Of a stretch of 64,000 bases of DNA, positions 1 through 64,000 are shown piece by piece. Source of the stretch: Rhodobacterales bacterium (GTDB lineage Bacteria > Pseudomonadota > Alphaproteobacteria > Rhodobacterales > Rhodobacteraceae). Under the pieces are notes generated by a model. It saw only the letters and a list, made by a program, of their open reading frames with translations, searched no databases and was not told the origin of the DNA. The position numbers and the translations under genes were made by a program. Every line of letters begins with the position of its first letter. The stretch's first letter is position 1. Where the stretch lies: the NCBI GenBank assembly GCA_002747035.1, contig PDRZ01000015.1, positions 124,001 to 188,000 on the forward strand. Direction: 5' to 3'.

Positions 1-2903
1 AGGGTCGCCGTGTCACCTATGCGGTAATCCGGCTTGTCCAGCGACAGTTCCAGCGTGTCGGGCGTGGTGCTGACATCTGCGGGCGCATACCAGCCGGCAT
101 AGAAGCTGACCGAGGCACCGATGTCGCTGCCATCTTCGGCCTCCACGACCAATTCATACTGGCCCCATTCCACGGCGCTTGTGATCTCAAGCGGTTCCTG
201 GCCCAAGGTGGCGGAGCCCGAAGCGACCTTGCGGCGGCTGGTGATGGGTTCCCAGTTCCAGCGGCCATATTCCTGATACCATTGATAGCGTGTGCGCACC
301 CGGTTGATGGTCCAACGGACGGGCATGGCGGCAGGTTTCAGCGATGGGTCAAGCGCGATAACGCGGAACGCGGCTTTCGTTCCTTCCGCGACCACGTCTT
401 CGAAGTCCTTGCGAATACCGATCATCGCCCCCTGAGAGGTGATCGCGCGGATGGTGCGCCGTTCTACCGGGCGGCCCGACCCTTCGGTCACGCGGGTGGT
501 GACGACAAGCTCAAGCGGGCGGTCCCTGGCCGGAGCTTTTGGCAGGGACAGCGAGATTTTCGCCATGCCATCCGCATCGGTCCTCTGGGTGCCGAAATAT
601 CCCCGGCGGGCCGAGACGCGGGTGTCATGGCGGCCAAAGAGGTAGCCGTTGAACCCTTCGACCGACCGCCTGGCACGCAGGGTCAGGTCGCCTTCTACCG
701 GGAGGTTCCCGGCAGGCGCACCGAACAGGTAATCCGCATCGACACGCAACACAGGCGTGTCGCCCGGATGGATTGGCCCCTTGGGCAGAGTTTGGGAAAA
801 GTCGATCCGTTCGGGTAGAAAATCCTCGACCAATACGGTTTGGCTTGCCAATGCCGGGGTATCCACGTCGGCCTTGATGTCCAGTCGCCAGGCCCCACGG
901 GGCACCGCCGCACCCACGGGCATGGCAAAGACATGCCCGCCCGCTCTGGCGCTGTCCGAAAGGTGGCGGGAATACTCCACACCATCGGGGCGTGTCAGAA
1001 TCGCGGTCAAGGGAAGATCATTGATCGCGACCGCCACACCATCCCGCGCCAATGCGGTGGCATATATGGTTTCCCCGGCACGATAGGCCCCGCGGTCTGT
1101 GGTCAGGAAAAGGTCGATGGGCCCAGCAGGTGCGCGCCCTTCCACCCCACGATCCGACAGGTCAAAGGCCGGGTCGGTCAGCGACAGGAAGGCAAGATCC
1201 GTGTCACCATCCTCGACCAGGATCAGCGCAGGTTGCGCGCCCTTCAAACCCCGCGTCAGCCCGGCATCAAACCGGGCATAGCCCTGTTCATCCGTCACCG
1301 CCGTGCCCAATACCCGGTTAGAGCGTGACAGCAGCGTCGCCTTGACTCCGGCGCGCTGGCTGGCATCTCCAAGGCTACGCACGAATACGTGTACCCCATC
1401 CGCTCCCGACAGGGACGAAACCCCAAGATCGCTAAGCACGAACCACTGGGTTGCCGCCGGATCATCATAAGGATCGGCCCCGGGTACCGAAGCCGACAGA
1501 GCATAGATGCCCGGCGATAGGTCTGCCACGATATCCCCAACCGGAAGACGGGTTGTCATGGTCTGGTTCAAACTGTTCTGAACCTCGCCTTCTCCCTTCC
1601 AGATGTCTTCGCCAATCTCGCGCGAAAACTGCAATTCGGCATAATAGGACATGGGTTTGCCGAAAAAGCTTTGCTGGATCGCGCGCACCAGATTGCGGTC
1701 ACTGACCCGGCGCAGTTTCAAATCCACGCGGTCAAGGTTCACTGTTTCAACAGGCAACGCCGCGTCGGCGGCTTTGGGAAGCACATAGGCGCGCCCGGGG
1801 AAGGCCACCTTTGGGTCGCGATCCTTGACGTAAAGCGTCAGGGTCACGTCTTTGACCAGCTTTTCGCCGCTGGCTGCCGGAAGCCCTTCGCGGAAGGTCA
1901 GCGCATATCGCTGCCCATGGGACACACCTTCGACGCACAAACGCTTATCTTCGGATTGCACGACAAGACGGTGATCGGGAAGCTTGAGATATTGCGCGTA
2001 ATCGGTGCCCCGCTTGGCCAGAGGTTCCGAGAATTCGGCACAAATGCGTGGTGTCTCCTGATTGTTCTCCACAAGGTGTTCGGTGATGCGGAAGCCGTAT
2101 TTCGAAATTGCCTTGTCCAGCGCGGCGGTGACGTCCGCGCGGGGGTGTATCCCTTCGGCAAGGCGCAGCACCGGGATCATGTCCCGCCCGCGCCGCCCGC
2201 GTTCCAGCGCCTGTGCCAGAACGGTCAGGGCAGTCACACGCGCGGGGTCGTTCCCGGCCCGCAGATACCCGTTGATTGCCCCGCTGATGGCGCGTTGTGT
2301 GTAGGTTCGTTTCTCTGACGATTTTTTGGTTTTGACCTGAAGAGCAAGCCGGGCATATTCCACCCATTGATCGCTGGCATCCGTTTGCGCCACGGCGGCA
2401 CCGGTCCAACGCATGGCGTTCAGGGGGTCAGCGGTTTTCCGACGGTCATCGGCGGCCTGCAACAGGGCCTTGACGCTCCATTGCCCGCCCCGGTGTATGG
2501 TTCCGATCAAGCGGGCCTGAACCAATGCGTCCTGCAAATCGCGTTCAGGCAACATGTCAAGATCGCGCGCGCGCGCCTTGGCCTGTGCGGCAATCTCCGG
2601 AGCAAGCCCTAAAACCTCGGCTGAAATCGCCCCTTCATAGGGTTGCCGATCGCTGATTTCGCGTTTCGGGAAACAGGCGTTGGATTTGCTGTTGAAGGTG
2701 AATGCTCTGCAATTCGGATCGGCAAGACAGGCGTTTTGACAGGAGCTCAGATCAGTATCGAAAAGAGATTGAAGATCAGACCCATAGAAATCGACATCGT
2801 TGGTCATAACCAGCCGCCGTTCAGGAACCGGAGAGTCAGCCAGCGCCGCAGCCGGAAAAGAAAACCCAAGGCACAAAAATACCACCGCCATCAAACGTTG
2901 CAT
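1..2903 (-). CDS. Alpha-2-macroglobulin family protein, N-terminal half (partial)
   Basis: Bacterial alpha-2-macroglobulins are large periplasmic or envelope-anchored proteins that trap proteases. The gene runs off the left edge, so about 967 residues are visible, roughly half the usual length. The start at 2903 has a GGAGG ribosome site at 2909-2913. Residues 1-25 form a signal peptide ending in ALA, with no lipobox Cys. A Cys-containing PAN/Apple-like segment follows (SSCQNACLADPNCRAF), then macroglobulin domains, seen for example as LTTDRGAYRAGETIYA, and near the edge VSFYAGWYAP and SLDKPDYRIGDTATL, which precede the bait region. The frame is open throughout. The bait and thioester regions lie outside the window. 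It is divergent from the histidine kinase. The partner usually found with this family, penicillin-binding protein 1C, would be beyond the edge. Confidence 0.93.
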   Translation of the reverse strand, partial: MQRLMAVVFLCLGFSFPAAALADSPVPERRLVMTNDVDFYGSDLQSLFDTDLSSCQNACLADPNCRAFTFNSKSNACFPKREISDRQPYEGAISAEVLGLAPEIAAQAKARARDLDMLPERDLQDALVQARLIGTIHRGGQWSVKALLQAADDRRKTADPLNAMRWTGAAVAQTDASDQWVEYARLALQVKTKKSSEKRTYTQRAISGAINGYLRAGNDPARVTALTVLAQALERGRRGRDMIPVLRLAEGIHPRADVTAALDKAISKYGFRITEHLVENNQETPRICAEFSEPLAKRGTDYAQYLKLPDHRLVVQSEDKRLCVEGVSHGQRYALTFREGLPAASGEKLVKDVTLTLYVKDRDPKVAFPGRAYVLPKAADAALPVETVNLDRVDLKLRRVSDRNLVRAIQQSFFGKPMSYYAELQFSREIGEDIWKGEGEVQNSLNQTMTTRLPVGDIVADLSPGIYALSASVPGADPYDDPAATQWFVLSDLGVSSLSGADGVHVFVRSLGDASQRAGVKATLLSRSNRVLGTAVTDEQGYARFDAGLTRGLKGAQPALILVEDGDTDLAFLSLTDPAFDLSDRGVEGRAPAGPIDLFLTTDRGAYRAGETIYATALARDGVAVAINDLPLTAILTRPDGVEYSRHLSDSARAGGHVFAMPVGAAVPRGAWRLDIKADVDTPALASQTVLVEDFLPERIDFSQTLPKGPIHPGDTPVLRVDADYLFGAPAGNLPVEGDLTLRARRSVEGFNGYLFGRHDTRVSARRGYFGTQRTDADGMAKISLSLPKAPARDRPLELVVTTRVTEGSGRPVERRTIRAITSQGAMIGIRKDFEDVVAEGTKAAFRVIALDPSLKPAAMPVRWTINRVRTRYQWYQEYGRWNWEPITSRRKVASGSATLGQEPLEITSAVEWGQYELVVEAEDGSDIGASVSFYAGWYAPADVSTTPDTLELSLDKPDYRIGDTAT

Positions 2904-3053
2904 AATAACCTCCATCTACAATGGCTTCATGGTCGCACAAGCGAAACGGATTTGGCAACGATTCCCCGGTCTTCGTTTAAATCAATGTTTACCAAGCTTT
3001 GGGATGCTGCCCCAAATTGTACCGGGTTGGGCCCGGATGGCCGGAGGGTGTAG

Positions 3054-5231
3054 ATGACGCTTGCCAACAAATTGGCGGAAGAACGCAGGGCGCGATTGGC
3101 CGCGCAGCGGTTGTTGGAACAGAAACAGGCCGAGCTTTTTGCAGCGAATCGCAAACTTGGGCTGCACGCCCGGGCGTTGTCTGATGAAATTGTCGAAACC
3201 CGTGCCGAGGTGGAAACGGTCCGGGACGAAAACCGGCGCGTTAAATCGGACCTGACCGTCGCACATCAGAAAGTCGAAATCGCAGAACGCCGCCTATGGC
3301 ATTCCATCGAAACCTTTCAGGACGGGTTTGCCTTTTTCGACGCGGATAGTCGGATGATCGCCGCCAACAACTCGTATCTTTCAGTGTTCGATGGGTTGGA
3401 GGAAATTGCGCCCGGCGTGGCCTATTACCGGTTGTTACAGTTGATCACCGAAGAGGGGATCGTTGATATCGGGGATATGCCTGCCGCGGATTGGCGGTCG
3501 CTGATGCTAAGCCGCTGGCAGTCCCAGAATCCCGAACCTACCGTTTTGCGGCTTTGGAACGGTGAGTATATCAAGATGATCGACCGGCGTGGTCATGGGG
3601 GCGACGTGGTCACTCTGGCGCTCAATATCACCGACACCGTGCGCTATGAGAAAGAGCTTAAAGACGCCCGGGAAAAAGCGGATGCCGCGAACCGGGCCAA
3701 GTCGGCGTTCCTGGCGAATATGAGCCACGAAATCCGCACCCCGATGAACGGCGTGATCGGTATGGCCGAGTTGATTCTGGATTCGAACCTGGAAGAAGAG
3801 CAACGGGTTTATGCCGAAACGATCAAAAGTTCTGGTGAGGCATTGCTGGTTATTATCAACGACGTTCTGGATTACTCCAAGATCGAAGCGGAAAAGCTGG
3901 CTCTGCATCCCGAACCTTTTGATCTTGAACGTACAATTCACGAAGTTGCGATGTTGATTCAACCGGTGGCACAGGGCAAGGGGTTGAGCCTCCAGGTGGA
4001 TTACGACCTGTTCCTGCCCACTGTTTTCGTGGGTGATCCGGGGCGCATCCGGCAGGTGTTGACCAATCTGATCGGCAATGCGGTCAAGTTTACGCTGGAA
4101 GGCCATGTCATGATCCGGGTGGTGGGATTCCAGCCGGAAGACTCCATGGATACCCGGTTGCATATTACAATCGAGGATACCGGGATCGGTATCGAGCGGC
4201 AGAAAATCGGGCTGATATTTGGTGAGTTCAATCAGGTCGAAGATGAACGAAACCGACAGTTTGAGGGAACCGGCCTGGGTCTGGCGATATCTAAACGTCT
4301 GATCGAGTTGATGGATGGTGAAATCTGGGTCGAGTCCGAGCTGGGGATGGGGTCCACATTCGGGTTCTCGGTGACGTTGCCAACGCGGGATGACAAACCC
4401 GAATTTTCTGCAATTCAACAGGATCCGCGCAAGATCGTGTTGGTCAACGGGCTGGATACCGATCGCAATCTATTGGCCCGGCAGTTGGTCAAGCTTGGAC
4501 AAAAACCTGTGGAGTTCGAGTCGGGGCTTGCGGCATTGGAGCAGTTCCCGGGGGATGCCGATATCGCGCTCGTCAACCATGTGCTGCCCGATATGAACGG
4601 ATTTGAACTGGCCGAAAAGCTGTCTGAACAAGGCCATAGCGTGCCTGTCATTCTCACGAGCCCGACCCCGCTTGCCAATGCCACCGATAACCCGTTGATC
4701 AGGAAAGTCGTCCAGGTTCCGATTTCGCGGCGTGCGTTGATGCGGTTCCTGCAAGGGGTGCGTGAAACGGAGCATGTGGTTGTTGAGCATGAAGCGCCGA
4801 CAGATGATCAGGCGGTCACAACCGACGAACGGCGTCAAATGCGGGTTCTTGCGGCAGAGGACAACAAAACCAATCAGCTTGTTTTCCGCAAGATGGTCAA
4901 GGACCTGGACATCGATCTGCGCTTTGCAGCGAACGGGATCGAGGCGGTGGATCTCTATAAAAACTTCATGCCTGATGTCGTGTTTATGGACATCTCCATG
5001 CCCAAGATGGATGGCAAGGAGGCAACAGGCCATATCCGTGAGATCGAGGAAATGACGGGTCAGCGCGTGCCCATCATTGCGCTGACCGCCCATGCCATGG
5101 CGAGTGATCGCGAGGTGATACTGGCGGCGGGGTTGGATCAGTATCTGACCAAACCCCTGCGCAAGGCCGAGATTGTGTCGGCCATCGGTCAGCATCAGCC
5201 CGAAGGGGTGCGAAACATCGCTCCGGGCTGA
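3054..5231 (+). CDS. Hybrid sensor histidine kinase with PAS, pseudo-receiver and receiver domains
   Basis: A cytoplasmic two-component sensor kinase of 725 residues with no membrane segment. It starts with a charged coiled coil (about 1-80), then a PAS-type domain (about 85-195), HisKA with phospho-acceptor His225 in FLANMSHEIRTPMNG, and a HATPase with DTGIGIE and GTGLGLAI. Two receiver-like modules follow. The first (about 460-575) has Asn508 where the phosphorylated Asp should be and lacks the acidic pair, so it is probably a pseudo-receiver. The second (about 598-715) has AEDN and Asp646 in FMDISMPKMDG, and looks functional. The start has GGAGG at 3043-3047. The signal and the output partner cannot be read from the sequence. 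It is divergent from the macroglobulin gene and convergent with the thiolase gene. Confidence 0.92.
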   Translation: MTLANKLAEERRARLAAQRLLEQKQAELFAANRKLGLHARALSDEIVETRAEVETVRDENRRVKSDLTVAHQKVEIAERRLWHSIETFQDGFAFFDADSRMIAANNSYLSVFDGLEEIAPGVAYYRLLQLITEEGIVDIGDMPAADWRSLMLSRWQSQNPEPTVLRLWNGEYIKMIDRRGHGGDVVTLALNITDTVRYEKELKDAREKADAANRAKSAFLANMSHEIRTPMNGVIGMAELILDSNLEEEQRVYAETIKSSGEALLVIINDVLDYSKIEAEKLALHPEPFDLERTIHEVAMLIQPVAQGKGLSLQVDYDLFLPTVFVGDPGRIRQVLTNLIGNAVKFTLEGHVMIRVVGFQPEDSMDTRLHITIEDTGIGIERQKIGLIFGEFNQVEDERNRQFEGTGLGLAISKRLIELMDGEIWVESELGMGSTFGFSVTLPTRDDKPEFSAIQQDPRKIVLVNGLDTDRNLLARQLVKLGQKPVEFESGLAALEQFPGDADIALVNHVLPDMNGFELAEKLSEQGHSVPVILTSPTPLANATDNPLIRKVVQVPISRRALMRFLQGVRETEHVVVEHEAPTDDQAVTTDERRQMRVLAAEDNKTNQLVFRKMVKDLDIDLRFAANGIEAVDLYKNFMPDVVFMDISMPKMDGKEATGHIREIEEMTGQRVPIIALTAHAMASDREVILAAGLDQYLTKPLRKAEIVSAIGQHQPEGVRNIAPG

Positions 5232-5246
5232 TGGGGGCAGGTTAGA

Positions 5247-6422
5247 TCACAGGCGTTCGATGGCCAGAGCAATCCCTTGCCCACCTCCGATACACATGGT
5301 GATCAAGGCTTTGGACCCCCCGATCCGCTCAAGTTCGTAAAGCGCCTTGACGGTGATGATGGCACCGGTTGCACCAACCGGGTGGCCAAGCGCGATGGCT
5401 CCACCATTCGGGTTGACTTTGGCCGGGTCCAGCCCAAGCTCCTTGTTCACGGCCAAAGCCTGCGCCGCGAAAGCTTCATTGGATTCAATCACATCGAAGT
5501 CATTGATATTCAATCCGGTTTTCGCCAGAAGATTTTCAACGGCGGGGATCGGACCAATGCCCATCACCTCGGGACGCACTCCGGCATGGGCATAGCCAAG
5601 CACCCGGGCGCGGGGTTTGAGCCCGGCCTTTTCGGCGGCATCGGCGCGGGCCAGGACAAGAGCGCCAGCCCCGTCATTGATGCCCGACGCGTTGCCCGCG
5701 GTGACGGTGCCGTCCTTCTGGAACACAGTGCGCAGGCCGGCCAGCGCCTCGGCTGTGGTCGCCTTTGGATGTTCGTCCGTGTCAAAGGCGACAGTGTCCC
5801 GACGTATCTTCACCTCGACCGGCACGATCTGATCCTTGAAATACCCCGCTTCGATCGCGGCTGCGGCGCGGGTCTGGCTTTCCAGGGCAAAGGCGTCCTG
5901 ATCCGCGCGGCTGATGTCATATTCGGCGGCCACGTTTTCCGCGGTCACGCCCATGTGACCGGTGCCGAAGGGACAGTTCAGCGCCCCCAGCATCATGTCC
6001 AAGGTCTTGATATCCCCCATTTTTTGGCCCCAGCGTTGGTTCTGGATGATATAGGGGGAGCGGCTCATGCTTTCGGCCCCACCGGCCAGGCCGAAATCGG
6101 CGTCGTTCAGCATGAGAGACTGGATCACCGACACGATGGCCTGAGCCCCGGACCCGCAGAGCCGGTTGACGTTCATCGCAGGGGTGGTGTCGGGAATGCC
6201 CGCATCCATGGCGGCGATCCGCGACAGGTACATGTCACGTGGTTCGGTGTTAATCACATGTCCGAAGACCACATGCCCGATTTGCGCGCCTTCCACGCCA
6301 GAGCGTTCCAACGCGGCCTTTGCGGCAATCGCGCCCAATTGCGACGGAGGCGTAGCGGCAAGCGCGCCGCCAAAGGTTCCGATTGCTGTGCGTGCGCCAT
6401 CAAGAATGACAATATCCGACAT
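5247..6422 (-). CDS. bktB: Beta-ketothiolase (acetyl-CoA C-acyltransferase), BktB-like
   Basis: Catalyses reversible thiolytic cleavage or condensation of 3-ketoacyl-CoA, in fatty acid breakdown or polyhydroxyalkanoate precursor supply. The protein has 391 residues, the usual size. Catalytic residues are visible: Cys89 in NRLCGSG, His347 in GGAIALGHPVGATG and Cys377 in MCIGGGQG. From memory it resembles Cupriavidus BktB more than PhaA (HVVFGHVINTEPRDMYL, AENVAAEYDISR). The start at 6422 was chosen over an in-frame ATG 33 bases upstream because AGGAGG sits just before it. No PHA synthase or acetoacetyl-CoA reductase is nearby, so the pathway is uncertain. Confidence 0.93.
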   Translation of the reverse strand: MSDIVILDGARTAIGTFGGALAATPPSQLGAIAAKAALERSGVEGAQIGHVVFGHVINTEPRDMYLSRIAAMDAGIPDTTPAMNVNRLCGSGAQAIVSVIQSLMLNDADFGLAGGAESMSRSPYIIQNQRWGQKMGDIKTLDMMLGALNCPFGTGHMGVTAENVAAEYDISRADQDAFALESQTRAAAAIEAGYFKDQIVPVEVKIRRDTVAFDTDEHPKATTAEALAGLRTVFQKDGTVTAGNASGINDGAGALVLARADAAEKAGLKPRARVLGYAHAGVRPEVMGIGPIPAVENLLAKTGLNINDFDVIESNEAFAAQALAVNKELGLDPAKVNPNGGAIALGHPVGATGAIITVKALYELERIGGSKALITMCIGGGQGIALAIERL

Positions 6423-6544
6423 GATACCTCCTCGGGGTAAAGAATTCGCTAACAATCATAGAGAAATTTTTCAAAAAAAGTACAGGGGCGTTTCGTCACC
6501 GGTCACACTCGTTTGACGCCGTGTTTCGTGCCAGCGTCCGGCCC

Positions 6545-6901
6545 ATGGTTTGGGAAGGTTTTTACCCCTTGTCACCCGCCCAAGAGCGCGTGTTGGCCGA
6601 AGTTTCGACCGGACAGCGGATCACGATCGGGGATGGGGAACTGCCGGAGACGGAGACACCCGAGGTTTCGGTGTGCGCAGGCATCCTGCGCCTGTTGCTG
6701 ACCGCCTGCCATATCGCCCGGGGCGTTGTATCGCTTGCCGGAGCCCATGCGGTATGGTTGCGGGATGAGCCGGAAAGGTCGGGCGCGTCCTATCCGTTGC
6801 GGTTGGGGGCACCTGTGACGACTTTTCGCGCCATGCCGAAAACGGGTTTGATAAAGACGGATGCTTTAACCTTTGCCGATTGGGTGCGAATCGGGGGGTG
6901 A
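6545..6901 (+). CDS. Hypothetical protein, possibly a truncated or frameshifted remnant
   Basis: An open frame of 118 residues with no clear ribosome binding site. An upstream GTG at 6521 is also possible. The first 55 residues (LSPAQERVLAEV, ITIGDGELPETETPE, VSVCAGILRLLL) remind me of the N-terminus of larger proteobacterial hypothetical proteins in which this segment precedes a region rich in GAW, GTLDL and GC motifs. After about residue 60 that pattern is lost and the rest looks like no family I know, which suggests truncation or a frameshift. It is divergent from the thiolase gene and convergent with the phosphoesterase pair. The family link is recollection, not a search result. Confidence 0.35.
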   Translation: MVWEGFYPLSPAQERVLAEVSTGQRITIGDGELPETETPEVSVCAGILRLLLTACHIARGVVSLAGAHAVWLRDEPERSGASYPLRLGAPVTTFRAMPKTGLIKTDALTFADWVRIGG

Positions 6902-6998
6902 AAAGGCGGCACCCCATGGGCACCAAATGGGTGCCGGAGCGGTGCCGTTTGCAAAAGGGGCAAAGGTGAACGCGGCGCGCGCTGCGCCAGGCATTCCT

Positions 6999-7739
6999 TT
7001 AGGGTTTCAGCGCAACCCGCCCCGTTTCGGTCAGGGTCCAGACCTGCCCGTTTTCGATCACGGCGGTGGTCAGCGGGTGCCCCCACCCGGCACCGGAATC
7101 AAGGTTCACCCGGTTGCCACAATGTTCGGGCGTTTCACGCCAGGTGTGGCCATGGACCACCAGCCAGTCGAACGCAGCCCGGTGATCGAGAAAGGGTTCG
7201 CGGATCCAGATCAGATCATCCTCGGATTGCCATTCCAGCGGCAGGCGCGGTTGAATCCCGGCATGGACAAACAGCACCCCATCGGCGACGTGATACAGCG
7301 GGCAGGCGGCCAGAAACGCGCGATGGGACTGTGGCACCGCCGCCCGCGCGGCCTCCAGACGGTCGGGTTCGGGCAAATCCGGATCAACACCATAGGACGC
7401 CAGCGTTTCGCGCCCCCCCATGACCGGGTCATCCCAGCTTCGTTTGGAACGGATCAGGGGGTGATCCAGCGCGCCGGTGTCCAGATAATCCATGAACAGC
7501 CGGTCATGGTTGCCGCGCAGGGTGATCCAGGGTTTGCCGGCCTCGGCACCGTCCATGAGGGTCTGGATCACGCCGCAACTGTCAGGGCCGCGATCTACCA
7601 GATCGCCCAACACCACCAGCGGCGCGTTTGCGCCTCCATCGCGGTTGATCCGTTCCAATGCCTGATCCAGCATGGCGCGTTGGCCGTGCAGGTCGCCCAT
7701 GGCGTAGATCGGCCCCGAAGGATGACCGGGCCGGGTCAT
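6999..7739 (-). CDS. Metallophosphoesterase, PPP (Ser/Thr phosphatase-like) family, second of a tandem pair
   Basis: A soluble 246-residue phosphoesterase with a dinuclear metal centre. The family signatures are in order: GDLHG (15-19), GDLVDRG (45-51), GNHD (76-79), and downstream VVHGHTW and LDSGAGWGHPL. It belongs to the group with bacterial PrpA/PrpB-like protein phosphatases and ApaH, and the substrate cannot be deduced. Its ATG overlaps the stop of the upstream paralog (ATGA), so the two are translationally coupled. The pair share architecture end to end, including the C-terminal LTAAVFEKG / LTTAVIENG strand, which points to tandem duplication. The intergenic stretch downstream holds GGCACC/GGTGCC hairpins that may end the transcript. 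Confidence 0.9.
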   Translation of the reverse strand: MTRPGHPSGPIYAMGDLHGQRAMLDQALERINRDGGANAPLVVLGDLVDRGPDSCGVIQTLMDGAEAGKPWITLRGNHDRLFMDYLDTGALDHPLIRSKRSWDDPVMGGRETLASYGVDPDLPEPDRLEAARAAVPQSHRAFLAACPLYHVADGVLFVHAGIQPRLPLEWQSEDDLIWIREPFLDHRAAFDWLVVHGHTWRETPEHCGNRVNLDSGAGWGHPLTTAVIENGQVWTLTETGRVALKP

Positions 7740-8464
7740 GGGGTCAACCGTTCGCGGCCGTTGTCGGTGAGGATAGATACCTCGCCCTTTTCAAAGACAG
7801 CAGCGGTCAGAGGGTGGCCATATCCCGCGCCGCTATCAAGGTTGACGCGGTTGCCGTGATGTTCGGGGGTGGGCACATGGGTGTGGCCATGGACCACCAG
7901 CCACGGGTGCGGGCGGGGGTCATCAAGGAACGCGCCCCGGATCCAGATCAGGTCATCCTCTTTCTGATCCTGCAACGCGACACCGGGGCGAATTCCGGCA
8001 TGGACGAACAGCAGATCGCCCGCTTCGTGGAAATTCTGTAACCCGGCGAGAAAGTCGAGATGGGCCTGTGGCACCGCCGCGCGCACCTGTTCATGCAGTT
8101 GGTAGGTGCGAATGCCATCAGGCACCGCAACCCCGTAGGAGGCCAGCGTTTCCACCCCGCCGATGCGGGGGTGCAGCCAGTGATAGCCCAGCAGAAGCTG
8201 GTTGTCCTGTTGCGGATAGGGGCCACAGAACAGGGCCATCATGCGGTCGTGATTGCCGCGCAGGCAGGTCCAGTTTCGGCCTTCGGCCTGCCCTGTAATC
8301 AGCCGGTCAATCACGGCGCGGCTGTCCGGTCCGCGGTCGGTATAGTCGCCAAGGAAAACGATATGCGCACCGGGTCCGCCATCGCGTTCAATACGGGCAA
8401 GCGCGGCGTCGAGTTCGTCAGGGTGGCCGTGAATATCGCCAATGGCATAAATCGGTTTGGTCAT
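7736..8464 (-). CDS. Metallophosphoesterase, PPP family, first of a tandem pair
   Basis: Paralog of the following gene, 242 residues. Metal-binding motifs are GDIHG (9-13), GDYTDRG (39-45), GNHD (70-73), VVHGHTHVP and LDSGAGYGHPL. I placed the start at MTKPIYAIGD. The frame stays open 15 codons further upstream, but that part would be encoded by a palindromic repeat and is unlikely to be translated. The ribosome site is weak. The 47-base palindrome ends only 14 bases before the start codon and could affect translation. A rho-independent terminator lies between serA and this gene, so the pair probably has its own promoter near or inside the repeat. Confidence 0.9.
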   Translation of the reverse strand: MTKPIYAIGDIHGHPDELDAALARIERDGGPGAHIVFLGDYTDRGPDSRAVIDRLITGQAEGRNWTCLRGNHDRMMALFCGPYPQQDNQLLLGYHWLHPRIGGVETLASYGVAVPDGIRTYQLHEQVRAAVPQAHLDFLAGLQNFHEAGDLLFVHAGIRPGVALQDQKEDDLIWIRGAFLDDPRPHPWLVVHGHTHVPTPEHHGNRVNLDSGAGYGHPLTAAVFEKGEVSILTDNGRERLTP

Positions 8465-8477
8465 GGGTCCGGGCTTG

Positions 8478-8524
8478 AAGCGTTTCCAGTTCTTGCCGTG
8501 ATCCAACAAGAACTGGAAACGCTT
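8478..8524. repeat. Palindromic dispersed repeat, short class A
   Basis: Two perfect 18-base arms, AAGCGTTTCCAGTTCTTG and its complement, flank an 11-base centre containing GTGATCCAA. It is flanked by TG on the left and TA on the right. The same core (GTGATCCRACAATAAC-like) occurs at 51264-51315 and 53938-53984, and within the longer elements near 52.6 and 61.7 kb. It sits between the serA terminator and the start of a phosphoesterase gene. Confidence 0.85.
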
Positions 8525-8529
8525 TAACG

Positions 8530-8561
8530 CAAAAACGCCCCGCGCGAAAGGCGGGGCGTTT
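8530..8561 (-). terminator. Rho-independent terminator after serA
   Basis: On the minus strand AACGCCCCGC and GCGGGGCGTT form a 10-bp stem around a 7-base loop, followed by a run of Ts. It lies about 25 bases past the serA stop and separates serA from the phosphoesterase pair. Confidence 0.85.
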
Positions 8562-8584
8562 GCAAGGCGTTTTGTCAGCGGTGT

Positions 8585-10177
8585 TCAGACGTCAAACGAC
8601 ATCGAAGTGACCTGTTGGAACATGCCGGTGGCGCGCAGTTTGTCGAGTACATCCGGGGCAACAGGTGCATCCACATAGAGCAGCGCAATGGCAGCCCCAC
8701 CGGGCGCGTTACGGCCCAGCGTGAAGTTGGCGATGTTGACGCCGTTTTCGCCCATCATGTTGCCCAGGGTGCCAATAATGCCGGGGATGTCGTCATTGGT
8801 GGTATAGAGCATGTGCGCGCCCACTTCGGCGTCGATATTGATGCCTTTGATCTGGATGAACCGCGGCTTGCCGTCCGAGAACACCGTGCCGCCGATGGAC
8901 CGTTCGCGGGCATCGGTCACAACGGTGACCTTGATATACCCTTCGAAGGCACCCGATTTGTCCTGGCTTGTGGTGCTGATCCTGACGCCGCGCTCTTTGG
9001 CGATGACGGGCGCAGAAACCATGTTCACATCCGGGTTTACCGATTTCATGATCCCCGCGATGGTGGCACAGTTCAGCGCTTCGAGGTTCATGCCGGACGC
9101 GACGCCATCATACAGGATGTTGATCGCTTTGATCGGTTCATCGGTGAGTTGGCCGATGAAGCTTCCCAAATGGTCCGCCAGCTTGATCCACGGGCCCATG
9201 ACTTTGGCCTCTTCCGCGGTCACGCTGGGCATATTCAGCGCGTTTTCCACGGCACCCGTCAGCAGATAGTTCGACATCTGCTCGGCCACTTGCAGGGCGA
9301 CGTTTTCCTGGGCCTCGGTCGTGGCGGCACCCAGGTGCGGCGTACAGACCACGTTGGGCAGGTTGAAAAGCGGGTTTTCGGTGGCCGGTTCAACGGAGAA
9401 CACGTCAAAGGCCGCGCCTGCGACATGGCCGGATTTCAACAGGTCGGCCAGCGCCTCTTCGTCGACCAGACCACCACGGGCACAGTTGATGATACGCACA
9501 CCGGGTTTGGTTTTTTCAAGGTTCTCGCGGGAGAGAATGTTCTTGGTCTGCTCGGTGAAGGGGACGTGCAGGGTGATGAAGTCAGCACGGGTCAGAAGGT
9601 CGTCAAGCTCAACCTTTTCCACGCCCATCTTGTCGGCCTTTTCTTCGCTGAGGAAGGGGTCAAAGGCGATGACTTTCATCTTGAGGCCCCTGGCCCGGTC
9701 ACAGACGATGCCGCCAATGTTGCCCGCGCCGATGACGCCGAGGGTCTTGTTGGTGAGTTCGACCCCCATGAATTTGGATTTCTCCCACTTGCCGGCATGG
9801 GTGGAGGCGCTGGCCTCGGGGATCTGACGGGCTACGGCGAACATCATGGCGATGGCATGTTCGGCGGTGGTAATCATGTTACCAAAGGGCGTGTTCATGA
9901 CGATCACGCCCTTCTTGGACGCGGCCTCTTTGTCCACGTTGTCGGTGCCGATCCCGGCACGGCCAATGACCTTGAGGTTGTCTGCCTTGGCGAGGATGGT
10001 TTCCGTCACCTTGGTCGCACTGCGGATGGCGAGGCCATCGTATTGGCCAATCACTTCGGCCAGCTTGTCCTTGTCCTTGCCCAGATCGGGTTCGAAATCC
10101 ACGTCGATGCCGCGATCACGAAAGATCTGAACAGCGGTGGGAGAGAGTTTGTCGGAAACGAGTACTTTGGGAGCCAT
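8585..10177 (-). CDS. serA: D-3-phosphoglycerate dehydrogenase
   Basis: Oxidises 3-phosphoglycerate to 3-phosphohydroxypyruvate with NAD, the first step of serine synthesis, in the cytosol. At 530 residues it is the long form: substrate-binding and Rossmann domains (GVIGAGNIGG near 147, RGGLVDEEAL, and catalytic His in CTPHLGAATTEAQ), then an intervening domain, then a C-terminal ACT domain (about 455-530) of the type that binds serine for feedback inhibition. It follows serC in the same direction with a 90-bp gap holding a cloverleaf-like structure, and ends at a strong terminator. Confidence 0.97.
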   Translation of the reverse strand: MAPKVLVSDKLSPTAVQIFRDRGIDVDFEPDLGKDKDKLAEVIGQYDGLAIRSATKVTETILAKADNLKVIGRAGIGTDNVDKEAASKKGVIVMNTPFGNMITTAEHAIAMMFAVARQIPEASASTHAGKWEKSKFMGVELTNKTLGVIGAGNIGGIVCDRARGLKMKVIAFDPFLSEEKADKMGVEKVELDDLLTRADFITLHVPFTEQTKNILSRENLEKTKPGVRIINCARGGLVDEEALADLLKSGHVAGAAFDVFSVEPATENPLFNLPNVVCTPHLGAATTEAQENVALQVAEQMSNYLLTGAVENALNMPSVTAEEAKVMGPWIKLADHLGSFIGQLTDEPIKAINILYDGVASGMNLEALNCATIAGIMKSVNPDVNMVSAPVIAKERGVRISTTSQDKSGAFEGYIKVTVVTDARERSIGGTVFSDGKPRFIQIKGINIDAEVGAHMLYTTNDDIPGIIGTLGNMMGENGVNIANFTLGRNAPGGAAIALLYVDAPVAPDVLDKLRATGMFQQVTSMSFDV

Positions 10178-10204
10178 GGGTTTGGTCCTTTATGAGAGGG
10201 GGGA

Positions 10205-10260
10205 GCTCGTCGCGCCCTTGCGGGCGCGCCTCGCGAGGCCGCCTGTAAGGGCGGACGAGC
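10205..10260. repeat. Four-way (cloverleaf) palindromic structure between serC and serA
   Basis: An outer 7-bp stem, GCTCGTC with GACGAGC, encloses three hairpins back to back: GCGCCC-TTGC-GGGCGC, the self-complementary GCCTCGCGAGGC, and CGCC-TGTAAG-GGCG. Every base of the outer arms and of the first two hairpins pairs. It lies in the transcribed spacer of serC-serA and could tune relative expression, stabilise mRNA or be a mobile palindromic unit. It is not a tRNA: there is no GTTCRA T-loop, anticodon loop or conserved D-loop. Confidence 0.6.
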
Positions 10261-10267
10261 AGTCAGG

Positions 10268-11410
10268 TTATTGTGCTTTGATTTCGGTTTCGAAGGCCCA
10301 GGCGAGCCAGGGCAGCATCGCCGCGACATCGCTGGTTTCCACCGTGCCGCCGCACCAGATCCGCAGACCGGCAGGCGCGTCGCGATAGGCACCGATATCA
10401 AGCGCGATGTTCTCGGCCTCCAGCCGCTTGGCCACGGCCTTGGCAAAACTCGCGCCATCGGCGATCCGGTCATCGGTGAATTTCAGGCACACGGACGTGT
10501 TGGAGCGCGTTGCCGGGTCCACCGCCAGGTTGGCGATCCAGTCATTGGCGGCACAGAAATCATGCACCGCCTGTGCATTGGCATCGGCCCGGGCGATCAG
10601 CCCTTGCAAGCCACCCACCGACCGCGCCCAGTCCAGCGCGAAAAGATAGTCTTCGACGGCCAGCATCGAGGGCGTGTTGATCGTGGCACCGGTAAAGATT
10701 CCGTCGATCAGCTTGCCGCCCTTGGTCAGGCGGAAAATCTTGGGCAGGGGCCAGGCCGGGGTGTAGCTTTCCAGCCGTTCCACGGCGCGGGGGGACAGGA
10801 TCAGCATCCCGTGGGCCGCTTCGCCGCCCAGCACTTTTTGCCAGCTGAACGTGGTGACATCCAGCTTGTCCCAGGGCAGGTCCATCGCAAAGGCCGCCGA
10901 CGTGGCATCACAGATGGTCAGGCCCGCGCGGTCGTCGGCGATCCAGTCGCCATTGGGTACGCGCACACCGGCGGTGGTGCCGTTCCAGGTGAACACGACA
11001 TCATTGTTGCAATCGACCGTACCCAGATCGACGATTTCGCCATAGTCGGCGGTTTTCACCTCGGCGTCGATTTTAAGCTGTTTCACAACGTCGGTCACCC
11101 AGCCCGAACCAAAGCTTTCCCAGGCCAGCATTTCCACTTTGCGTTCACCCAGCAGCGACCACAGGGCCATTTCCACGGCACCGGTATCAGAGGCGGGCAC
11201 GATGCCGATTTTGTAATCGGCGGGAATGCCCAGAACCTCGCGCGTGCCTTCGATGGCATCCTTCAGCTTGGCCTTGCCCACGGCGGCGCGGTGCGAGCGA
11301 CCCAGGGCGGCGTCGGCCAGTTTATCAAGCGTGAATGTGGGGGGTTTGGCGCAGGGGCCAGAGGAGAAACGCGGATTGGCCGGCCGCGTTGCCGGTTGTT
11401 CAATAGCCAT
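10268..11410 (-). CDS. serC: Phosphoserine aminotransferase
   Basis: PLP enzyme converting 3-phosphohydroxypyruvate and glutamate to phosphoserine and 2-oxoglutarate, the second step of serine synthesis. It has 380 residues and is of the alphaproteobacterial type (N-terminal [30 protein letters not shown]). The PLP lysine lies in [15 protein letters not shown], and [12 protein letters not shown] carries the cofactor-contacting Asp. It is first in a serC-serA operon with a hairpin leader just upstream. serB is divergent about 160 bases away, so all three serine-specific steps are together. Confidence 0.97.
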
Positions 11411-11470
11411 TTGTAGCTACCCTTCCAGATAAGCGCCTCTCGTTGGGGAGAGGTGTCCCACGGACCGAAT
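11411..11470 (-). promoter_or_regulatory. Candidate serC RNA leader
   Basis: The 60 bases before serC contain a hairpin CCTCTC...GAGAGG (11436-11453), followed by GCGCTTATCTGGAAGGGTAG up to the start region. A structured leader called the serC motif has been described upstream of serC-serA operons in alphaproteobacteria, and position and hairpin agree with it. I assign it by position and recollection of the motif only. A covariance-model search would settle it. Confidence 0.5.
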
Positions 11471-11570
11471 TACGGGGGCTTGGGGGCTTTCACAAGGGGC
11501 AAATCGGGTCTAGAACGCCGCTTGGGTGTCGGAATGCGACACGGAAAGACTACGATCGGAAACTTCGTAA

Positions 11571-12446
11571 ATGTATATCGTCACGCTGTTAACTTCGCCC
11601 GCCGCGCCGGGCCTGACCGCCGCGCTGGTTGATTCGCTGCGCAATGCCTGGGGGGGCGGCGATGCGGTATGGCTTTCGCCGGACGAGGCGGTGGAGTTTT
11701 CTGTGGCCGAGGTGCCGGGCAACCGTTGGGAGGTCTGGGCCGATCTTCAGGGCATGGGGGTGGATCTGATCGTGCAGCCCGGGGCCGGGCGGAAGAAAAA
11801 GATGCTGCTTGCGGATATGGACAGCACGATGATCCGCCAGGAATGCATTGACGAACTGGCCGATGAGGCGGGTGTTGGCGAGCGAGTCAAGGAGATCACG
11901 GCCCGGGCGATGAATGGAGAGCTGGATTTCGAGGGGGCGTTGACCGAGCGGGTCGGGCTGTTGGCCGGGCTGGATGAGGCCGTGATTGCAGAGGTGTTGG
12001 AAAAGCGCATTACCCTGATGCCCGGCGGGCGTGCCTTGGTGGCCACGATGAAGGTCAACGGGGCCTATGCCGCGCTGGTGTCGGGCGGGTTCACCGCCTT
12101 TACCGCATCGGTTGCGGCGCAGTTGGGGTTTGACGAGACCCGGGCCAATACGTTGCTGGTTGAGGGCGGCAGGCTGAGTGGTGAGGTCGGGCGGCCTATT
12201 CTTGGGCGTGAGGCCAAGGTGCAGGCGTTGGAAGAGATCACCGCAAAGCTGGGGATCGGTGAGGCCGATGTGATCGCCGTGGGCGATGGGGCCAATGATC
12301 TGGGCATGTTGGGGCGTGCCGGGGCAGGCGTGGCGCTACATGCCAAGCCAAGCGTGGCGGCGGAATGCGATATCCGGGTGAATTTCGGCGATCTGAGCGC
12401 GCTATTGTACCTGCAGGGGTATGCGCGCACCGAATTCGCAGCGTGA
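11571..12446 (+). CDS. serB: Phosphoserine phosphatase
   Basis: HAD-superfamily enzyme that hydrolyses phosphoserine to serine, the last step of the pathway. It has 291 residues. A divergent N-terminal region of about 75 residues precedes the catalytic core: nucleophile Asp82 and Asp84 in LLADMDSTMI, the SGGF motif, the lysine motif in GREAKVQAL, and GDGANDLGML. It is transcribed divergently from serC-serA. A GC-rich repeat follows its stop, before two small genes on the other strand. Confidence 0.96.
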   Translation: MYIVTLLTSPAAPGLTAALVDSLRNAWGGGDAVWLSPDEAVEFSVAEVPGNRWEVWADLQGMGVDLIVQPGAGRKKKMLLADMDSTMIRQECIDELADEAGVGERVKEITARAMNGELDFEGALTERVGLLAGLDEAVIAEVLEKRITLMPGGRALVATMKVNGAYAALVSGGFTAFTASVAAQLGFDETRANTLLVEGGRLSGEVGRPILGREAKVQALEEITAKLGIGEADVIAVGDGANDLGMLGRAGAGVALHAKPSVAAECDIRVNFGDLSALLYLQGYARTEFAA

Positions 12447-12452
12447 CCCAAA

Positions 12453-12519
12453 GGCGTGCCCGTGCCGGGCACCCATGATGTCTCGATCCTCCGCCTTGCG
12501 GCGTCGTTCTCGGGATTGG
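12453..12519. repeat. GC-rich dispersed repeat, class C, copy 1
   Basis: Shares, in opposite orientation, a long stretch with 54004-54067. The conserved parts are GCGTGCCCGTGCCGGGCACC, CATGATGTCTCG, TCCTC, and a CGGGATTGG end. The GTGCCCG-TGC-CGGGCAC hairpin is perfect in both. Here it lies between convergent serB and the small-gene pair and may act as a two-way terminator. Confidence 0.75.
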
Positions 12520-12534
12520 CGCGTGAGGCTGGTG

Positions 12535-12738
12535 TTACGCGCTGACGGATGGCATCGGAAACAGTTCAACCTGTTGCGGCAGGGTGATCAACATGCGCCC
12601 GTTCATCGTGTCCTTTATGCCGAAACCGTTGCGTTCCAGCCTGCGTTCGAGGTCACGTTCATCTGTGGCCGCGTGGAGTTCGCGCCGTACAAGCGCCGCG
12701 ATCTGTGCCGCGGCCAGCGGGTCGGTTTTGTGAAACAT
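12535..12738 (-). CDS. Small conserved-looking protein, second of a tandem paralogous pair
   Basis: A 67-residue soluble basic protein of unknown function. From residue 15 on it aligns with the preceding 71-residue gene: both have an R-E-x(n)-A-containing helix, then RRL or FRL, then G(F/Y)GI(K/R)DT, two residues, G, one residue, M, then IT and ending EL...P. Its ATG lies one base after the stop of that gene, so translation is probably coupled. I placed the start at MFHKTDPLAA; an upstream in-frame ATG would overlap the first gene by 36 bases. I do not recognise the family. Confidence 0.6.
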   Translation of the reverse strand: MFHKTDPLAAAQIAALVRRELHAATDERDLERRLERNGFGIKDTMNGRMLITLPQQVELFPMPSVSA

Positions 12739-12739
12739 C

Positions 12740-12955
12740 TTATGCGGCCTCGGCCTGATCTTCGGGCAAGGCACAGAGTTCGGTGCCTTTCAGAAGCGAG
12801 GTGATCATGCAGCCGTGATCCGTATCGCGGATGCCATATCCATAGCCACGCAGGCGGAATTTCCATTCCCGGTCCGACAGCGCCATTTCGCGTTCCCGCA
12901 TGACGATTTCACAGACCTTCCGGGTCATTTCAAAGTCGGGAGCTTCGTGTTTCAT
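12740..12955 (-). CDS. Small protein, first of a tandem paralogous pair
   Basis: A 71-residue charged protein (MKHEAPDFEMTRKVCEIV...) with a helical N-terminal half and the motif RLRGYGYGIRDTDHG-x-MIT shared with its downstream neighbour. Function unknown. The ATG at 12955 is preferred over one 9 bases upstream because GAGGA then lies 8 bases before it. That ribosome site is the 3' arm of a perfect 12-bp inverted repeat, so translation initiation may be controlled by RNA structure. The pair sits between serB and rlmN and is convergent with serB. Confidence 0.65.
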   Translation of the reverse strand: MKHEAPDFEMTRKVCEIVMREREMALSDREWKFRLRGYGYGIRDTDHGCMITSLLKGTELCALPEDQAEAA

Positions 12956-12960
12956 GGTTT

Positions 12961-13003
12961 TCATCCTCGTTTACAAAACATACTGTTGATGAAACGAGGA
13001 TGA
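12961..13003 (-). promoter_or_regulatory. Hairpin covering the ribosome binding site of the small-gene pair
   Basis: Perfect inverted repeat, TCATCCTCGTTT and AAACGAGGATGA, with a 19-base spacer. On the minus-strand transcript the 3' arm holds the GAGGA ribosome site of the gene starting at 12955, so in the folded state it is fully paired. A palindrome ATCCGGCCGGAT (13003-13014) abuts it upstream. It may be a translational switch or a DNA operator. Confidence 0.65.
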
Positions 13004-13055
13004 TCCGGCCGGATGGCAGGAATTCAGCACAATCAAGGCAATTTCGAGAGATTGT

Positions 13056-14264
13056 TTACGGGGCCTGCCCGGTTTCCGCCGCAATTTGTGCGCGGGATTT
13101 GCGGGCGCGTTCGGTGGCCGATTTGAGTTGGCCACAGGCCGCCATGATGTCATCCCCCCGCGTTTTGCGGATGGGCGAGGCATAGCCCGCCTGGTAGATG
13201 ATATTGGCAAAGGCGCGAATCCGGTTGTTGGAACTGCGTGTATAAGGCGATCCGGGCCATTCGTTGAACGGGATCAGGTTGATCTTGGCCGGGATGTTGT
13301 GGCGTTTGATATGGGCGATCAGCCTGTGGGCGTCTTCGTCGCTGTCATTCACGCCGTTCAGCATGACGTATTCAAAGGTGATGCGTTCGCTGTTGGACGC
13401 CTTGGGATAGGCGGCAAGCGCCTTTAACAGCTCTTCGATATTCCAGCGTTTGTTGATGGGAACAAGCACGTTGCGGGTGTCGTCGGTGGTGGCGTGGAAC
13501 GAGATCGCAAGCAGGCAGCCGATCTCTTCGGCTGTGCGGGCGATTTCCGGGACGACGCCAGAGGTGGAGAGCGTGATACGGCGGCGGGACAGCTGGATGC
13601 CTTCGGGGTCCATGGCGATTTTCATGGCGTCGCGCACGTTGTCAAAGTTGTAAAGTGGTTCGCCCATGCCCATCAGAACGATGTTGGAGAGCAGCCGGGT
13701 TTCATCCTTGGGCGCGCCGGGGGTGGGCCATTCGTCAAGGTCGTCGCGCGCCATCATCACCTGACCAATGATTTCCCCGGCGGTCAGGTTGCGGACCAGC
13801 TTTTGCGTGCCGGTGTGGCAGAAAGAACAGGTGAGGGTACAGCCCACCTGGGAGGAAATGCAAAGCGTGCCGCGGTCGTCTTCGGGGATATAGACCACCT
13901 CGACCTCGTGCCCGCCGGCGATGCGGACAAGGTATTTGCGTGTGCCGTCGGTGGATACCTGTTTTGAGACCACTTCGGGAATGTCGATGGTGAAATGCTC
14001 GGCCAGTTGCGCGCGATAGCTTTTGGCCAGATTGGTCATGTCGGCAAAGTCGCGTTTGCCCCATTGATAAATCCACTGCCAGATCTGTCCGGTGCGCATC
14101 TTTGCCTGCTTTTCCGGCGTGCCCATGTCGATCAGCGCGGTGCGCATCTGGTCCCTGGTCAACCCGACGAGGTTCACCTTGCCATCACGACCGGTGGGCC
14201 GCAGACGGGGCAGGGTTTTCACGTCCGGCGTGATCGGGGAATAACTTGGCTTTTCGGTGCTCAT
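13056..14264 (-). CDS. rlmN: 23S rRNA (adenine(2503)-C(2))-methyltransferase
   Basis: Radical-SAM enzyme that methylates C2 of A2503 in 23S rRNA, and A37 in some tRNAs. It has 402 residues. The iron-sulfur triad is Cys142, Cys146 and Cys149 in [12 protein letters not shown]. The C-terminal Cys377 in MAACGQLKS matches the methyl-carrying cysteine of this family. [12 protein letters not shown] and HATTDDTRN are further signatures. The frame continues 58 codons upstream, but [10 protein letters not shown] is the sensible start, with AGGA about 9 bases before it. The gene is monocistronic in appearance. Confidence 0.96.
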
Positions 14265-14483
14265 GGCGCGCGTCCTGAAAAAAGCGATGGGGGATGCGTC
14301 TATATAGAGCGTTTCCCCCCATTGTCGAGTCATCCGTCCGGTTCCGGCATCTGTGGCGGAGAGCCGGGGCGGGCGCGCAGCGCAGCACCTTGGCCAGTGA
14401 TGCGTGATAAGCCGTGAAAAACTTCCCAGCCCCGGCACCGGTCTGCGGTACAGGGGTGAGAAATCAAACTGTGAGGGGGGGCG

Positions 14484-15011
14484 TTACTTACAACGCTTCT
14501 CGGCGTCTTCCACCGCAGCCGTAAAGCCGGAGAGCGAGAACGTGTCCCTGGTCACCGTACCGCGGCCCGAACGTCCGGTTAAGACGGCCTTGGACCCGCG
14601 TTTCAACGCTGTGATGATCTTGGAATCATCCGAAGGAGACGCCGGCCAGGCCCATTCGCCTTCGGTGAACAGGTCAAACGACTTGCCATCGACATTCAGG
14701 TTTACCGTTGACCCGCTGGCAAAGGGATAACCGCCGGTAAAGGCCACTTGCCCGGCAACCTTGGCCGAGGGGCGGTAGAAGGCCATGAGCAGGATGTCGC
14801 TGCGTTTCACAGCAACCACGCGCCCGTCCTTGGTGTTAACCGTTTCCTTGGGTGATGACACAGCCCAGCATTCCCGTGGGCTTTTCTCTTCGAACACGGA
14901 CCAGTCGGTTTTTGCTCCGACCTGGTTCGTACTTGTCTGCTGCGCCTCTGCACCAGTTGCCACCAGCGCCAACGCGGCCCCGGCGATTGCATGCGCAAAA
15001 CGTGATACCAT
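14484..15011 (-). CDS. Invasion-associated locus B (IalB) family protein
   Basis: A secreted 175-residue protein of a family common in Rhodobacterales and Rhizobiales. The founding member is an invasion protein of Bartonella, while the role in free-living relatives is unknown. It has a signal peptide (MVSRFAHAIAGAALALVATGAEAQ), then DWSVFEEKSPRECWAVSSP, a conserved start of the mature domain, and a C-terminal Cys (EKRCK) probably paired with Cys in RECW. GGAGG lies 8 bases before the start at 15011; an in-frame ATG 69 bases upstream is disfavoured. It is divergent from asparaginase. Confidence 0.88.
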   Translation of the reverse strand: MVSRFAHAIAGAALALVATGAEAQQTSTNQVGAKTDWSVFEEKSPRECWAVSSPKETVNTKDGRVVAVKRSDILLMAFYRPSAKVAGQVAFTGGYPFASGSTVNLNVDGKSFDLFTEGEWAWPASPSDDSKIITALKRGSKAVLTGRSGRGTVTRDTFSLSGFTAAVEDAEKRCK

Positions 15012-15195
15012 TTGTCCAGCCTCCAAGCTGTACTTTGCCTCAATTTCCGTCTCGGCCCCCAGCGTGCCTTGTTGCGGCATTTTCTGTAGACGGGGACCAT
15101 TTTCAACTCGACAACACTACAATAGCCTGAAATCTGCCGATAACAAAAGAGGAATTGGCAGAATTTTGCCAGAGATGTGAGCGGGAGGGTCTGAA

Positions 15196-16188
15196 ATGGC
15201 GACACCGGCAGAGATGGCCGAGATTTGGCGCGGCGATTTTCGGGAAAGCCTGCATCTGGGTCACGCCGTGATTTGCGGACCCGGGGGCGAGATTGTCGAG
15301 TCCTGGGGTGATCCCGATATGGAGGTCCTGCCGCGATCTTCGGCCAAGATGATCCAGGCGCTTCCGCTGTTGGAGAGCGGCGCGGCGCGCGTGGCGGGGC
15401 TGAGCCAGCAGCAACTGGCGCTGGCCTGTGCGTCCCATAAAGGGGCGGCGATCCATGTGGACCCGGTGCGCAACTGGCTCCGCGATCTTGGCCTTGGGGC
15501 GGATGATCTGCGCTGTGGTGCGCATATGCCCACTGACCGGGACGAGGCCAACCGCATCATTCGCGCCCATGCCGCGCCTTGCCAATGTCACAACAACTGT
15601 TCCGGTAAACATGCGGGGTTCCTGACGCTGAACCGGCATCTTGGGGCAGGCCCGGACTATGTCGCCCCCGAACATCCGGTTCAGGTCGCGGTGAAGTCTG
15701 CCTTTGAAGAGGTGACCGGGCAGGTCAGTCCCGGCTTTGGAATTGACGGCTGTTCCGCCCCCAATTTTGCCACCACATTGCATGGCATGGCCCGCGCCAT
15801 GGCGTTTTTTGCCGGGGCTTCGGGGGGCACGGCGCGCTCTGATGCGGCCGTGGCGTTGCGCGAGGCGATGATGGCCTGGCCCGAACTGGTGGCGGGCGAA
15901 GGGCGCGCCTGTACAGAACTGATGCGGGCCTGTGGCGGCAAGGTCGCGCTTAAAACCGGGGCCGAGGGTTTTTTCGTCGCGATCATCCCCGAACGCAAAC
16001 TGGGCGTGGCGTTGAAGATCGTGGATGGCGGTACGCGGGGGGCGGATTGTGCCATTGCGTCGATTCTGGTGAAACTTGGCCTCGTTGCCGCCGATCACCC
16101 CGCGGTTTTGAAATTCCGCAACGCGCCGATGCTCAATTGTCGCGGGATCGAAGCAGCGCATATCCGTCCGGGCGCTGCGTTTGCATAA
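15196..16188 (+). CDS. L-asparaginase, Rhizobium etli AV (class 3) type
   Basis: Hydrolyses asparagine to aspartate and ammonia. The protein has 330 residues and belongs to the COG4448 family, unrelated to the bacterial type I/II enzymes. The residues I recall for R. etli ReAV fall at the same numbers here: Ser48 and Lys51 in PRSSAKM, Ser80 in CASHKGA, and the metal-site Cys135 and Lys138 in NNCSGKH. A second Cys lies in IDGCSAPNF. Start 15196 is preceded by GGGAGG. It stands alone, divergent from the IalB gene, with a strong hairpin beyond its stop. Confidence 0.92.
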   Translation: MATPAEMAEIWRGDFRESLHLGHAVICGPGGEIVESWGDPDMEVLPRSSAKMIQALPLLESGAARVAGLSQQQLALACASHKGAAIHVDPVRNWLRDLGLGADDLRCGAHMPTDRDEANRIIRAHAAPCQCHNNCSGKHAGFLTLNRHLGAGPDYVAPEHPVQVAVKSAFEEVTGQVSPGFGIDGCSAPNFATTLHGMARAMAFFAGASGGTARSDAAVALREAMMAWPELVAGEGRACTELMRACGGKVALKTGAEGFFVAIIPERKLGVALKIVDGGTRGADCAIASILVKLGLVAADHPAVLKFRNAPMLNCRGIEAAHIRPGAAFA

Positions 16189-16363
16189 GGTGTCGGGCGG
16201 GGTGAAATTTCCTACCGGCGGTTATCGGAGCATTCCGAAAGCCCGCGAGCGGATTCTGTGTCCACGGGTCGAAAGGTGGGCACCGGTTTTCGGATTATCT
16301 ATTGATCGGAACACCCCGTGCGGCGCTTGCCGCGTGAGGTGTGGCATACTCCGTGAGGGGAAA

Positions 16364-16450
16364 GGGGGGCGCACCGCAGGTGCGCCCCCCCCGGCGATGC
16401 GCGCAGCGCAGCGCAAAACCTGTCCTGAGATGCGCGCAGCGCAGCGCAAA
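16364..16450. repeat. Perfect hairpin plus 22-bp tandem direct repeat
   Basis: GGGGGGCGCACC-GCA-GGTGCGCCCCCC (16364-16390) is a perfect 12-bp stem with a 3-base loop between convergent genes, suited to transcription stop. Just after it the 22-base unit GATGCGCGCAGCGCAGCGCA plus AA occurs twice, at 16396-16417 and 16429-16450, with a period of 33. The remaining 175 bases between the asparaginase stop and the hairpin hold nothing I recognise. Confidence 0.7.
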
Positions 16451-16465
16451 CTCTCGCCTTGGAGC

Positions 16466-17311
16466 TTAACGCCCGGGCAGATCCTCTCGGGCGGGGGCGG
16501 GATCCCAGTTCTCGATCAGTGCCATGGCCTCGTCTGCCGAATCCACAAATCGGAACAGGCTGAGGTCCTCGGCCGAGATCGTGCCGGCATCTGAAAGTGC
16601 GTCCCAGTTTATGATTCTGGTCCAGAAGTCGCGGCCAAACAGAAGGAAGGGGACACGTTTCATCCGGCCTGTTTGAATCAGCGTGAGCGATTCAAACAGC
16701 TCGTCCAACGTACCGAACCCACCGGGGAAAATCGTGATCGCGCGGGCGCGCATCAGGAAATGCATCTTGCGGATCGCGAAATAGTGGAAGTTGAAACACA
16801 GGTCGGGCGTCACGTATTCATTGGGTGCCTGTTCGTGCGGCAGCACGATGTTCAACCCGATCGAGGCCCCGCCTGCGTCCTGCGCGCCCCGGTTGCCTGC
16901 CTCCATTACACCGGGGCCACCCCCGGTCACGACCACGTTCCTGTGCCCCCCGCTTTCCAGAGATTTCAGCGTCATCAGCCGGGCAAATTCCCGCGCCTCG
17001 TCATAAAAGGACGAAAGGTCGGCCAGCGTTTGCGTGCGCGCGGTTTGCTTTTTCGCAGGTTCCGGGATGCGGGCCCCGCCAAACATGACGATGGTGCTTT
17101 CGATTCCCTTTTCATCCAGCATCATCAGGGGCTTGAGCAGCTCCAGCTGCAATCGCACCGGGCGCAGTTCATCGCGGCACAGGAATTCATCGTCGGCAAA
17201 GGCGAGCCGATAGGCCGGGGCACGGGTTTGCGGGGTGTCTGGTACGTGTTCCGCGCTGTCCACATCGGTATGGGCATCACGGAACGGGTTCAGGCGGTCT
17301 TCTTTGGTCAC
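16466..17311 (-). CDS. LOG family protein (TIGR00730-type, Rossmann fold)
   Basis: A 281-residue member of the family once annotated as lysine decarboxylase. Characterised members release free bases from nucleoside 5'-monophosphates (cytokinin-activating type). Both signatures are present: GGGPGVMEAGNRGAQDAG and PGGFGTLDE. About 65 N-terminal residues precede the core (FRDAHTDVDSAEHVPDTP...), typical of the longer subgroup. The substrate cannot be assigned, and bacterial members also act as general nucleotide nucleosidases. It is convergent with asparaginase. Confidence 0.88.
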   Translation of the reverse strand: MTKEDRLNPFRDAHTDVDSAEHVPDTPQTRAPAYRLAFADDEFLCRDELRPVRLQLELLKPLMMLDEKGIESTIVMFGGARIPEPAKKQTARTQTLADLSSFYDEAREFARLMTLKSLESGGHRNVVVTGGGPGVMEAGNRGAQDAGGASIGLNIVLPHEQAPNEYVTPDLCFNFHYFAIRKMHFLMRARAITIFPGGFGTLDELFESLTLIQTGRMKRVPFLLFGRDFWTRIINWDALSDAGTISAEDLSLFRFVDSADEAMALIENWDPAPAREDLPGR

Positions 17312-17403
17312 TCGGGTACTCCCTGATTGCGCGTTTATCCATGGCCTATACTGCCTTTGGCGGAGGTATTCTAATCCCTTGTTGCCGGACGGGTTCTCGC
17401 GGG

Positions 17404-17915
17404 CTATTTGGGACCGGGCAGGCCAGGCGTGCCGGTACAGTTGGACAGGTCAAACACGAAACGCGCCATTTTATATGTGATCTCGTCCGGGCGGGTGTCG
17501 AGGATGTGGATTTTGCCTGTACTCAGTTTCATCTGGAACGGTTGGACCCCCACATAGGCACCATATCCGTTTCTAAAGCGTTCGCCCTTTCACCTGAGAC
17601 AGGGAAAAGGGCGAAGGCAGCGCGACATTTATGTGTTTCGCGCGTCCTGCCAACACCCCGTGAGTCAGGGTTTTGGCAGGACGTTTTAGGTTTGATGTGG
17701 CCACACAGATGGGTCGCATCGCCCACCGTCTGATTGTAGCTCAGGCTGTGATGCTGGGCCGAAAGCGGGTCGCGCACGCCCATATTCGCCAGGGCGATAT
17801 TGACCCGGCCAAGGGTGCCTTTTTCCAACGCGGCTTCGCTGCCGTCCAGCGTGAGAGGGGTGGATAGGGTCGCGGTGGGGAGGGCCGCGAGCACGAAGAG
17901 AAGCAGAATACGCAT
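17404..17915 (-). pseudogene. Secreted small-protein gene interrupted by a mobile repeat
   Basis: The 5' part encodes a signal peptide (MRILLLFVLAALPTATLS) and a mature region with VNIALANMGVRDPLSAQ and THLCGHIKP. At that point a 111-bp palindromic repeat (17576-17686) begins and the frame runs into repeat-encoded residues and stops at 17529. Past the repeat, in another frame, comes NGYGAYVGVQPFQMK... ending FVFDLSNCTGTPGLPGPK at the stop 17404-17406. Removing the repeat plus one flanking TA joins the halves in frame as CGHIKP-R-NGYGAYVGVQPF, and I recall this continuous pattern from homologous Rhodobacterales proteins. The gene was probably intact until recently. A truncated product of 128 residues could still be made. 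Confidence 0.8.
17576..17686. mobile_element. MITE-like TA-flanked palindromic element, class B, copy 1
   Basis: A non-coding 111-bp element with imperfect inverted ends (AAGCGTTC left, GGACGTTT right) bounded by TA at 17574-17575 and 17687-17688. Inside are two stem regions: CCCTTTCACCTGAGACAGGG (17585-17604) and TCCTGCCAA...TTGGCAGGA. It is nearly identical to 20406-20515. It interrupts a secreted-protein gene, and excision with one TA restores that frame, which supports a TA target duplication like that of IS630/mariner-type transposition. No transposase is encoded. Confidence 0.85.
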
Positions 17916-18021
17916 GTAACGCCCAATAGTTGCTTGGAATTTCCAAATGGATACCGGAACAATGGGACGAAATTGGGGCGTGGCCGGGTTGCGAACCGCG
18001 CCAGATCAGGGAGAGCGGGTT

Positions 18022-18942
18022 ATGGAGTGGAAAGACGCGATCAAGGCGGCGCAGGTGCGGATCACGGGCCATGTGGTGAAAACGCCGGTGATGCGGTTTG
18101 ACGGGTTCGGGTTGGGGGGTCCGATCCAGATCAAGCTTGAACAGGTTCAGCATTCGGGAAGCTTCAAGGCGCGGGGGGCGTTCAATACGCTGCTTTCGGG
18201 ACCCGTGCCCGAGGCCGGGCTTGTGGCGGCGAGCGGGGGCAATCACGGTGCCGCGGTTGCCTTTGCCGCGCATCGGCTGGGTCATGATGCCCATATTTTC
18301 GTTCCCGAGATGGCAGGACCTGCGAAAATCGCGCTGATCGAACGGTGTGGGGCGCAGTTGACGGTGGTGGGCGGGGAATATGCCAACGCCCTGGCCGCAG
18401 CGCAGGAGTATGAAGATGCGAGCGGGGCGATGCAGATTCATGCCTATGACGCACCGGCCACCGTGGCCGGGCAGGGCACCTGTTTTGCGGAATGGGAGGC
18501 GCAGGGGTTGGAGGCCGACACGGTTTTGATCGCCGTGGGCGGTGGCGGGTTGGTCGCCGGGGCGCTGGCGTGGTTTGCGGGCGGGCGCAAGGTGGTAGCG
18601 GTGGAGCCTGAAACCTCCTGTGCATTGAACGCGGCGCTGGCCGCCGGAGCGCCGGTGGACGTGGAGGTTTCCGGGGTGGCCGCCAATGCGCTGGGCGCGC
18701 GGCGGATCGGGGAGATTTGTTTCGGTCTGGCGCAGGAGGTTGGGGTCGCGTCGGTTCTGGTCACGGACGCGGCCATCACCACCGCGCAGGCCGCGTTGTG
18801 GCGTGAGGCGCGGCAGTTGGTGGAGCCAGCCGGGGCCACGGCCCTGGCTGCGTTGATGTCCGGGGCCTATCGCCCGGAGCCGGGCGAAAAGGTGGCGGTG
18901 TTGGTGTGTGGTGGCAATTTCGCGCCGGATCCGTTTGGGTGA
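18022..18942 (+). CDS. Threonine/serine dehydratase-like PLP enzyme
   Basis: Fold-type II PLP enzyme of 306 residues, related to catabolic threonine/serine dehydratases, which deaminate the amino acid to a 2-oxoacid. Lys49 in SGSFKARGAFN is the PLP lysine. ASGGNHGAAVAFAA binds the substrate carboxylate, and AVGGGGLVAG binds phosphate. There is no regulatory ACT domain. I placed the start at MEWKDAIKAA, since the preceding 25 codons look non-coding. A structured T-run terminator follows. Serine racemase-like or 3-hydroxyaspartate dehydratase activity is also possible in this family. Confidence 0.85.
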   Translation: MEWKDAIKAAQVRITGHVVKTPVMRFDGFGLGGPIQIKLEQVQHSGSFKARGAFNTLLSGPVPEAGLVAASGGNHGAAVAFAAHRLGHDAHIFVPEMAGPAKIALIERCGAQLTVVGGEYANALAAAQEYEDASGAMQIHAYDAPATVAGQGTCFAEWEAQGLEADTVLIAVGGGGLVAGALAWFAGGRKVVAVEPETSCALNAALAAGAPVDVEVSGVAANALGARRIGEICFGLAQEVGVASVLVTDAAITTAQAALWREARQLVEPAGATALAALMSGAYRPEPGEKVAVLVCGGNFAPDPFG

Positions 18943-18951
18943 GCGCAGGGT

Positions 18952-19045
18952 AAAGACGCGCTTGGGCGGTTTCCCACCCTTGTGAGCGGGCGGTTGTGGC
19001 CAGGGTTTTGCGATCCCACCCCAACCGCCACGCGCGCGTCTTTTT
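18952..19045 (+). terminator. Probable structured terminator after the PLP dehydratase
   Basis: AAAGACGCGC (18952-18961) pairs with GCGCGTCTTT (19034-19043), ending in a five-T run. A nested GGCGGTT/AACCGCC pair lies inside. The stem is long-range, so efficiency is uncertain. Confidence 0.5.
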
Positions 19046-19160
19046 CAGGTTCAGGGCGGTGTCGATTATGAAGGAGGGCGCGTCGCATTGATCCGGGGCA
19101 GGATTTGCGCGTATATGCGACGGTAACGCAAGGGACAGACCCAAGGGAGATTCTGAAAAC

Positions 19161-19988
19161 ATGTCGAACGCCGCATTGGAAACCGCAATCGAAGCTGCGT
19201 GGGATGCGCGCGATAGCATCACCTCCGCCACCACCGGCGAAACCCGCGAGGCCATTGAGGACACGTTGAACGCGCTGGACAGTGGTAGTCTGCGTGTGGC
19301 CGAACGTCAGGATAACGGGGACTGGCATGTGAATCAGTGGGCCAAGAAGGCCGTGCTTCTGGGTTTCCGCCTGAAGGACATGGAAGAGCAAACCGGCGGG
19401 CCACAGGGTGGCGGCTGGTGGGACAAGGTCGACAGCAAGTTCAAGGGCTGGGGCGATAACCAGTGGAAGGCGGCCGGGTTCCGCGCCGTGCCCAACTGTG
19501 TCGTGCGCAAGTCGGCCTATGTGGCACCGGGCGTGGTGCTGATGCCGTCCTTTGTCAACCTTGGTGCCTATGTGGATGAAGGCACCATGGTCGATACCTG
19601 GGCCACCGTGGGATCCTGTGCCCAGATCGGCAAGAACGTGCACCTGTCGGGTGGCGTGGGCATTGGCGGAGTGCTGGAGCCGATGCAGGCGGGTCCGACC
19701 ATCATCGAGGACAATTGCTTTATTGGTGCGCGCTCGGAAGTGGTCGAGGGCTGTATTGTGCGCGAAGGTTCGGTTTTGGGCATGGGCGTGTTCATTGGCC
19801 AGTCCACCAAGATCGTGGATCGCGAAACCGGTGAGGTGATGTATGGCGAAGTGCCCTCGGGTTCGGTTGTTGTGGCCGGGTCGATGCCCAGCAGGAACGG
19901 TATTAACCTGTACTGTGCCGTGATCGTGAAACGCGTGGACGCACAAACCCGGTCGAAAACTTCGATCAACGAGCTGTTGCGCGACTGA
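19161..19988 (+). CDS. dapD: 2,3,4,5-tetrahydropyridine-2,6-dicarboxylate N-succinyltransferase
   Basis: Transfers succinyl from succinyl-CoA to tetrahydrodipicolinate in the succinylase branch of lysine and diaminopimelate synthesis. It has 275 residues, the usual size. An N-terminal helical domain ([16 protein letters not shown]) precedes the left-handed beta-helix built of hexapeptides ([41 protein letters not shown]). The C-terminal part has [19 protein letters not shown] typical GGGAGA ribosome site lies upstream. A strong terminator follows about 30 bases past the stop, so the gene stands alone. Confidence 0.97.
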
Positions 19989-20015
19989 TCTCTGCCGTCT
20001 TCCCGGTCGTATTCA

Positions 20016-20047
20016 CGCTGCCCCGGACCACCGGGGCGGCGTTTTTT
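20016..20047 (+). terminator. Rho-independent terminator after dapD
   Basis: CGCTGCCCCGG and CCGGGGCGGCG form an 11-bp stem (one G-T pair) around ACCA, followed by six Ts. Confidence 0.92.
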
Positions 20048-20405
20048 GCGTCCGCAGGAGATTTTTCCGACGGAGCGGCGTTGGCCGAACGTAGCAGGTA
20101 GGAACAGAACAAGTCGGGTCGGGAAAAATGGTACGGATCGTAGTGTTGGTGGGGTTGATGCTGTTGGCACAGGTGCTTGACCAGGGGGGCGGCCGCGACC
20201 CCGTGCGTACGGGCGGCGCGTTTGGGTCGGCTGTTCCGGTCTCTGTGGTCCCGTCGCCTGTGGTCCGACTGTCTGTGGCGCACACTGCTTTGGTGACAAT
20301 TTTGGTCACGGTTCGGTCCTGAGACCTAGCTGGTCCTCAGATCAGTCGTGGGTTCCGAACCTGCGGTTTGAAATCCGGGCGCGGGGGCCGTTTTTGCGCA
20401 GGCTA
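20048..20405. other. Intergenic stretch without a convincing gene
   Basis: Between the dapD terminator and a class B repeat. A 64-codon plus-strand frame (20128-20322) begins MVRIVVLVGLMLLAQVLDQ, but its second half is low-complexity Val/Ser, driven by a near-tandem CTGTGGTC motif, and it has only a weak ribosome site. I would not call it a gene. Nothing else is evident. Confidence 0.5.
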
Positions 20406-20515
20406 AAGCGTTCGGTCTTTAACCTGAGACAGGGAAAAGGGCGAAGGCCGCGCGACATTTATGTGTTTCGCGCGTTCTGCCAAAAACCCGTGAGTCAGGT
20501 TTTGGCAGGACGCTT
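20406..20515. mobile_element. MITE-like palindromic element, class B, copy 2
   Basis: About 110 bp, same order of blocks as 17576-17686: AAGCGTTC, then CCTGAGACAGGGAAAAGGGC, GAAGGC-GCGCGACATTTATG, TGTTTCGCGCG, a TGCC...GTGAGTCAGG stem, then TTGGCAGGACGCTT. Left flank TA, right flank TG (probably a decayed TA). It lies about 90 bases upstream of the next gene and could carry part of its promoter region. Confidence 0.85.
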
Positions 20516-20608
20516 TGGGAAGCGCACGGTTGATGGGCTCGCCCGGGGGTGGACCTTTGCCGCCAAATTGGGCATTTCGGAGCAAAGCAACCGCAAAGGG
20601 GCCGTGTG

Positions 20609-20956
20609 ATGGGCGAGAAGAAGAGCGAGAAGCGCAAGTCGCGGCAACAGGTTTACACCTTGCTGGTTCAGATCGGCCGCAAGGACGGGGACGGGTTGCC
20701 CGAGGGTGCCACGGGTGCCGCGTTGATGGTGTTTGCCAGCGGTGTGGACGAGGCGGAAGCGGTGCGCGAAACGGTGGCCATTCTGAAACAGGCCGATACC
20801 GCGCCTCTGGATGTCACGGGTTATGGCACGTTGGAAGAACGCCAGGCCGAGGGCCATGACATTTCCGACGAGGAGCGCGAGTTGATGGACCGCGCTCTTG
20901 CCGAAAATTCCGTCATCGTGGTGCAGATGACCCCGTTTTTCGACGAAGACGAATAA
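20609..20956 (+). CDS. Conserved-looking hypothetical cytoplasmic protein
   Basis: A 115-residue acidic protein, MGEKKSEKRKSRQQVYTLL..., with a basic start, one alpha/beta unit (VYTLLVQIG, GAALMVFASGVDEAEAVRETVAIL), and an acidic tail ending FFDEDE. It has no signal or membrane segment. I do not recognise the family. The alternation of strand, helix (AEAVRETVAILKQ) and strand (PLDVTGYG, SVIVVQMTPF) suggests a small ferredoxin-like fold. Start chosen at 20609 after AAAGGGG. The gene lies just downstream of a class B repeat and upstream of a HAD-hydrolase remnant. Confidence 0.7.
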   Translation: MGEKKSEKRKSRQQVYTLLVQIGRKDGDGLPEGATGAALMVFASGVDEAEAVRETVAILKQADTAPLDVTGYGTLEERQAEGHDISDEERELMDRALAENSVIVVQMTPFFDEDE

Positions 20957-20966
20957 GCCCGCAGGG

Positions 20967-21125
20967 GCAGGTTTTCCGAATCTTGACGGGGCTTTGACCG
21001 ATCCCGCGCCCGGAATCCTGGGGTTGTTTCGCTATGCGTTGGACAAGATCGGGTTGGGGGATGGGCCGGACGATTTGAACCGGATCATCGGGTCACCCCT
21101 TGGCGACAGCTTTTGCCGACGGTGA
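20967..21125 (+). pseudogene. Remnant of a HAD-family (phosphoglycolate phosphatase-like) hydrolase
   Basis: Without a start codon, an open frame of 52 codons reads AGFPNLDGALTDPAPGILGL, FRYALDKIGLGD, GPDDLNRIIGSPLGDSF and stops at 21123-21125. This is the N-terminal pattern of HAD hydrolases (DLDGTLTDP-x-GI, then RYAL-x-LG, then GPPL-x-SF), but the catalytic first Asp is replaced by Asn and nothing of the rest follows. It lies directly after the stop of the 115-residue gene and upstream of the GAPDH gene. Best read as a decayed 5' fragment. Confidence 0.6.
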
Positions 21126-21233
21126 TGGCACCCATATTGGTCCGGGTTTTTCGCGCATAATTGGCTCTGGTGAGCCATCCTATTTGCAGGGTAATGTCAA
21201 TCCCACTGACCTGTTTCAGCAAAGGGTAAGACC

Positions 21234-22244
21234 ATGGAGACCCGTACAGTACGTACACGGATTGCGATCAATGGGTTCGGGCGGATAGGCCGGTCCATCC
21301 TGCGGCTTTTGCACGGCGCGCGCGCCGGGGAAGGGTTCGAACTGGTGGCGATTAACGATATCGCGCCGCTGGAGAGCTGTGCCTATCTGTTTCAATATGA
21401 CAGCGTTTTCGGCCCTTTTGCGGGGGAGGTGCGCCACGTGCCGGGCGCGTTGATTGTCGAGGGCAAGCGAATCCCGTTTGCAAATGAACCGGATATAGGT
21501 GCGCTGGACCTTGGGGACGTGGATGTGGTGTTGGAATGCACGGGCGCGGCAGGCAACCGCGCCACGGCGATGCGCGGGCTTGAGGCCGGGGCGCGCGCGG
21601 TGTTGATCTCTGGCCCGTCGGGGGCGGCGGATGTGACGGTGGTTTCTGGGGCGAATGACGGTGATCTGGGGGATCGGAAGATCGTGTCCAATGCCAGTTG
21701 TACCACCAATGCCCTGGCACCTTTGCTCAGGCTGCTGGACGATCATTGGGGGGTGGAAAGCGGCCATATGACCACGGTGCATTGTTACACCGGAAGCCAG
21801 CCGACGATTGACAAACCGCGTGACGATCTGGTGCGCAGCCGGGCGGCGGCCCTGTCCATGGTGCCAACCACCACCAGTGCGGCGCGTCTTATTGGTGAGG
21901 TTCTGCCGGGTCTGGCAGGGCGGATCGAGGCGCGGGCGGTGCGGGTTCCGACGGCGAGCGTATCGGCCATAGACCTGACCCTTCAGACCCGCGACGAGGT
22001 GACGGTGCAAGAGGTGAACGCAGTTTTGGAACGGGCGGCCGGGCAAAGCCCGTTGTTTGGGTTCATCAGCCAGCCACTGGTTTCGACCGACCTGCGCGCA
22101 CGGCCCGAAAGCATCGTGATGAGCGGGCGGGAGACCAGCGTGTCACTGGGTGGATTGCTGCGCGTGTTCGGATGGTATGACAACGAATGGGGGTTTTCCA
22201 ACCGGATGCTGGACATGGCCGCGAAGATGAGCGCGCGTGGATGA
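21234..22244 (+). CDS. gap: Type I glyceraldehyde-3-phosphate dehydrogenase family enzyme
   Basis: NAD(P)-dependent dehydrogenase of 336 residues that phosphorylates and oxidises a phospho-aldehyde. INGFGRIGRS binds the cofactor and AIND fits NAD. Cys156 in SNASCTTN and His183 in TTVHCYTG are catalytic. Several positions differ from the standard glycolytic enzyme: ISGPSGAADVTVV in place of ISAPAK, and SGANDGDL in place of YGVN. This may therefore be a second paralog, or an erythrose-4-phosphate dehydrogenase relative. Start 21234 follows AAGGGTAAGACC. A perfect 12-bp hairpin follows the stop. No other glycolytic gene is in the window. Confidence 0.85.
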   Translation: METRTVRTRIAINGFGRIGRSILRLLHGARAGEGFELVAINDIAPLESCAYLFQYDSVFGPFAGEVRHVPGALIVEGKRIPFANEPDIGALDLGDVDVVLECTGAAGNRATAMRGLEAGARAVLISGPSGAADVTVVSGANDGDLGDRKIVSNASCTTNALAPLLRLLDDHWGVESGHMTTVHCYTGSQPTIDKPRDDLVRSRAAALSMVPTTTSAARLIGEVLPGLAGRIEARAVRVPTASVSAIDLTLQTRDEVTVQEVNAVLERAAGQSPLFGFISQPLVSTDLRARPESIVMSGRETSVSLGGLLRVFGWYDNEWGFSNRMLDMAAKMSARG

Positions 22245-22245
22245 G

Positions 22246-22298
22246 GCATCCGGGGGGCGGATGTCCCGCCCACCCACCCCCATCCACCCCCCGGATGC
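22246..22298. terminator. Long perfect hairpin after gap
   Basis: GCATCCGGGGGG and CCCCCCGGATGC form a perfect 12-bp stem around a 29-base pyrimidine-rich loop, starting one base after the gap stop codon. There is no T-run, so it may act as an mRNA end or a weak terminator. Confidence 0.5.
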
Positions 22299-22477
22299 GC
22301 AGGATTTGATGGTCTGTGCGCAAACAGTTGCCGTGTCGGCGGAGTTTGTGTTTTCTGCGCGCGGGGCAGTGGGGCGCAACGGGGCAATTTGTGGAAAAGC
22401 CATAAACTGTTCCGCCACTCTCGGGGTTGGCCTTTTGTCCGGTGCCGGGCATCATCGCCGCAAAGAGGGAGAAAAGC

Positions 22478-22834
22478 ATGGCCGGGTATCTGACCACTCA
22501 TGTTCTGGACACCGCGCGGGGATGCCCTGCGCAGGGCGTCAGGATCGCGCTTTATCATGTGTCCGGGACTTCGCATCGTAAGATCGCTGAAGCTGTGACC
22601 AATGCCGACGGGCGCACCGATGCGCCGATTTTGCCCGAGGGCGAATTCAAAACCGGCATCTATGAGTTGATCTTTTTCGCCGGGGATTATTTGCGTGACA
22701 GCGGGCAGGGAGGGGCGGAGCCCATGTTTCTTGATCAGATCCCGATCCGGTTCGGCATGAGCGACGCCGCCGCGCATTACCACGTGCCCCTGTTGCTGTC
22801 GCCTTTCGGCTATTCCACCTACCGGGGAAGTTGA
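22478..22834 (+). CDS. uraH: 5-hydroxyisourate hydrolase (transthyretin-like)
   Basis: Hydrolyses 5-hydroxyisourate, the product of urate oxidation, to OHCU in purine breakdown. It has 118 residues. The start motif [21 protein letters not shown] and the C-terminal YSTYRGS are hallmarks that separate the enzyme from transthyretin. The start at [10 protein letters not shown] follows AGAGGGAG. It lies 1.2 kb upstream of puuD, whose product it processes, with the LysR gene convergent between them. The next enzymes (OHCU decarboxylase, allantoinase) are not in the window. Confidence 0.95.
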
Positions 22835-23038
22835 AGGGCACGCGCGGGGGCGGTCGGGTGCGGTAAGCTTTCGGCAGAGCATTTCCTTTTTATGTGAGGA
22901 GGTGAATACTCTGCGCTGTTGATCATCGGTGCGGTTTTGGCGTTTGACTTTGGCTCTCTGACACTGCCATCGCACATGGTTTTGCCTGCAAACAGGCGCT
23001 TGAGGGCCAATGGGTGTGTCGCCCTCTCAAATACCCCG

Positions 23039-23944
23039 TCAGGCCCGCTTCAACCGTTCCGCGATCCTTTCGGCCATGAAGTCGAGAAACAGCCGGGCCT
23101 TTGGGTCCTGGCGTTTGCGGTGGGGGTACAGGGCGGCGAGTTGCACGGGGATCGGGGGCATGTCGGGCAATACCGGGACCAATGTGCCCGCGTCCAGATG
23201 CGGTGCCAGTTCGAATTCGGGTTTCAGAATGATCCCGTGCCCGTCCAGCGCCCAGTTGGTCAGCACATCCCCATCATCGGATTCATACGGGCCTGACACG
23301 GCAACACGTTTCACCCCGTGTGAGGTTTGGAGAGGCCATTGGAATTCCGGTGCGCCGGGATAGCGCAGGTTCAGGCAGTCGTGATTGTCGGTCAGGTCCC
23401 GCGCATCGCCTGGCGCGCCACGAGCCGCGATATAGTCCGGCGCTGCACATAGAAGGCGTGGGCAATCGGCGATCTTGCGGATTTTCAACGTGCTGTCCGT
23501 AGGGGTGCCCAGAAAAAAGGCGATATCCAGCCCTTCTTCGGTCAGGTCCAGCTTGCGGTCCGAGAGACGCAGACGCAGAGTGATCAGCGGGAAGCGCGCC
23601 TTGAATTCCGGCACCAGGGGGGCCACCAGGCGGCGGCCGATCCCAAGTGGTGCGGCCACGTGCAAGGTTCCGCGTGGGGCGTCGGTTGTGGAGGCTATGG
23701 CGGCTTCGGCTTCATGGACCGCTTCGAGAATGCGCAAAGCGCCGTCATAGAAGATCCGCCCCTGTTCCGTGGCCGACAGTTTCCGGGTTGTGCGTTGAAA
23801 GAGGCGGGTGTTCAGGTGTTCTTCTAACTGTTGAATGCGCGACGAGGCCACGGCGGGAGAGATGCGTTGATCCCGCGCGGCGGCGGACATCGAACCCAGT
23901 TCATGGACACGCACAAAGGTTCGGATATTGTCCAGATATGACAT
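23039..23944 (-). CDS. LysR family transcriptional regulator
   Basis: A 301-residue regulator with an N-terminal winged helix-turn-helix (YLDNIRTFVRVHELGSMSAA, ARDQRISPAVASSRIQQLEE), a linker helix, and a periplasmic-binding-like effector domain (GTLHVAAPLGIGRRLVAPL) of the CrgA/AaeR-like branch. It is divergent from puuD with about 110 bp between start codons and convergent with uraH. The usual LysR arrangement suggests it controls the puuD-xdh-guaD-ade operon in response to a purine intermediate. That is inference from position. Confidence 0.93.
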   Translation of the reverse strand: MSYLDNIRTFVRVHELGSMSAAARDQRISPAVASSRIQQLEEHLNTRLFQRTTRKLSATEQGRIFYDGALRILEAVHEAEAAIASTTDAPRGTLHVAAPLGIGRRLVAPLVPEFKARFPLITLRLRLSDRKLDLTEEGLDIAFFLGTPTDSTLKIRKIADCPRLLCAAPDYIAARGAPGDARDLTDNHDCLNLRYPGAPEFQWPLQTSHGVKRVAVSGPYESDDGDVLTNWALDGHGIILKPEFELAPHLDAGTLVPVLPDMPPIPVQLAALYPHRKRQDPKARLFLDFMAERIAERLKRA

Positions 23945-24053
23945 GAAGTCCCCGGTTTTCAGGTTTTGTTTGAAAGTGATGGGGATTTATTGGTGGTTCA
24001 AGGGAAAACCGCGTGCCCATAGGATCGGGATTGCGAAAACAGGGAGCAAACAC

Positions 24054-25286
24054 ATGCTGGAGGCGATACTGTGGGAGTGGCTGGAGTTTGCCATTCGGTG
24101 GCTGCACGTGATCACCGCGATCGCCTGGATCGGGTCGTCCTTTTATTTCATCGCTTTGGACCTTGGGCTGCGCCGCGAAGGTGATCTGGGCGGTGCGGAT
24201 GGCGAGGAGTGGCAGGTCCACGGGGGCGGGTTTTACCATGTCCGAAAATATCTGGTGGCGCCCAAGGCGATGCCCGAGCATCTGACATGGTTCAAATGGG
24301 AGAGCTATTCCACATGGTTGTCCGGGGCGGCGTTGTTGATGGTGGTTTACTGGGCGGGCGGGGAGCTTTACCTGATTGATCCGCAACGGGCCGAGTTGCA
24401 GCTTTGGCAGGGGATCGCGATTTCGGCGGTGTCGCTGTCCCTTGGCTGGGTGATTTACGATGTGCTGTGCAAATCGGCGCTGGGGGAAAGGCCGACGGTG
24501 TTGATGCTGTTGCTGTTCCTCATGCTTGTGGCCATGGGGTGGGGGTATACGCAGGTGTTCACGGGCCGGGCGATGATGTTGCACCTTGGCGCGTTTACGG
24601 CGACGATCATGACGGCGAACGTGTTTTTCATCATCATGCCGAACCAGCGGATCGTGGTTGCCGACCTGAAGGCCGGGCGCAAGCCGGACCCGAAATACGG
24701 CAGGATTGCCAAGCTGCGATCAACCCACAACAATTATCTGACTTTGCCGGTCATCTTCCTGATGCTCAGCAATCACTACCCGCTTGCCTTTGGCACAGAG
24801 TATAATTGGGTCATTGCCGCGCTGGTTTTTCTTATGGGGGTGACGATCCGGCATTTTTTCAATTCGATGCATGGGCGCCGGGGCATGAAATGGTGGACCT
24901 GGGCGGTGACGGCGGCGTTGTTTGCGGCGATCATCTGGTTGTCGGCGCTGGGCGTGCCGGACGCCGCGCGGGCCTATGACGCCGCCGAGGCGCGCGATCT
25001 GACCCCGGCGGAGCAGCGGTTTGCCGAGGCCGAGGGGTTCGCGGATGTGGCTGATATCGTGTTGGGGCGCTGTTCCATGTGCCATGCACGGGAACCGGGA
25101 TGGGACGGGATTGGCCATGCCCCGAAGGGTGTGTACCTGGAAACCGCGCAGGACGTGGCGGCCTATGCGCGGCAGATTTATGTGCAGTCGGGGGTGAGTG
25201 TGGCCATGCCTCCGGCCAATGTCAGTTGGATGGAACCCGAAGAGCGCGCAGAGATCGCGCGTTGGTATTTGGCGGCTGGATCGTAA
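24054..25286 (+). CDS. puuD: Membrane urate hydroxylase with C-terminal cytochrome c domain
   Basis: PuuD-type urate oxidases are integral membrane proteins that oxidise urate to 5-hydroxyisourate and pass electrons to the respiratory chain instead of making hydrogen peroxide. The protein has 410 residues: about eight membrane segments (for example WLHVITAIAWIGSSFYFIAL, TVLMLLLFLMLVAMGWGY) with conserved His and Trp, then a C-terminal c-type haem domain with C340-S-M-C-H344 and a possible axial Met in VSVAMPPANVSW. The start at MLEAILWEWL has AGGGAG upstream. It heads the purine operon and supplies substrate for UraH. Confidence 0.94.
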   Translation: MLEAILWEWLEFAIRWLHVITAIAWIGSSFYFIALDLGLRREGDLGGADGEEWQVHGGGFYHVRKYLVAPKAMPEHLTWFKWESYSTWLSGAALLMVVYWAGGELYLIDPQRAELQLWQGIAISAVSLSLGWVIYDVLCKSALGERPTVLMLLLFLMLVAMGWGYTQVFTGRAMMLHLGAFTATIMTANVFFIIMPNQRIVVADLKAGRKPDPKYGRIAKLRSTHNNYLTLPVIFLMLSNHYPLAFGTEYNWVIAALVFLMGVTIRHFFNSMHGRRGMKWWTWAVTAALFAAIIWLSALGVPDAARAYDAAEARDLTPAEQRFAEAEGFADVADIVLGRCSMCHAREPGWDGIGHAPKGVYLETAQDVAAYARQIYVQSGVSVAMPPANVSWMEPEERAEIARWYLAAGS

Positions 25287-25408
25287 GCGGGTTTGTATGT
25301 GCCCCCCTCCGGCTTTGTTCCCTGTCATCAGAGCGGGGTTTTGGAAAAGAGGGTGAGCGCGGTAGGATAAGGCAGCGGAAAGCAGCGGCAGGGGAGGAAG
25401 GTGGACAT

Positions 25409-26866
25409 ATGAGGGCAACTCGGTCGGAGATCCGGTTCGTTCTGAATGGAGAGGACATATCCGTGGCCCGTGTATCCGCGGGCGATACGCTGTTGGATTT
25501 CCTCAGGCTGCGCCAGAGGTTGACGGGAACCAAGGAAGGCTGTGCCGAAGGGGATTGCGGGGCCTGTACCGTTCTGGTCGGGCGGCTGGCCGGGGGGGTG
25601 TTGGTTTATGAAGCGGTGAATGCCTGTATCCGGTTTCTGGCCACGGTGGACGGGTGCCATGTGGTGACCATTGAACACCTGCGCGGCGCAGATGGCGGAT
25701 TGCATCCGGTTCAGAGGGCCATGGTCGCGCATCACGCAAGCCAGTGCGGGTTCTGTACGCCGGGTATCGTGATGGCGCTTTATGCGCTGTGGATGCGCCG
25801 CCCGAGTCCCAGTGTGACCGAGATCGAGATGGCATTGCAGGGCAACCTGTGCCGCTGTACCGGCTATGCGCCGATCATCGCGGCGGCGCGGTCGGTTGGG
25901 GCCGAAGCGGACCCGGTGCAGGCAGAGCGTGCCGAGATCACCGCGCGGCTGACCGGGATGCGGGACGGGGCGCGGGTGACGCTTGGGGTGGGCGCGGATC
26001 AGGCCGTTTTGCCCGCGGATGTGGATGATTTCGGCGCGTTGCTGGAAGAGATGCCCGAGGCGACGGTTGTGGCCGGGGCAACGGATGTGGGGCTTTGGGT
26101 CACAAAGCAGCTGCGCGAGATCGGCCCGGCCCTGTTCATCGGTCACCTTGGGGGGTTGCGGCAGGTGGTGCGCACGGAAACGGAGATCACTCTTGGGGCC
26201 GGGGTCAGTTATTCCGAGGCGGAAGAGGCCATGACAGAGGCGTTTCCACACCTCGCCGCATATTGGCACCGCATCGCGGGGTGGCAGGTGCGCAACATGG
26301 GGACGATCGGCGGGAATATCGCCAACGGGTCACCCATCGGGGATATGCCGCCGGTGTTGATTGCTCTGGACGCCCGGGTGATCCTGCGCCGGGGCGCGGC
26401 GCGGCGGGAGCTGCCGCTGGACGCGTTTTTCATCGACTACGGCAAACAGGATTTGCGCGCGGGAGAATTCGTGGAAGCCATCCGGGTGCCGTTTCCCGCC
26501 GGGGATGTGCGCCACGGGGCGTGGAAAGTGTCCAAGCGCCGGGACGAGGACATTTCCACCGTTGCCGCAGGGATCGCCGTAACAGTTGAGGGCGGGCGGA
26601 TCGTGGCGGCGCGGCTGGCATTTGGCGGTATGGCTGGTGTGCCCAAACGCGCGGCGCATGCCGAAGCCGCATTGATCGGGGAACCGTTCGGCGAAGCGGC
26701 GTTTCGGGCCGCTCTCCCGGAATTGAGCAAGGATTTCACGCCGCTTTCTGATCATCGCGCAAGCGGCGAATACCGCATGACGATCGCGCGGAACCTGTTG
26801 TTGCGGTTCTGGGCAGAACAGTCCGGTGTGGAAGAAGCCGGGTTGCCGGAAAGGGTGGACGCATGA
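25409..26866 (+). CDS. xdhA: Xanthine dehydrogenase small subunit (2Fe-2S and FAD)
   Basis: Electron-transfer subunit of xanthine dehydrogenase, which converts hypoxanthine to xanthine and urate. It has 485 residues. The first iron-sulfur cluster motif is GCAEGDCGACTVLVG and the second is CGFCTPG with GNLCRCTGYAP. The FAD domain follows, with VVAGATDVGLWVTK and GTIGGNIANGSPIGD. The start at MRATRSEIRF has GGGGAGGAAGG upstream. About 120 bases separate it from puuD. The stop overlaps the xdhB start (ATGA), so subunits are translated in coupled fashion. Confidence 0.96.
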   Translation: MRATRSEIRFVLNGEDISVARVSAGDTLLDFLRLRQRLTGTKEGCAEGDCGACTVLVGRLAGGVLVYEAVNACIRFLATVDGCHVVTIEHLRGADGGLHPVQRAMVAHHASQCGFCTPGIVMALYALWMRRPSPSVTEIEMALQGNLCRCTGYAPIIAAARSVGAEADPVQAERAEITARLTGMRDGARVTLGVGADQAVLPADVDDFGALLEEMPEATVVAGATDVGLWVTKQLREIGPALFIGHLGGLRQVVRTETEITLGAGVSYSEAEEAMTEAFPHLAAYWHRIAGWQVRNMGTIGGNIANGSPIGDMPPVLIALDARVILRRGAARRELPLDAFFIDYGKQDLRAGEFVEAIRVPFPAGDVRHGAWKVSKRRDEDISTVAAGIAVTVEGGRIVAARLAFGGMAGVPKRAAHAEAALIGEPFGEAAFRAALPELSKDFTPLSDHRASGEYRMTIARNLLLRFWAEQSGVEEAGLPERVDA

Positions 26867-29166
26867 GCGAGAGGACCCGGGGCGGGGTGACGCATCAGAG
26901 CGTGGTCCATGACAGCGCGCATAAACACGTGACCGGCGCGGCCTGCTATACGGATGACATTGCCGAACCGCTGGGTACGTTGCACGCCGCGCTGGTCCTG
27001 TCGCCGGTGGCGCGGGGGCGGATTGAAACGCTGGACCTGTCCGCCGTTCGGGACGCACCCGGCGTGGTGGGGGTGATCACCGCAGCCGACATTCCCGGGG
27101 TCAATGACATTTCGGCCACCGGGGCGGGGGACGAACCGCTTTTCCCTGAAACCGAGGTGCAGTTCCACGGTCAGCCGTTATGCGCTGTCATTGCCGATAC
27201 TCGTGCGGCGGCGCGCCGTGCGGCGGCTCTGGCACGGGTCGAGATCCTGCCAGACGACCAGCCGCCGGTCATCGGGATCGAGGCAGCGCGCGAACAGGGC
27301 ACGCTGGTCGCGCCTCCGTTACGGTTGGCGCGCGGCGATGCGCAGGCCGGGTTGGAGGCCGCCCCGCACACCATACGGGGCCGCATGGAGATCGGTGGGC
27401 AGGACCATTTGTATCTTGAGGGTCAGATCGCTTTTGCGCTTTCGGGCGAAGACGAGGACGTGATCATCCACTGTTCCACCCAGCATCCCAGCGAGGCTCA
27501 GCACATGGTGGCCCATGTTCTGGGCGTTCCATCCCATTCGGTTGTCGTGAACGTGCGCCGCATGGGGGGCGGGTTTGGTGGCAAGGAAAGCCAGATGAAC
27601 CTGTTCGCCTGTATCGCGGCACTGGCGGCAAAGAAGTTTGATCGCCCGGTCAAGCTTCGTCCCGACCGGGATGAGGATATGATCGTCACCGGCAAACGCC
27701 ACGAATTCAGCGTGGATTACGCGGTTGGGTTCAACGAAGAGGGTCGCATCCACGCGGTGGACGGTGCTTTTGCTGCGCGCTGTGGTTTTGCCGCTGATCT
27801 GAGCGGGCCGGTCACGGATCGGGCGCTGTTTCATGCGGATAACGCCTATTACTATCCCAACGTTCTGCTGCGATCCCTGCCGTTGAAAACCAATACCGTT
27901 TCGAACACCGCGTTTCGCGGGTTCGGAGGGCCGCAGGGGGTCATCGTTGCGGAGCGGATGATTGAGGAAATTGCATATGCCCTTGGGCGCGATCCGCTGG
28001 ATATTCGCAAAGCCAACTTTTACGGGCCCGGGCGGGATGTGACGCCCTATCACCAGGTGGTCGAGGATAATATCATCGCCCGCGTCGTGGATGAGCTGGA
28101 GGAGAGTGCCGGGTATCGCGCCCGCCGCGCTGCGATTATCGCGCAGAACGCCAGGGGCGGGATTGTGCGGCGGGGGATTGCGTTGACGCCGGTGAAATTC
28201 GGCATTTCGTTCACCGCTACGTGGTACAATCAGGCGGGTGCCCTGGTTCATGTCTATAGCGACGGGTCGATCATGTTAAATCATGGTGGCACAGAGATGG
28301 GGCAGGGGTTGAATACCAAAGTGGCCCAGATCGTGGCGGACGCCTTTGGACAGGATATTGACCGGGTCAGGATCACGCAGACCACCACCGAGAAAGTTCC
28401 CAACACCAGCGCCACAGCGGCGTCATCGGGTACTGATCTGAACGCTATGGCCGCGTTGGATGCCTGTGAGCAGATCAAGGCGCGGATTTCCGATTTCACC
28501 CGCGACACCATGGGGGCCGAGGCCGAATTCCGTCCCGGAACCGTGCGGGTCGGGGCGCAGGAGTTCCCGTTTAACACTTTGATTAAAATGGCCTATATGG
28601 CGCGTGTCCATCTGTCCGCAGCCGGGTTTTACAAGACGCCGAAAATCCATTGGGACCGCGACAAGGGGCAGGGAAGGCCGTTTTACTATTTCGCCTATGG
28701 CGCGGCCTGTTCCGAGGTGTCCGTGGACAGTCTGACCGGAGAGTATCAGGTTGACCGGGTTGATATCCTGCATGATGTGGGGCGGTCTCTGAACCCCGCG
28801 CTGGACAAGGGACAGGTCGAGGGCGCGTTTGTGCAGGGCATGGGGTGGCTGACCAGCGAGGAATTGGTTTGGGATGCCGAGGGGCGGCTGCGCACGCATG
28901 CTCCGTCAACTTACAAGATCCCGCTGGCTTCGGATATCCCACGGCAGTTCAACGTGCGGCTGGCCGAGTGGTCCGAAAACGCAGAGCGCAGCATCAAGCG
29001 GTCCAAGGCGGTGGGCGAGCCGCCGTTCATGTTGGGTATCTCGGTGTTTGAAGCTCTGTCCATGGCGGTGGCCAGCGTGGCCGATTACCGCGAATGCCCC
29101 CGGCTTGATGCGCCGGCCACACCGGAACGGGTGCTGATGGCCATGGAAAGGCTGCGCGGATCATGA
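26863..29166 (+). CDS. xdhB: Xanthine dehydrogenase large subunit (molybdopterin-binding)
   Basis: Catalytic subunit of 767 residues carrying the molybdenum cofactor. Seen in order: the N-terminal substrate-channel domain (SAHKHVTGAACYTDDI for Rhodobacter-like XdhB), RRMGGGFGGKESQ, the TAFRGFGGPQG motif, the GTEMGQGLNTK cofactor motif, and the C-terminal KAVGEPPFMLGIS that contains the catalytic Glu. It is coupled to xdhA and xdhC by 4-base overlaps. Confidence 0.97.
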   Translation: MSERTRGGVTHQSVVHDSAHKHVTGAACYTDDIAEPLGTLHAALVLSPVARGRIETLDLSAVRDAPGVVGVITAADIPGVNDISATGAGDEPLFPETEVQFHGQPLCAVIADTRAAARRAAALARVEILPDDQPPVIGIEAAREQGTLVAPPLRLARGDAQAGLEAAPHTIRGRMEIGGQDHLYLEGQIAFALSGEDEDVIIHCSTQHPSEAQHMVAHVLGVPSHSVVVNVRRMGGGFGGKESQMNLFACIAALAAKKFDRPVKLRPDRDEDMIVTGKRHEFSVDYAVGFNEEGRIHAVDGAFAARCGFAADLSGPVTDRALFHADNAYYYPNVLLRSLPLKTNTVSNTAFRGFGGPQGVIVAERMIEEIAYALGRDPLDIRKANFYGPGRDVTPYHQVVEDNIIARVVDELEESAGYRARRAAIIAQNARGGIVRRGIALTPVKFGISFTATWYNQAGALVHVYSDGSIMLNHGGTEMGQGLNTKVAQIVADAFGQDIDRVRITQTTTEKVPNTSATAASSGTDLNAMAALDACEQIKARISDFTRDTMGAEAEFRPGTVRVGAQEFPFNTLIKMAYMARVHLSAAGFYKTPKIHWDRDKGQGRPFYYFAYGAACSEVSVDSLTGEYQVDRVDILHDVGRSLNPALDKGQVEGAFVQGMGWLTSEELVWDAEGRLRTHAPSTYKIPLASDIPRQFNVRLAEWSENAERSIKRSKAVGEPPFMLGISVFEALSMAVASVADYRECPRLDAPATPERVLMAMERLRGS

Positions 29167-29963
29167 GCGGGCTGGCCGGGTTTTTCGCGTCCGAGCGAGA
29201 GGTGGTGGTGCTGTGCCTCACACGCGTACAGGGATCGTCGCCCCGCGAACAGGGGGCGTGCATGTTCGTCGCGCCAAATTCGGTGTGGGGCACGATTGGT
29301 GGCGGGCAGCTTGAATACATGGCGATGGACCATGCACGGAACATGTTGCGAAACGCGGGCAGACGCGATGTGATGGACGTGCCATTGGGCCCGGCGATCG
29401 GCCAGTGCTGTGGCGGGCGGGTTGAGGTGACGTTGACCCGGCTTACCGCAGCGGAGCGGCGCGACGCGTTGGCAAAGGAGCGGGCGGACCGGGCGGCCCA
29501 GCCCCGGGCGATGATTTTTGGCGCGGGTCATGTGGGGCGGGCTTTGGCGCGGGCGCTGCTGCCCTTGCCCTATCGTTCGGTTCTGATCGACAGCCGCCCG
29601 GAAGAGTTGGCGATGGGGCAGGGCGACACCCTTTTAACCCCTTTGCCCGAGGCCGAAATTCGCGGTGCCCCGGCCGGGGCGTTCTTTGTCATCGCCACCC
29701 ATGATCATGCCTTGGATTTCCTGTTGGCATCCGAGGCGCTGGCGCGGCGCGACGCGGCCTATATCGGGATGATCGGATCGACAACCAAGCGGGCGCGGTT
29801 CGAAAACTGGGCGACCGGGGTGGACAGTTCGCGGTTGACCTGTCCCATGGGCACAGGGCACAGCCGGGACAAGCGCCCCGAGGTGATCGCGGCGTTGATT
29901 GCCGCCGAAATGCTGACTGTTACGGCCAAAACAAGCGAAGGCATGGAGATGGATCGTGGGTGA
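29163..29963 (+). CDS. xdhC: Xanthine dehydrogenase accessory protein XdhC
   Basis: Chaperone that binds molybdenum cofactor and loads it, after sulfuration, into XdhB. It is not part of the final enzyme. It has 266 residues. N-terminal GSSPREQGACM and GGGQLEYMAMDHA, a conserved CC in AIGQCCGG that could hold the cofactor, and a Rossmann half with IFGAGHVGRALARAL and GMIGSTTKRARFE are as expected for the family. It overlaps xdhB by 4 bases and guaD by 8. Confidence 0.95.
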   Translation: MSGLAGFFASEREVVVLCLTRVQGSSPREQGACMFVAPNSVWGTIGGGQLEYMAMDHARNMLRNAGRRDVMDVPLGPAIGQCCGGRVEVTLTRLTAAERRDALAKERADRAAQPRAMIFGAGHVGRALARALLPLPYRSVLIDSRPEELAMGQGDTLLTPLPEAEIRGAPAGAFFVIATHDHALDFLLASEALARRDAAYIGMIGSTTKRARFENWATGVDSSRLTCPMGTGHSRDKRPEVIAALIAAEMLTVTAKTSEGMEMDRG

Positions 29964-31269
29964 AAAAATCATACGCGGGCGGGTGCTGAATTTTACCGGA
30001 GAGCCCTTTGGCCCCGAAGATACGGATGCGTATGTGTATATCGAAGACGGGGCTGTTCACCTGCGTGACGGGCGCATCGTGTCGATTGGCGACTTTGCCC
30101 CGGTCGAAGAGGGCGAGGGGGGCAAGGAGGTCGAGGTGGTGGATCACCGTCCCCACCTGATCCTGGCCGGGTTTATCGACACGCATATCCATTTTCCACA
30201 GGTTCAGGTGATTGCATCCTGGGGGGCGCAGCTTCTGGATTGGCTTGAAAACTATACTTTTCCGGCCGAAATGAAATATGCCGAGACGGGTCATGCGGCG
30301 CGTATGGCTTCGGCCTATTTCGATTTGCTGACCGGGCATGGCACCACCACGGCTGTCAGCTATTGTTCGTCCCACCCCAATTCGGCCCAGGCCTGTTTCG
30401 CCGAGGCCGCGCGGCGCAACATGTGCATGATTGGCGGCAAGGTGATGATGGACCGCAATGCGCCCAAAGGGTTATGCGACACGGCCCGGACGGGATATGA
30501 CGACAGCAAGGCCTTGATTGACCGCTGGCACGGCACAGGGCGTTTGCACTATGCCATCACCCCCCGGTTCGGGATCACCTCGACCGAGGCCCAACTCGAG
30601 GCGGCGGGGGCGTTGGTGGCCGAGCATCCGACCTGTTTCATGCAAACCCACATGTCGGAAAACCGGATCGAAATCAGCGAAACGGCGCGTCTGTTCCCCT
30701 GGGCCCGCGATTATCTGGATGTTTATGAACGTTATGGGCTGGTCGGGCCGCGGGCATTGTTGGGCCATTGCATTCATTTGGAAAATCGCGAGGTTGAGCG
30801 GATTTCCGAAACCGGGGCCAAGCCGGTATTCTGTCCCACCTCGAACCTGTTTCTGGGCAGCGGGTTGTTTGACAATGGGGCGCTGAGGGCGCGGGGGATC
30901 GCGACGGCGATCGCCACGGATATTGGCGGCGGCACCAGCTTTTCCATGCTGCAAACCCTGAACGAAGGCTACAAGATATTGCAGTTGCAGCGGCAACAGA
31001 TGCACCCGCTGACCGCCTTCCACTGGATCACCCGCGGCAATGCTGTGGCTTTGGGGATGGAGGAGCGGATCGGCACGCTGGCACCGGGGTCCGATGCGGA
31101 TCTGGTCGTGTTGGATTCCCGCGCCACACCCGAAATGGCGCTGAGGTCGGAAACCATTGAAACCCTGTCCGAAGAGCTTTTCCTGTTGATGATCTGTGGA
31201 GATGACCGGGCCGTGCGGCAGACCTATGTCGCCGGCGAGGCCATGAAAAAGGAGAGCGGTGATGTGTGA
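29956..31269 (+). CDS. guaD: Guanine deaminase
   Basis: Zn-dependent amidohydrolase that converts guanine to xanthine, the substrate of the adjacent xanthine dehydrogenase. It has 437 residues. Metal ligands are in [16 protein letters not shown] and LGHCIHLE, with the catalytic Asp in ATDIGGGTS. Deaminase-specific [13 protein letters not shown] is present. The start is GTG at 29956, inside the end of xdhC, with no better ATG nearby. Confidence 0.96.
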
Positions 31270-32971
31270 TCTGGACCGGCTGATTGCCGTGGCGCGGGGC
31301 GATGCCCCGGCGGATATTGTGTTGACCGGAGGGCAGGTTTTCGACGTTGTCACCGGCGAAATGATCGTGGGCGATGTGGCCATTTGTGGAGATAGGATTG
31401 CCGGGATCGCAGGGCGGTACGAGGCGCGGCAGGTTATTGATATCACGGGTAAAACCGTGGTTCCCGGCTTTATCGACACCCATCTTCATATCGAAAGTTC
31501 TCTGGTTACCCCTTTCGAATTTGACCGCTGTGTCGGCCCGCGCGGGGTGACGACGGCGATTTGCGACCCCCATGAAATCGCCAATGTGCTTGGCGTGCCG
31601 GGGATCACCTATTTCCTTGAGGCCAGCGCGCGGACGCTGATGGATATCCGGGTGCAGCTTTCGTCCTGTGTGCCCTCGACGGACATGGAAACCTCGGGCG
31701 CGCGGATTGAGGCATCCGAGCTTGCGGCGTTGAAGGACCACCCCCGGGTGATCGGGCTGGCCGAAGTGATGAATTATCCCGGTGTGATCCATCGCGACCG
31801 TGGCATGTTGGCCAAGCTTGAAGCGTTTCAGGACCGGCATATCGACGGCCACGCGCCGCGTTTGTCGGGGCGTGACCTGAATGCCTATGTCGCGGCCGGT
31901 ATCCGCACCGAACACGAGGCAACCAGCGCCGAGGAGGCGATGGAAAAGCTGCAAAAGGGGATGCGTGTGTTGATTCGGGAAGGATCGGTGAGCAAGGACA
32001 TGGTGGCGTTGGCCCCGATCCTGAATGACTATACGTCAGCGTATTGTTGCCTGTGCACGGATGACCGCAACCCTTTGGATATCGCGGAACACGGGCACCT
32101 GGATTATATGATCCGGTCGCTGATCGCGATGGGGGTGCCCGTGCGGGCGGTGTATCGCGCCGCCACACTTTCGGCGGCCGAAGCGTTCGGGTTGAAGGAT
32201 CGCGGCCAGGTGGCACCGGGCAAGCGCGCCGATCTGGTGGTGCTCGACAGTCTCGAAGAGTGCCGTGCCGAGCGGGTGTTTTCGGGTGGTGTCGAGTTGA
32301 CGGAAGACGCCTTTGCCGCGCGTCACCCTGTTCCGCCAATCGGTCGGCATTCTGTTCAGGCACCGAGTGTCAGGGCGGCGCATTTCCGCACTGGCGGAAA
32401 CCGGGAAGAGACTGATGTGATCGGGGTGATCGAGGGCAAGATCATCACCCGGCATGACCATGCCAGCCTGCCAATTGTGGATGGGGACAAACGCCCGGAT
32501 CCGGCGCGGGACCTGATCAAGATCGCTGTGATCGAACGGCACGGCAAAAATGGCAACATATCAACCGGGTTCGTGACCGGGTTCGGGTTGAAACACGGGG
32601 CGATTGCCTCGTCGGTCTGTCACGACCACCACAACATCGCCGTCGTGGGGGCCGACTATGACGACATGGCAATCGCTGCCAACCGGCTGGGTGAAATCGA
32701 AGGCGGGTTTGTCGTGGTGCGGGACGGCATCGTTCTGGCCGAGCTTGCCTTGCCCATGGCCGGGTTGATGAGCCTTGAGCCATATGAAACCGTTCGGGAT
32801 CTGCTGATCCCGTTGCGAAGCGCGGCGGCCTCTCTTGGTGTCACCCTGGAAGAGCCGTTCCTGCAACTGGCTTTTCTGGCCCTGCCGGTCATCCCTGCGC
32901 TCAAGATCACGGATCGCGGGTTGGTGGATGTCACACGGTTCGAAATTCTGAACGCTCATGTCACATCGTAG
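31262..32971 (+). CDS. ade: Adenine deaminase
   Basis: Converts adenine to hypoxanthine, feeding xanthine dehydrogenase. It has 569 residues and belongs to the COG1001 amidohydrolase family. Motifs are [43 protein letters not shown], and CTDDRNP with catalytic Asp, and the C-terminal beta domain contains [10 protein letters not shown]. The start is either GTG at 31259 or ATG at 31262. I chose the ATG, with GGAGAG 5 bases before it. It overlaps guaD by 8 bases. Confidence 0.95.
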
Positions 32972-32990
32972 CAACGAGAGGAGAACGGAA

Positions 32991-33980
32991 ATGCGCGCGA
33001 TCACCTATCAAAAATTCGGTGAGGCCAGCGACGTGCTGAGCCTTGAAACTCTGCCCATTCCGACACCGCAGGGGGGCGAGGTTCTGGTGCGATTGAGGAC
33101 CTCGGGCGTGAACCCGTCGGACATCCGTGCGCGGGCTGGCGGGCGGCCGGGCGTCACCAGACCCCCGTTTGACACGATTATCCCCCATAGCGACGGGGCC
33201 GGAGTGATCGAAGCCGTGGGCAACGGGGTTGATGCGGGGCGGGTTGGCGAGCGGGTCTGGATCTGGAACGGGCAATGGCAGCGCGCCTTTGGCACAGCCG
33301 CAGAGTATATCGTGGTGCCGGAAGGTCAGGCCGTGCGTTTGCCGGGGTCGACGAGTTTTGAACAGGGGGCTGTTCTGGGTATTCCCGCGCTGACGGCGGT
33401 TCACGCGGTATTGGGATACGGGCCGGTGGCGGGAAAAACCGTGCTTGTCAGTGGTGGTGCCGGAACCGTGGGACGGTTGGCCGTGCAGGTGGCCGCGGCA
33501 TCCGGGGCGCGTGTGATTGCCACCGCGCATGGCGATGCAGCGAAAGAGGCTGCTCGTGCGGCGGGGGCCCATCACGTGGCGGATTATGCGTCCGAAACGC
33601 TGGCCGAAGATATTCTGGCGGTAACGGGTGGGCAGTTGATCGATGTGGTGGTCGAGGTGGAGTTTGGCCGGAATATCGAAACCATCGCCACCCTCATCGC
33701 CAATCGGGGGCGGATCGTAACCTATGGATCAGCACAGGAGATGGCACCGGTGCTGCCGTATTATCCGCTGTTGTTCAAGGCGGTGTCGATCCATTTTGTG
33801 CTGGTCTATATGCTGAGCGACGAAGAACGGGCCAGCGCAATTGCCCTGTTGACCGGGATGCTGGAACGCGATGCTCTGGATCTGCGGATATCACGGACCC
33901 TGCCACTGGAGGAGTGTGCCAAGGCTCATGACATTGTTGCGCAGGGTGCGCGGGCCGGATCCGTCATCCTGACAATATAG
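32991..33980 (+). CDS. NADPH:quinone reductase-like zinc-independent MDR oxidoreductase
   Basis: Medium-chain dehydrogenase/reductase of 329 residues without zinc ligands. It has a GroES-like N-terminal domain (GGEVLVRLRTSGVNPSDIRAR, IPHSDGAGVI) and a Rossmann domain with SGGAGTVGRLAVQVA. The resemblance is to quinone reductases and zeta-crystallin, and the true substrate is unknown. It lies 19 bases after ade with its own AGGAG, so it is probably the last gene of the purine operon, although no purine role is obvious. It is convergent with flgI. Confidence 0.85.
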   Translation: MRAITYQKFGEASDVLSLETLPIPTPQGGEVLVRLRTSGVNPSDIRARAGGRPGVTRPPFDTIIPHSDGAGVIEAVGNGVDAGRVGERVWIWNGQWQRAFGTAAEYIVVPEGQAVRLPGSTSFEQGAVLGIPALTAVHAVLGYGPVAGKTVLVSGGAGTVGRLAVQVAAASGARVIATAHGDAAKEAARAAGAHHVADYASETLAEDILAVTGGQLIDVVVEVEFGRNIETIATLIANRGRIVTYGSAQEMAPVLPYYPLLFKAVSIHFVLVYMLSDEERASAIALLTGMLERDALDLRISRTLPLEECAKAHDIVAQGARAGSVILTI

Positions 33981-34000
33981 AGCCCGGGGGCGTTGTCGGA

Positions 34001-35116
34001 TCAGTGTACCACGAATTCCGCATGGAGCGCGCCGGCGGCCTTGACGCTTTTCAGAATGTCGATCATGTCCCGCGGAGAGACGCCAAGCGCATTCAGTCCC
34101 GCGATCACCTCGGACAGCGATGTGCCTGGTTGTACCTCGGCCAGGCCAATACCCGGTTCTTCTTGCAATTCGGCCTGGGTGCGCGGGATCACCACGGTTT
34201 CGCCGTCGGAGAACGGGTTGGGCTGAACGGTCAGTGGCGTTTCTTGAATCCGAAGGGTCAGGTTGCCCTGTGACACGGCCACCCGGGAAATGCGCACATC
34301 TTCGCCCATCACGATCGTGCCGGAGCGTTGATCCACCACGACCCGGGCCTTGCGTTCGGGGCTGACCAAAATGTTTTCAATCCGGCTGAGTGCATGAGCC
34401 GGGGAGCGCGAATTGGTGCGGGTGATATTCAATTGAACCGTGCCCGAATCCAGCATCAGTGCAACCCGCGATCCAAAGCTGCGGTTGATTTCGCGTTCAA
34501 TCCGGCCCGCAGTTGTGAAATCCGGGTCGCGCAGGGCAAGCCGCAGGGTTTTGAGGGACGCCAGATCGAATTCGATCTCTTTCTCAACGCGTGCACCAGA
34601 GGGAATGACCCCTGATGTTGGTACGCCTTGAACCACGCCGCCCGCGTCACCTTCGGCCGAGGCGCCACCAGCGATGATCGTGCCCTGGGAGACCGCATAG
34701 ATTTGCCCGTCCGCAGCGTTGAGCGGGGTCATGATCAGAGTTCCACCCAGCAGGCTTTTGGCATCGCCAATTGCCGAAACGGTCACGTCAATCTGCGCCC
34801 CGGCTCGTGAAAAGGGCGGCAGTGTGGCAGTGACGAACACGGCGGCCACGTTTTTGGGCCGGAACTGTTCGCCGGTGATGTTCACGCCCAACCGTTCAAG
34901 AATGTTCGACATGATCTCTTCGGTAAAAGGTGCGTTGCGGATGCCATCGCCCGTCCCATTCAACCCGACAACCAGACCGTACCCCACCAAATCGTTACCA
35001 CGCACACCGTCAAATTCGACCAGATCCTTGAGACGGACCGGGTTGGCGTTTGCTGATAGAGCCGAAAGACACAGGGCGATCGTCAGAGAAAGGAACGGGA
35101 GGATGGATCGGATCAT
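34001..35116 (-). CDS. flgI: Flagellar P-ring protein
   Basis: Forms the P ring around the flagellar rod in the periplasm and peptidoglycan. It has 371 residues. The signal peptide is MIRSILPFLSLTIALCLSALSANA. Family blocks include RLKDLVEFDGVRGNDLVGYG, LVVGLNGTGD, NVAAVFVTATLPPF, G-x-SLLGGTLIMTPL, and the C-terminal LNALGVSPRDMIDILKSVKAAGALHAE. It is last in the visible flagellar cluster and overlaps flgL by 4 bases. Confidence 0.97.
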   Translation of the reverse strand: MIRSILPFLSLTIALCLSALSANANPVRLKDLVEFDGVRGNDLVGYGLVVGLNGTGDGIRNAPFTEEIMSNILERLGVNITGEQFRPKNVAAVFVTATLPPFSRAGAQIDVTVSAIGDAKSLLGGTLIMTPLNAADGQIYAVSQGTIIAGGASAEGDAGGVVQGVPTSGVIPSGARVEKEIEFDLASLKTLRLALRDPDFTTAGRIEREINRSFGSRVALMLDSGTVQLNITRTNSRSPAHALSRIENILVSPERKARVVVDQRSGTIVMGEDVRISRVAVSQGNLTLRIQETPLTVQPNPFSDGETVVIPRTQAELQEEPGIGLAEVQPGTSLSEVIAGLNALGVSPRDMIDILKSVKAAGALHAEFVVH

Positions 35117-36123
35117 TGCATATACCTCACCAGCGACAGGCTTGAGAGTTTCACGGTCACGGCATAGAGGCTTTCCAGTTGAAACTGGACTGCTTCGAGT
35201 TGCGTGGCCGTTTCGAATTGGTCAATCCCCAGAAGTTCGCCCTTGGCGTATTCCAGGCTGGTCTTTTCCGTGGCCATGCGGGTTTCCGCCTCTTCAATCC
35301 GTGCCTGAGCATAGCCAAGATCGGCGCGCAGTTCGGTCACGTTGCCCTGGGACGCGAGCAGACCTTCGCCCGCCTCCATCAGCAGGCTGGACTGCAGGTC
35401 GAGCGAATACCCAAGCGTGCTGTCCGCGGCCAGTGCCGCCAAGGCGGTGTCGCGCAGAAGATTGCGGAACGTGTCGTCATCGGCGCGCAGGCCAAGTGTC
35501 ACGGATTCCTCATCGCTTAGCCGCATGGCCGCGAGGTCCGTGTCCGACCCAAGATAGCCGATGGTTTCGAAACCACCGCCGGGGGTGTTGAACCAGTCAT
35601 CCACCGCAGCGACGATATCCGAGTGGGTCGTCAGCCCGGTCACGGCGGTGCGCAGATCGGCCATCATCGAGTCAGCATCGGCCAGCGGTTGGACATTGGT
35701 CGTGGTCCCAGAGAACAGGGATTGTCCGGCCACGCTTGTGTTCAGGGCGGAAATCAAGGATTGCATATCCCCCCGCGCCTGGGTCGACGCGTGGAGCTTG
35801 GGTTCCGCCAACTCCGTGGCACCGGCTGTCAGCATCGCGGTGCTGAGGTCCGCAGTGCGGGTTTGAACGTTGTCCAGCGCCAGTTGCATGGCATCGGTAA
35901 ATGTTGCGGCCTCGGCCGCGTTGGTCTGAAAACTGTCCAGCACACGCAGGCTGCGTTCGATGTCGCCAAGGTAGGAAAAGTTGCCTTTGAGATGGGCCGA
36001 CACATCCGATGTTGCGCCGGTGGTCAGCTCCTGTGACAGGCGGGTCATTTCGCTGGATAGCCTGACGTTATTGTGCCGCAACATGAAGCTTTGCGCCATA
36101 TCACCGAGAGATAGCATTGGCAT
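35113..36123 (-). CDS. flgL: Flagellar hook-associated protein 3 (flagellin-like)
   Basis: Joins the hook-filament junction with FlgK. It has 336 residues with the coiled-coil flagellin N-terminus (RHNVRLSSEMTRLSQELTTG near residue 15, partly altered) and C-terminus (RMATEKTSLEYAKGELLGID, QFETATQLEAVQFQLESLYA). The middle is short. It begins 5 bases after flgK and overlaps flgI, so flgK-flgL-flgI form one unit. Classed as FlgL rather than flagellin by position and by the C-terminal sequence. Confidence 0.9.
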   Translation of the reverse strand: MPMLSLGDMAQSFMLRHNNVRLSSEMTRLSQELTTGATSDVSAHLKGNFSYLGDIERSLRVLDSFQTNAAEAATFTDAMQLALDNVQTRTADLSTAMLTAGATELAEPKLHASTQARGDMQSLISALNTSVAGQSLFSGTTTNVQPLADADSMMADLRTAVTGLTTHSDIVAAVDDWFNTPGGGFETIGYLGSDTDLAAMRLSDEESVTLGLRADDDTFRNLLRDTALAALAADSTLGYSLDLQSSLLMEAGEGLLASQGNVTELRADLGYAQARIEEAETRMATEKTSLEYAKGELLGIDQFETATQLEAVQFQLESLYAVTVKLSSLSLVRYMQ

Positions 36124-36128
36124 GGGTG

Positions 36129-37583
36129 TCAGATCCTCATCAGGGTTTGCATCATTTCGTCAATGGTCGTCATGACCTGAGCATTCGCGGCATAGGCCTG
36201 TTCTATCAGCATCAGCTTTTGCATCTCCTGATCCGAATCCACCCCATCTTCCAACACCAGGGCTTCTAATTCGTTAAGCTGGGTGGTGGCGAAGGTCAGG
36301 TTTTGATCGCTGAGGTGCCGGTCGGTGCCGATCCGGGACAGCATGTTGGCTTGTAAATCTGCGACCGAGTAGGCCGAGCCGCTAAAGGCCCCCGAAGCCG
36401 GGCTGCGCAGTGTTGTAAGCGCCGCGCCGAGATCCTGAAGAAACGATGCCTGGCCCACATCGCCGGGAGCGGCGGCACCCAAGCCATCGCGCAGGCGCCA
36501 GGTTGCGCCGCCAGCAGAGGGATCCACCGCCGCATTGATCGACAGGCGGGCGGACAGGCCAACCTCGTCCGCTGCGGCAAATGCTGCACCGCCGTCAGTG
36601 AACAGGCCCGCATCGCCGGGAAAGAGAGTGGGGTCGAGCCCGCTATCTTGAAACCTCTCCACCAGATCGCGCGCGTTGGCGTCAAGCTGTGCCTGTGCCG
36701 CCGGTGCAAGTTCATCCCGGATTTCAAACAGAGCGGCGAGGCGACCGCCGTGGATGTGCCCCTGTTCATTGTCCAGTGACAGGTCGATCCCGTTGATGGA
36801 CAGGCCAGACAGATGCCCGGCACCAATGGTCATGTGCTCGGTTACAAGGTTGACCGGGGAAAATTCGAATTCCGCCGCCGTGCCATCAAGGATCACCGCA
36901 CCGCCCGGCGTGAACAGGGCAACGGCACCCAGATCGCGGGGCACCTGTTTGACCGGAACGATTTCCGAAATCTCGTCAATCAGCAACTGGCGTTGGTCTT
37001 CGAAGGCCGAGGTGTCACGGCCCTTGATCGTTGCCGTGGCGATTTTGAGGTTCAGCTCGCGGGTTTCGGCCAGCGCGTCGTTAAGCCGTTCCACCGTGGT
37101 GCCGATTTCGGTGTCGGCATCGCTGCGCATGTTCTGGATCCCCCTGGAAACCGAGGCGAAGGTGTCCGCGACAGACCGGGCGCTTTGCAATACCGTGTCC
37201 AGCCGGTTTTCAATATCCGGGCGGCTGGCCGCCGAGATCAACGCCGATTCGAAATCGGCGATACGGGCGGAAAGGGAATCACCGTCGCTTGGTGTGCCAA
37301 CCAGATTTTCCAACTTGCTGTAATATTCCGCCAACCGGTTGGTGTTGGCAAAGTCCGAGGTGGCCGCGCGCCGATCCGAGATCAGGCCCAGATCCACGTG
37401 ACGCACGATGCCGTTGACCGACACGCCGCCAACTCCGCCAAGCGCACGGGCACCTACATCCAGTTCGCGCCGGGCATACCCATCGGTCATCACGTTCGAC
37501 AGGTTCGAAGCTGTAAGCTGAGCCGCCCGCGAGGCGGCGTTCAGCCCGGAAAGGGCGTTGGAAAATGCACCTGTGAGGCTCAT
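36129..37583 (-). CDS. flgK: Flagellar hook-associated protein 1
   Basis: Hook-filament junction protein, secreted through the flagellar export apparatus. It has 484 residues. The N-terminal rod-type motif (GAFSNALSGLNAASRAAQLT, ASNLSNVMTDGYARRELDVG) and the C-terminal partner (ANMLSRIG, LEDGVDSDQEMQKLMLIEQA, YAANAQVMTTIDEMMQTLM) are both clear. Between flgE and flgK there are 151 bases, enough for an internal promoter. Confidence 0.95.
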   Translation of the reverse strand: MSLTGAFSNALSGLNAASRAAQLTASNLSNVMTDGYARRELDVGARALGGVGGVSVNGIVRHVDLGLISDRRAATSDFANTNRLAEYYSKLENLVGTPSDGDSLSARIADFESALISAASRPDIENRLDTVLQSARSVADTFASVSRGIQNMRSDADTEIGTTVERLNDALAETRELNLKIATATIKGRDTSAFEDQRQLLIDEISEIVPVKQVPRDLGAVALFTPGGAVILDGTAAEFEFSPVNLVTEHMTIGAGHLSGLSINGIDLSLDNEQGHIHGGRLAALFEIRDELAPAAQAQLDANARDLVERFQDSGLDPTLFPGDAGLFTDGGAAFAAADEVGLSARLSINAAVDPSAGGATWRLRDGLGAAAPGDVGQASFLQDLGAALTTLRSPASGAFSGSAYSVADLQANMLSRIGTDRHLSDQNLTFATTQLNELEALVLEDGVDSDQEMQKLMLIEQAYAANAQVMTTIDEMMQTLMRI

Positions 37584-37734
37584 GATCGTTCCTTGTTCTG
37601 GTTGGTCGGTCAGAGAGTGTTGGCCCGGCTCCGCAGAAGAGGTCGGGACAACGGGTGCCGAAGGGTTTCGGGTGCGGGGTGTTTCGGAGCGCGCCGCAAC
37701 GCGGCCCTATCCGAAACGCGCCCGGATCACCGGA

Positions 37735-39033
37735 TTATCGTTTGATATTGGCCGTTTCCTGAAGCATCTCATCCACCGTCTGGATCACTTTGGCGTTCGA
37801 GGTATAGGCCCGCTGAGTTTCAATCATCGCAGTCAACTCACCCGCCACGTCGGTGGTCGATTCCTCGCGCGCATAAGAAACAATGTCACCGGTTGGCCTA
37901 TCCGCGGCATCCCACAGGAAGTAGGAGCCGCTGTTCGGTGAAGGCAGGTAGGTCTGTTGGTCCAGCGCCACAAGCCCGTTGGGGTTGGGCAGGTCGACCA
38001 GCGGAATCTGATAGATTGTGCGGGTCACACCGGTGTCAAAGAAGGCGTGAACCATGCCGTTTGCATCCACCTCGACCGAGGTCATGTTGCCGACCGGGAA
38101 GCCGTCCTTGGTGATCGACACGGGGGCAAAGGTGTCCGACAGTTGCGTCAGCCCGTCCGATTCCCCGATCATGCCGATATCGATTTCCATCGGCCCCCCT
38201 TCGACATTCACCAGCAAGGTGCCATCCGTTGCGTTATAGGCGCCGCCGCTGACTGTCGCGACGCTCAGCAAAGTGCCCGCATCGGTGCGCGAATCCGAGA
38301 AGGTGAGGGTATATTCACCGATCACCACACCCGGTTGCGCGGTGTCTTCGATCACCATGGTCCATTCGTTCGAGGTGCCGGTTGCCGGAATCGTTGGTGT
38401 AAAGGTGACATTCAGGTTTTCGGACGTGCCCAGATTGTCGAAATATTCGATTGAGGACACACGCGGATCGCCGGAGGCGGTGGAATCCGTATCAGTCGCG
38501 GGCAGGTTGATGCCCAGGCCGATCTGTGTCGTGGGTTCGCCCGAGAACTGGTTTACATTGATCTGCACCGGTTCAAGGCCCGCCGCCGTGTCGCGGGGAT
38601 AGGTTGGCACCGTGCCATCGGCCAGCGCCGGCCATCCCAGCAAAACAAGGCCCGATTGGGACACCAGATACCCGTTGCTATCCGTACGGAAAGACCCGGT
38701 GGTGGTCAGGTGCATTTGTGGATCACCTTCGCCTCTTACTTCCGTCATCCGGGCAACGGGAAGCATCCCCCGCCCGCGCACCGCCAAGTCGGTAGAGTTT
38801 GATGTGGCCACAAGCGCGCCGCGTTCGTCAATCAGACGTTGGGTTGTCGTCCGCACACCCCCGGCGGAATAGGTGCCGGTATTCGAAGACAGGACCATCG
38901 AATGAAAGTCCGCTTCGATCCGTTTATAGCCATAGGTGGCGGAGTTCGCGATATTGTCGGAGATTGTCGCCAACCGGGTTGCATTGGCGGCAAGACCCGC
39001 CACACCGGCATTTAGCGAAGATGAAATCGTCAT
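37735..39033 (-). CDS. flgE: Flagellar hook protein
   Basis: Subunit of the flexible hook. It has 432 residues. N-terminal SSLNAGVAGLAANATRLATI and SDNIANSATYGYKR form the conserved rod/hook segment, the middle carries the hook domain (VSSIEYFDNLGTSENLNVTF), and the C-terminal ELTAMIETQRAYTSNAKVIQ and TVDEMLQE complete it. I placed the start at MTISSSLNAG, 7 codons inside the longest frame. A TTAG-N7-TTAA sequence (39092-39106, minus strand) upstream resembles a CtrA box with one mismatch. Confidence 0.95.
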   Translation of the reverse strand: MTISSSLNAGVAGLAANATRLATISDNIANSATYGYKRIEADFHSMVLSSNTGTYSAGGVRTTTQRLIDERGALVATSNSTDLAVRGRGMLPVARMTEVRGEGDPQMHLTTTGSFRTDSNGYLVSQSGLVLLGWPALADGTVPTYPRDTAAGLEPVQINVNQFSGEPTTQIGLGINLPATDTDSTASGDPRVSSIEYFDNLGTSENLNVTFTPTIPATGTSNEWTMVIEDTAQPGVVIGEYTLTFSDSRTDAGTLLSVATVSGGAYNATDGTLLVNVEGGPMEIDIGMIGESDGLTQLSDTFAPVSITKDGFPVGNMTSVEVDANGMVHAFFDTGVTRTIYQIPLVDLPNPNGLVALDQQTYLPSPNSGSYFLWDAADRPTGDIVSYAREESTTDVAGELTAMIETQRAYTSNAKVIQTVDEMLQETANIKR

Positions 39034-39192
39034 GGATACGCCTTTCTGCTGCATCGACCATCAATTGCCGAACAGAGATAAGGCCCTGCCATTAACAGCG
39101 GACTAACATCTAAAATGCTTCAGAGTTTTCTCCCCTCCGCCCATAAATGCGCGGAGGGGAGAGGTTTGAGAAGGCGGGCCAGAGCCGGGTTG

Positions 39193-40062
39193 TTATTCGC
39201 CTCCCCTGAGCAGCACGATCTCCAGCCGATTGTTGCGGATCGACATAGGATTGCGCGAGATCGGATCGCGGTCGGCATGACCGGTCACGCGCTCCATCCG
39301 GTTGCGATCCATACCGAGGTCCTGAAGCAACAGTCGCATGGCGTTGGCCCGTGATGCGGACAGGTCCCATACTGGATTTTCAGCCAAAACAACAGGTTGC
39401 GACCGGGTGTGTCCGCCAATCGCGATCTGGTTTTCGACCAGCGCCAGAACCCTTGCGAGCATATTGGACAGGTCCAGAAGCGTTTCGCTTGGCCGGTTGG
39501 TGTCCCCTTCAAACAAGGTGCGCCCCTCCAGGTCGAACAATTCGATGACCAGACCTTCGTCCGTGACCCGGGTCACGATATGTTTGAGCTTTTCCGGGCT
39601 GACCGTGCTTTCGCCGCTGCGCCCGGCAAGCGCGTCTTCGACGGATTTGAATGCTTCGCTGTCACGGTCTTCGCCCATGCCCTTTCCGGCGCTCGACTCG
39701 CCGCCGTCGGAGGAGACACCGGATTCGCCACGGGCCTTGTTTCCTTCGGTCGGACGCAGGTTGGTCGCCCCGGTTCCGTTTTGCGGAAGGGTCATTTCCG
39801 AGAACACATTATCTCCGCCAAAAGACCCGTCCCCGCCACCGGAGACCCGGTTGATCGGCACCGTGGGGCTGAAATAATCAGCCACACCTTTTCGTTGTTT
39901 TTCCGTCGTTGCGTTCAACAGCCACATCAGAAGAAAGAAGGCCATCATGGCCGTCACAAAGTCCGCATAGGCAACTTTCCATGCACCACCGTGGTGCCCG
40001 TCGCCGCCCACGACCTTTTTCTTCTTGATGATGACTGGAGCCGCATTGCTTTGCGCGCTCAT
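39193..40062 (-). CDS. motB: Flagellar motor stator protein MotB
   Basis: Stator subunit that anchors the proton channel to peptidoglycan. It has 289 residues. A single membrane segment (VAYADFVTAMMAFFLLMWLL) carries the essential Asp34. A long acidic Gly/Ser-rich linker follows, then an OmpA-like domain with GHTRSQPV, DLSASRANAM and VTGHADRDP. KKKKVVGGDGHHGGAWK before the membrane segment is typical. Start 40062 has GGTGG upstream; a TTG further out is unlikely. motA is not adjacent in this window. Confidence 0.95.
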   Translation of the reverse strand: MSAQSNAAPVIIKKKKVVGGDGHHGGAWKVAYADFVTAMMAFFLLMWLLNATTEKQRKGVADYFSPTVPINRVSGGGDGSFGGDNVFSEMTLPQNGTGATNLRPTEGNKARGESGVSSDGGESSAGKGMGEDRDSEAFKSVEDALAGRSGESTVSPEKLKHIVTRVTDEGLVIELFDLEGRTLFEGDTNRPSETLLDLSNMLARVLALVENQIAIGGHTRSQPVVLAENPVWDLSASRANAMRLLLQDLGMDRNRMERVTGHADRDPISRNPMSIRNNRLEIVLLRGGE

Positions 40063-40220
40063 TTTCACCACCTTTTTCAACTCACCCAGGCCAAGGGATA
40101 GCGGAGAGGAGTTACCGGGACCTTAAAGTTAAAATTTTTCCACGTGGCCCCATTGTTGACATAATTCAATAAAGACAATGAGTTGCGGTGTTTTTCCGGC
40201 GGTGTGCCCGGGGCGGAAGA

Positions 40221-40565
40221 TCACTCGACCGAGCGGATCAGTTTGCGTTCAAGAACCCGCAGCACGGTGCGCAGGTCGTGGCCGCGTTTAAGGATCCGCC
40301 CATCCACGCCGATCACCGAATACTGACCCTGGCGATTGCGAAGTTTCGGTGTCTTTTCAATGCGGTAAAGCGGGTGTTCGGCCGTGCGCCGAAAGATCGA
40401 AAAAACCGCAACATCGCGCAGGCAGGAAATCCCGTAATCGCGCCATTCCCCGGCGGCGACCATGCGGCCATAAAGGGACAGGATCACCCCAAGTTCGGTG
40501 CGGTGGAAGGCCACCTGGGTTCGCGGTGCAGGCCCGGGAAAGGGCGTCGGGTCTTGTATCGTCAT
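40221..40565 (-). CDS. DUF2794 domain-containing protein
   Basis: A 114-residue protein of unknown function that fits the alphaproteobacterial DUF2794 family (VAFHRTELGVILSLYGRMVA, GEWRDYGIS, FSIFRRTAEHPLYRIEK, QGQYSVIGVDGRILKRGHDL, LRVLERKL). I placed the start at MTIQDPTPFP. The frame extends 46 codons upstream in sequence that looks non-coding. There is no signal peptide or membrane segment. It lies upstream of motB in the same direction, 158 bases away. I know of no functional data. Confidence 0.88.
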   Translation of the reverse strand: MTIQDPTPFPGPAPRTQVAFHRTELGVILSLYGRMVAAGEWRDYGISCLRDVAVFSIFRRTAEHPLYRIEKTPKLRNRQGQYSVIGVDGRILKRGHDLRTVLRVLERKLIRSVE

Positions 40566-40788
40566 GACAATCAGAGTTGCGCTTTTGGCGACACAAATCA
40601 AGCCCCGGCAGCGAACCGGACCGGGAGCAGCGCGCGATGGGGTAGGACACTGACGGCAGTCTGACAGGACAGGACGAATCGGGGGGTGACATTGGCGCAC
40701 CAAGGCGGCACCGGCGCGGCATCAGGATTTCTGTCGGGGTATCAGGCGGAAAAGGGTTAATTCGAAGCGTCGCGCGCGGGGAGGGCGA

Positions 40789-41085
40789 TCAGCCGCACCA
40801 CAGCCGGACGACGACTCGGTCCTTATCCAGATCCACGTTCAGCCGATCGGGCCGGAGGTCCGTGGTCACCATCGCACCGGGGGGGATAATCCGCACGGGA
40901 CCGGTTCGGTCATGGACATCCGCGTCCGTCAAACGCCGCCCGATCACATGAGTCAGCCCGTCGCCACCACAGCCCGCAAGGCGGGCGGGATCAACGGCAG
41001 GTGAGTCAGGGGGTGTTTCGACTGCTGGCAGACAGGCGGCCAATGCAAGCGGGAAGACCGCCGCCAATGGTAGTTTGCTTCGCAT
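40789..41085 (-). CDS. Peptidase inhibitor I78 family lipoprotein
   Basis: A 98-residue envelope lipoprotein. MRSKLPLAAVFPLALAAC has a lipobox (LAAC, Cys18). The mature part matches the I78 inhibitor pattern: CGGDGLTHVIGRRLTDADVH, then PVRIIPPGAMVTTDLRPDRLN, then VDLDKDRVVVRLWCG, with the two Cys probably bonded. Fungal and bacterial members block serine proteases. The target here is unknown. The start is well inside a longer open frame. Confidence 0.85.
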   Translation of the reverse strand: MRSKLPLAAVFPLALAACLPAVETPPDSPAVDPARLAGCGGDGLTHVIGRRLTDADVHDRTGPVRIIPPGAMVTTDLRPDRLNVDLDKDRVVVRLWCG

Positions 41086-41251
41086 GAGGCTGACTCCTGT
41101 TTTTGCAAAGACATAGATCAGATTTTTGGAAAAACATAGATCAAACATGTCGGAGATCGGCAGGCGGGGGGCGTGCCCCGCTTGAAAACCGGCGCGGATT
41201 GGCGCAGGGTCAACCAAAGCCACTGATCGCATTTGAGAGAGGAATTCACCC

Positions 41252-42364
41252 ATGCGCACCCGAGCCGCTGTTGCCGTAGAAGCCGGCAAACCGTTGGAAA
41301 TCATGGAGGTGAACCTGGAAGGTCCCAAGGCCGGAGAGGTTTTGGTTGAAATCAAGGCCACCGGGATTTGCCACACCGACGAGTTCACCCGGTCGGGTGA
41401 AGACCCCGAAGGGCTGTTCCCTGCGATACTGGGCCATGAAGGCGCAGGCGTGGTGGTTGAAGTGGGTCCCGGCGTGACCTCGTTGGAAGTGGGGGATCAC
41501 GTGATCCCGCTTTACACCCCGGAATGCCGGGAATGCGAATACTGTCTGAACCCCAAGACCAACTTGTGCCAGTCGATCCGCGTGACTCAGGGCCAGGGGT
41601 TGATGCCCGACGGAACCAGCCGGTTCTCGATGCTGGATGGCACCCCGATCCTGCATTACATGGGCTGTTCCACATTCGCCAATCACACGGTTCTGCCTGA
41701 AATCGCGCTGGCCAAGGTGCGCAAGGACGCGCCGTTCGACAAGATCTGTTACATCGGGTGCGGCGTGACCACCGGCATTGGCGCAGTGATCAACACGGCC
41801 AAGGTGGAAATCGGCAGCCGGGCGATCGTGTTCGGTCTTGGCGGTATCGGGTTGAACGTGATCCAGGGACTGCGCATGGCCGGGGCGGATCAGATCGTGG
41901 GCGTGGACCTGAACCCGTCAAAAGTGGAGATGGCGACGCGGTTCGGCATGACCGATTTTGTCAATCCGGGCGATGTGAGCGGCGATCTTGTCGGCCACCT
42001 TGTCGAACTGACGGGTGGGGGCGCGGATTACACATTTGACGCCACCGGGAATATTCAGGTGATGCGCACAGCGTTGGAAAGCGCCCACAAGGGGTGGGGC
42101 GAAAGTGTCATCATCGGCGTGGCACCGTCGGGGGCCGAGATTTCGACCCGTCCGTTCCAGCTTGTTACGGGTCGCGTATGGCGTGGGACCGCGTTTGGCG
42201 GGGCGCGGGGCCGGACCGAGGTGCCCCGGATCGTTGATTGGTACATGGATGGCAAGATCGAGATCGACCCGATGATCACCCACACCATGGGGTTGGACGA
42301 CATCAACAAGGGGTTCGATTTGATGCATGCGGGCAAAAGCATCCGCAGCGTGGTGGTGTATTAA
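41252..42364 (+). CDS. adhI: S-(hydroxymethyl)glutathione dehydrogenase / class III alcohol dehydrogenase
   Basis: Zn- and NAD-dependent oxidation of the formaldehyde-glutathione adduct to S-formylglutathione (also S-nitrosoglutathione reduction). It has 370 residues. Catalytic Zn site Cys in [14 protein letters not shown] and GHEGAG; structural Zn loop with Cys in [15 protein letters not shown]; Rossmann [33 protein letters not shown] and the C-terminal [20 protein letters not shown] are class III features. fghA for the next step lies 5 kb away on the same strand. In enterobacteria the gene is called frmA. A terminator follows. Confidence 0.95.
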
Positions 42365-42438
42365 GGGTCAGCCATCTGGCCCTTGCCTTTTACCCTTACC
42401 TCGTGGCCCGTGCCATCAGGGGCCTGACGGCAGATTGG

Positions 42439-42469
42439 AAGGCGCGTTCCCGGAGGGGCGCGCCTTTTT
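42439..42469 (+). terminator. Rho-independent terminator after adhI
   Basis: AAGGCGCG and CGCGCCTT pair around a 12-base loop, continuing into a T-run, about 75 bases past the adhI stop. Confidence 0.8.
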
Positions 42470-42600
42470 CTATCGGGTTTCTATCGGGCGCATGGGTCAA
42501 GGGGCGTGTTCAGTTCGCCCCGGTCACGGGTCTCAGGGGTGCCCGGGTGGAACTGTCTCTTTGTCGCGGGGGTTGTGTCGGGAGGGTGTGGGGGTTACTA

Positions 42601-42617
42601 TTTAGAATAATTCTAAA
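42601..42617. promoter_or_regulatory. Irr box (ICE-type iron control element) upstream of mbfA
   Basis: TTTAGAATAATTCTAAA is a perfect 17-base palindrome, 12 bases before the mbfA start. It matches the Irr-binding ICE pattern of alphaproteobacteria (TTTAGAA-N3-TTCTAAA). In Agrobacterium and Bradyrhizobium mbfA is repressed by Irr under low iron, so site and gene agree. Confidence 0.88.
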
Positions 42618-42629
42618 GTGGAGGGCCCC

Positions 42630-43604
42630 ATGCGGTTTTGGTCTCAGCGGCGCAGGCTCACGGATTTGTCGGATCAGGAAATTCTGGCGCTTGCGATTTC
42701 ATCCGAAGAGGACGATGCGCGGATTTACCGGACCTATGCGGAACATCTGCGCGCTGAATTCCCCGACAGTGCTGCGGTTTTCGAAGGCATGGCACGGGAA
42801 GAGGACGCGCACAGGCAGGCGCTGATCGAACTGCACAGGGTGCGGTTTGGAGAGGTGATCCCGCTGATCCGCCGCGAACACGTGGCCGGGTTTTACGCGC
42901 GCCGCCCCGTGTGGCTTATCGAAAACCTTGGCCTTGAGCGAATGCGGGAGGAAGCGGCGGCCATGGAAGCCGATGCCGAACTGTTCTATGTCGCGGCAGC
43001 GGCACGCAGTTCTGATGCGGCGACCCGCAAGCTGTTGGGTGATTTGGCGGCGGCAGAGGCGGGGCACCAGAGATCGGCGCATGAGATGGAAGAGCGGCAT
43101 CTGAGTGGCGGGGCGCGCGAACGCGAAGGCCGCACCGCCCACCGCCAGTTCATCCTGACATGGGTGCAACCGGGATTGGCCGGGCTGATGGACGGTTCGG
43201 TGTCGACGCTGGCACCGATTTTTGCCACGGCTTTTGCGACACAGGATACGTGGACCACGTTTCTGGTCGGGTTGGCGGCCAGTGTCGGGGCCGGGATTTC
43301 CATGGGCTTTACCGAAGCCGCCAGCGACGATGGTGAATTATCGGGGCGGGGCAGCCCGGTAAAACGTGGTTTTGCCAGCGGGATCATGACCACGGTGGGC
43401 GGGCTGGGACACGCGCTGCCCTATCTGATCCCTGATTTCTGGACAGCGACCATTACGGCGATCATCGTCGTCTTCGTGGAACTGTGGGTGATTGCATGGA
43501 TCCAGAACCGGTATATGGAAACCCCCTTTTTCCGCGCGGCTTTCCAGGTGGTTCTGGGGGGCGCGCTTGTGTTTGCTGCGGGCGTCCTGATCGGCAGCGG
43601 ATAG
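42630..43604 (+). CDS. mbfA: Membrane-bound ferritin / iron exporter MbfA (erythrin-VIT1 family)
   Basis: Exports iron from the cell and protects against iron and peroxide stress. It has 324 residues. The cytoplasmic N-terminal ferritin-like four-helix domain (about 15-165) has di-iron Glu/His motifs EEDDARIYRTYAEHL, GMAREEDAHRQALI, EAAAMEADAELFY and AAAEAGHQRSAHE. The C-terminal half is a VIT1-like membrane domain (PGLAGLMDGSVSTLAPIFATA, GLAASVGAGISMGFTEAASD). The start at MRFWSQRRRL follows TGGAGGGC. A GTG 12 bases upstream is possible but less likely. The Irr box overlaps the expected promoter. Confidence 0.95.
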   Translation: MRFWSQRRRLTDLSDQEILALAISSEEDDARIYRTYAEHLRAEFPDSAAVFEGMAREEDAHRQALIELHRVRFGEVIPLIRREHVAGFYARRPVWLIENLGLERMREEAAAMEADAELFYVAAAARSSDAATRKLLGDLAAAEAGHQRSAHEMEERHLSGGAREREGRTAHRQFILTWVQPGLAGLMDGSVSTLAPIFATAFATQDTWTTFLVGLAASVGAGISMGFTEAASDDGELSGRGSPVKRGFASGIMTTVGGLGHALPYLIPDFWTATITAIIVVFVELWVIAWIQNRYMETPFFRAAFQVVLGGALVFAAGVLIGSG

Positions 43605-43623
43605 TCGGGGTTGAAATCTGTAA

Positions 43624-43725
43624 CACCGCCTGCGGCGTGCGGTGGGCGGTTCCCCCTATGGGCGCAGCGCGCCCATAGGGGGAACCGCCGGGCCCAACCG
43701 GCGAGGATCGCATTTTAATGCGATC
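43624..43725. repeat. Row of three perfect hairpins between mbfA and the GST gene
   Basis: CACCGC/GCGGTG (43624-43644), then a perfect 21-bp stem from GGCGGTTCCCCC (43645) to GGGGGAACCGCC (43689) with loop AGC, then GATCGCATTTTAATGCGATC (43706-43725), a perfect 20-base palindrome. The flanking genes are convergent, so this is probably a two-way terminator, though the size and perfection of the stem are unusual. Confidence 0.75.
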
Positions 43726-43775
43726 GGAGTGGGCGGGAGGGCTGTTTTCAGGGTCTGTGCGTCATATGTGCGGGA

Positions 43776-44387
43776 TCAATCGGGGCCACCTGCCTTAAGG
43801 GCCGCGACATAAGCGGGGCGCGCGCGAATCTCTGCCACGAAGCGGGCGAGCTTGGGATAGCGGTCCCCATGGCCCTGTTTCACGGCGATTTCGGCTGGGA
43901 AGCTCAGCATGATATCCACGGCGGACAGATCATCCAGAACGAAGTGTCCAGAGGGGCGCAGGATCTGATCCATGAAGGCGAAGTGGCTGTGGACCTGTTG
44001 TTTGATCCGCGGCCCCAGGGGTTTGCCTGCCTCTCCCAGTGTGCGCACATAAAGTGCCAGCAACAGCGGGGTCATGGCCGATCCTTCAGCAAAATGCATC
44101 AGCTCGAGATGGGTGATATAGGCATCCGTGTTGCGCGCGGGGATCATACCCGGTGCGAAACGGTCACAGAGAAGTTCGGTGATCGCCCCGGATTCCACCA
44201 CCAAACGCCCGTCCAGCTCGATCATGGGTGCTTTCCCCAGAGGATGGATATTCAGCAATTCGGGTGGTGCGAGGTTGGTGGTGGCGTCTCGCTCATAGCG
44301 GATGACCTCGTAAGGCTGGCCCAGCTCTTCGAGCAGCCAGAGAATGCGGTGGGAGCGAGAGCGGTTGAGGTGGTGAACCCTGATCAT
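43776..44387 (-). CDS. Glutathione S-transferase family protein
   Basis: A 203-residue cytosolic GST. The N-terminal thioredoxin fold starts IRVHHLNRSRSHRILWLLEE and has the glutathione-binding NIHPLGKAPMIEL and ESGAITELL. The all-helical C-terminal domain follows (HFVLDDLSAVDIMLSFPAEI). The Ser/Arg-rich SRSHR loop replaces the usual catalytic Ser/Tyr context, seen in beta-like GSTs. I placed the start at MIRVHHLNRS. Substrate unknown. The genes around it for formaldehyde oxidation also use glutathione, which may be coincidence. Confidence 0.9.
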   Translation of the reverse strand: MIRVHHLNRSRSHRILWLLEELGQPYEVIRYERDATTNLAPPELLNIHPLGKAPMIELDGRLVVESGAITELLCDRFAPGMIPARNTDAYITHLELMHFAEGSAMTPLLLALYVRTLGEAGKPLGPRIKQQVHSHFAFMDQILRPSGHFVLDDLSAVDIMLSFPAEIAVKQGHGDRYPKLARFVAEIRARPAYVAALKAGGPD

Positions 44388-44528
44388 GGGTGCTGTCCTT
44401 TCGTGTAGGGGCCTGAAGTGCAGGGACAGCCCGACCATAGGCGGCTGGCGGAGAATGACCACAGGCTGTCAGAAAAACGCAACGTCGCTGAGGAGACACG
44501 ATTTTTACGTAATAATCGTGACCAGCGT

Positions 44529-45278
44529 TTAGCCTTGCAGGTTTATGACATCTTCATAAAAGGCGCGGTTCAGCGCCCTTGCCTTGTCCAGTGCGCCTTC
44601 GGCAATATTGGCTTTGCCGATGAAGTCGGGCCAGTTATCCGGGTCGGCCATGGTGGGCGGGTCGGGGAAGAAGTGGAACTTCTGGCTGAACGGAACACAG
44701 ATCACCCGTCGTCCCAGCAGCAGCGCCCAATAGGTGCCGTGATACGAACTTGTCACCACCGTTTCGCCAGATGCGATATGGTGGATCGCCTCTTTCAGCG
44801 ACACGTCCACGTTGGAAATCTCGGGCACGCCCGGCAGCCGGCGGATGTGGTCGGAATAGCCGGCATGGGCGAACATCACCACCTCGTGGCTGGGCGCGGG
44901 GGCGGTATCGAAATGTTCGGACATCGCGCTGACACAGGGCACGTAACGCGCGCCGAGGTGTTCGAGTCCGGCACAGCGGGTGCCGATCAGGGCGCATCTC
45001 TCCTGCATCATTCTGAACGCGTCGGATTTGGCCGCCGTGCTGGCGATCCCCACCCCCCACAGCACGATATCATGTGCCCTGGACGCCCGGCGTTCCACGG
45101 TGCGCACGCAGGCCTTCCATGTCTGTCCCCCTCCGAGCACCGTCAGGGGGACATCGGGGATCTTGGCCCCAAACGCCGCCGCTTCGGTGACACCGAAGTC
45201 GAAATAGTCGCGAGGAGAACAGGCGAGGTCGCCTATGTTGGTTGTGTCGCGGTGGTGCAGGAAAAAGGCGTCAAGCAT
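44529..45278 (-). CDS. Polysaccharide pyruvyl transferase family protein
   Basis: A 249-residue protein with the GT-B-like pattern of pyruvyl transferases: NIGDLACSPRDYFDF at the N-terminus, VLGGGQTW, IVLWGVGIAS, then SNVDVSLKEAIHHIASGETV, TSSYHGTYWALLLGRRVI and VPFSQKFHFFP. Members add pyruvate ketals to sugars in exopolysaccharides. It is shorter than most (300-400 residues). No glycosyltransferase or polysaccharide export gene is nearby, so its role is unclear. It is divergent from the AEC transporter gene, with 82 bases between. Confidence 0.8.
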   Translation of the reverse strand: MLDAFFLHHRDTTNIGDLACSPRDYFDFGVTEAAAFGAKIPDVPLTVLGGGQTWKACVRTVERRASRAHDIVLWGVGIASTAAKSDAFRMMQERCALIGTRCAGLEHLGARYVPCVSAMSEHFDTAPAPSHEVVMFAHAGYSDHIRRLPGVPEISNVDVSLKEAIHHIASGETVVTSSYHGTYWALLLGRRVICVPFSQKFHFFPDPPTMADPDNWPDFIGKANIAEGALDKARALNRAFYEDVINLQG

Positions 45279-45360
45279 TTACGTGTGTCATCCTGTGGTT
45301 TCATTCCATCTTCGGGTGGATTGCGATTGATGTTGTTCCAAGCTGACCCTAGGAAAAGGC

Positions 45361-46296
45361 ATGGTCGAGATTTTTCTCAAGACGATTCCGTTCTTTTTGC
45401 TGATCGCGGTTGGATATGGCGCGGGCAGGACACGGTTTTTCAGCGAAGAGGCCACCGCCGCGCTGACCAGGTTCGTATTCTATTTCGCGCTGAGCGCGAT
45501 GTTGTTCCGGTTTTCGGCCAACCTGAGCCTTGGCGAGATTTTCGATTGGCGGTTCCTGGTCGCCTATCTCTGGGGCACGGGGTTCGTTTACGGAATTGCC
45601 ACCGCCGTTGCCTTCCTGCGCGGGTTGAGCGTGGCAGAGGCCGCGATTGAGGCGCAATGCGCGGTCATTGGCAATGTCGGTTTCCTTGGCCTGCCCATGC
45701 TGGCGCTGCTGCTGGGCCCCCAGGCGGTGCCTGCAATCATGATGGTGCTGTCTGTGGATCTGATCGTGTTTGGCAGTCTCGTGGTGATCCTGATCACCGG
45801 GGCGCAGGATGGGCGTATGGGGCTGGTGGTATTGAAAACAGTGGGGCTTGGTCTGCTCAGGAACCCGATGATCATGGCCATTGCTCTTGGCCTGTTCTGG
45901 TCGGGGTTCAACATGCCGATGCCCCGGCCATTGAACGAATTCGCAACAATCCTTGGCGCTGCCGCGACGCCCGGGGCGTTGTTTGCGATTGGCGCGTCGC
46001 TGGCCAGCAAATCGGCCGAGCGTATGGTGGTCGCCGGGTGGCTGGCTTTTGCCAAGCTGGTGCTGCATCCGCTTTTTGTGGCTGGTGCCGCGCTGTTCCT
46101 GTTTCCGGTCGCGCCCTATCCTGCGGCGGTGATGATCGCCTGTGCCGCGCTGCCCGTGGCGGGGAATGTTTTTATCCTCGCGCAGCATTACGGGGTTGCG
46201 CCGCATCGCGCCTCGGCTGCGATCCTGATTTCGACGGTGGCCAGTGTTGTCACCCTGTCTGTGGTAATTGCCTGGGTGGTTGGATTTTATGCGTAG
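45361..46296 (+). CDS. AEC family transporter (auxin efflux carrier-like)
   Basis: Inner-membrane transporter of 311 residues with about ten membrane segments in two five-helix halves. It begins FLKTIPFFLLIAVGYGAGR and FFSEEATAALTRFVFYFALS, the family's typical opening, and has the crossover motifs in the second half (LGAAATPGALFAIGASLA, PVAGNVFILAQHYGV). Bacterial members carry malonate, malate or related organic acids, or act in amino acid efflux. The substrate here is unknown. It runs into the NnrS gene after 9 bases. Confidence 0.88.
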   Translation: MVEIFLKTIPFFLLIAVGYGAGRTRFFSEEATAALTRFVFYFALSAMLFRFSANLSLGEIFDWRFLVAYLWGTGFVYGIATAVAFLRGLSVAEAAIEAQCAVIGNVGFLGLPMLALLLGPQAVPAIMMVLSVDLIVFGSLVVILITGAQDGRMGLVVLKTVGLGLLRNPMIMAIALGLFWSGFNMPMPRPLNEFATILGAAATPGALFAIGASLASKSAERMVVAGWLAFAKLVLHPLFVAGAALFLFPVAPYPAAVMIACAALPVAGNVFILAQHYGVAPHRASAAILISTVASVVTLSVVIAWVVGFYA

Positions 46297-46305
46297 GAGG
46301 CGGTT

Positions 46306-47430
46306 ATGACGGTGTTTCGTGAAGGATGGCGGGTGTTTTTCCCTTTGGGGACACTGTTTGCGGGGGTTGCGATCCCGGTGTGGCTGGTGTGGTTCCAAAC
46401 GGGCGGGCCGGATTGGGTCGAAGACCCGTTGCGCTGGCATCGTCACGAAATGCTGTTTGGCTATCTTTGGGCCGCCCTGGCCGGGTTTTTGTTGACGGCT
46501 GTGCCCAACTGGACCGGGCGCAGGGCGCTGGCGGGTGTGCCATTGGCCGTTCTGGCGATGTTGTGGCTTTGCGCGCGGCTGGTCATGGTGTTGCTTCCCG
46601 CGGGGGGCTGGCAGACGGTTCTGGCGCTTGGCTTTCCCATCGCGGTTGCCGGGTTCATCACGCGCGAGATCGTGGCCGGAGGCAACCGCCGCAATCTGCC
46701 TGTTGTGGGTGCGCTTTGGGCGATGGGGGCGGCGCAGTTGCTGTTCCTGAGCGGGACCGAAGAGATCGGCCAGCGTCTTGGCTTTGGGCTTGCCCTGATG
46801 TTGATCATCCTGATTGGCGGTCGGGTCACCCCGGCCTTTACCTTCAACTGGCTTCGGGCACAGGGAAGGTTGCGCGAAGGCGAAGGCAAAGCGCCCTTTA
46901 CCCGGTTGGATATGGCCGCAATGGGCACAAGCGCCGCCGCGTTGGCGGTTTGGGTGCTGTTTGCCGACAGCCTGTCCGCGCTGGCCGTTCTGCCCGCAGT
47001 GGCGGCGGGGCTTTTGGCCGTGCGTCTTGCGCGGTGGCAGGGGACGCGCGTGATGGGCGAGCCGTTGATGGCGGCGCTGCATTTTGGATATGCCTGGGTT
47101 GCGGTCAGCATGGCGTTTATCGCGTTTTCGATGCCGGGTCTGGTCACGGTTTCGCAAGCCTTTCATGCCATAGGGGCAGGAGCGATCGGGGCGATGACGG
47201 TGATCGTGATGATGCGCGCCTGTCTGGGCCATTCCGGCCGCAAGATCGAAGGCAATGGGGCGGATATTGCCATATTGGCGGCGATCCATCTGGGTGCGGC
47301 CTTGCGCGTGGCGGTGCCGTGGCTGGATGATGCGACCTGGGCCTATCATGGCAGCGGCACGCTTTGGGCGCTGGGCATGATCGGGTTTGTGCTGCGCTAT
47401 GGGCGGATCGCACTGGCACCGCGCGCTTGA
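46306..47430 (+). CDS. NnrS family protein
   Basis: Polytopic membrane protein of 374 residues with about twelve hydrophobic segments. Family marks are WHRHEMLFGYLWAALAGFLL, TAVPNWTGRR, RVTPAFTFNW, FHAIGAGAIGAMTVIVMMRA and HSGRKIE, with conserved His and Trp. NnrS is a haem- and copper-containing protein first found with denitrification genes and linked to nitric oxide stress tolerance. No denitrification gene or clear FNR/NNR box lies next to it. It may be cotranscribed with the AEC gene. Confidence 0.9.
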   Translation: MTVFREGWRVFFPLGTLFAGVAIPVWLVWFQTGGPDWVEDPLRWHRHEMLFGYLWAALAGFLLTAVPNWTGRRALAGVPLAVLAMLWLCARLVMVLLPAGGWQTVLALGFPIAVAGFITREIVAGGNRRNLPVVGALWAMGAAQLLFLSGTEEIGQRLGFGLALMLIILIGGRVTPAFTFNWLRAQGRLREGEGKAPFTRLDMAAMGTSAAALAVWVLFADSLSALAVLPAVAAGLLAVRLARWQGTRVMGEPLMAALHFGYAWVAVSMAFIAFSMPGLVTVSQAFHAIGAGAIGAMTVIVMMRACLGHSGRKIEGNGADIAILAAIHLGAALRVAVPWLDDATWAYHGSGTLWALGMIGFVLRYGRIALAPRA

Positions 47431-47509
47431 CATTTCGCGCCGCTTCGGGCGCTGCTGACACCAACAGCCCTGCAGAGTGCGGGGGCAACAGGGAAAAAGG
47501 ATGAGCACA

Positions 47510-48343
47510 ATGGAAACGGTATCAGAAAACGCATGTTTCGGCGGGGTTCAGGCGGTTTATACCCATGCGTCAGAGGCGACCGGAGGGGACATGACCTTTG
47601 GTCTGTTCCTGCCCGAAGAGGCGCGGGACGGGCCGGTGCCGGTGCTGTGGTATCTTTCCGGTCTGACCTGTACCCACGAAAACGCCATGGTCAAGGCGGG
47701 GGCCCAGGGGTGGGCCGCCGAACAGGGGATTGCTTTGGTCTTTCCCGATACCTCGCCCCGGGGCGAAGGGGTTGCGGATGACGAAGCCTTTGATCTTGGT
47801 CAGGGCGCGGGGTTCTATGTGAATGCCACGCAAGACCCGTGGTCCCCGCATTTCAGGATGTGGGATTACGTGGCCGAGGAGCTACCCCGTCTGATCACCC
47901 GTAATTTCGCCGTGGATGAAGAGCGCCAGTCGATCACCGGCCATTCCATGGGCGGGCATGGGGCGTTGACGATGGCGATGGGCCTCGCCGGCCGTTACCG
48001 GTCCGTCTCGGCTTTTTCACCGATTTGCCACCCCACGGTGAGCGATTGGGGCCGCAAGCAGTTGACCGCCTATCTGGGGGAAGACGAAGCCACATGGCGG
48101 CGTCATGACGCGACGTTGATGATGCGCGAGGTCGGGTTTGACGGCCCGGTTTTGGTGGATACCGGCACCAGGGACCAGTTCATCGATCTGTTGAAGCCCG
48201 AAGCCCTGGCCGAAGCGGTGAATGCGCGCCGGCAACAGGCCACCCTGCGGTTGCAGCCCGGATACGATCACAGCTATTTCTTTGTGTCGAGCTTTATGGA
48301 AGACCACGTGGCCTTCCATGCCGAAGCTCTTTACGCGGAGTGA
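47510..48343 (+). CDS. fghA: S-formylglutathione hydrolase
   Basis: Serine esterase (alpha/beta hydrolase) that splits S-formylglutathione to formate and glutathione, completing formaldehyde oxidation begun by AdhI. It has 277 residues. Nucleophile in GHSMGGHGAL, oxyanion part LSGLTCTHEN, Asp in LVDTGTRDQFID, and His in PGYDHSYFFVSSF. Of two close ATGs, the one at 47510 has AAGGA 8 bases before it and gives the common METVSEN start. Four bases after its stop begins sthA. Confidence 0.95.
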   Translation: METVSENACFGGVQAVYTHASEATGGDMTFGLFLPEEARDGPVPVLWYLSGLTCTHENAMVKAGAQGWAAEQGIALVFPDTSPRGEGVADDEAFDLGQGAGFYVNATQDPWSPHFRMWDYVAEELPRLITRNFAVDEERQSITGHSMGGHGALTMAMGLAGRYRSVSAFSPICHPTVSDWGRKQLTAYLGEDEATWRRHDATLMMREVGFDGPVLVDTGTRDQFIDLLKPEALAEAVNARRQQATLRLQPGYDHSYFFVSSFMEDHVAFHAEALYAE

Positions 48344-48347
48344 GCAG

Positions 48348-49787
48348 GTGGAACATTACGATCTGATCATCATCGGCTCTGGCCCGGCGGGGCGCGCTGC
48401 CGCGATTCAGGCGGGCAAGTTGAAGCGCAAGGTCTTGGTGGTGGATGCCAATGAGCGGTTGGGCGGTGTTTCCGTCCACACCGGCACGATCCCGTCAAAG
48501 ACCCTGCGCGAAACGGTGTTGAACCTGTCGGGGTGGCGCGAGCGGTCGTTTTATGGCCGGGGCTATCGCGCCAAGGAAGAGATCAGCGCCGAGGACCTTA
48601 AGGCTCGGCTGCACATGACGCTGGATCACGAGGTGGACGCGCTGGAGCACCAGTTCAACCGCAACCATGTGGACACGTTGATGGGCCGTGCGGTGTTCAC
48701 CGGCCCCAACGCGGTGCAGGTCGCAAGCGATGCGGGCAAGGTGGTGACTGTTTCGGCGGATAAGTTCCTGATTTCCACTGGCACCGTCACCTATCGCCCC
48801 GACAACATTCCGTTCAACGGCACCACGATCGTGGACAGTGACGAATTCCTTGAGATGGGGCAGATTCCACGCAGTTTGATCGTGGTGGGCGCAGGTGTGA
48901 TCGGGGTGGAATATGCCAGCATGTTTGCCGCGCTGGACGTGACCGTCACCCTGATCGAGCCGCGCGACAGTTTCCTTGATTTCATCGACCGCTACACCGT
49001 GGCCGAGTTCACCCATCAGGTGCGCGACAATGGCATGAGCCTGCGGCTTGGATCGGCCATTGAAAAGGTCGAAGATGGTGGGGATCACGTGGAGGTCAGT
49101 CTTGAAAACGGACGCCACGTGCGGGCCGAGATGTTGTTGTTCGCTGCCGGGCGGATGGGGGCGACTGCGGGGTTGGGGCTGGATAAAGTGGGGATCGAAA
49201 CCGACCACCGGGGCCGGATCGACGTGGACCGCAAGAGTTACCAGACCAAGGTGCCCCATGTTTACGCGGCGGGGGATGTGATCGGGCATCCGTCGCTGGC
49301 GTCGACGGGCCTGCAACAGGGGCGGGTCGCGGCCTGTCACGCGTTGGACACGCCCACATTGCCGGAAAGCCCGTGGTTCCCCTATGGCATCTATTCGGTG
49401 CCGGAAATCAGCACCTGCGGCATGTCCGAGGAAGAGGTGAAGGAGCGCGGAATCCCTTACGAGGTGGGCATCGCCCGGTTCCGCGAAACCAGCCGGGGCC
49501 ATATCATGGGGCTGCATCACGGCATGTTGAAAATGCTGGTCAGCCTGAAGACCCGGCGGCTTCTGGGGGTTCAGATCGTGGGCGAGGGGGCGACCGAGCT
49601 GATCCATATCGCGCAGGCGGTTCTGAACCTCAAAGGCACGGTGGATTATTTCGTGGAGAATACGTTCAATTACCCCACATTGGCCGAGGCCTATAAGATC
49701 GCGGGGCTGGATGCGTTCAACCGGATGCCGATCCCCGAGGAGTACAAGGTGAAGAAACCGCGCAAGAAACCGGCGAAGACAGCATGA
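48348..49787 (+). CDS. sthA: Si-specific (soluble) NAD(P)+ transhydrogenase
   Basis: Flavoprotein that moves hydride between NADPH and NAD, usually to reoxidise excess NADPH. It has 479 residues and a pyridine nucleotide-disulfide reductase fold. [19 protein letters not shown] binds [16 protein letters not shown] binds NAD(P), and [13 protein letters not shown] is the second FAD motif. The redox Cys pair of the disulfide reductases is absent ([13 protein letters not shown]), as expected for SthA. The start is GTG at 48348, with GGAG upstream; an ATG 30 bases earlier would overlap fghA. It is followed by a 4-base overlap with the YaiI gene. Confidence 0.92.
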
Positions 49788-50224
49788 TCTATGTGGACGC
49801 CGATGCCTGTCCCGTGAAGGACGAGGTGGAGCGGGTGGCCACCCGGCACAGAGTACGGGTGGCGGTGGTGTCCAATGGCGGTTTGCGCATGTCGCAGAAC
49901 CCGTTGGTCGAGACCGTGATCGTGCCCGAGGGTCCGGACGTGGCCGATATGTGGATCGCGGATCGCTGTGGTCCGGGCGATGTGGTGATCACCGGTGACA
50001 TCCCGCTGGCCGCGAAATGTGTTGAGTCGGGCGCACAGGTGTTGAAGCATAACGGCGAAGCCCTGACCCAGGCCAATGTGCGCGAGGCCCTGGCCATGCG
50101 CGACCTGATGGCCGATCTGCGCAGCGCCGATCCGTTTCGTCAGGGCGGTGGCAAGGGGTTTACCAGGGCGGACCGGTCAAGGTTCCTGGATGCGCTGGAG
50201 CGGGTGTTGCGCAGTTTCGGGTGA
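49784..50224 (+). CDS. YaiI/YqxD family protein (UPF0178, DUF188)
   Basis: A 146-residue cytosolic protein of unknown function. It opens [19 protein letters not shown] and has [52 protein letters not shown], and an [21 protein letters not shown]-terminus, all as in the conserved family, which is thought to be PIN-domain-like with an acidic site (DADACP, DIPLA). The start overlaps the sthA stop as ATGA. Confidence 0.93.
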
Positions 50225-50292
50225 GGCGCGGGCGCTGGCGGAGAGTATTTGGAGCAAGAGCAAGGGCCCGGCATGGTCCGAAAGGGGGCGGT

Positions 50293-51204
50293 ATGGATGT
50301 GACGATGATCCCGTTTGAGGCGGGCGAGGCGCGGTTGAGCTGGGACGGGTTATGTGCGGCGCTTGAGGCCGGGCACAAGATGCCCAGGGCCGAGATTGGC
50401 GACACGTTTCTCTATCGCGGAGAGGATACGATGCTATCCCGGTCGGCCTGGATCGACGGGATGGGGATCGCGGTGAAGACGGCGAATATCTTTCCCGGCA
50501 ATCCGGGAAGAGGAGAGCCGTTGATCCACGGGGCGGTCAATCTTTATGACGACAAAACCGGTCTTTTACAGGCGATTGTGGATTTCCACCTTGTGACCAA
50601 ATGGAAAACCGCCGGAGACAGTTTGCTGGCGGCGAAAAAGCTGGCCCGCCCTGACGCGGGCAGGGTTCTGATCGTGGGGGCTGGTACGGTGGGGCGCAGC
50701 CTGGCCCAGGCCTATGGTGCGGGATTTCCGGGGGCGGAGTTCACCGTGTGGAACCGCACCCGCGCCAGGGCCGAGGAGATGGCAGCGGAGTTTCCCGGGA
50801 TGCAGGTGGCGGACGATCTTGAAACCGCCGTGAGCGCGGCGGATATCGTGACCTCGGCCACGATGGTGACAGAGCCGGTGTTGCACGGGGACTGGTTCAG
50901 ACCGGGGCAGCATATTGATCTGATCGGGGCCTATCGCCCGGACATGCGCGAAACAGATGACACAGGCATCCGGCGCGCGCGGGTGTTCGTGGACAGCTAT
51001 GACACCACGGTCGAACATATCGGAGAGATCCGGGACCCGATTGCCAGCGGGGCGATCACCCGTGAAGATCTTATTGCCGATTATTATCAGATGGAGCGGT
51101 TCACGCGGCGCTCTGATGACGAGATTACCCTGTTCAAAAACGGCGGCGGCGCGCATCTGGATCTGATGACCAGCCGGTATATCCTTGAAACCTTTCACGC
51201 CTGA
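50293..51204 (+). CDS. Ornithine cyclodeaminase / mu-crystallin family protein
   Basis: NAD(P)-binding protein of 303 residues. N-terminal substrate domain contains GMGIAVKTANIFPGN and FHLVTKWKTAGDSLLAAKKL, then a Rossmann fold with VLIVGAGTVGRSLAQAYGAG and VWNRTRARAEEMAAEF, and SADIVTSATMVTEPV. The family includes ornithine cyclodeaminases, alanine dehydrogenases and imine reductases. The substrate is unknown. I placed the start at MDVTMIPFEA after AAAGGGGGCGG. It is the last gene of the fghA-sthA-yaiI run and is convergent with the MFS gene. Confidence 0.87.
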   Translation: MDVTMIPFEAGEARLSWDGLCAALEAGHKMPRAEIGDTFLYRGEDTMLSRSAWIDGMGIAVKTANIFPGNPGRGEPLIHGAVNLYDDKTGLLQAIVDFHLVTKWKTAGDSLLAAKKLARPDAGRVLIVGAGTVGRSLAQAYGAGFPGAEFTVWNRTRARAEEMAAEFPGMQVADDLETAVSAADIVTSATMVTEPVLHGDWFRPGQHIDLIGAYRPDMRETDDTGIRRARVFVDSYDTTVEHIGEIRDPIASGAITREDLIADYYQMERFTRRSDDEITLFKNGGGAHLDLMTSRYILETFHA

Positions 51205-51263
51205 TTTAGCCCTTGATTCGTGGCTGTCGCGGTTATGCGGCATGACGTCAGCCAGACAAGAGG

Positions 51264-51315
51264 CTAAAGCGGTTTCAGCCATGGCTGTGATCCGACAATA
51301 ACCGGAAGCACTTTA
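51264..51315. repeat. Palindromic dispersed repeat, short class A
   Basis: TA-flanked element of about 50 bases. Left end AAGCGGTTTCAG, centre GTGATCCGACAATAAC, right end CGGAAGCACTT then TA. More diverged than the copy at 8478-8524. It lies between convergent genes. Confidence 0.7.
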
Positions 51316-51368
51316 ATTGACAGGGGAAGGATAAGCGGCAGGACGGGACACGCGAGGCGTGTCACGTC

Positions 51369-52601
51369 TTAGGCTGTTATGGCCATCGGGCGTTCACGTA
51401 CCGGCAGGTGAACGATGGCCGAGAAGGCTCCGACCCCGACGCCCACCCACCAGACGGCGGTGTAGCTGCCGTAAAGATCATACATCCGCCCGCCCAGCCA
51501 GACGCCCAGGAAGCTGCCCAGTTGGTGAGAAAAAAACACGATCCCATAAAGCGTTCCCATGTAGCGCAGCCCATAGATATGCGCGATCAACCCCGAGGTC
51601 AGCGGCACGGTGGCCAACCACAGCGCGCCCATGGAGACCGAAAACAACAGCACGGTCATGGGCGTCATGGGAACAAGGATAAAGGCGGCGGCCACAAGCG
51701 TACGCCCGGTATAGATCGCCGCCAGCAGATATTTTTTCGAATAGCGGTTGCCCAGCCACCCGGCCAGAAGCGTCCCGGCGATATTGGCAAGCCCAATCAG
51801 CGAAATCGCCACCGCCCCAAGCCGCGAGGTCGAGGTGATCCCCATACCATGCAAAATCCCTCCCGGTGCGAGGGGGCCGCACATTTCTGTCACAAAGGCC
51901 GGGAAATGCGCGGTGACAAAGGCCAGTTGATAGCCACAGGAGAAAAACCCGAGGAAAATCAGCGTATAGGACGGATCGCGCAGGGCTTTTTTCAGGATCT
52001 GGCCCATGCTTTCTTCGATTTCCTGTCTGGAGGCGGTGGGCGCGCGCATCATTGGCAGCACCATCAGACAGCTCAGGATCAGCAGGGCAAACAGCAGGAA
52101 CACGGTTTGCCAGGGCATCGAGTTCAAAAGCCATTCCGCCAGCGGCGCGCCAATCACCTGCCCGCCTGATCCGGCGGCGGTGGCGATGGCAAGGCTCATG
52201 GAGCGGCTGGCATCCGAACTGGCCCGCCCTACCACGGCCAGGATCACGCCGAACCCGGTGCCCGCGATGCCGAACCCCACGAGGATTTCAAGCATCTGGT
52301 GCGCTTCGGGCGTGGTGGCAAAGGACGACAGCACCAGTCCCGCCGCATAGGTCAGCGCGCCAAGGATGATTGCCATGCGGTCGCCCATCTTTTCAGCCAA
52401 CGCACCAAACAGCGGCTGGCCGATCCCCCAGGCCAGGTTCTGGATCGCGATGGCCAGCGAAAATTCGGCGCGCAGCCAGTTGAACTCTTCGGCAATGGGG
52501 ATCTGGAACACGCCAAAGGAGGCGCGGATGGAAAAGGACACGAGGATGATGACACAGCCCGCGAAGAGAACCGGGGTGAAGAGAGGTGCGGGTTTAGTCA
52601 T
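51369..52601 (-). CDS. MFS transporter
   Basis: Inner-membrane major facilitator of 410 residues with twelve predicted membrane segments. It has the loop 2-3 motif (GALAEKMGDRMAIILGA, a G-x-L-x-D/E-x-x-G-D/R-R-x form) and a central loop near residue 200 (RAPTASRQEIEESMGQILKK). C-terminal half has LAGWLGNRYSKKYLLAAIY. It resembles the branch that includes oxalate/formate antiporter-like and monocarboxylate-type proteins. The substrate is unknown. I placed the start at MTKPAPLFTP; a 115-bp palindromic repeat ends about 11 bases upstream. Confidence 0.9.
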   Translation of the reverse strand: MTKPAPLFTPVLFAGCVIILVSFSIRASFGVFQIPIAEEFNWLRAEFSLAIAIQNLAWGIGQPLFGALAEKMGDRMAIILGALTYAAGLVLSSFATTPEAHQMLEILVGFGIAGTGFGVILAVVGRASSDASRSMSLAIATAAGSGGQVIGAPLAEWLLNSMPWQTVFLLFALLILSCLMVLPMMRAPTASRQEIEESMGQILKKALRDPSYTLIFLGFFSCGYQLAFVTAHFPAFVTEMCGPLAPGGILHGMGITSTSRLGAVAISLIGLANIAGTLLAGWLGNRYSKKYLLAAIYTGRTLVAAAFILVPMTPMTVLLFSVSMGALWLATVPLTSGLIAHIYGLRYMGTLYGIVFFSHQLGSFLGVWLGGRMYDLYGSYTAVWWVGVGVGAFSAIVHLPVRERPMAITA

Positions 52602-52612
52602 GATCGCTGTCC

Positions 52613-52729
52613 TAAAGCGTTTCCGCATTACGTTGACTCAGCATGATATGGAAACGCTGTGTAACACAGTATGGATGTGGGCGTTTCCGGTTATTGTGTG
52701 GATCACAGGAATAACCGGAAACGACTTTA
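52613..52729. mobile_element. MITE-like palindromic element, long class A, copy 1
   Basis: Bounded by TA on both sides (52613-52614, 52728-52729). It consists of two palindromic modules: AAGCGTTTCCGCATTACGTT...GGAAACGCT, and GGCGTTTCCGGTTATT...AATAACCGGAAACGACTT, joined by AACACAGTATGGATGTGG. The same order occurs inverted at 61723-61837. The short class A repeats correspond to the second module alone. Confidence 0.8.
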
Positions 52730-52879
52730 TTCGTCGTGCCGATGAGGATGGAACGTCGCAGGGGATGCGTCAATTCATGATTTGTGAAGGAGCCATCACG
52801 GATGGGCAAAGGCACCGCTGTTCTGTCGTGCGGGACGCGGCCTCTACACAATCCCGGCAAGGCGGGGTACCAAGGCACC

Positions 52880-53938
52880 ATGACGCGCGATGTGATTACA
52901 GAATATGACACGAGGGTGGCCGCAGGGGGGGTGACCGCTGATCCTGTCCAACGGGCGGTCCTGCCTGAATTTGAACGGATCCGCGCGGGGTTGGCCCAGC
53001 CGGTGAAACGCGGGTTTTTCCGCAAATCCGCCGAGCCGCCCAAAGGGCTTTACCTGTGGGGCGGGGTGGGACGCGGAAAATCCATGCTGATGGACCTGTT
53101 CGTCGATTGCCTGAACGTGCCCGCGCGCCGGGTGCATTTCCACGCTTTCATGCAGGAAATCCACGCCGAAATGCACAAGGCCCGCGAGGCGGGCGTGCCG
53201 GACGCGCTGGCCCCCGTCGCCAAGGCCGTGAGCGACAGCGTGCGGTGCCTGGCTTTTGATGAAATGCAGATCACCGATATCACCGACGCGATGATCGTGG
53301 GCCGCCTGTTCGAGGCGCTGTTTGCCGCCGGAGTCGTGGTGGTGACAACATCGAACCGGGTGCCGGATGATCTTTATAAGGATGGGTTGAACCGACAGCT
53401 GTTCCTGCCCTTCATCGACATCCTGAAAGACCACATGGTGGTCACCGAAATGGACAGCCCCACCGATTACCGCCAGGGGCGGCTGGAAGGCGGGCCGGTC
53501 TATTTCACCCCAAACAACAGGGCGGCGCGGGCACAGATGGATGCGATCTGGCACGACCTGACCGGCGGGATGAGCGCGCCTTATACGCTTCTTGTCAAAG
53601 GGCGCGAAGTGGCGATCCCGGGGTTTCACAACGGCGTGGCCCGGGCCAGCTTTTATGACCTGTGCGGCAAGATGCTGGGCCCCGGGGACTATCTCGCGCT
53701 TGCAGAGGAGGCCAAGGTACTGCTGCTTGACGATATTCCCTGCCTGGGGCGCAGCAATTTCAACGAGGCCAAACGGTTCGTAACCTTGATCGACGCGCTT
53801 TACGAAGCCGGGGTGCGGTTGATCGCCAGCGCGGCGGCCGAGCCGGAAATGCTCTATCTCGAAGGCGAAGGCACGTTTGAATTCGAGCGCACGGCCAGCC
53901 GGTTGCGGGAAATGCAAAGCGCCGATTGGGGGACATAA
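52880..53938 (+). CDS. zapE: Cell division protein ZapE (AFG1-like AAA ATPase)
   Basis: ATPase reported in E. coli to act on the Z ring late in division. It has 352 residues. Walker A GGVGRGKS (61-68), then LFVDCLNVPARRVHFHAFMQ, Walker B CLAFDEMQITDITDAMIVGR, the TTSNRVPDDLYKDGLNRQLF sensor region and CLGRSNFNEAKRFVTLIDAL near the end. Start chosen at MTRDVITEYD; the frame extends upstream into sequence next to a repeat. Its TAA stop (53936-53938) includes the left TA flank and first base of a short class A repeat, so the last codons abut the insertion. Confidence 0.93.
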   Translation: MTRDVITEYDTRVAAGGVTADPVQRAVLPEFERIRAGLAQPVKRGFFRKSAEPPKGLYLWGGVGRGKSMLMDLFVDCLNVPARRVHFHAFMQEIHAEMHKAREAGVPDALAPVAKAVSDSVRCLAFDEMQITDITDAMIVGRLFEALFAAGVVVVTTSNRVPDDLYKDGLNRQLFLPFIDILKDHMVVTEMDSPTDYRQGRLEGGPVYFTPNNRAARAQMDAIWHDLTGGMSAPYTLLVKGREVAIPGFHNGVARASFYDLCGKMLGPGDYLALAEEAKVLLLDDIPCLGRSNFNEAKRFVTLIDALYEAGVRLIASAAAEPEMLYLEGEGTFEFERTASRLREMQSADWGT

Positions 53939-53984
53939 AACGTTTCCAGCTATTTCTGTGATCCAACAATAACTGGAAATGCTG
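53938..53984. repeat. Palindromic dispersed repeat, short class A, abutting zapE
   Basis: TA-flanked (53936-53937 and 53985-53986 approximately). Left AAACGTTTCCAGC, centre CTGTGATCCAACAATAAC, right TGGAAATGCTG. It provides part of the zapE stop codon and is followed at once by a class C repeat. Confidence 0.75.
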
Positions 53985-54003
53985 TAGGGTCCGATCCCGG
54001 GCA

Positions 54004-54067
54004 CCAATCCCGAGGACGAGGCCGAAGGCAGAGGACGAGACATCATGGGTGCCCGGCACGGGCACGC
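54004..54067. repeat. GC-rich dispersed repeat, class C, copy 2 (inverted)
   Basis: Reverse complement of the 12453-12519 sequence with small differences: CCAATCCCGAGGACGAGG, then GAGGACGAGACATCATG, then GGTGCCCGGCACGGGCACGC. It holds the same GTGCCCG/CGGGCAC hairpin. It lies between convergent zapE and the LysM gene. Confidence 0.75.
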
Positions 54068-54096
54068 TTCTGGATCACGTCATGACACCCCCCAAT

Positions 54097-54125
54097 AAAG
54101 AAAAGGGGGCCGTTGGTTCGGCCCC
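54097..54125 (-). terminator. Rho-independent terminator after the first LysM gene
   Basis: On the minus strand GGGGCCG and CGGCCCC pair around AACCAA, followed by CTTTTCTTT, about 45 bases past the stop. Confidence 0.88.
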
Positions 54126-54169
54126 TCTTTCCGTCTCCTGCCTATATGGAAACTTGGTTTTGGAATGTC

Positions 54170-55069
54170 TCAGGTCGAGGTCAGCGCCGGAATTGACAGG
54201 CGTTGGCCCACGCGGATGCGGTCCGGGCTCGACAGGAATTGCCGGTTGGCGTTGAAGATCGTCGAATACTGCCCGGCATCGCCATAGAACTTCTGGGCGA
54301 TCGACCCCAGGCTGTCGCCGGTCTGAACCGTATAGAAGTTATACTGCACGGTTTTACCGGCACGCTGGATCACGCGCACCTCAACCCCTTCGCCACCGGC
54401 GATGACTGCGGGAGAAACGGCCTCGGGTGCTTTGCCGGTGGATTTCCTGACCAGCGCGGCCAGAAGGGTGGTGGTATCAACCTTGCCTTCCGAGGTGCGC
54501 AGCGCACCGGGCACCTGGACCTGGCCACGATCTGCGGCCTCGTTCAGCAGCGCGTCGATATAGGAATCCGACTGTCCCTGGGCCAGCGCCTGAACAATCA
54601 GGGTTTCCATGCTGACATGCGCAGGCGTGTCGGTCTGAGTGGCGTTCAGCCCGGCCAGCACAGAGGAGGTGAGTCCGCGCAGAGCGTTGTCCTGCTGGGG
54701 TGCGCTGGTGGCAGCGGTCGGTTTGACTCCCAGTTCGGCCAGCAGAGAAGAGGTCAACGACAACAGCGCCGCATCGTCAGCGGGTGCGGGAGCAGGCGCA
54801 GCGGGTTGGACCCCCAGCCCGGCGAGGACCGAATTTGTCATGGCCTCAGACTCTTGCGATCCGGGCGATTCGGTGGCGGGTGCGGGAGCGGCGACCACGG
54901 GCGCAACCGGCGTGGTCAGATCGGTGAGGTTGGTTTCAGCCCGCGCCACCTGGGCCGGAACCAAGGCGGCGGCGTCTGCCTGATCGGCATCATCCGAGCG
55001 TGGTTGCACCAACAACAACCCCATGGTGACAGTCAGAAAGGCGGCGGCGATGGCAAGAATGCGCAGCAT
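54170..55069 (-). CDS. LysM domain protein with N-terminal anchor and three internal repeats
   Basis: A 299-residue envelope protein. Residues 3-25 (AIAAAFLTVTMGLLLVQ) form a membrane anchor or uncleaved signal. An Ala/Pro/Thr-rich linker contains three degenerate repeats, NSVLAGLGVQP, SSLLAELGVKP and SSVLAGLNATQ, each preceded by a Leu or Met and Thr. The C-terminal LysM (YTVQTGDSLGSIAQKFYGDA ... IFNANRQFLSSPDRIRVGQR) binds peptidoglycan. It is a paralog of 56037-56822, which has the same layout. The rhodanese gene lies directly upstream. Function beyond wall binding is unknown. Confidence 0.88.
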   Translation of the reverse strand: MLRILAIAAAFLTVTMGLLLVQPRSDDADQADAAALVPAQVARAETNLTDLTTPVAPVVAAPAPATESPGSQESEAMTNSVLAGLGVQPAAPAPAPADDAALLSLTSSLLAELGVKPTAATSAPQQDNALRGLTSSVLAGLNATQTDTPAHVSMETLIVQALAQGQSDSYIDALLNEAADRGQVQVPGALRTSEGKVDTTTLLAALVRKSTGKAPEAVSPAVIAGGEGVEVRVIQRAGKTVQYNFYTVQTGDSLGSIAQKFYGDAGQYSTIFNANRQFLSSPDRIRVGQRLSIPALTST

Positions 55070-55092
55070 GTCAGCTCTCCTTTAGCGTAAAT

Positions 55093-55770
55093 TCAGGACG
55101 TGGGTTGCGTGGTGGTCAGCCCGAGCAGGAGCCAAAGCTGCATTCCGCCCCGATAGTATTTGATTTTCCCGGCGGGATAGCCCACGCCGATCAGATTGCG
55201 GATCGCGCGCGGGCTTTGATCGCACCACGGACCGTTGCAGAACAACAGAAGGTCACGGGCCGACGCAAAGTCCCAGCCATTCCCCCGTTGCCGCGCCCCC
55301 AGCGCCTTGAGGATTTCGTCGCGGTAAGGGTTGGACGGTTCCAGCGTGGAAAACGGCACATTCACTGCGCCGGGGATCGTGCCCTTGGCAAACCATGCGG
55401 GCATCCGGCTGTCGATCAACAGCCCCTTGCCCGCGGTCACGGCGGTGTCGAGAAAGTCCATCACCTCGATCTCGCCCACGGTTTCAACGCCGGGTGCGGC
55501 GGAAATCGGGTGGATACAGAAGGGCGGACAGGGGCGCGAGGTCTTGGTGAACTCGGTATCCAGCCGGTTCGCTGTGTCCTGAATGCGTTCGATCACCAGT
55601 TCTTTGCCATTCACGATGATGGATCGCGAGGCTATTTCTGGCGTGATCTTGACTTCTTGGGCCAGAGCGTGTTGTGGCACAAGCGCGGGCGCAAGAAGCG
55701 CGACGGACAGGCCAAACAAGGTTGGTGTTATTTTGATTCGCGAAATGGCGCGGCGCAATGGTCGCATCAT
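55093..55770 (-). CDS. Secreted rhodanese-like domain protein
   Basis: A 225-residue periplasmic protein. The signal peptide (ISRIKITPTLFGLSVALLAP then ALVPQHALA) is followed by a region with SRPCPPFCIHPI and then a rhodanese fold: GLLIDSRMPAWFAKGTIPGA, then LLLFCNGPWCDQSPRAIRNL, where the first Cys is the sulfur-carrying position, and the end YYRGGMQLW. The CPPFC pair may also be redox active. I chose the start at MMRPLRRA, with GGGGGT upstream. It lies between the two LysM genes, 23 bases from the first. Its upstream region has a dense GANTC cluster. Confidence 0.85.
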   Translation of the reverse strand: MMRPLRRAISRIKITPTLFGLSVALLAPALVPQHALAQEVKITPEIASRSIIVNGKELVIERIQDTANRLDTEFTKTSRPCPPFCIHPISAAPGVETVGEIEVMDFLDTAVTAGKGLLIDSRMPAWFAKGTIPGAVNVPFSTLEPSNPYRDEILKALGARQRGNGWDFASARDLLLFCNGPWCDQSPRAIRNLIGVGYPAGKIKYYRGGMQLWLLLGLTTTQPTS

Positions 55771-55848
55771 GACTTTACCCCCAATGGACAGGCGCATCGT
55801 TATTGCTGGCAGGCAGATGCACTTTGACTGCTCATACAAGATATAGGC

Positions 55849-55932
55849 GAATCAGAACGAATCGGTCAACATCCTCCGATTCGCTGATTCGCGAATCAGC
55901 GGTGAGGAGACGCGAATCCCTTGAGATGATTC
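55849..55932. promoter_or_regulatory. Cluster of seven GANTC (CcrM) sites upstream of the rhodanese gene
   Basis: GAATC or GATTC at 55849, 55859, 55878, 55886, 55893, 55914 and 55928. The central sites lie in a perfect 20-base palindrome CGCTGATTCGCGAATCAGCG (55882-55901). GANTC is the CcrM methylation site of alphaproteobacteria, and about 0.3 sites are expected in 84 bases by chance. The cluster lies 79-162 bases upstream of the rhodanese start. Confidence 0.7.
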
Positions 55933-55967
55933 GAAATTTTTTTCCGCAGAGAACTGTGTTTCAGCCC

Positions 55968-55988
55968 AAAAAACCCCGGATTTCGGGG
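55968..55988 (-). terminator. Rho-independent terminator after the second LysM gene
   Basis: On the minus strand CCCCG and CGGGG pair around a 5-base loop, followed by six Ts, about 50 bases past the stop of the LysM gene. It separates that gene from the GANTC region and the rhodanese gene. Confidence 0.75.
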
Positions 55989-56036
55989 AAAAACCCGGGT
56001 TTCGGCCAAGTGGTCAGCGTGATTGGCAGCGTTTTA

Positions 56037-56822
56037 TCACTGAACCGGAAGGGTCAGAACCTGACCAGCGCGCAGATCGTCGGCATGGTTTAACAGGTGC
56101 CGGTTGGCTTCAAAAATCTGTTGGAACCGCGTTGCGTTGCCAAGGGTTTTGACGGCGATACTCTGTAGTGTGTCGCCGGGTTGAACACGATAGGTCCGCA
56201 CGCCGTTTTGCGGCGATGTGGCGCGATCGGTCGCCCCGTCGGCCTCGGCGCGCAGGGCCGAAAGGTAAGGTGTGTTTTCCGCGCTTGTTTCCACAGCGCC
56301 TGGTTCGGTGACCGCGCGGGCCACGGTGGCGTGCAACAGGCTTCCCGGCTGTCCGGGTTCGACACGCGCGCCCTTGGCCGTATCCAGGGCGCGCAAAACG
56401 TCCCATGTGGCGGCGCGTTGATCATCCGGGGCGGAGGAAAAGGCAAGATCGGGGGCTGTGGTCGCAGTGGAGGTGACCACAGTTTCGCGGGTGTTGTCCG
56501 GGGTTGATTGGTTCAACGCCCGGGCCACGACCGACGCCAATGCCGCAGGGGTGCTGTCGGGCGTCGCGGTCACTTTGCCAAGCCGGTCGGCGATCGGCTT
56601 AGGGGTCGGGTCCAGCGGGTCCAGCGGGGTATGGGCGTCGCGGGTCACGGTGTTCGGCCCCGTAACGACCTGGGTCTCTGCCCGGTCAATGGCCGCCGCG
56701 GTTTCCGCGCGTTCCCGCCCGCCCGGCTGCAACAGCAACAGCCCCACGGTGACAACAAGAAACCCCATCACGATCACAAGGATCGGTGCCAGAGGCGAGG
56801 CGTTCTGGGGGGTGGGGTTCAT
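56037..56822 (-). CDS. LysM domain protein with N-terminal anchor
   Basis: A 261-residue paralog of the LysM protein at 54170. A membrane anchor (PILVIVMGFLVVTVGLLLLQ) at residues 13-32 shares the F-L-x-V-T-x-GLLL-x-QP pattern with it. A long Thr/Ala/Asp/Pro linker follows, then a C-terminal LysM (YRVQPGDTLQSIAVKTLGNA ... IFEANRHLLNHADDLRAGQV). It ends QVLTLPVQ with no further domain. AAGGA lies 8 bases before the start. The stop of a possible 44-residue frame overlaps its ATG. Confidence 0.88.
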   Translation of the reverse strand: MNPTPQNASPLAPILVIVMGFLVVTVGLLLLQPGGRERAETAAAIDRAETQVVTGPNTVTRDAHTPLDPLDPTPKPIADRLGKVTATPDSTPAALASVVARALNQSTPDNTRETVVTSTATTAPDLAFSSAPDDQRAATWDVLRALDTAKGARVEPGQPGSLLHATVARAVTEPGAVETSAENTPYLSALRAEADGATDRATSPQNGVRTYRVQPGDTLQSIAVKTLGNATRFQQIFEANRHLLNHADDLRAGQVLTLPVQ

Positions 56823-56953
56823 GGGCGTGTTCCTTGTGTGGATGAGGTCACGGTCTGGCCGGGTTGCAGCCAGTTTTGCAAACCGCCCCGGTCATGGCGC
56901 AGGACAAGATGGCAGAGCCATCGGCGCGCGGTCAGGCGTTTTCTGGATTGCAT
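56819..56953 (-). CDS. Possible small protein coupled to the second LysM gene
   Basis: A 44-codon frame, MQSRKRLTARRWLCHLVLRH then DRGGLQNWLQPGQTVTSS, whose TGA overlaps the LysM gene's ATG as ATGA. The peptide is basic with an amphipathic start. Codons mostly end in G or C, as in real genes here. The ribosome site is poor (GAG 9 bases upstream). No family is recognised. It could be a leader peptide or chance. Confidence 0.3.
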   Translation of the reverse strand: MQSRKRLTARRWLCHLVLRHDRGGLQNWLQPGQTVTSSTQGTRP

Positions 56954-57446
56954 CGTTTTTACTCGTAAGCCTCGGCTGGGCAGGCCACCTGATTTGGGGC
57001 ACTTGGTTTTATTGCGCCGAGATGTAGTGGAGCGACCCACGGGACGTCAAGAGGTGATCCGCGTTCGAGGATCGGGATTCACTACGTGATTCCAAACGTT
57101 TACCTTTTGGGGTGTTTCCAGTCCGTGCCGCAACCAGAGGTTCGGCCCGGGTCTTTTGCGTCTCGGGTGCGTCTCGGTGTACACCGCTTTGGGAAAGCCG
57201 TGCGGCGGGTCGCACATGCTGGGGCGCGGTTGCGGCCTTTATGCCGACGGGAGGTAAAATCCAATGATCCCGATCAGTATGAGCCTGCAAGAGTCCAAAG
57301 GGCGGAACGATCTGCGCCAGATCCTGTTCAGGTTTGAGAACAAGCGCGGCTTTTCTGCCTTTGTCGGGGAGCGGCTATGGCTGGCGTGACCGGGTCCATG
57401 GTGCCACTGCGGGCCGCGCGGTTGGGTGGCCCGTTTGGGCGCGACG
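56954..57446. other. Intergenic stretch with one small candidate frame
   Basis: Nearly 500 bases between the LysM gene (leaving left) and the folC end. Apart from the small frame at 57264-57389, I see no protein with a family pattern, no RNA gene and no strong terminator. Promoter elements for the LysM gene must lie in its left part. Confidence 0.5.
57264..57389 (+). CDS. Possible small protein (41 residues)
   Basis: ATG-started frame MIPISMSLQESKGRNDLRQI, LFRFENKRGFSAFVGERLWL, A, stop. It has GGGAGG 9 bases before the ATG, a better ribosome site than many confirmed genes here. It is short, charged and without a membrane segment. No family is known to me. The opposite strand downstream is folC. 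Confidence 0.4.
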   Translation: MIPISMSLQESKGRNDLRQILFRFENKRGFSAFVGERLWLA

Positions 57447-58712
57447 TCAGCCGTTTTCGCGCAGGATGTTCCCCGCAAGGTAGAGCGAGCCACAGATCAG
57501 CACACGGGCGTTCGGGTCCTGTTCCTTGATCCGGTCCAGCGCCTGTCCTGCAGAGTCGGCGGTGGTGGCTGTCATCCCGGTTTGGGTGGCCGCTTTGGCG
57601 GTGTCTGCGGCGGGCAGGGTGGCGGCCTCGCCGGGGATGGACACGGCGGTCAGGGTGTCGGCCTGTTGTGCCAGCGGGGTGAGGTAGCCCGAGATGTCCT
57701 TGGTATTCAACATGCCACAGATCAGGTGGGTGGGACGTTTGGGCAGGCGGGCGAGATGCGCGGCCAGCGCCTGACCTGCTGCTGCGTTGTGTCCGCCATC
57801 CAGCCAGAGTTCCACGCCGGGGGCGCTTTCTGTCAGGGGGCCGGTGCGCAGGCGTTGCATCCGCGCGGGCCAGGTGACGTTTTCCATGGCCGCCTGCGGA
57901 TCGCCCGCGTTCAGTGTGCGCAAGGCCGCCAGCGCAGCCCCGGCGTTTTCGATCTGATGTGCGCCGGGCAGGGCCGGGCGCGGCAGGTCCAGAAGGCCGG
58001 TTTCGTCCTGGAACACCAGCCGTTCGCGTTCTTCGAACACGTGCCAGTGTTGGCCATGGGCAATCAGCGGCGCGCCCAGCCCCATGGCGGTGTGTTCAAT
58101 CACATCCTGTGCGTCGTCCTGTTGCGGCCCCACGACACAGGGCACCCCGCGTTTGATGATCCCGGCCTTTTCCGCCGCAATCCCGGCAAGCGTGTTGCCG
58201 AGGAATTGTTCGTGGTCGATGGAGACCGGGGTGATCACGGTCAGCGCGGGCCGGTCGATCACGTTGGTGGCGTCCAGACGCCCGCCCAGCCCCACCTCGA
58301 GCAGGGTGAAATCCGCAGGGGTGCGTGACATGGCCAGCAGCGCGGCACAGGTGGTGATTTCAAAATAGGTGATGTTGGCACCGTTATTTGCGGCATAGCA
58401 TTCGTCCAGCACCTCGGTCAGGTGGGGTTCGGAGATCAGATCACCGGCCAGGCGAATCCGTTCGTGGAACCGCGCGAGGTGGGGCGAGGTATAGGCATGG
58501 ACGGATTTGCCCGCCCCTTCCAGCCCGGCGCGGATCATCGCCTGGGTCGAGCCCTTGCCGTTGGTCCCGGCGATGTGGATCACCGGGGGCAGGGCGTTTT
58601 GCGGGTTCCCAAGCGCATCGAGCAACCGCCACATACGATCCAGCGTGAGGTCGATGATTTTTGGGTGCAGGGCCATCATCCGGTCAAGGATGAGATCGGA
58701 CCCGGCGGTCAT
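57447..58712 (-). CDS. folC: Bifunctional folylpolyglutamate synthase / dihydrofolate synthase
   Basis: Adds glutamate to dihydropteroate and to folates, using ATP. It has 421 residues. P-loop in HIAGTNGKGSTQAMI, then SVHAYTSPHLARFHERIRLA, FEITTCAALLAMSR, LEVGLGGRLDATNVI, ITPVSIDHEQFLG, IAAEKAGIIKRGVPCV and the C-terminal LDGGHNAAAGQALAAHL and LICGSLYLAGNILRENG. It follows accD with a 4-base overlap, the common accD-folC pair of proteobacteria. Confidence 0.96.
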   Translation of the reverse strand: MTAGSDLILDRMMALHPKIIDLTLDRMWRLLDALGNPQNALPPVIHIAGTNGKGSTQAMIRAGLEGAGKSVHAYTSPHLARFHERIRLAGDLISEPHLTEVLDECYAANNGANITYFEITTCAALLAMSRTPADFTLLEVGLGGRLDATNVIDRPALTVITPVSIDHEQFLGNTLAGIAAEKAGIIKRGVPCVVGPQQDDAQDVIEHTAMGLGAPLIAHGQHWHVFEERERLVFQDETGLLDLPRPALPGAHQIENAGAALAALRTLNAGDPQAAMENVTWPARMQRLRTGPLTESAPGVELWLDGGHNAAAGQALAAHLARLPKRPTHLICGMLNTKDISGYLTPLAQQADTLTAVSIPGEAATLPAADTAKAATQTGMTATTADSAGQALDRIKEQDPNARVLICGSLYLAGNILRENG

Positions 58713-59683
58713 TTGCCGTTTTCGGGTTGGGGGTCGGGCGCGCTGTCCTGCTCCTCCGCCCTGACAGGCGGCGTCGCATCCGGATGGTCCGCCGATTCTG
58801 GTTGCGGCGGGGGCAGGTCGCCTTTGATCGCCGGGGGCAGGCCCAGCAACATGCGGGTGATCGCAATCAGTTCATCGCGCATTTTACCGCGTGGTGTGAC
58901 CCGGTCCAACATGCCGTGATCCAGCAGGTATTCGGCGCGCTGGAACCCTTCGGGCAGTTTTTCACCCAGCGTTTGCTGGATTACGCGCGGCCCGGCGAAA
59001 CAGATCAGCGCGTTGGGTTCGGCGATCTGCACATCCCCCAGCATGGCATAAGACGCGGTCACCCCGCCCGTGGTCGGGTGAGTGAGCACCACGATATAGG
59101 GCAGGCTCGCTTCTTTCAGCATCTGTACGGCCACGGTGGTACGGGGCATTTGCATGAGCGACAGGATTCCCTCCTGCATCCGCGCCCCTCCGGCGGCGGA
59201 AAACAGGATCAGGGGGCGTTTCAACGCCACGGCCCGTTCGGCGGCGGCAATGATGGCATTGCCCACATACATGCCCATGGAGCCGCCCATGAAGGAGAAA
59301 TCCTGACACGCGGCGACGATGGGGGTGCGACCGATTTCGCCTTCGGCCACCAGCATCGCCTCTTTTTCTTCGGTTGCCTTCTGAGCCGCTTTCATGCGGT
59401 CGGGGTATTTCTTCTGATCGCGGAATTTCAGCGGGTCTTCGATGGGCGCGGGCACATCGATTTCGGTGAAGATGCCGCCATCGAACAGGCCGGTGAACCG
59501 CTCACGGGGCGAAATCGCCATGTGGTGCCCGCAAGAGGTGCAGACATTCAGGTTCTCTGACAGTTCGCGGTGGAACAACATGGTGCCGCACTCGCTGCAT
59601 TTCTGCCAGAGGTTTTCGGGCGTATCGCGACGCGAGAAGATCGAGTTGATCCGGGGGCGGACATAATTGGTGATCCAGTTCAT
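58709..59683 (-). CDS. accD: Acetyl-CoA carboxylase carboxyltransferase subunit beta
   Basis: With AccA it transfers carboxyl from biotin to acetyl-CoA, forming malonyl-CoA for fatty acid synthesis. It has 324 residues. N-terminal zinc ribbon Cys29, Cys32, Cys48 and Cys51. Core motifs are FMGGSMGMYVGNAI, LFSAAGGARMQEGI, HPTTGGVTASYAMLGD and FAGPRVIQQTLGEKLPEGFQ. The Pro/Asp/Glu-rich tail (about 280-324) is longer than in E. coli. It begins the accD-folC pair. Confidence 0.97.
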   Translation of the reverse strand: MNWITNYVRPRINSIFSRRDTPENLWQKCSECGTMLFHRELSENLNVCTSCGHHMAISPRERFTGLFDGGIFTEIDVPAPIEDPLKFRDQKKYPDRMKAAQKATEEKEAMLVAEGEIGRTPIVAACQDFSFMGGSMGMYVGNAIIAAAERAVALKRPLILFSAAGGARMQEGILSLMQMPRTTVAVQMLKEASLPYIVVLTHPTTGGVTASYAMLGDVQIAEPNALICFAGPRVIQQTLGEKLPEGFQRAEYLLDHGMLDRVTPRGKMRDELIAITRMLLGLPPAIKGDLPPPQPESADHPDATPPVRAEEQDSAPDPQPENGK

Positions 59684-59786
59684 GCGGTTTGGCGCCTTTT
59701 GTTCGTTGATGCCGTCGGGTCAGCTTGGGTCAGGGCATGAGATAAGCGGGGTTGCAGGGAAATGCAATCGCATGGCGGCGTGTCGC

Positions 59787-60746
59787 TTACCGGCGCAGGG
59801 CCAGCCGCGCGACAAGCCACATCAACGCCACCAGCCCGATTTCGATGATCAGCGCAAACGGGATCAACGGGGCGTCGGCCATCAGATCCGAGAAGGGTTG
59901 GCTGACCGCATCCGAGTTGAAAAGCAGGAGGGCAAGACCGCTATCCGGCCCGCCGTCTTCGCCAAAGAACAGGAAGGCATAGACGTTGTTGACTAGGTGG
60001 AAGGCCAGCGCAGGCCCAAGCGTGCCGCTGCGCGCTGTCAGATCCGAGGCCGCAAGGCCAAAGCAGAAGGCCCAGAGCACATAGTGCAGGTTCTCGGGAA
60101 ACGGGCCGCTGACATTCAGATGCGCGAGGCCAAAGAGGATGTTGGGCAGGATCAGCCAAACCCAGGGTCGATTGTCCCAGGCCGCGATCTGTTGTTGCAG
60201 GTAACCACGATAGAGCAACTCTTCTGCGCCGGTCTGGATGGTCAGGGCCAGAATCGAGAGCGGCAGGAGCAGAAGCCAGACCAGCGGAGGTGTGACCTGG
60301 GCGAGCGCGTCGGCGCTCCACCATGGGGGCAGGATTTCAAGCAGGACGAAGAGGGCGGCAAGCGGCCAGAACACCGCGCGAAACTGGCGCAACCCGGTCA
60401 TGGGAGGACCGGTCAGGGAAAAGAAACCGCGTCCGTGGGTGCGTTCCACAACCATCACGACAGTGAGGCCAAGGAGGGTGAAGGAAAACAGCTGAACCAG
60501 CATCCCGGCGGCGGTGTCGCCATAGGAGTAGGCATCGGCCAGCTCGGGCGCGAGGGTTTCAAGAAGCCAGCCAAACCCGTTTTGGGCAAGGCCATAGAGC
60601 GATTCAATCAGGATGAAGGCCAGGATGACCGGACGCAGCCCGGGCGTGCCAAGGGCAGGCGCGATGAACCCGGCATGGGGGGCATAGGCGGCTGGTCCCG
60701 TGTGTGTCCAGGGGCGCAGGGGCTGGCGGTTCGCGGGTCCGGGCAT
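59787..60746 (-). CDS. CPBP family intramembrane metalloprotease, second of a tandem pair
   Basis: Membrane protein of 319 residues with about eight hydrophobic segments. The CPBP (CAAX protease/Abi) motifs are TGAEELLYRGYLQQQ (EE-x-x-x-R), NILFGLAHLN and LGPALAFHLVNN. Related enzymes cleave prenylated or membrane substrates, and bacterial roles are mostly unknown. The ATG overlaps the stop of its upstream paralog (TGATG). I chose the start at MPGPANRQPL on that basis. Confidence 0.88.
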   Translation of the reverse strand: MPGPANRQPLRPWTHTGPAAYAPHAGFIAPALGTPGLRPVILAFILIESLYGLAQNGFGWLLETLAPELADAYSYGDTAAGMLVQLFSFTLLGLTVVMVVERTHGRGFFSLTGPPMTGLRQFRAVFWPLAALFVLLEILPPWWSADALAQVTPPLVWLLLLPLSILALTIQTGAEELLYRGYLQQQIAAWDNRPWVWLILPNILFGLAHLNVSGPFPENLHYVLWAFCFGLAASDLTARSGTLGPALAFHLVNNVYAFLFFGEDGGPDSGLALLLFNSDAVSQPFSDLMADAPLIPFALIIEIGLVALMWLVARLALRR

Positions 60747-61630
60747 CAGGTCAGCGCCAACCGCGCGGCGAGCCAGCTGCAAAGCAGGGTCAGCATATCA
60801 TAGGGCACCCAGATCGCCCGGGCGGTTGTGTCGTCCATGCCAAAGGGAAGCTGCCACAGCGCAAGCCCGAAATTGTGATCTGCTGGTGCGGTGATCAGCA
60901 GGGCGGACACGTTGAAGGCAAGGTGCAGTGCCAGCGCAGGACCAAGGTTGCCCGCGCGGGCCGTCAGGTCCGCAGCCGCAAGGCCAAAGAGAAAGGCGGT
61001 GAGGACATAGAGGGGCGCGTTCTCACCCGCGGTCTGTGGATCGAAATGCAGCAGGGCGAACAGGGCCGAGGGCAGGAACAGCCAAAGCGCGGGGTGGGGC
61101 GACAGGGCGGCAAGCTGACTTTGCAGATAGCCGCGAAAGATCAGCTCTTCGGCGGTGATCTGCACCAGGATCAACAGCAGCGCGAGCGGCAGAAGGGCGA
61201 GCCAGCGCATGGCGGGCAGGTTGGTCGTGGTGGCCATGGCACCCGGTTGGGGCAGAAGCCACAGCAGTATGCCCAGGGCAAGCAGGGCCACGGTCACACG
61301 TGTGAACGCGGCCAGCGTCCGCCGGAACGGTCCCATCAGCGTAGCAAGTTGCCGTTGGTGCAAGTTGTGCAGGACAAGAGCGAGCGCAGCGATCAGCAGG
61401 GCAAACGAGGCCAGCAGCGCCAACATACCTCGCGGGGTTGAGCCGTGGTCAATCTCGTGAGCCAGCTGTGGCCATTCGGTTTGGGTCACCAGTTCGGCCA
61501 GAAGGTTGAAATAGGCAAAGCCGAAGGCAAGGTAGAGCGCCACCAGCAACACGACACCGAAAGCCAACCGCCAGGGTTCGGATGCGGCGCGGGCCGGGGC
61601 AACGAGGGTTTCATGGGCGGCATAACTCAT
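60746..61630 (-). CDS. CPBP family intramembrane metalloprotease, first of a tandem pair
   Basis: Paralog of the next gene, 294 residues. Motifs are TAEELIFRGYLQSQ, SALFALLHFD and LGPALALHLAFN, with the same spacing, and the two end alike (SWLAARLALT, WLVARLALRR). I placed the start at MSYAAHETLV. The GGAGG upstream is 13 bases from it and only 2 bases from an out-of-frame ATG whose 4-codon frame ends in a TGA overlapping this start. Re-initiation from that mini-frame is possible. Confidence 0.88.
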   Translation of the reverse strand: MSYAAHETLVAPARAASEPWRLAFGVVLLVALYLAFGFAYFNLLAELVTQTEWPQLAHEIDHGSTPRGMLALLASFALLIAALALVLHNLHQRQLATLMGPFRRTLAAFTRVTVALLALGILLWLLPQPGAMATTTNLPAMRWLALLPLALLLILVQITAEELIFRGYLQSQLAALSPHPALWLFLPSALFALLHFDPQTAGENAPLYVLTAFLFGLAAADLTARAGNLGPALALHLAFNVSALLITAPADHNFGLALWQLPFGMDDTTARAIWVPYDMLTLLCSWLAARLALT

Positions 61631-61952
61631 GGCAACTGCATAGCCTCCTTGCGCCCTTACCGCCAGATACGACGGTGCGCGAGTTTCAAGACTGTTGCCT
61701 TCCGGCGCGCATGATTTGTAGCCAAAGCGTTTCCAGTTACTGTTGGAGCACAGCAAGAGTTGAAAACGCCCACATCCCTACTGTGTTGCGCGGCGTTTCC
61801 ACATCACGCTGAGCCAACGTCATGCGGAAACGCTTTGATAATCGTGTCTGCGTGAGGCATGGAAGTCAGCGCGAGGGTTTGCGGCCCCTTGTGCCTGCGT
61901 CGACCCTTGTTTATGCCGTTTCCTGAGATTTTAGGAGAGGTCCATCAATCCC
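61631..61952. other. Divergent intergenic region upstream of ilvD
   Basis: Holds the start region of the CPBP pair, one long class A repeat (61723-61837) and the ilvD leader. AGGAGAGG (61933-61940) lies 12 bases before the ilvD ATG, a little far. I see no attenuator or Leu/Ile/Val-rich leader peptide. Confidence 0.5.
61723..61837. mobile_element. MITE-like palindromic element, long class A, copy 2 (inverted)
   Basis: Reverse-complement counterpart of 52613-52729: AAAGCGTTTCCAGTTACTGT...AAAACGCCCACATCC, a CTGTGTTGCG linker, then GGCGTTTCCACATCACGCTG, AGCCAACGTCATGCGGAAAC, GCTTTG. Flanks are CA and TG instead of TA. It lies between the divergent CPBP and ilvD genes. Confidence 0.8.
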
Positions 61953-63710
61953 ATGACCAAATTCGACAAGAGCAACTTGCCCAGCCGCCACGTGACCGAA
62001 GGCCCGGAACGCGCGCCTCACAGGTCCTATCTTTACGCCATGGGTATTTCTGACACTGAGATTCACCAGCCTCTCGTCGGGGTTGCGACTTGTTGGAACG
62101 AGGCCGCTCCCTGTAACATCGCGCTGAACCGTCAGGCGCAGTCGGTCAAGATGGGTGTGAAAGAAGCCCACGGCACCCCGCGTGAGTTCACCACCATCAC
62201 CGTGACCGACGGCATCGCCATGGGCCACGAGGGGATGCGGTCTTCGCTTGCCAGCCGCGAGGCGATTGCCGACACCGTTGAGTTGACCATGCGGGGCCAT
62301 TGCTATGACGCCGTGGTCGGGCTTGCCGGGTGTGACAAATCGCTGCCCGGGATGATGATGGCGATGGTCCGCCTGAACGTGCCTTCGGTCTTTATTTATG
62401 GTGGGTCGATCCTGCCCGGCAAAGCGCCTCAGGTGGATGAAATCCCGGAAGATTTCCGCACCCGTGACCTGACTGTTCAGGACATGTTCGAAGCGGTGGG
62501 GCGTCACCAGAATGGCCAGATGTCGGATGCCGCATTGGATATTCTTGAACGCGTGGCCTGTCCGTCCTCGGGGGCCTGTGGTGGTCAGTTCACGGCCAAC
62601 ACCATGGCCTGTGTCTCCGAGGCCATCGGCCTTGCCCTGATGAATTCGTCCGGTGCGCCCGCGCCCTATGAAAGCCGCGACCAATATGGTGAAGCTTCGG
62701 GCCGTGCGGTCATGAACCTGATCGACAAGAACATCCGCGCCCGTGATGTTGTGACGCTGAAAAGCCTTGAGAACGCCGCGCGGGTTGTGGCCTGTACCGG
62801 CGGATCCACCAATGCCGGGCTGCACCTGCCCGCAATTGCCCACGAAGCAGGGATCGAATTCTTCCTCGAAGACGTGTGCGATATTTTCCGCGACACGCCC
62901 TATTTCGTCGATCTGAAGCCGGGCGGTCAATATGTTGCCAAGGATCTTTACGAAGCCGGCGGGGTGCCGGTGGTGATGAAGGAATTGCGCAAGGCCGGGT
63001 TGATCCACGAGGATTGCATGACCGCCAGTGGCAGGAGCATGGGCGAAGAACTTGACCTGATCACGCGCGAGGCCGATGGCCGCGTGATCTATCCCATCGA
63101 AACGCCGATTACCAAAACCGGCGGTGTTGTGGGGCTGAAAGGGAACCTGGCCCCCGAAGGTGCCATCGTCAAGGTCGCAGGTATCCCGTCGCAGCACCAG
63201 CGGTTCGTCGGCCCGGCGCGCGTCTTTGAATGCGAAGAGGACGCGTTCGAAGCGGTCAAGGCCCGTCAATACGAAGAGGGTGAGGTGATCGTCATCCGCA
63301 ACGAGGGCCCCGCGGGCGGGCCGGGAATGCGCGAGATGCTGGCCACCACCGCCGCCCTGTCCGGGCAGGGTATGGGCAAGAAGGTTGCGTTGATCACCGA
63401 TGGCCGGTTCAGCGGCGCAACCCGCGGGTTCTGTGTCGGCCACGTTGGTCCCGAGGCCGCGCATTGCGGCCCCATCGCGCTGGTGCGCAATGGCGATGTG
63501 ATCACCATCGACGCCATTACCGGCGAAATCAGCGTGGCGCTGAGCGATGCCGAGCTTGAGGCCCGCAAAGCCGATTGGAAAGGACCGCGCGATACCATCT
63601 ATGCCAGCGGGGCGCTGTGGAAATACGCACAGCAGGTGGGCGCGACCTACAAGGGTGCGGTCACACACCCCGGCGGCAAGGCGGAAAAGCATGTCTATAT
63701 GGACCTGTGA
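61953..63710 (+). CDS. ilvD: Dihydroxy-acid dehydratase
   Basis: Iron-sulfur enzyme that dehydrates 2,3-dihydroxyacids to 2-oxoacids, the third step of isoleucine and valine synthesis. It has 585 residues. Likely cluster ligands are Cys54 (EAAPCN), Cys127 ([11 protein letters not shown]) and a Cys in [36 protein letters not shown] and [12 protein letters not shown] are further signatures. Shorter than the 616-residue E. coli form and of the type likely to carry [2Fe-2S]. It begins [11 protein letters not shown] hairpin GGCGCGCGAA/TTCGCGCGCC (63721-63746) follows the stop. Confidence 0.96.
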
Positions 63711-63753
63711 TCCAGCGAGCGGCGCGCGAACCCTGTTTCGCGCGCCGTTGCGT

Positions 63754-64000
63754 ATGAGTGTTCTGGGGCTGGTTTTGCCCCTGGCCGGGTGCCTTGGAGA
63801 CGGCACCGGGAAGGGCGTGAATTTTTTAAGCGCCATGGTGCCGCTGGACAACCCCGAAGCCCGTCAGGCCCGCAAAGCGCCCAGGGTGAAACCAACCGCG
63901 AAGGCATCCAGATTAAGGACTCTGGCTAAACCGGGGGCCAAATCGGGGGCCAAACCGGGGAAAGTGCTGACCGAACTGTCGCTCGCCAAGGGCCGTGTCG
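63754..64000 (+). CDS. Lipoprotein (partial, runs off the right edge)
   Basis: The visible 82 residues start MSVLGLVLPLAGCLGDGTGK, with a lipobox LAGC at residues 10-13, then a basic Ala/Lys/Pro-rich stretch with near repeats (KPGAKSG, AKPGKVL). The start is uncertain. ATG 63754 gives a short signal without positive charge, TTG at 63748 would give MRMSVLGL, and ATG 63691, overlapping the end of ilvD, would add 21 residues including LFRAPLR. Function unknown from this part. Confidence 0.65.
   Translation, partial: MSVLGLVLPLAGCLGDGTGKGVNFLSAMVPLDNPEARQARKAPRVKPTAKASRLRTLAKPGAKSGAKPGKVLTELSLAKGRV

Follow-up and report, generated by a model that had tools for sequence, protein, structure and literature searches.

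The element and the gene that it interrupts

The window, a stretch of 64,000 nucleotides from a Rhodobacterales bacterium (assembly GCA_002747035.1, contig PDRZ01000015.1), contains an element of 111 bp at 17576-17686 that is flanked at both ends by the dinucleotide TA (17574-75 and 17687-88); its parts, its relatives in the window and the gene that it interrupts are collected in Table 1. When the element is removed together with one TA (113 bp), a frame of 399 nt encoding 132 aa remains on the minus strand; it runs from ATG at 17915 to TAG at 17404 and is the same whichever TA is retained. With the element in place the upstream frame reads through it and stops out of frame at 17529, giving a 128-aa chimera; the C-terminal half of the host gene is lost because of the frameshift (113 bp net) and not because of a stop within the element. 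The product of the interrupted gene is probably a small, exported protein, judged from a putative signal peptide picked out by eye. The insertion may be recent: the earlier note judged so from the downstream half of the gene, which is still open, without new stops. The element is 94.8% identical to a hand-typed consensus of its family. The two best matches of the neighboring gene, which encodes a PLP enzyme, come from Aquicoccus and Marimonas (80% and 82% identity), and records from Rhodobacteraceae or the Roseobacter group make up most of those listed for it.

Table 1. Features of the element, the interrupted gene and related repeats (positions in the window)
Feature	Position	Strand	Basis
111-bp MITE, family A	17576..17686	+	sequence; covariance model match 17574-17688, 127.8 bits; 58 genome copies
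Left duplicated target TA (target CTAG)	17574..17575		sequence
Right duplicated target TA	17687..17688		sequence
Left end, 28 nt with TA, resembles IS630 right end	17574..17601	+	family consensus 25/28 to L242
Right end, 28 nt with TA, resembles left end of the same IS630	17661..17688	-	family consensus 25/28 to L242
Hairpin 1, left end folded back	17578..17618	+	fold; stems covary between genera
Spacer; forms a middle hairpin here but not in every relative	17619..17642		fold
Hairpin 3, right end folded back	17643..17683	+	fold; tip inverted in 5/55 determinable own copies
N-terminal part (76 codons) of interrupted gene	17688..17915	-	joined frame, homolog alignment
C-terminal part of interrupted gene, out of frame since insertion	17404..17575	-	joined frame, homolog alignment
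Present-day 128-aa chimeric frame through the element	17529..17915	-	frame translation
Second family A copy	20404..20517	+	covariance model match
Family B copy, same architecture, different stem sequence	52613..52729	-	sequence; covariance model
Family B copy	61723..61837	+	sequence; covariance model
Single hairpin, apparent half-element, family B	8476..8526	-	sequence comparison
Single hairpin, apparent half-element, family B	51265..51315	-	sequence comparison
Single hairpin, apparent half-element, family B	53936..53986	-	sequence comparison

Copies in the genome, target and placement

The assembly to which the window belongs comprises 2.52 Mb in 47 contigs and is 77.7% complete. The core pattern of the element matches 68 times in this genome and a control pattern 0 times; 58 distinct copies could be aligned over at least 75 positions, a set that was built from fetched loci and leaves out one of the 68 core matches. 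The family (family A) has terminal inverted repeats, TAAAGCGTYC at either end. The flanking pairs of the 49 two-ended copies are TA/TA in 35, CA/CA in two, TG/TG in two, TC/TC in one and unequal in nine; the equal pairs other than TA (5/49) fit a true target duplication. Among the TA/TA copies 29 of 35 lie in a YTAR target, compared with 6.6% of the TA sites of the window, and nine of 35 lie in CTAG, compared with 0.4%; the copy at 17576-17686 is also in CTAG. IS630 itself is said, in the title of a 1991 paper by Tenzen and Ohtsubo, to prefer CTAG.

When the flanks of all 58 copies were joined, five matched across the junction elsewhere. The empty sites for L011 and L066 are uninterrupted copies of family B, a second repeat; that for L073 lies in the IS630 transposase gene of another genome (L177), and that for L061 lies in a further repeat. 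A candidate empty site for L042 was a self-match and was discounted. The earlier note had taken the element to be mobile, with TA as its duplicated target and with the ends given above; the coordinates were confirmed, the TA/TA pairs recur throughout the family, and mobility is supported by the 58 distinct copies, their target duplications and the empty sites.

Gene context was taken from a home-made gene caller trained on 26 frames of the window; by this measure 35 of the 49 two-ended copies fall between genes, 11 are placed exactly in a stop codon and three are inside genes. YTAR sites in stop codons hold 10 of 35 copies but account for 21 of 315 other sites (p = 2.8e-4), and YTAR sites inside genes hold 2 of 35 copies as against 127 of 315 other sites; with the in-gene YTAR sites excluded, stop-codon placement is still found for 10/33 copies versus 21/188 sites (p = 0.011). 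Insertion into a stop codon is harmless because the element starts with TA-A and so recreates a TAA stop, as in L067, L024, L047, L055, L006, L059, L025, L157, L028, L049 and L160; the simplest cause of the stop-codon excess is the purging of insertions elsewhere.

L012 and L023, at the ends of contigs C6 and C26, are apparently one copy seen twice in slightly different form, which means that the repeat may break assembly. L070 (1341-1569) is a composite: a family A copy has its left end split by a further TAAAGCGTTTCG element, about 116 bp long. In L160 (1456-1569) the right end bears left-type sequence, so that TAAAGCGTTCGACC stands at each side and one end looks as though copied over the other.

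Similarity to the ends of IS630 elements

The ends of the family A consensus resemble those of an IS630 element from a relative (L242, in G065): the right end of the IS matches the left end of the consensus at 25 of 28 positions, and the left end of the IS matches the right end of the consensus at 25 of 28. When the ends were compared crosswise the matches were 19 and 20; with the inner parts shuffled they did not exceed 19 and 22. A survey of IS630 ends covered 25 of the 30 loci that a transposase search had returned, of which nine were dropped for incomplete flanks; inverted ends of the TARAG type were found on 13 of the remaining 16, on elements of 1052-1057 bp, and on none of the other three. 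In the IS630 elements seen, the target TA is preceded by Y and followed by R. The transposase frame of L242, the best-matching IS, contains a stop; DDE_3 scores above its cut-off in L177 and L241, and a transposase from G259 is matched in 55 of 394 genomes at E <= 1e-20.

Because both ends match IS630 ends, the element looks like an IS630-derived MITE in which both ends of an IS630-family IS are present and each continues into a reverse-complemented copy of itself. Its assignment to the MITEs is based on a length of 111 bp, the lack of a transposase gene, many copies, terminal inverted repeats, a 2-bp duplication, IS630-like ends and empty sites. Family A is presumably moved in trans by an IS630-type transposase, as the sequences of the ends would indicate. 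No complete IS630 gene was found in its own genome as assembled (77.7% complete), where four DDE_3 matches are in pieces or have a stop, and DDE_3 is unmatched in five of the six other genomes with copies detected by sequence, including G362 (11 copies, 97% alike). Co-occurrence of the MITE with IS630 is weak, IS630 being present in 6 of 20 MITE-positive genomes and in 49 of 374 others (p = 0.046). According to a study of ISY100, also of the IS630 family, 30 bp of each end suffices; in vitro 34 of 39 insertions were normal TA insertions and two of 39 had AA/TT duplicated (PMC2170065).

Distribution, family B and single hairpins

Searching by sequence (E <= 1e-8, with two candidates scored in each genome) detected the element in 7 of 394 genomes. 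With a covariance model trained on 30 copies the number is 20 of the 394, the own genome included and each of another genus, a count from which strict filters may have removed some. Plasmid matches are partial and fall in three Aliiroseovarius records; of two Aliiroseovarius plasmid copies one is flanked by GA on both sides. The 23-base core had no exact match among viral contigs. In G259 three family A copies lie within about 7 kb (contig 82, 12291-19607).

The covariance model for the element also detects both family B copies of the window. Like the three single hairpins listed in Table 1, hairpins in L043 (857-905, folded) and L053 (600-648) are some 50 bp long and carry a TAAAGCG-type end at each side. 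These single hairpins are apparently half-elements of the same superfamily, to judge from their sequences, and one may view the 115-bp form as a pair of single-hairpin units plus a spacer.

Covariation of the hairpins

The element folds at -37.7 kcal/mol, compared with -15.8 (sd 2.7) for shuffled sequences, and 0 of 200 shuffles equaled it. With the pairing register given by RNAalifold, 30 copies show 64 cells in which both sides of a pair have changed, against 19.1 (sd 4.0) when shuffled (0/500 shuffles equal); sliding the pair partners in the same 30 copies gave at most 16 such cells. With the inner arms swapped among 21 representatives, the mean match out of 10 was 6.05 instead of 8.38 and 6.25 instead of 8.62, and for either hairpin the original value was reached by 0 of 2000 derangements; 13 of the 21 representatives were found by the structure-aware model and are therefore not independent of it. 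Within the own genome 46 copies give 10 compensatory cells versus 6.9 (sd 1.9), a value reached by 43 of 500 shuffles and thus no clear excess; compensation therefore seems confined to propagating lineages and not to act at each site. When the 58 own copies were examined, the tip of hairpin 3 was inverted in five of the 55 that could be determined (L164, L172, L054, L161 and L159); inversion was seen in 0 of 57 own copies of hairpin 1 and in 0 of 20 determinable copies of relatives.

Taken together, covariation between genera, none detectable within the genome and inverted tips suggest template switching, which is here rated above selection on folded ends as the source of the stem covariation. 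Homogenization of arms and inversion of spacers are both attributed to template switching in one study (PMC8604942), and template switching is described as able to create and maintain hairpins in another (PMC8794818). In the competing account the hairpins of the same MITE are kept by selection, a transposase or host factor requiring the ends to be folded (as a cruciform or single strand), so that changes in one arm are compensated in the other. The strong covariation between genera and the nearly constant length (113-117 in the 21 representatives) are in keeping with this, as is the lack of a compensation excess within the genome, which is expected if selection acts on active lineages only. 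However, the inverted tips are a mark of template switching as described in PMC8604942, the IS630 ends examined have by eye no folded-back arm, and for ISY100 30 bp at each end is enough (PMC2170065). Selection on folded ends is judged unlikely on this balance, while keeping an appreciable share of the probability.

A structured RNA or regulatory sequence, spread or kept for a function in the host, for example at mRNA 3' ends, would be in keeping with the conserved double hairpin and could account for the intergenic position of most copies and for the 11 of 49 two-ended copies that lie exactly in a stop codon. This is very improbable, as a compensatory excess is absent among the copies of the own genome, insertions with target duplication occur in genes and in other repeats, and the element has no match in Rfam (4227 families against 17000-21000, a segment with two copies, unmatched at E <= 1). 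In the same region, at 20003-20132 and outside the copies, a match to SNORA77 scored 26.7 bits (E 0.014) where the cut-off is 42, and is in all likelihood due to chance.

Proposed mechanism and significance

The reading preferred here, and held with high confidence, is that the element is a non-autonomous, IS630-derived MITE which was mobilized in trans into a YTAR site, where it broke a small gene, and whose stems are maintained by template switching. Each IS end (about 27 bp) is folded back on itself as a hairpin, and some 24 bp separate the two. An IS630-type transposase would recognize TAAAGC...ACCTGA at either end in trans, excise the element and paste it into the TA of YTAR, doubling the dinucleotide. 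In propagating lineages template switching between the arms may re-copy one from the other, sometimes flipping the tip, and the stems could thereby stay complementary as the sequence changes; settled copies would afterwards decay through point mutation.

A wider proposal is offered tentatively, with somewhat less than even confidence: that the copies belong to a fold-back MITE family of at least 20 genera in one bacterial family, that each IS630 end has become a hairpin able to move singly (about 50 bp) or in a pair of nearly constant length (about 115 bp), and that their covariation arises by template switching and not by selection on RNA. If true, this would offer an example from nature of covariation, commonly taken to prove a functional RNA, that arises from mutation. 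The combination of covariation between genera, none detectable within the genome and flipped tips means that the family could be used to test the share of template switching in RNA-like covariation, and could show how much of the covariation used in finding structured RNAs template switching alone yields. The ends, the target and the probable source are now fixed for a repeat family of a large bacterial group.

Homologs of the restored protein

Besides the own genome, 10 of the 394 have a match to the joined protein at E <= 0.01 (single-genome E-values from 1.8e-7 to 0.0043), the three best being at 1.8e-7, 1.7e-6 and 2.7e-5. In nine of the 10 matched genomes the motif C-G-x(5)-N-x(2)-G-x-Y-x-G spans the junction, and no element is present there; L154, considered as a homolog of the host gene, lacks the motif and was set aside as noise. 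An alignment of the own protein with eight relatives, from which L150 was omitted as its frame ends early and for which start codons were chosen by hand, has eight invariant columns: P50, A53, C71 and G72 before the junction at 76/77, and N78, G81, Y83 and G85 after it. The empty host site is seen at the protein level and in other genera, the sample holding no genome of the same genus. Among plasmids the host gene has one weak match, in Acinetobacter (E 2e-3; 61% of the query is covered, at 33% identity).

The earlier note had proposed that joining the flanks with a single TA restores the frame, and had named homologs missing the part after the junction as evidence to the contrary; the 132 aa are recovered, and the intact relatives contain this part and lack the element. 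It is highly improbable that the joined frame is open by chance or that the placement of the element here is an assembly error. In favor of a chance frame, the N half alone found only itself among 149 genomes (none in the other 148), the joined protein matches no family of Pfam or NCBIfam, and 59 loci around relatives of the neighboring gene hold no homolog, one stray match not extending across the junction (E 0.85 for the joined protein, 0.09 for the C half); homologs of similar length from other genera nevertheless align across the junction, and an assembly error is opposed by the position of the element deep within a 213-kb contig.

Comparison with known systems

The IS630 elements found in the same bacterial family, L241 and L242 among them, are like the element in having ends that agree at up to 25 of 28 positions on both sides; they differ in a length of about 1055 bp, a transposase gene and ends that are, by eye, not folded back. 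The Correia elements of Neisseria are small, TA-flanked and present in many copies; the likeness to the element lies in these features, and the hosts differ. A REPIN-like element moved by a RAYT or another IS200/IS605-type enzyme would likewise consist of small palindromes, single and paired, in many copies, but this is scarcely credible here, since the target dinucleotide is duplicated, the terminal inverted repeats are common to IS630 and IS200/IS605-type elements are not known to make a target duplication. REPINs (PMC3116915) share with the element the pairing of small palindromes and the presence of single forms; unlike them, the element has a target duplication and IS630-type ends. Rickettsia palindromic elements are also small palindromic inserts within protein genes; however, they are reported to form in-frame fusions (44 cases; PMC10969869), whereas the element described here causes a frameshift (113 bp net).

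Among the matches listed from the open-access literature, by titles and the beginnings of abstracts, no description of this repeat family was found, and the main text of a review of prokaryotic MITEs (PMC10969869) contains none of the strings rhodobact-, alphaproteo- and IS630. MITEs with IS630-like ends and a target duplication are already known as a kind from RUP of Streptococcus pneumoniae (PMC3049150). RUP is like the element in its length of about 107 bp, its many copies and its IS630-type ends (those of IS630-Spn1), as well as in target duplication, a folded structure and the occasional disruption of genes (PMC3049150). It differs in belonging to another phylum and in being AT-rich, the comparison being one of descriptions and not of sequences; family A is set apart from RUP by the folding back of each IS end, by its single-hairpin forms and by the covariation of its stems between genera.
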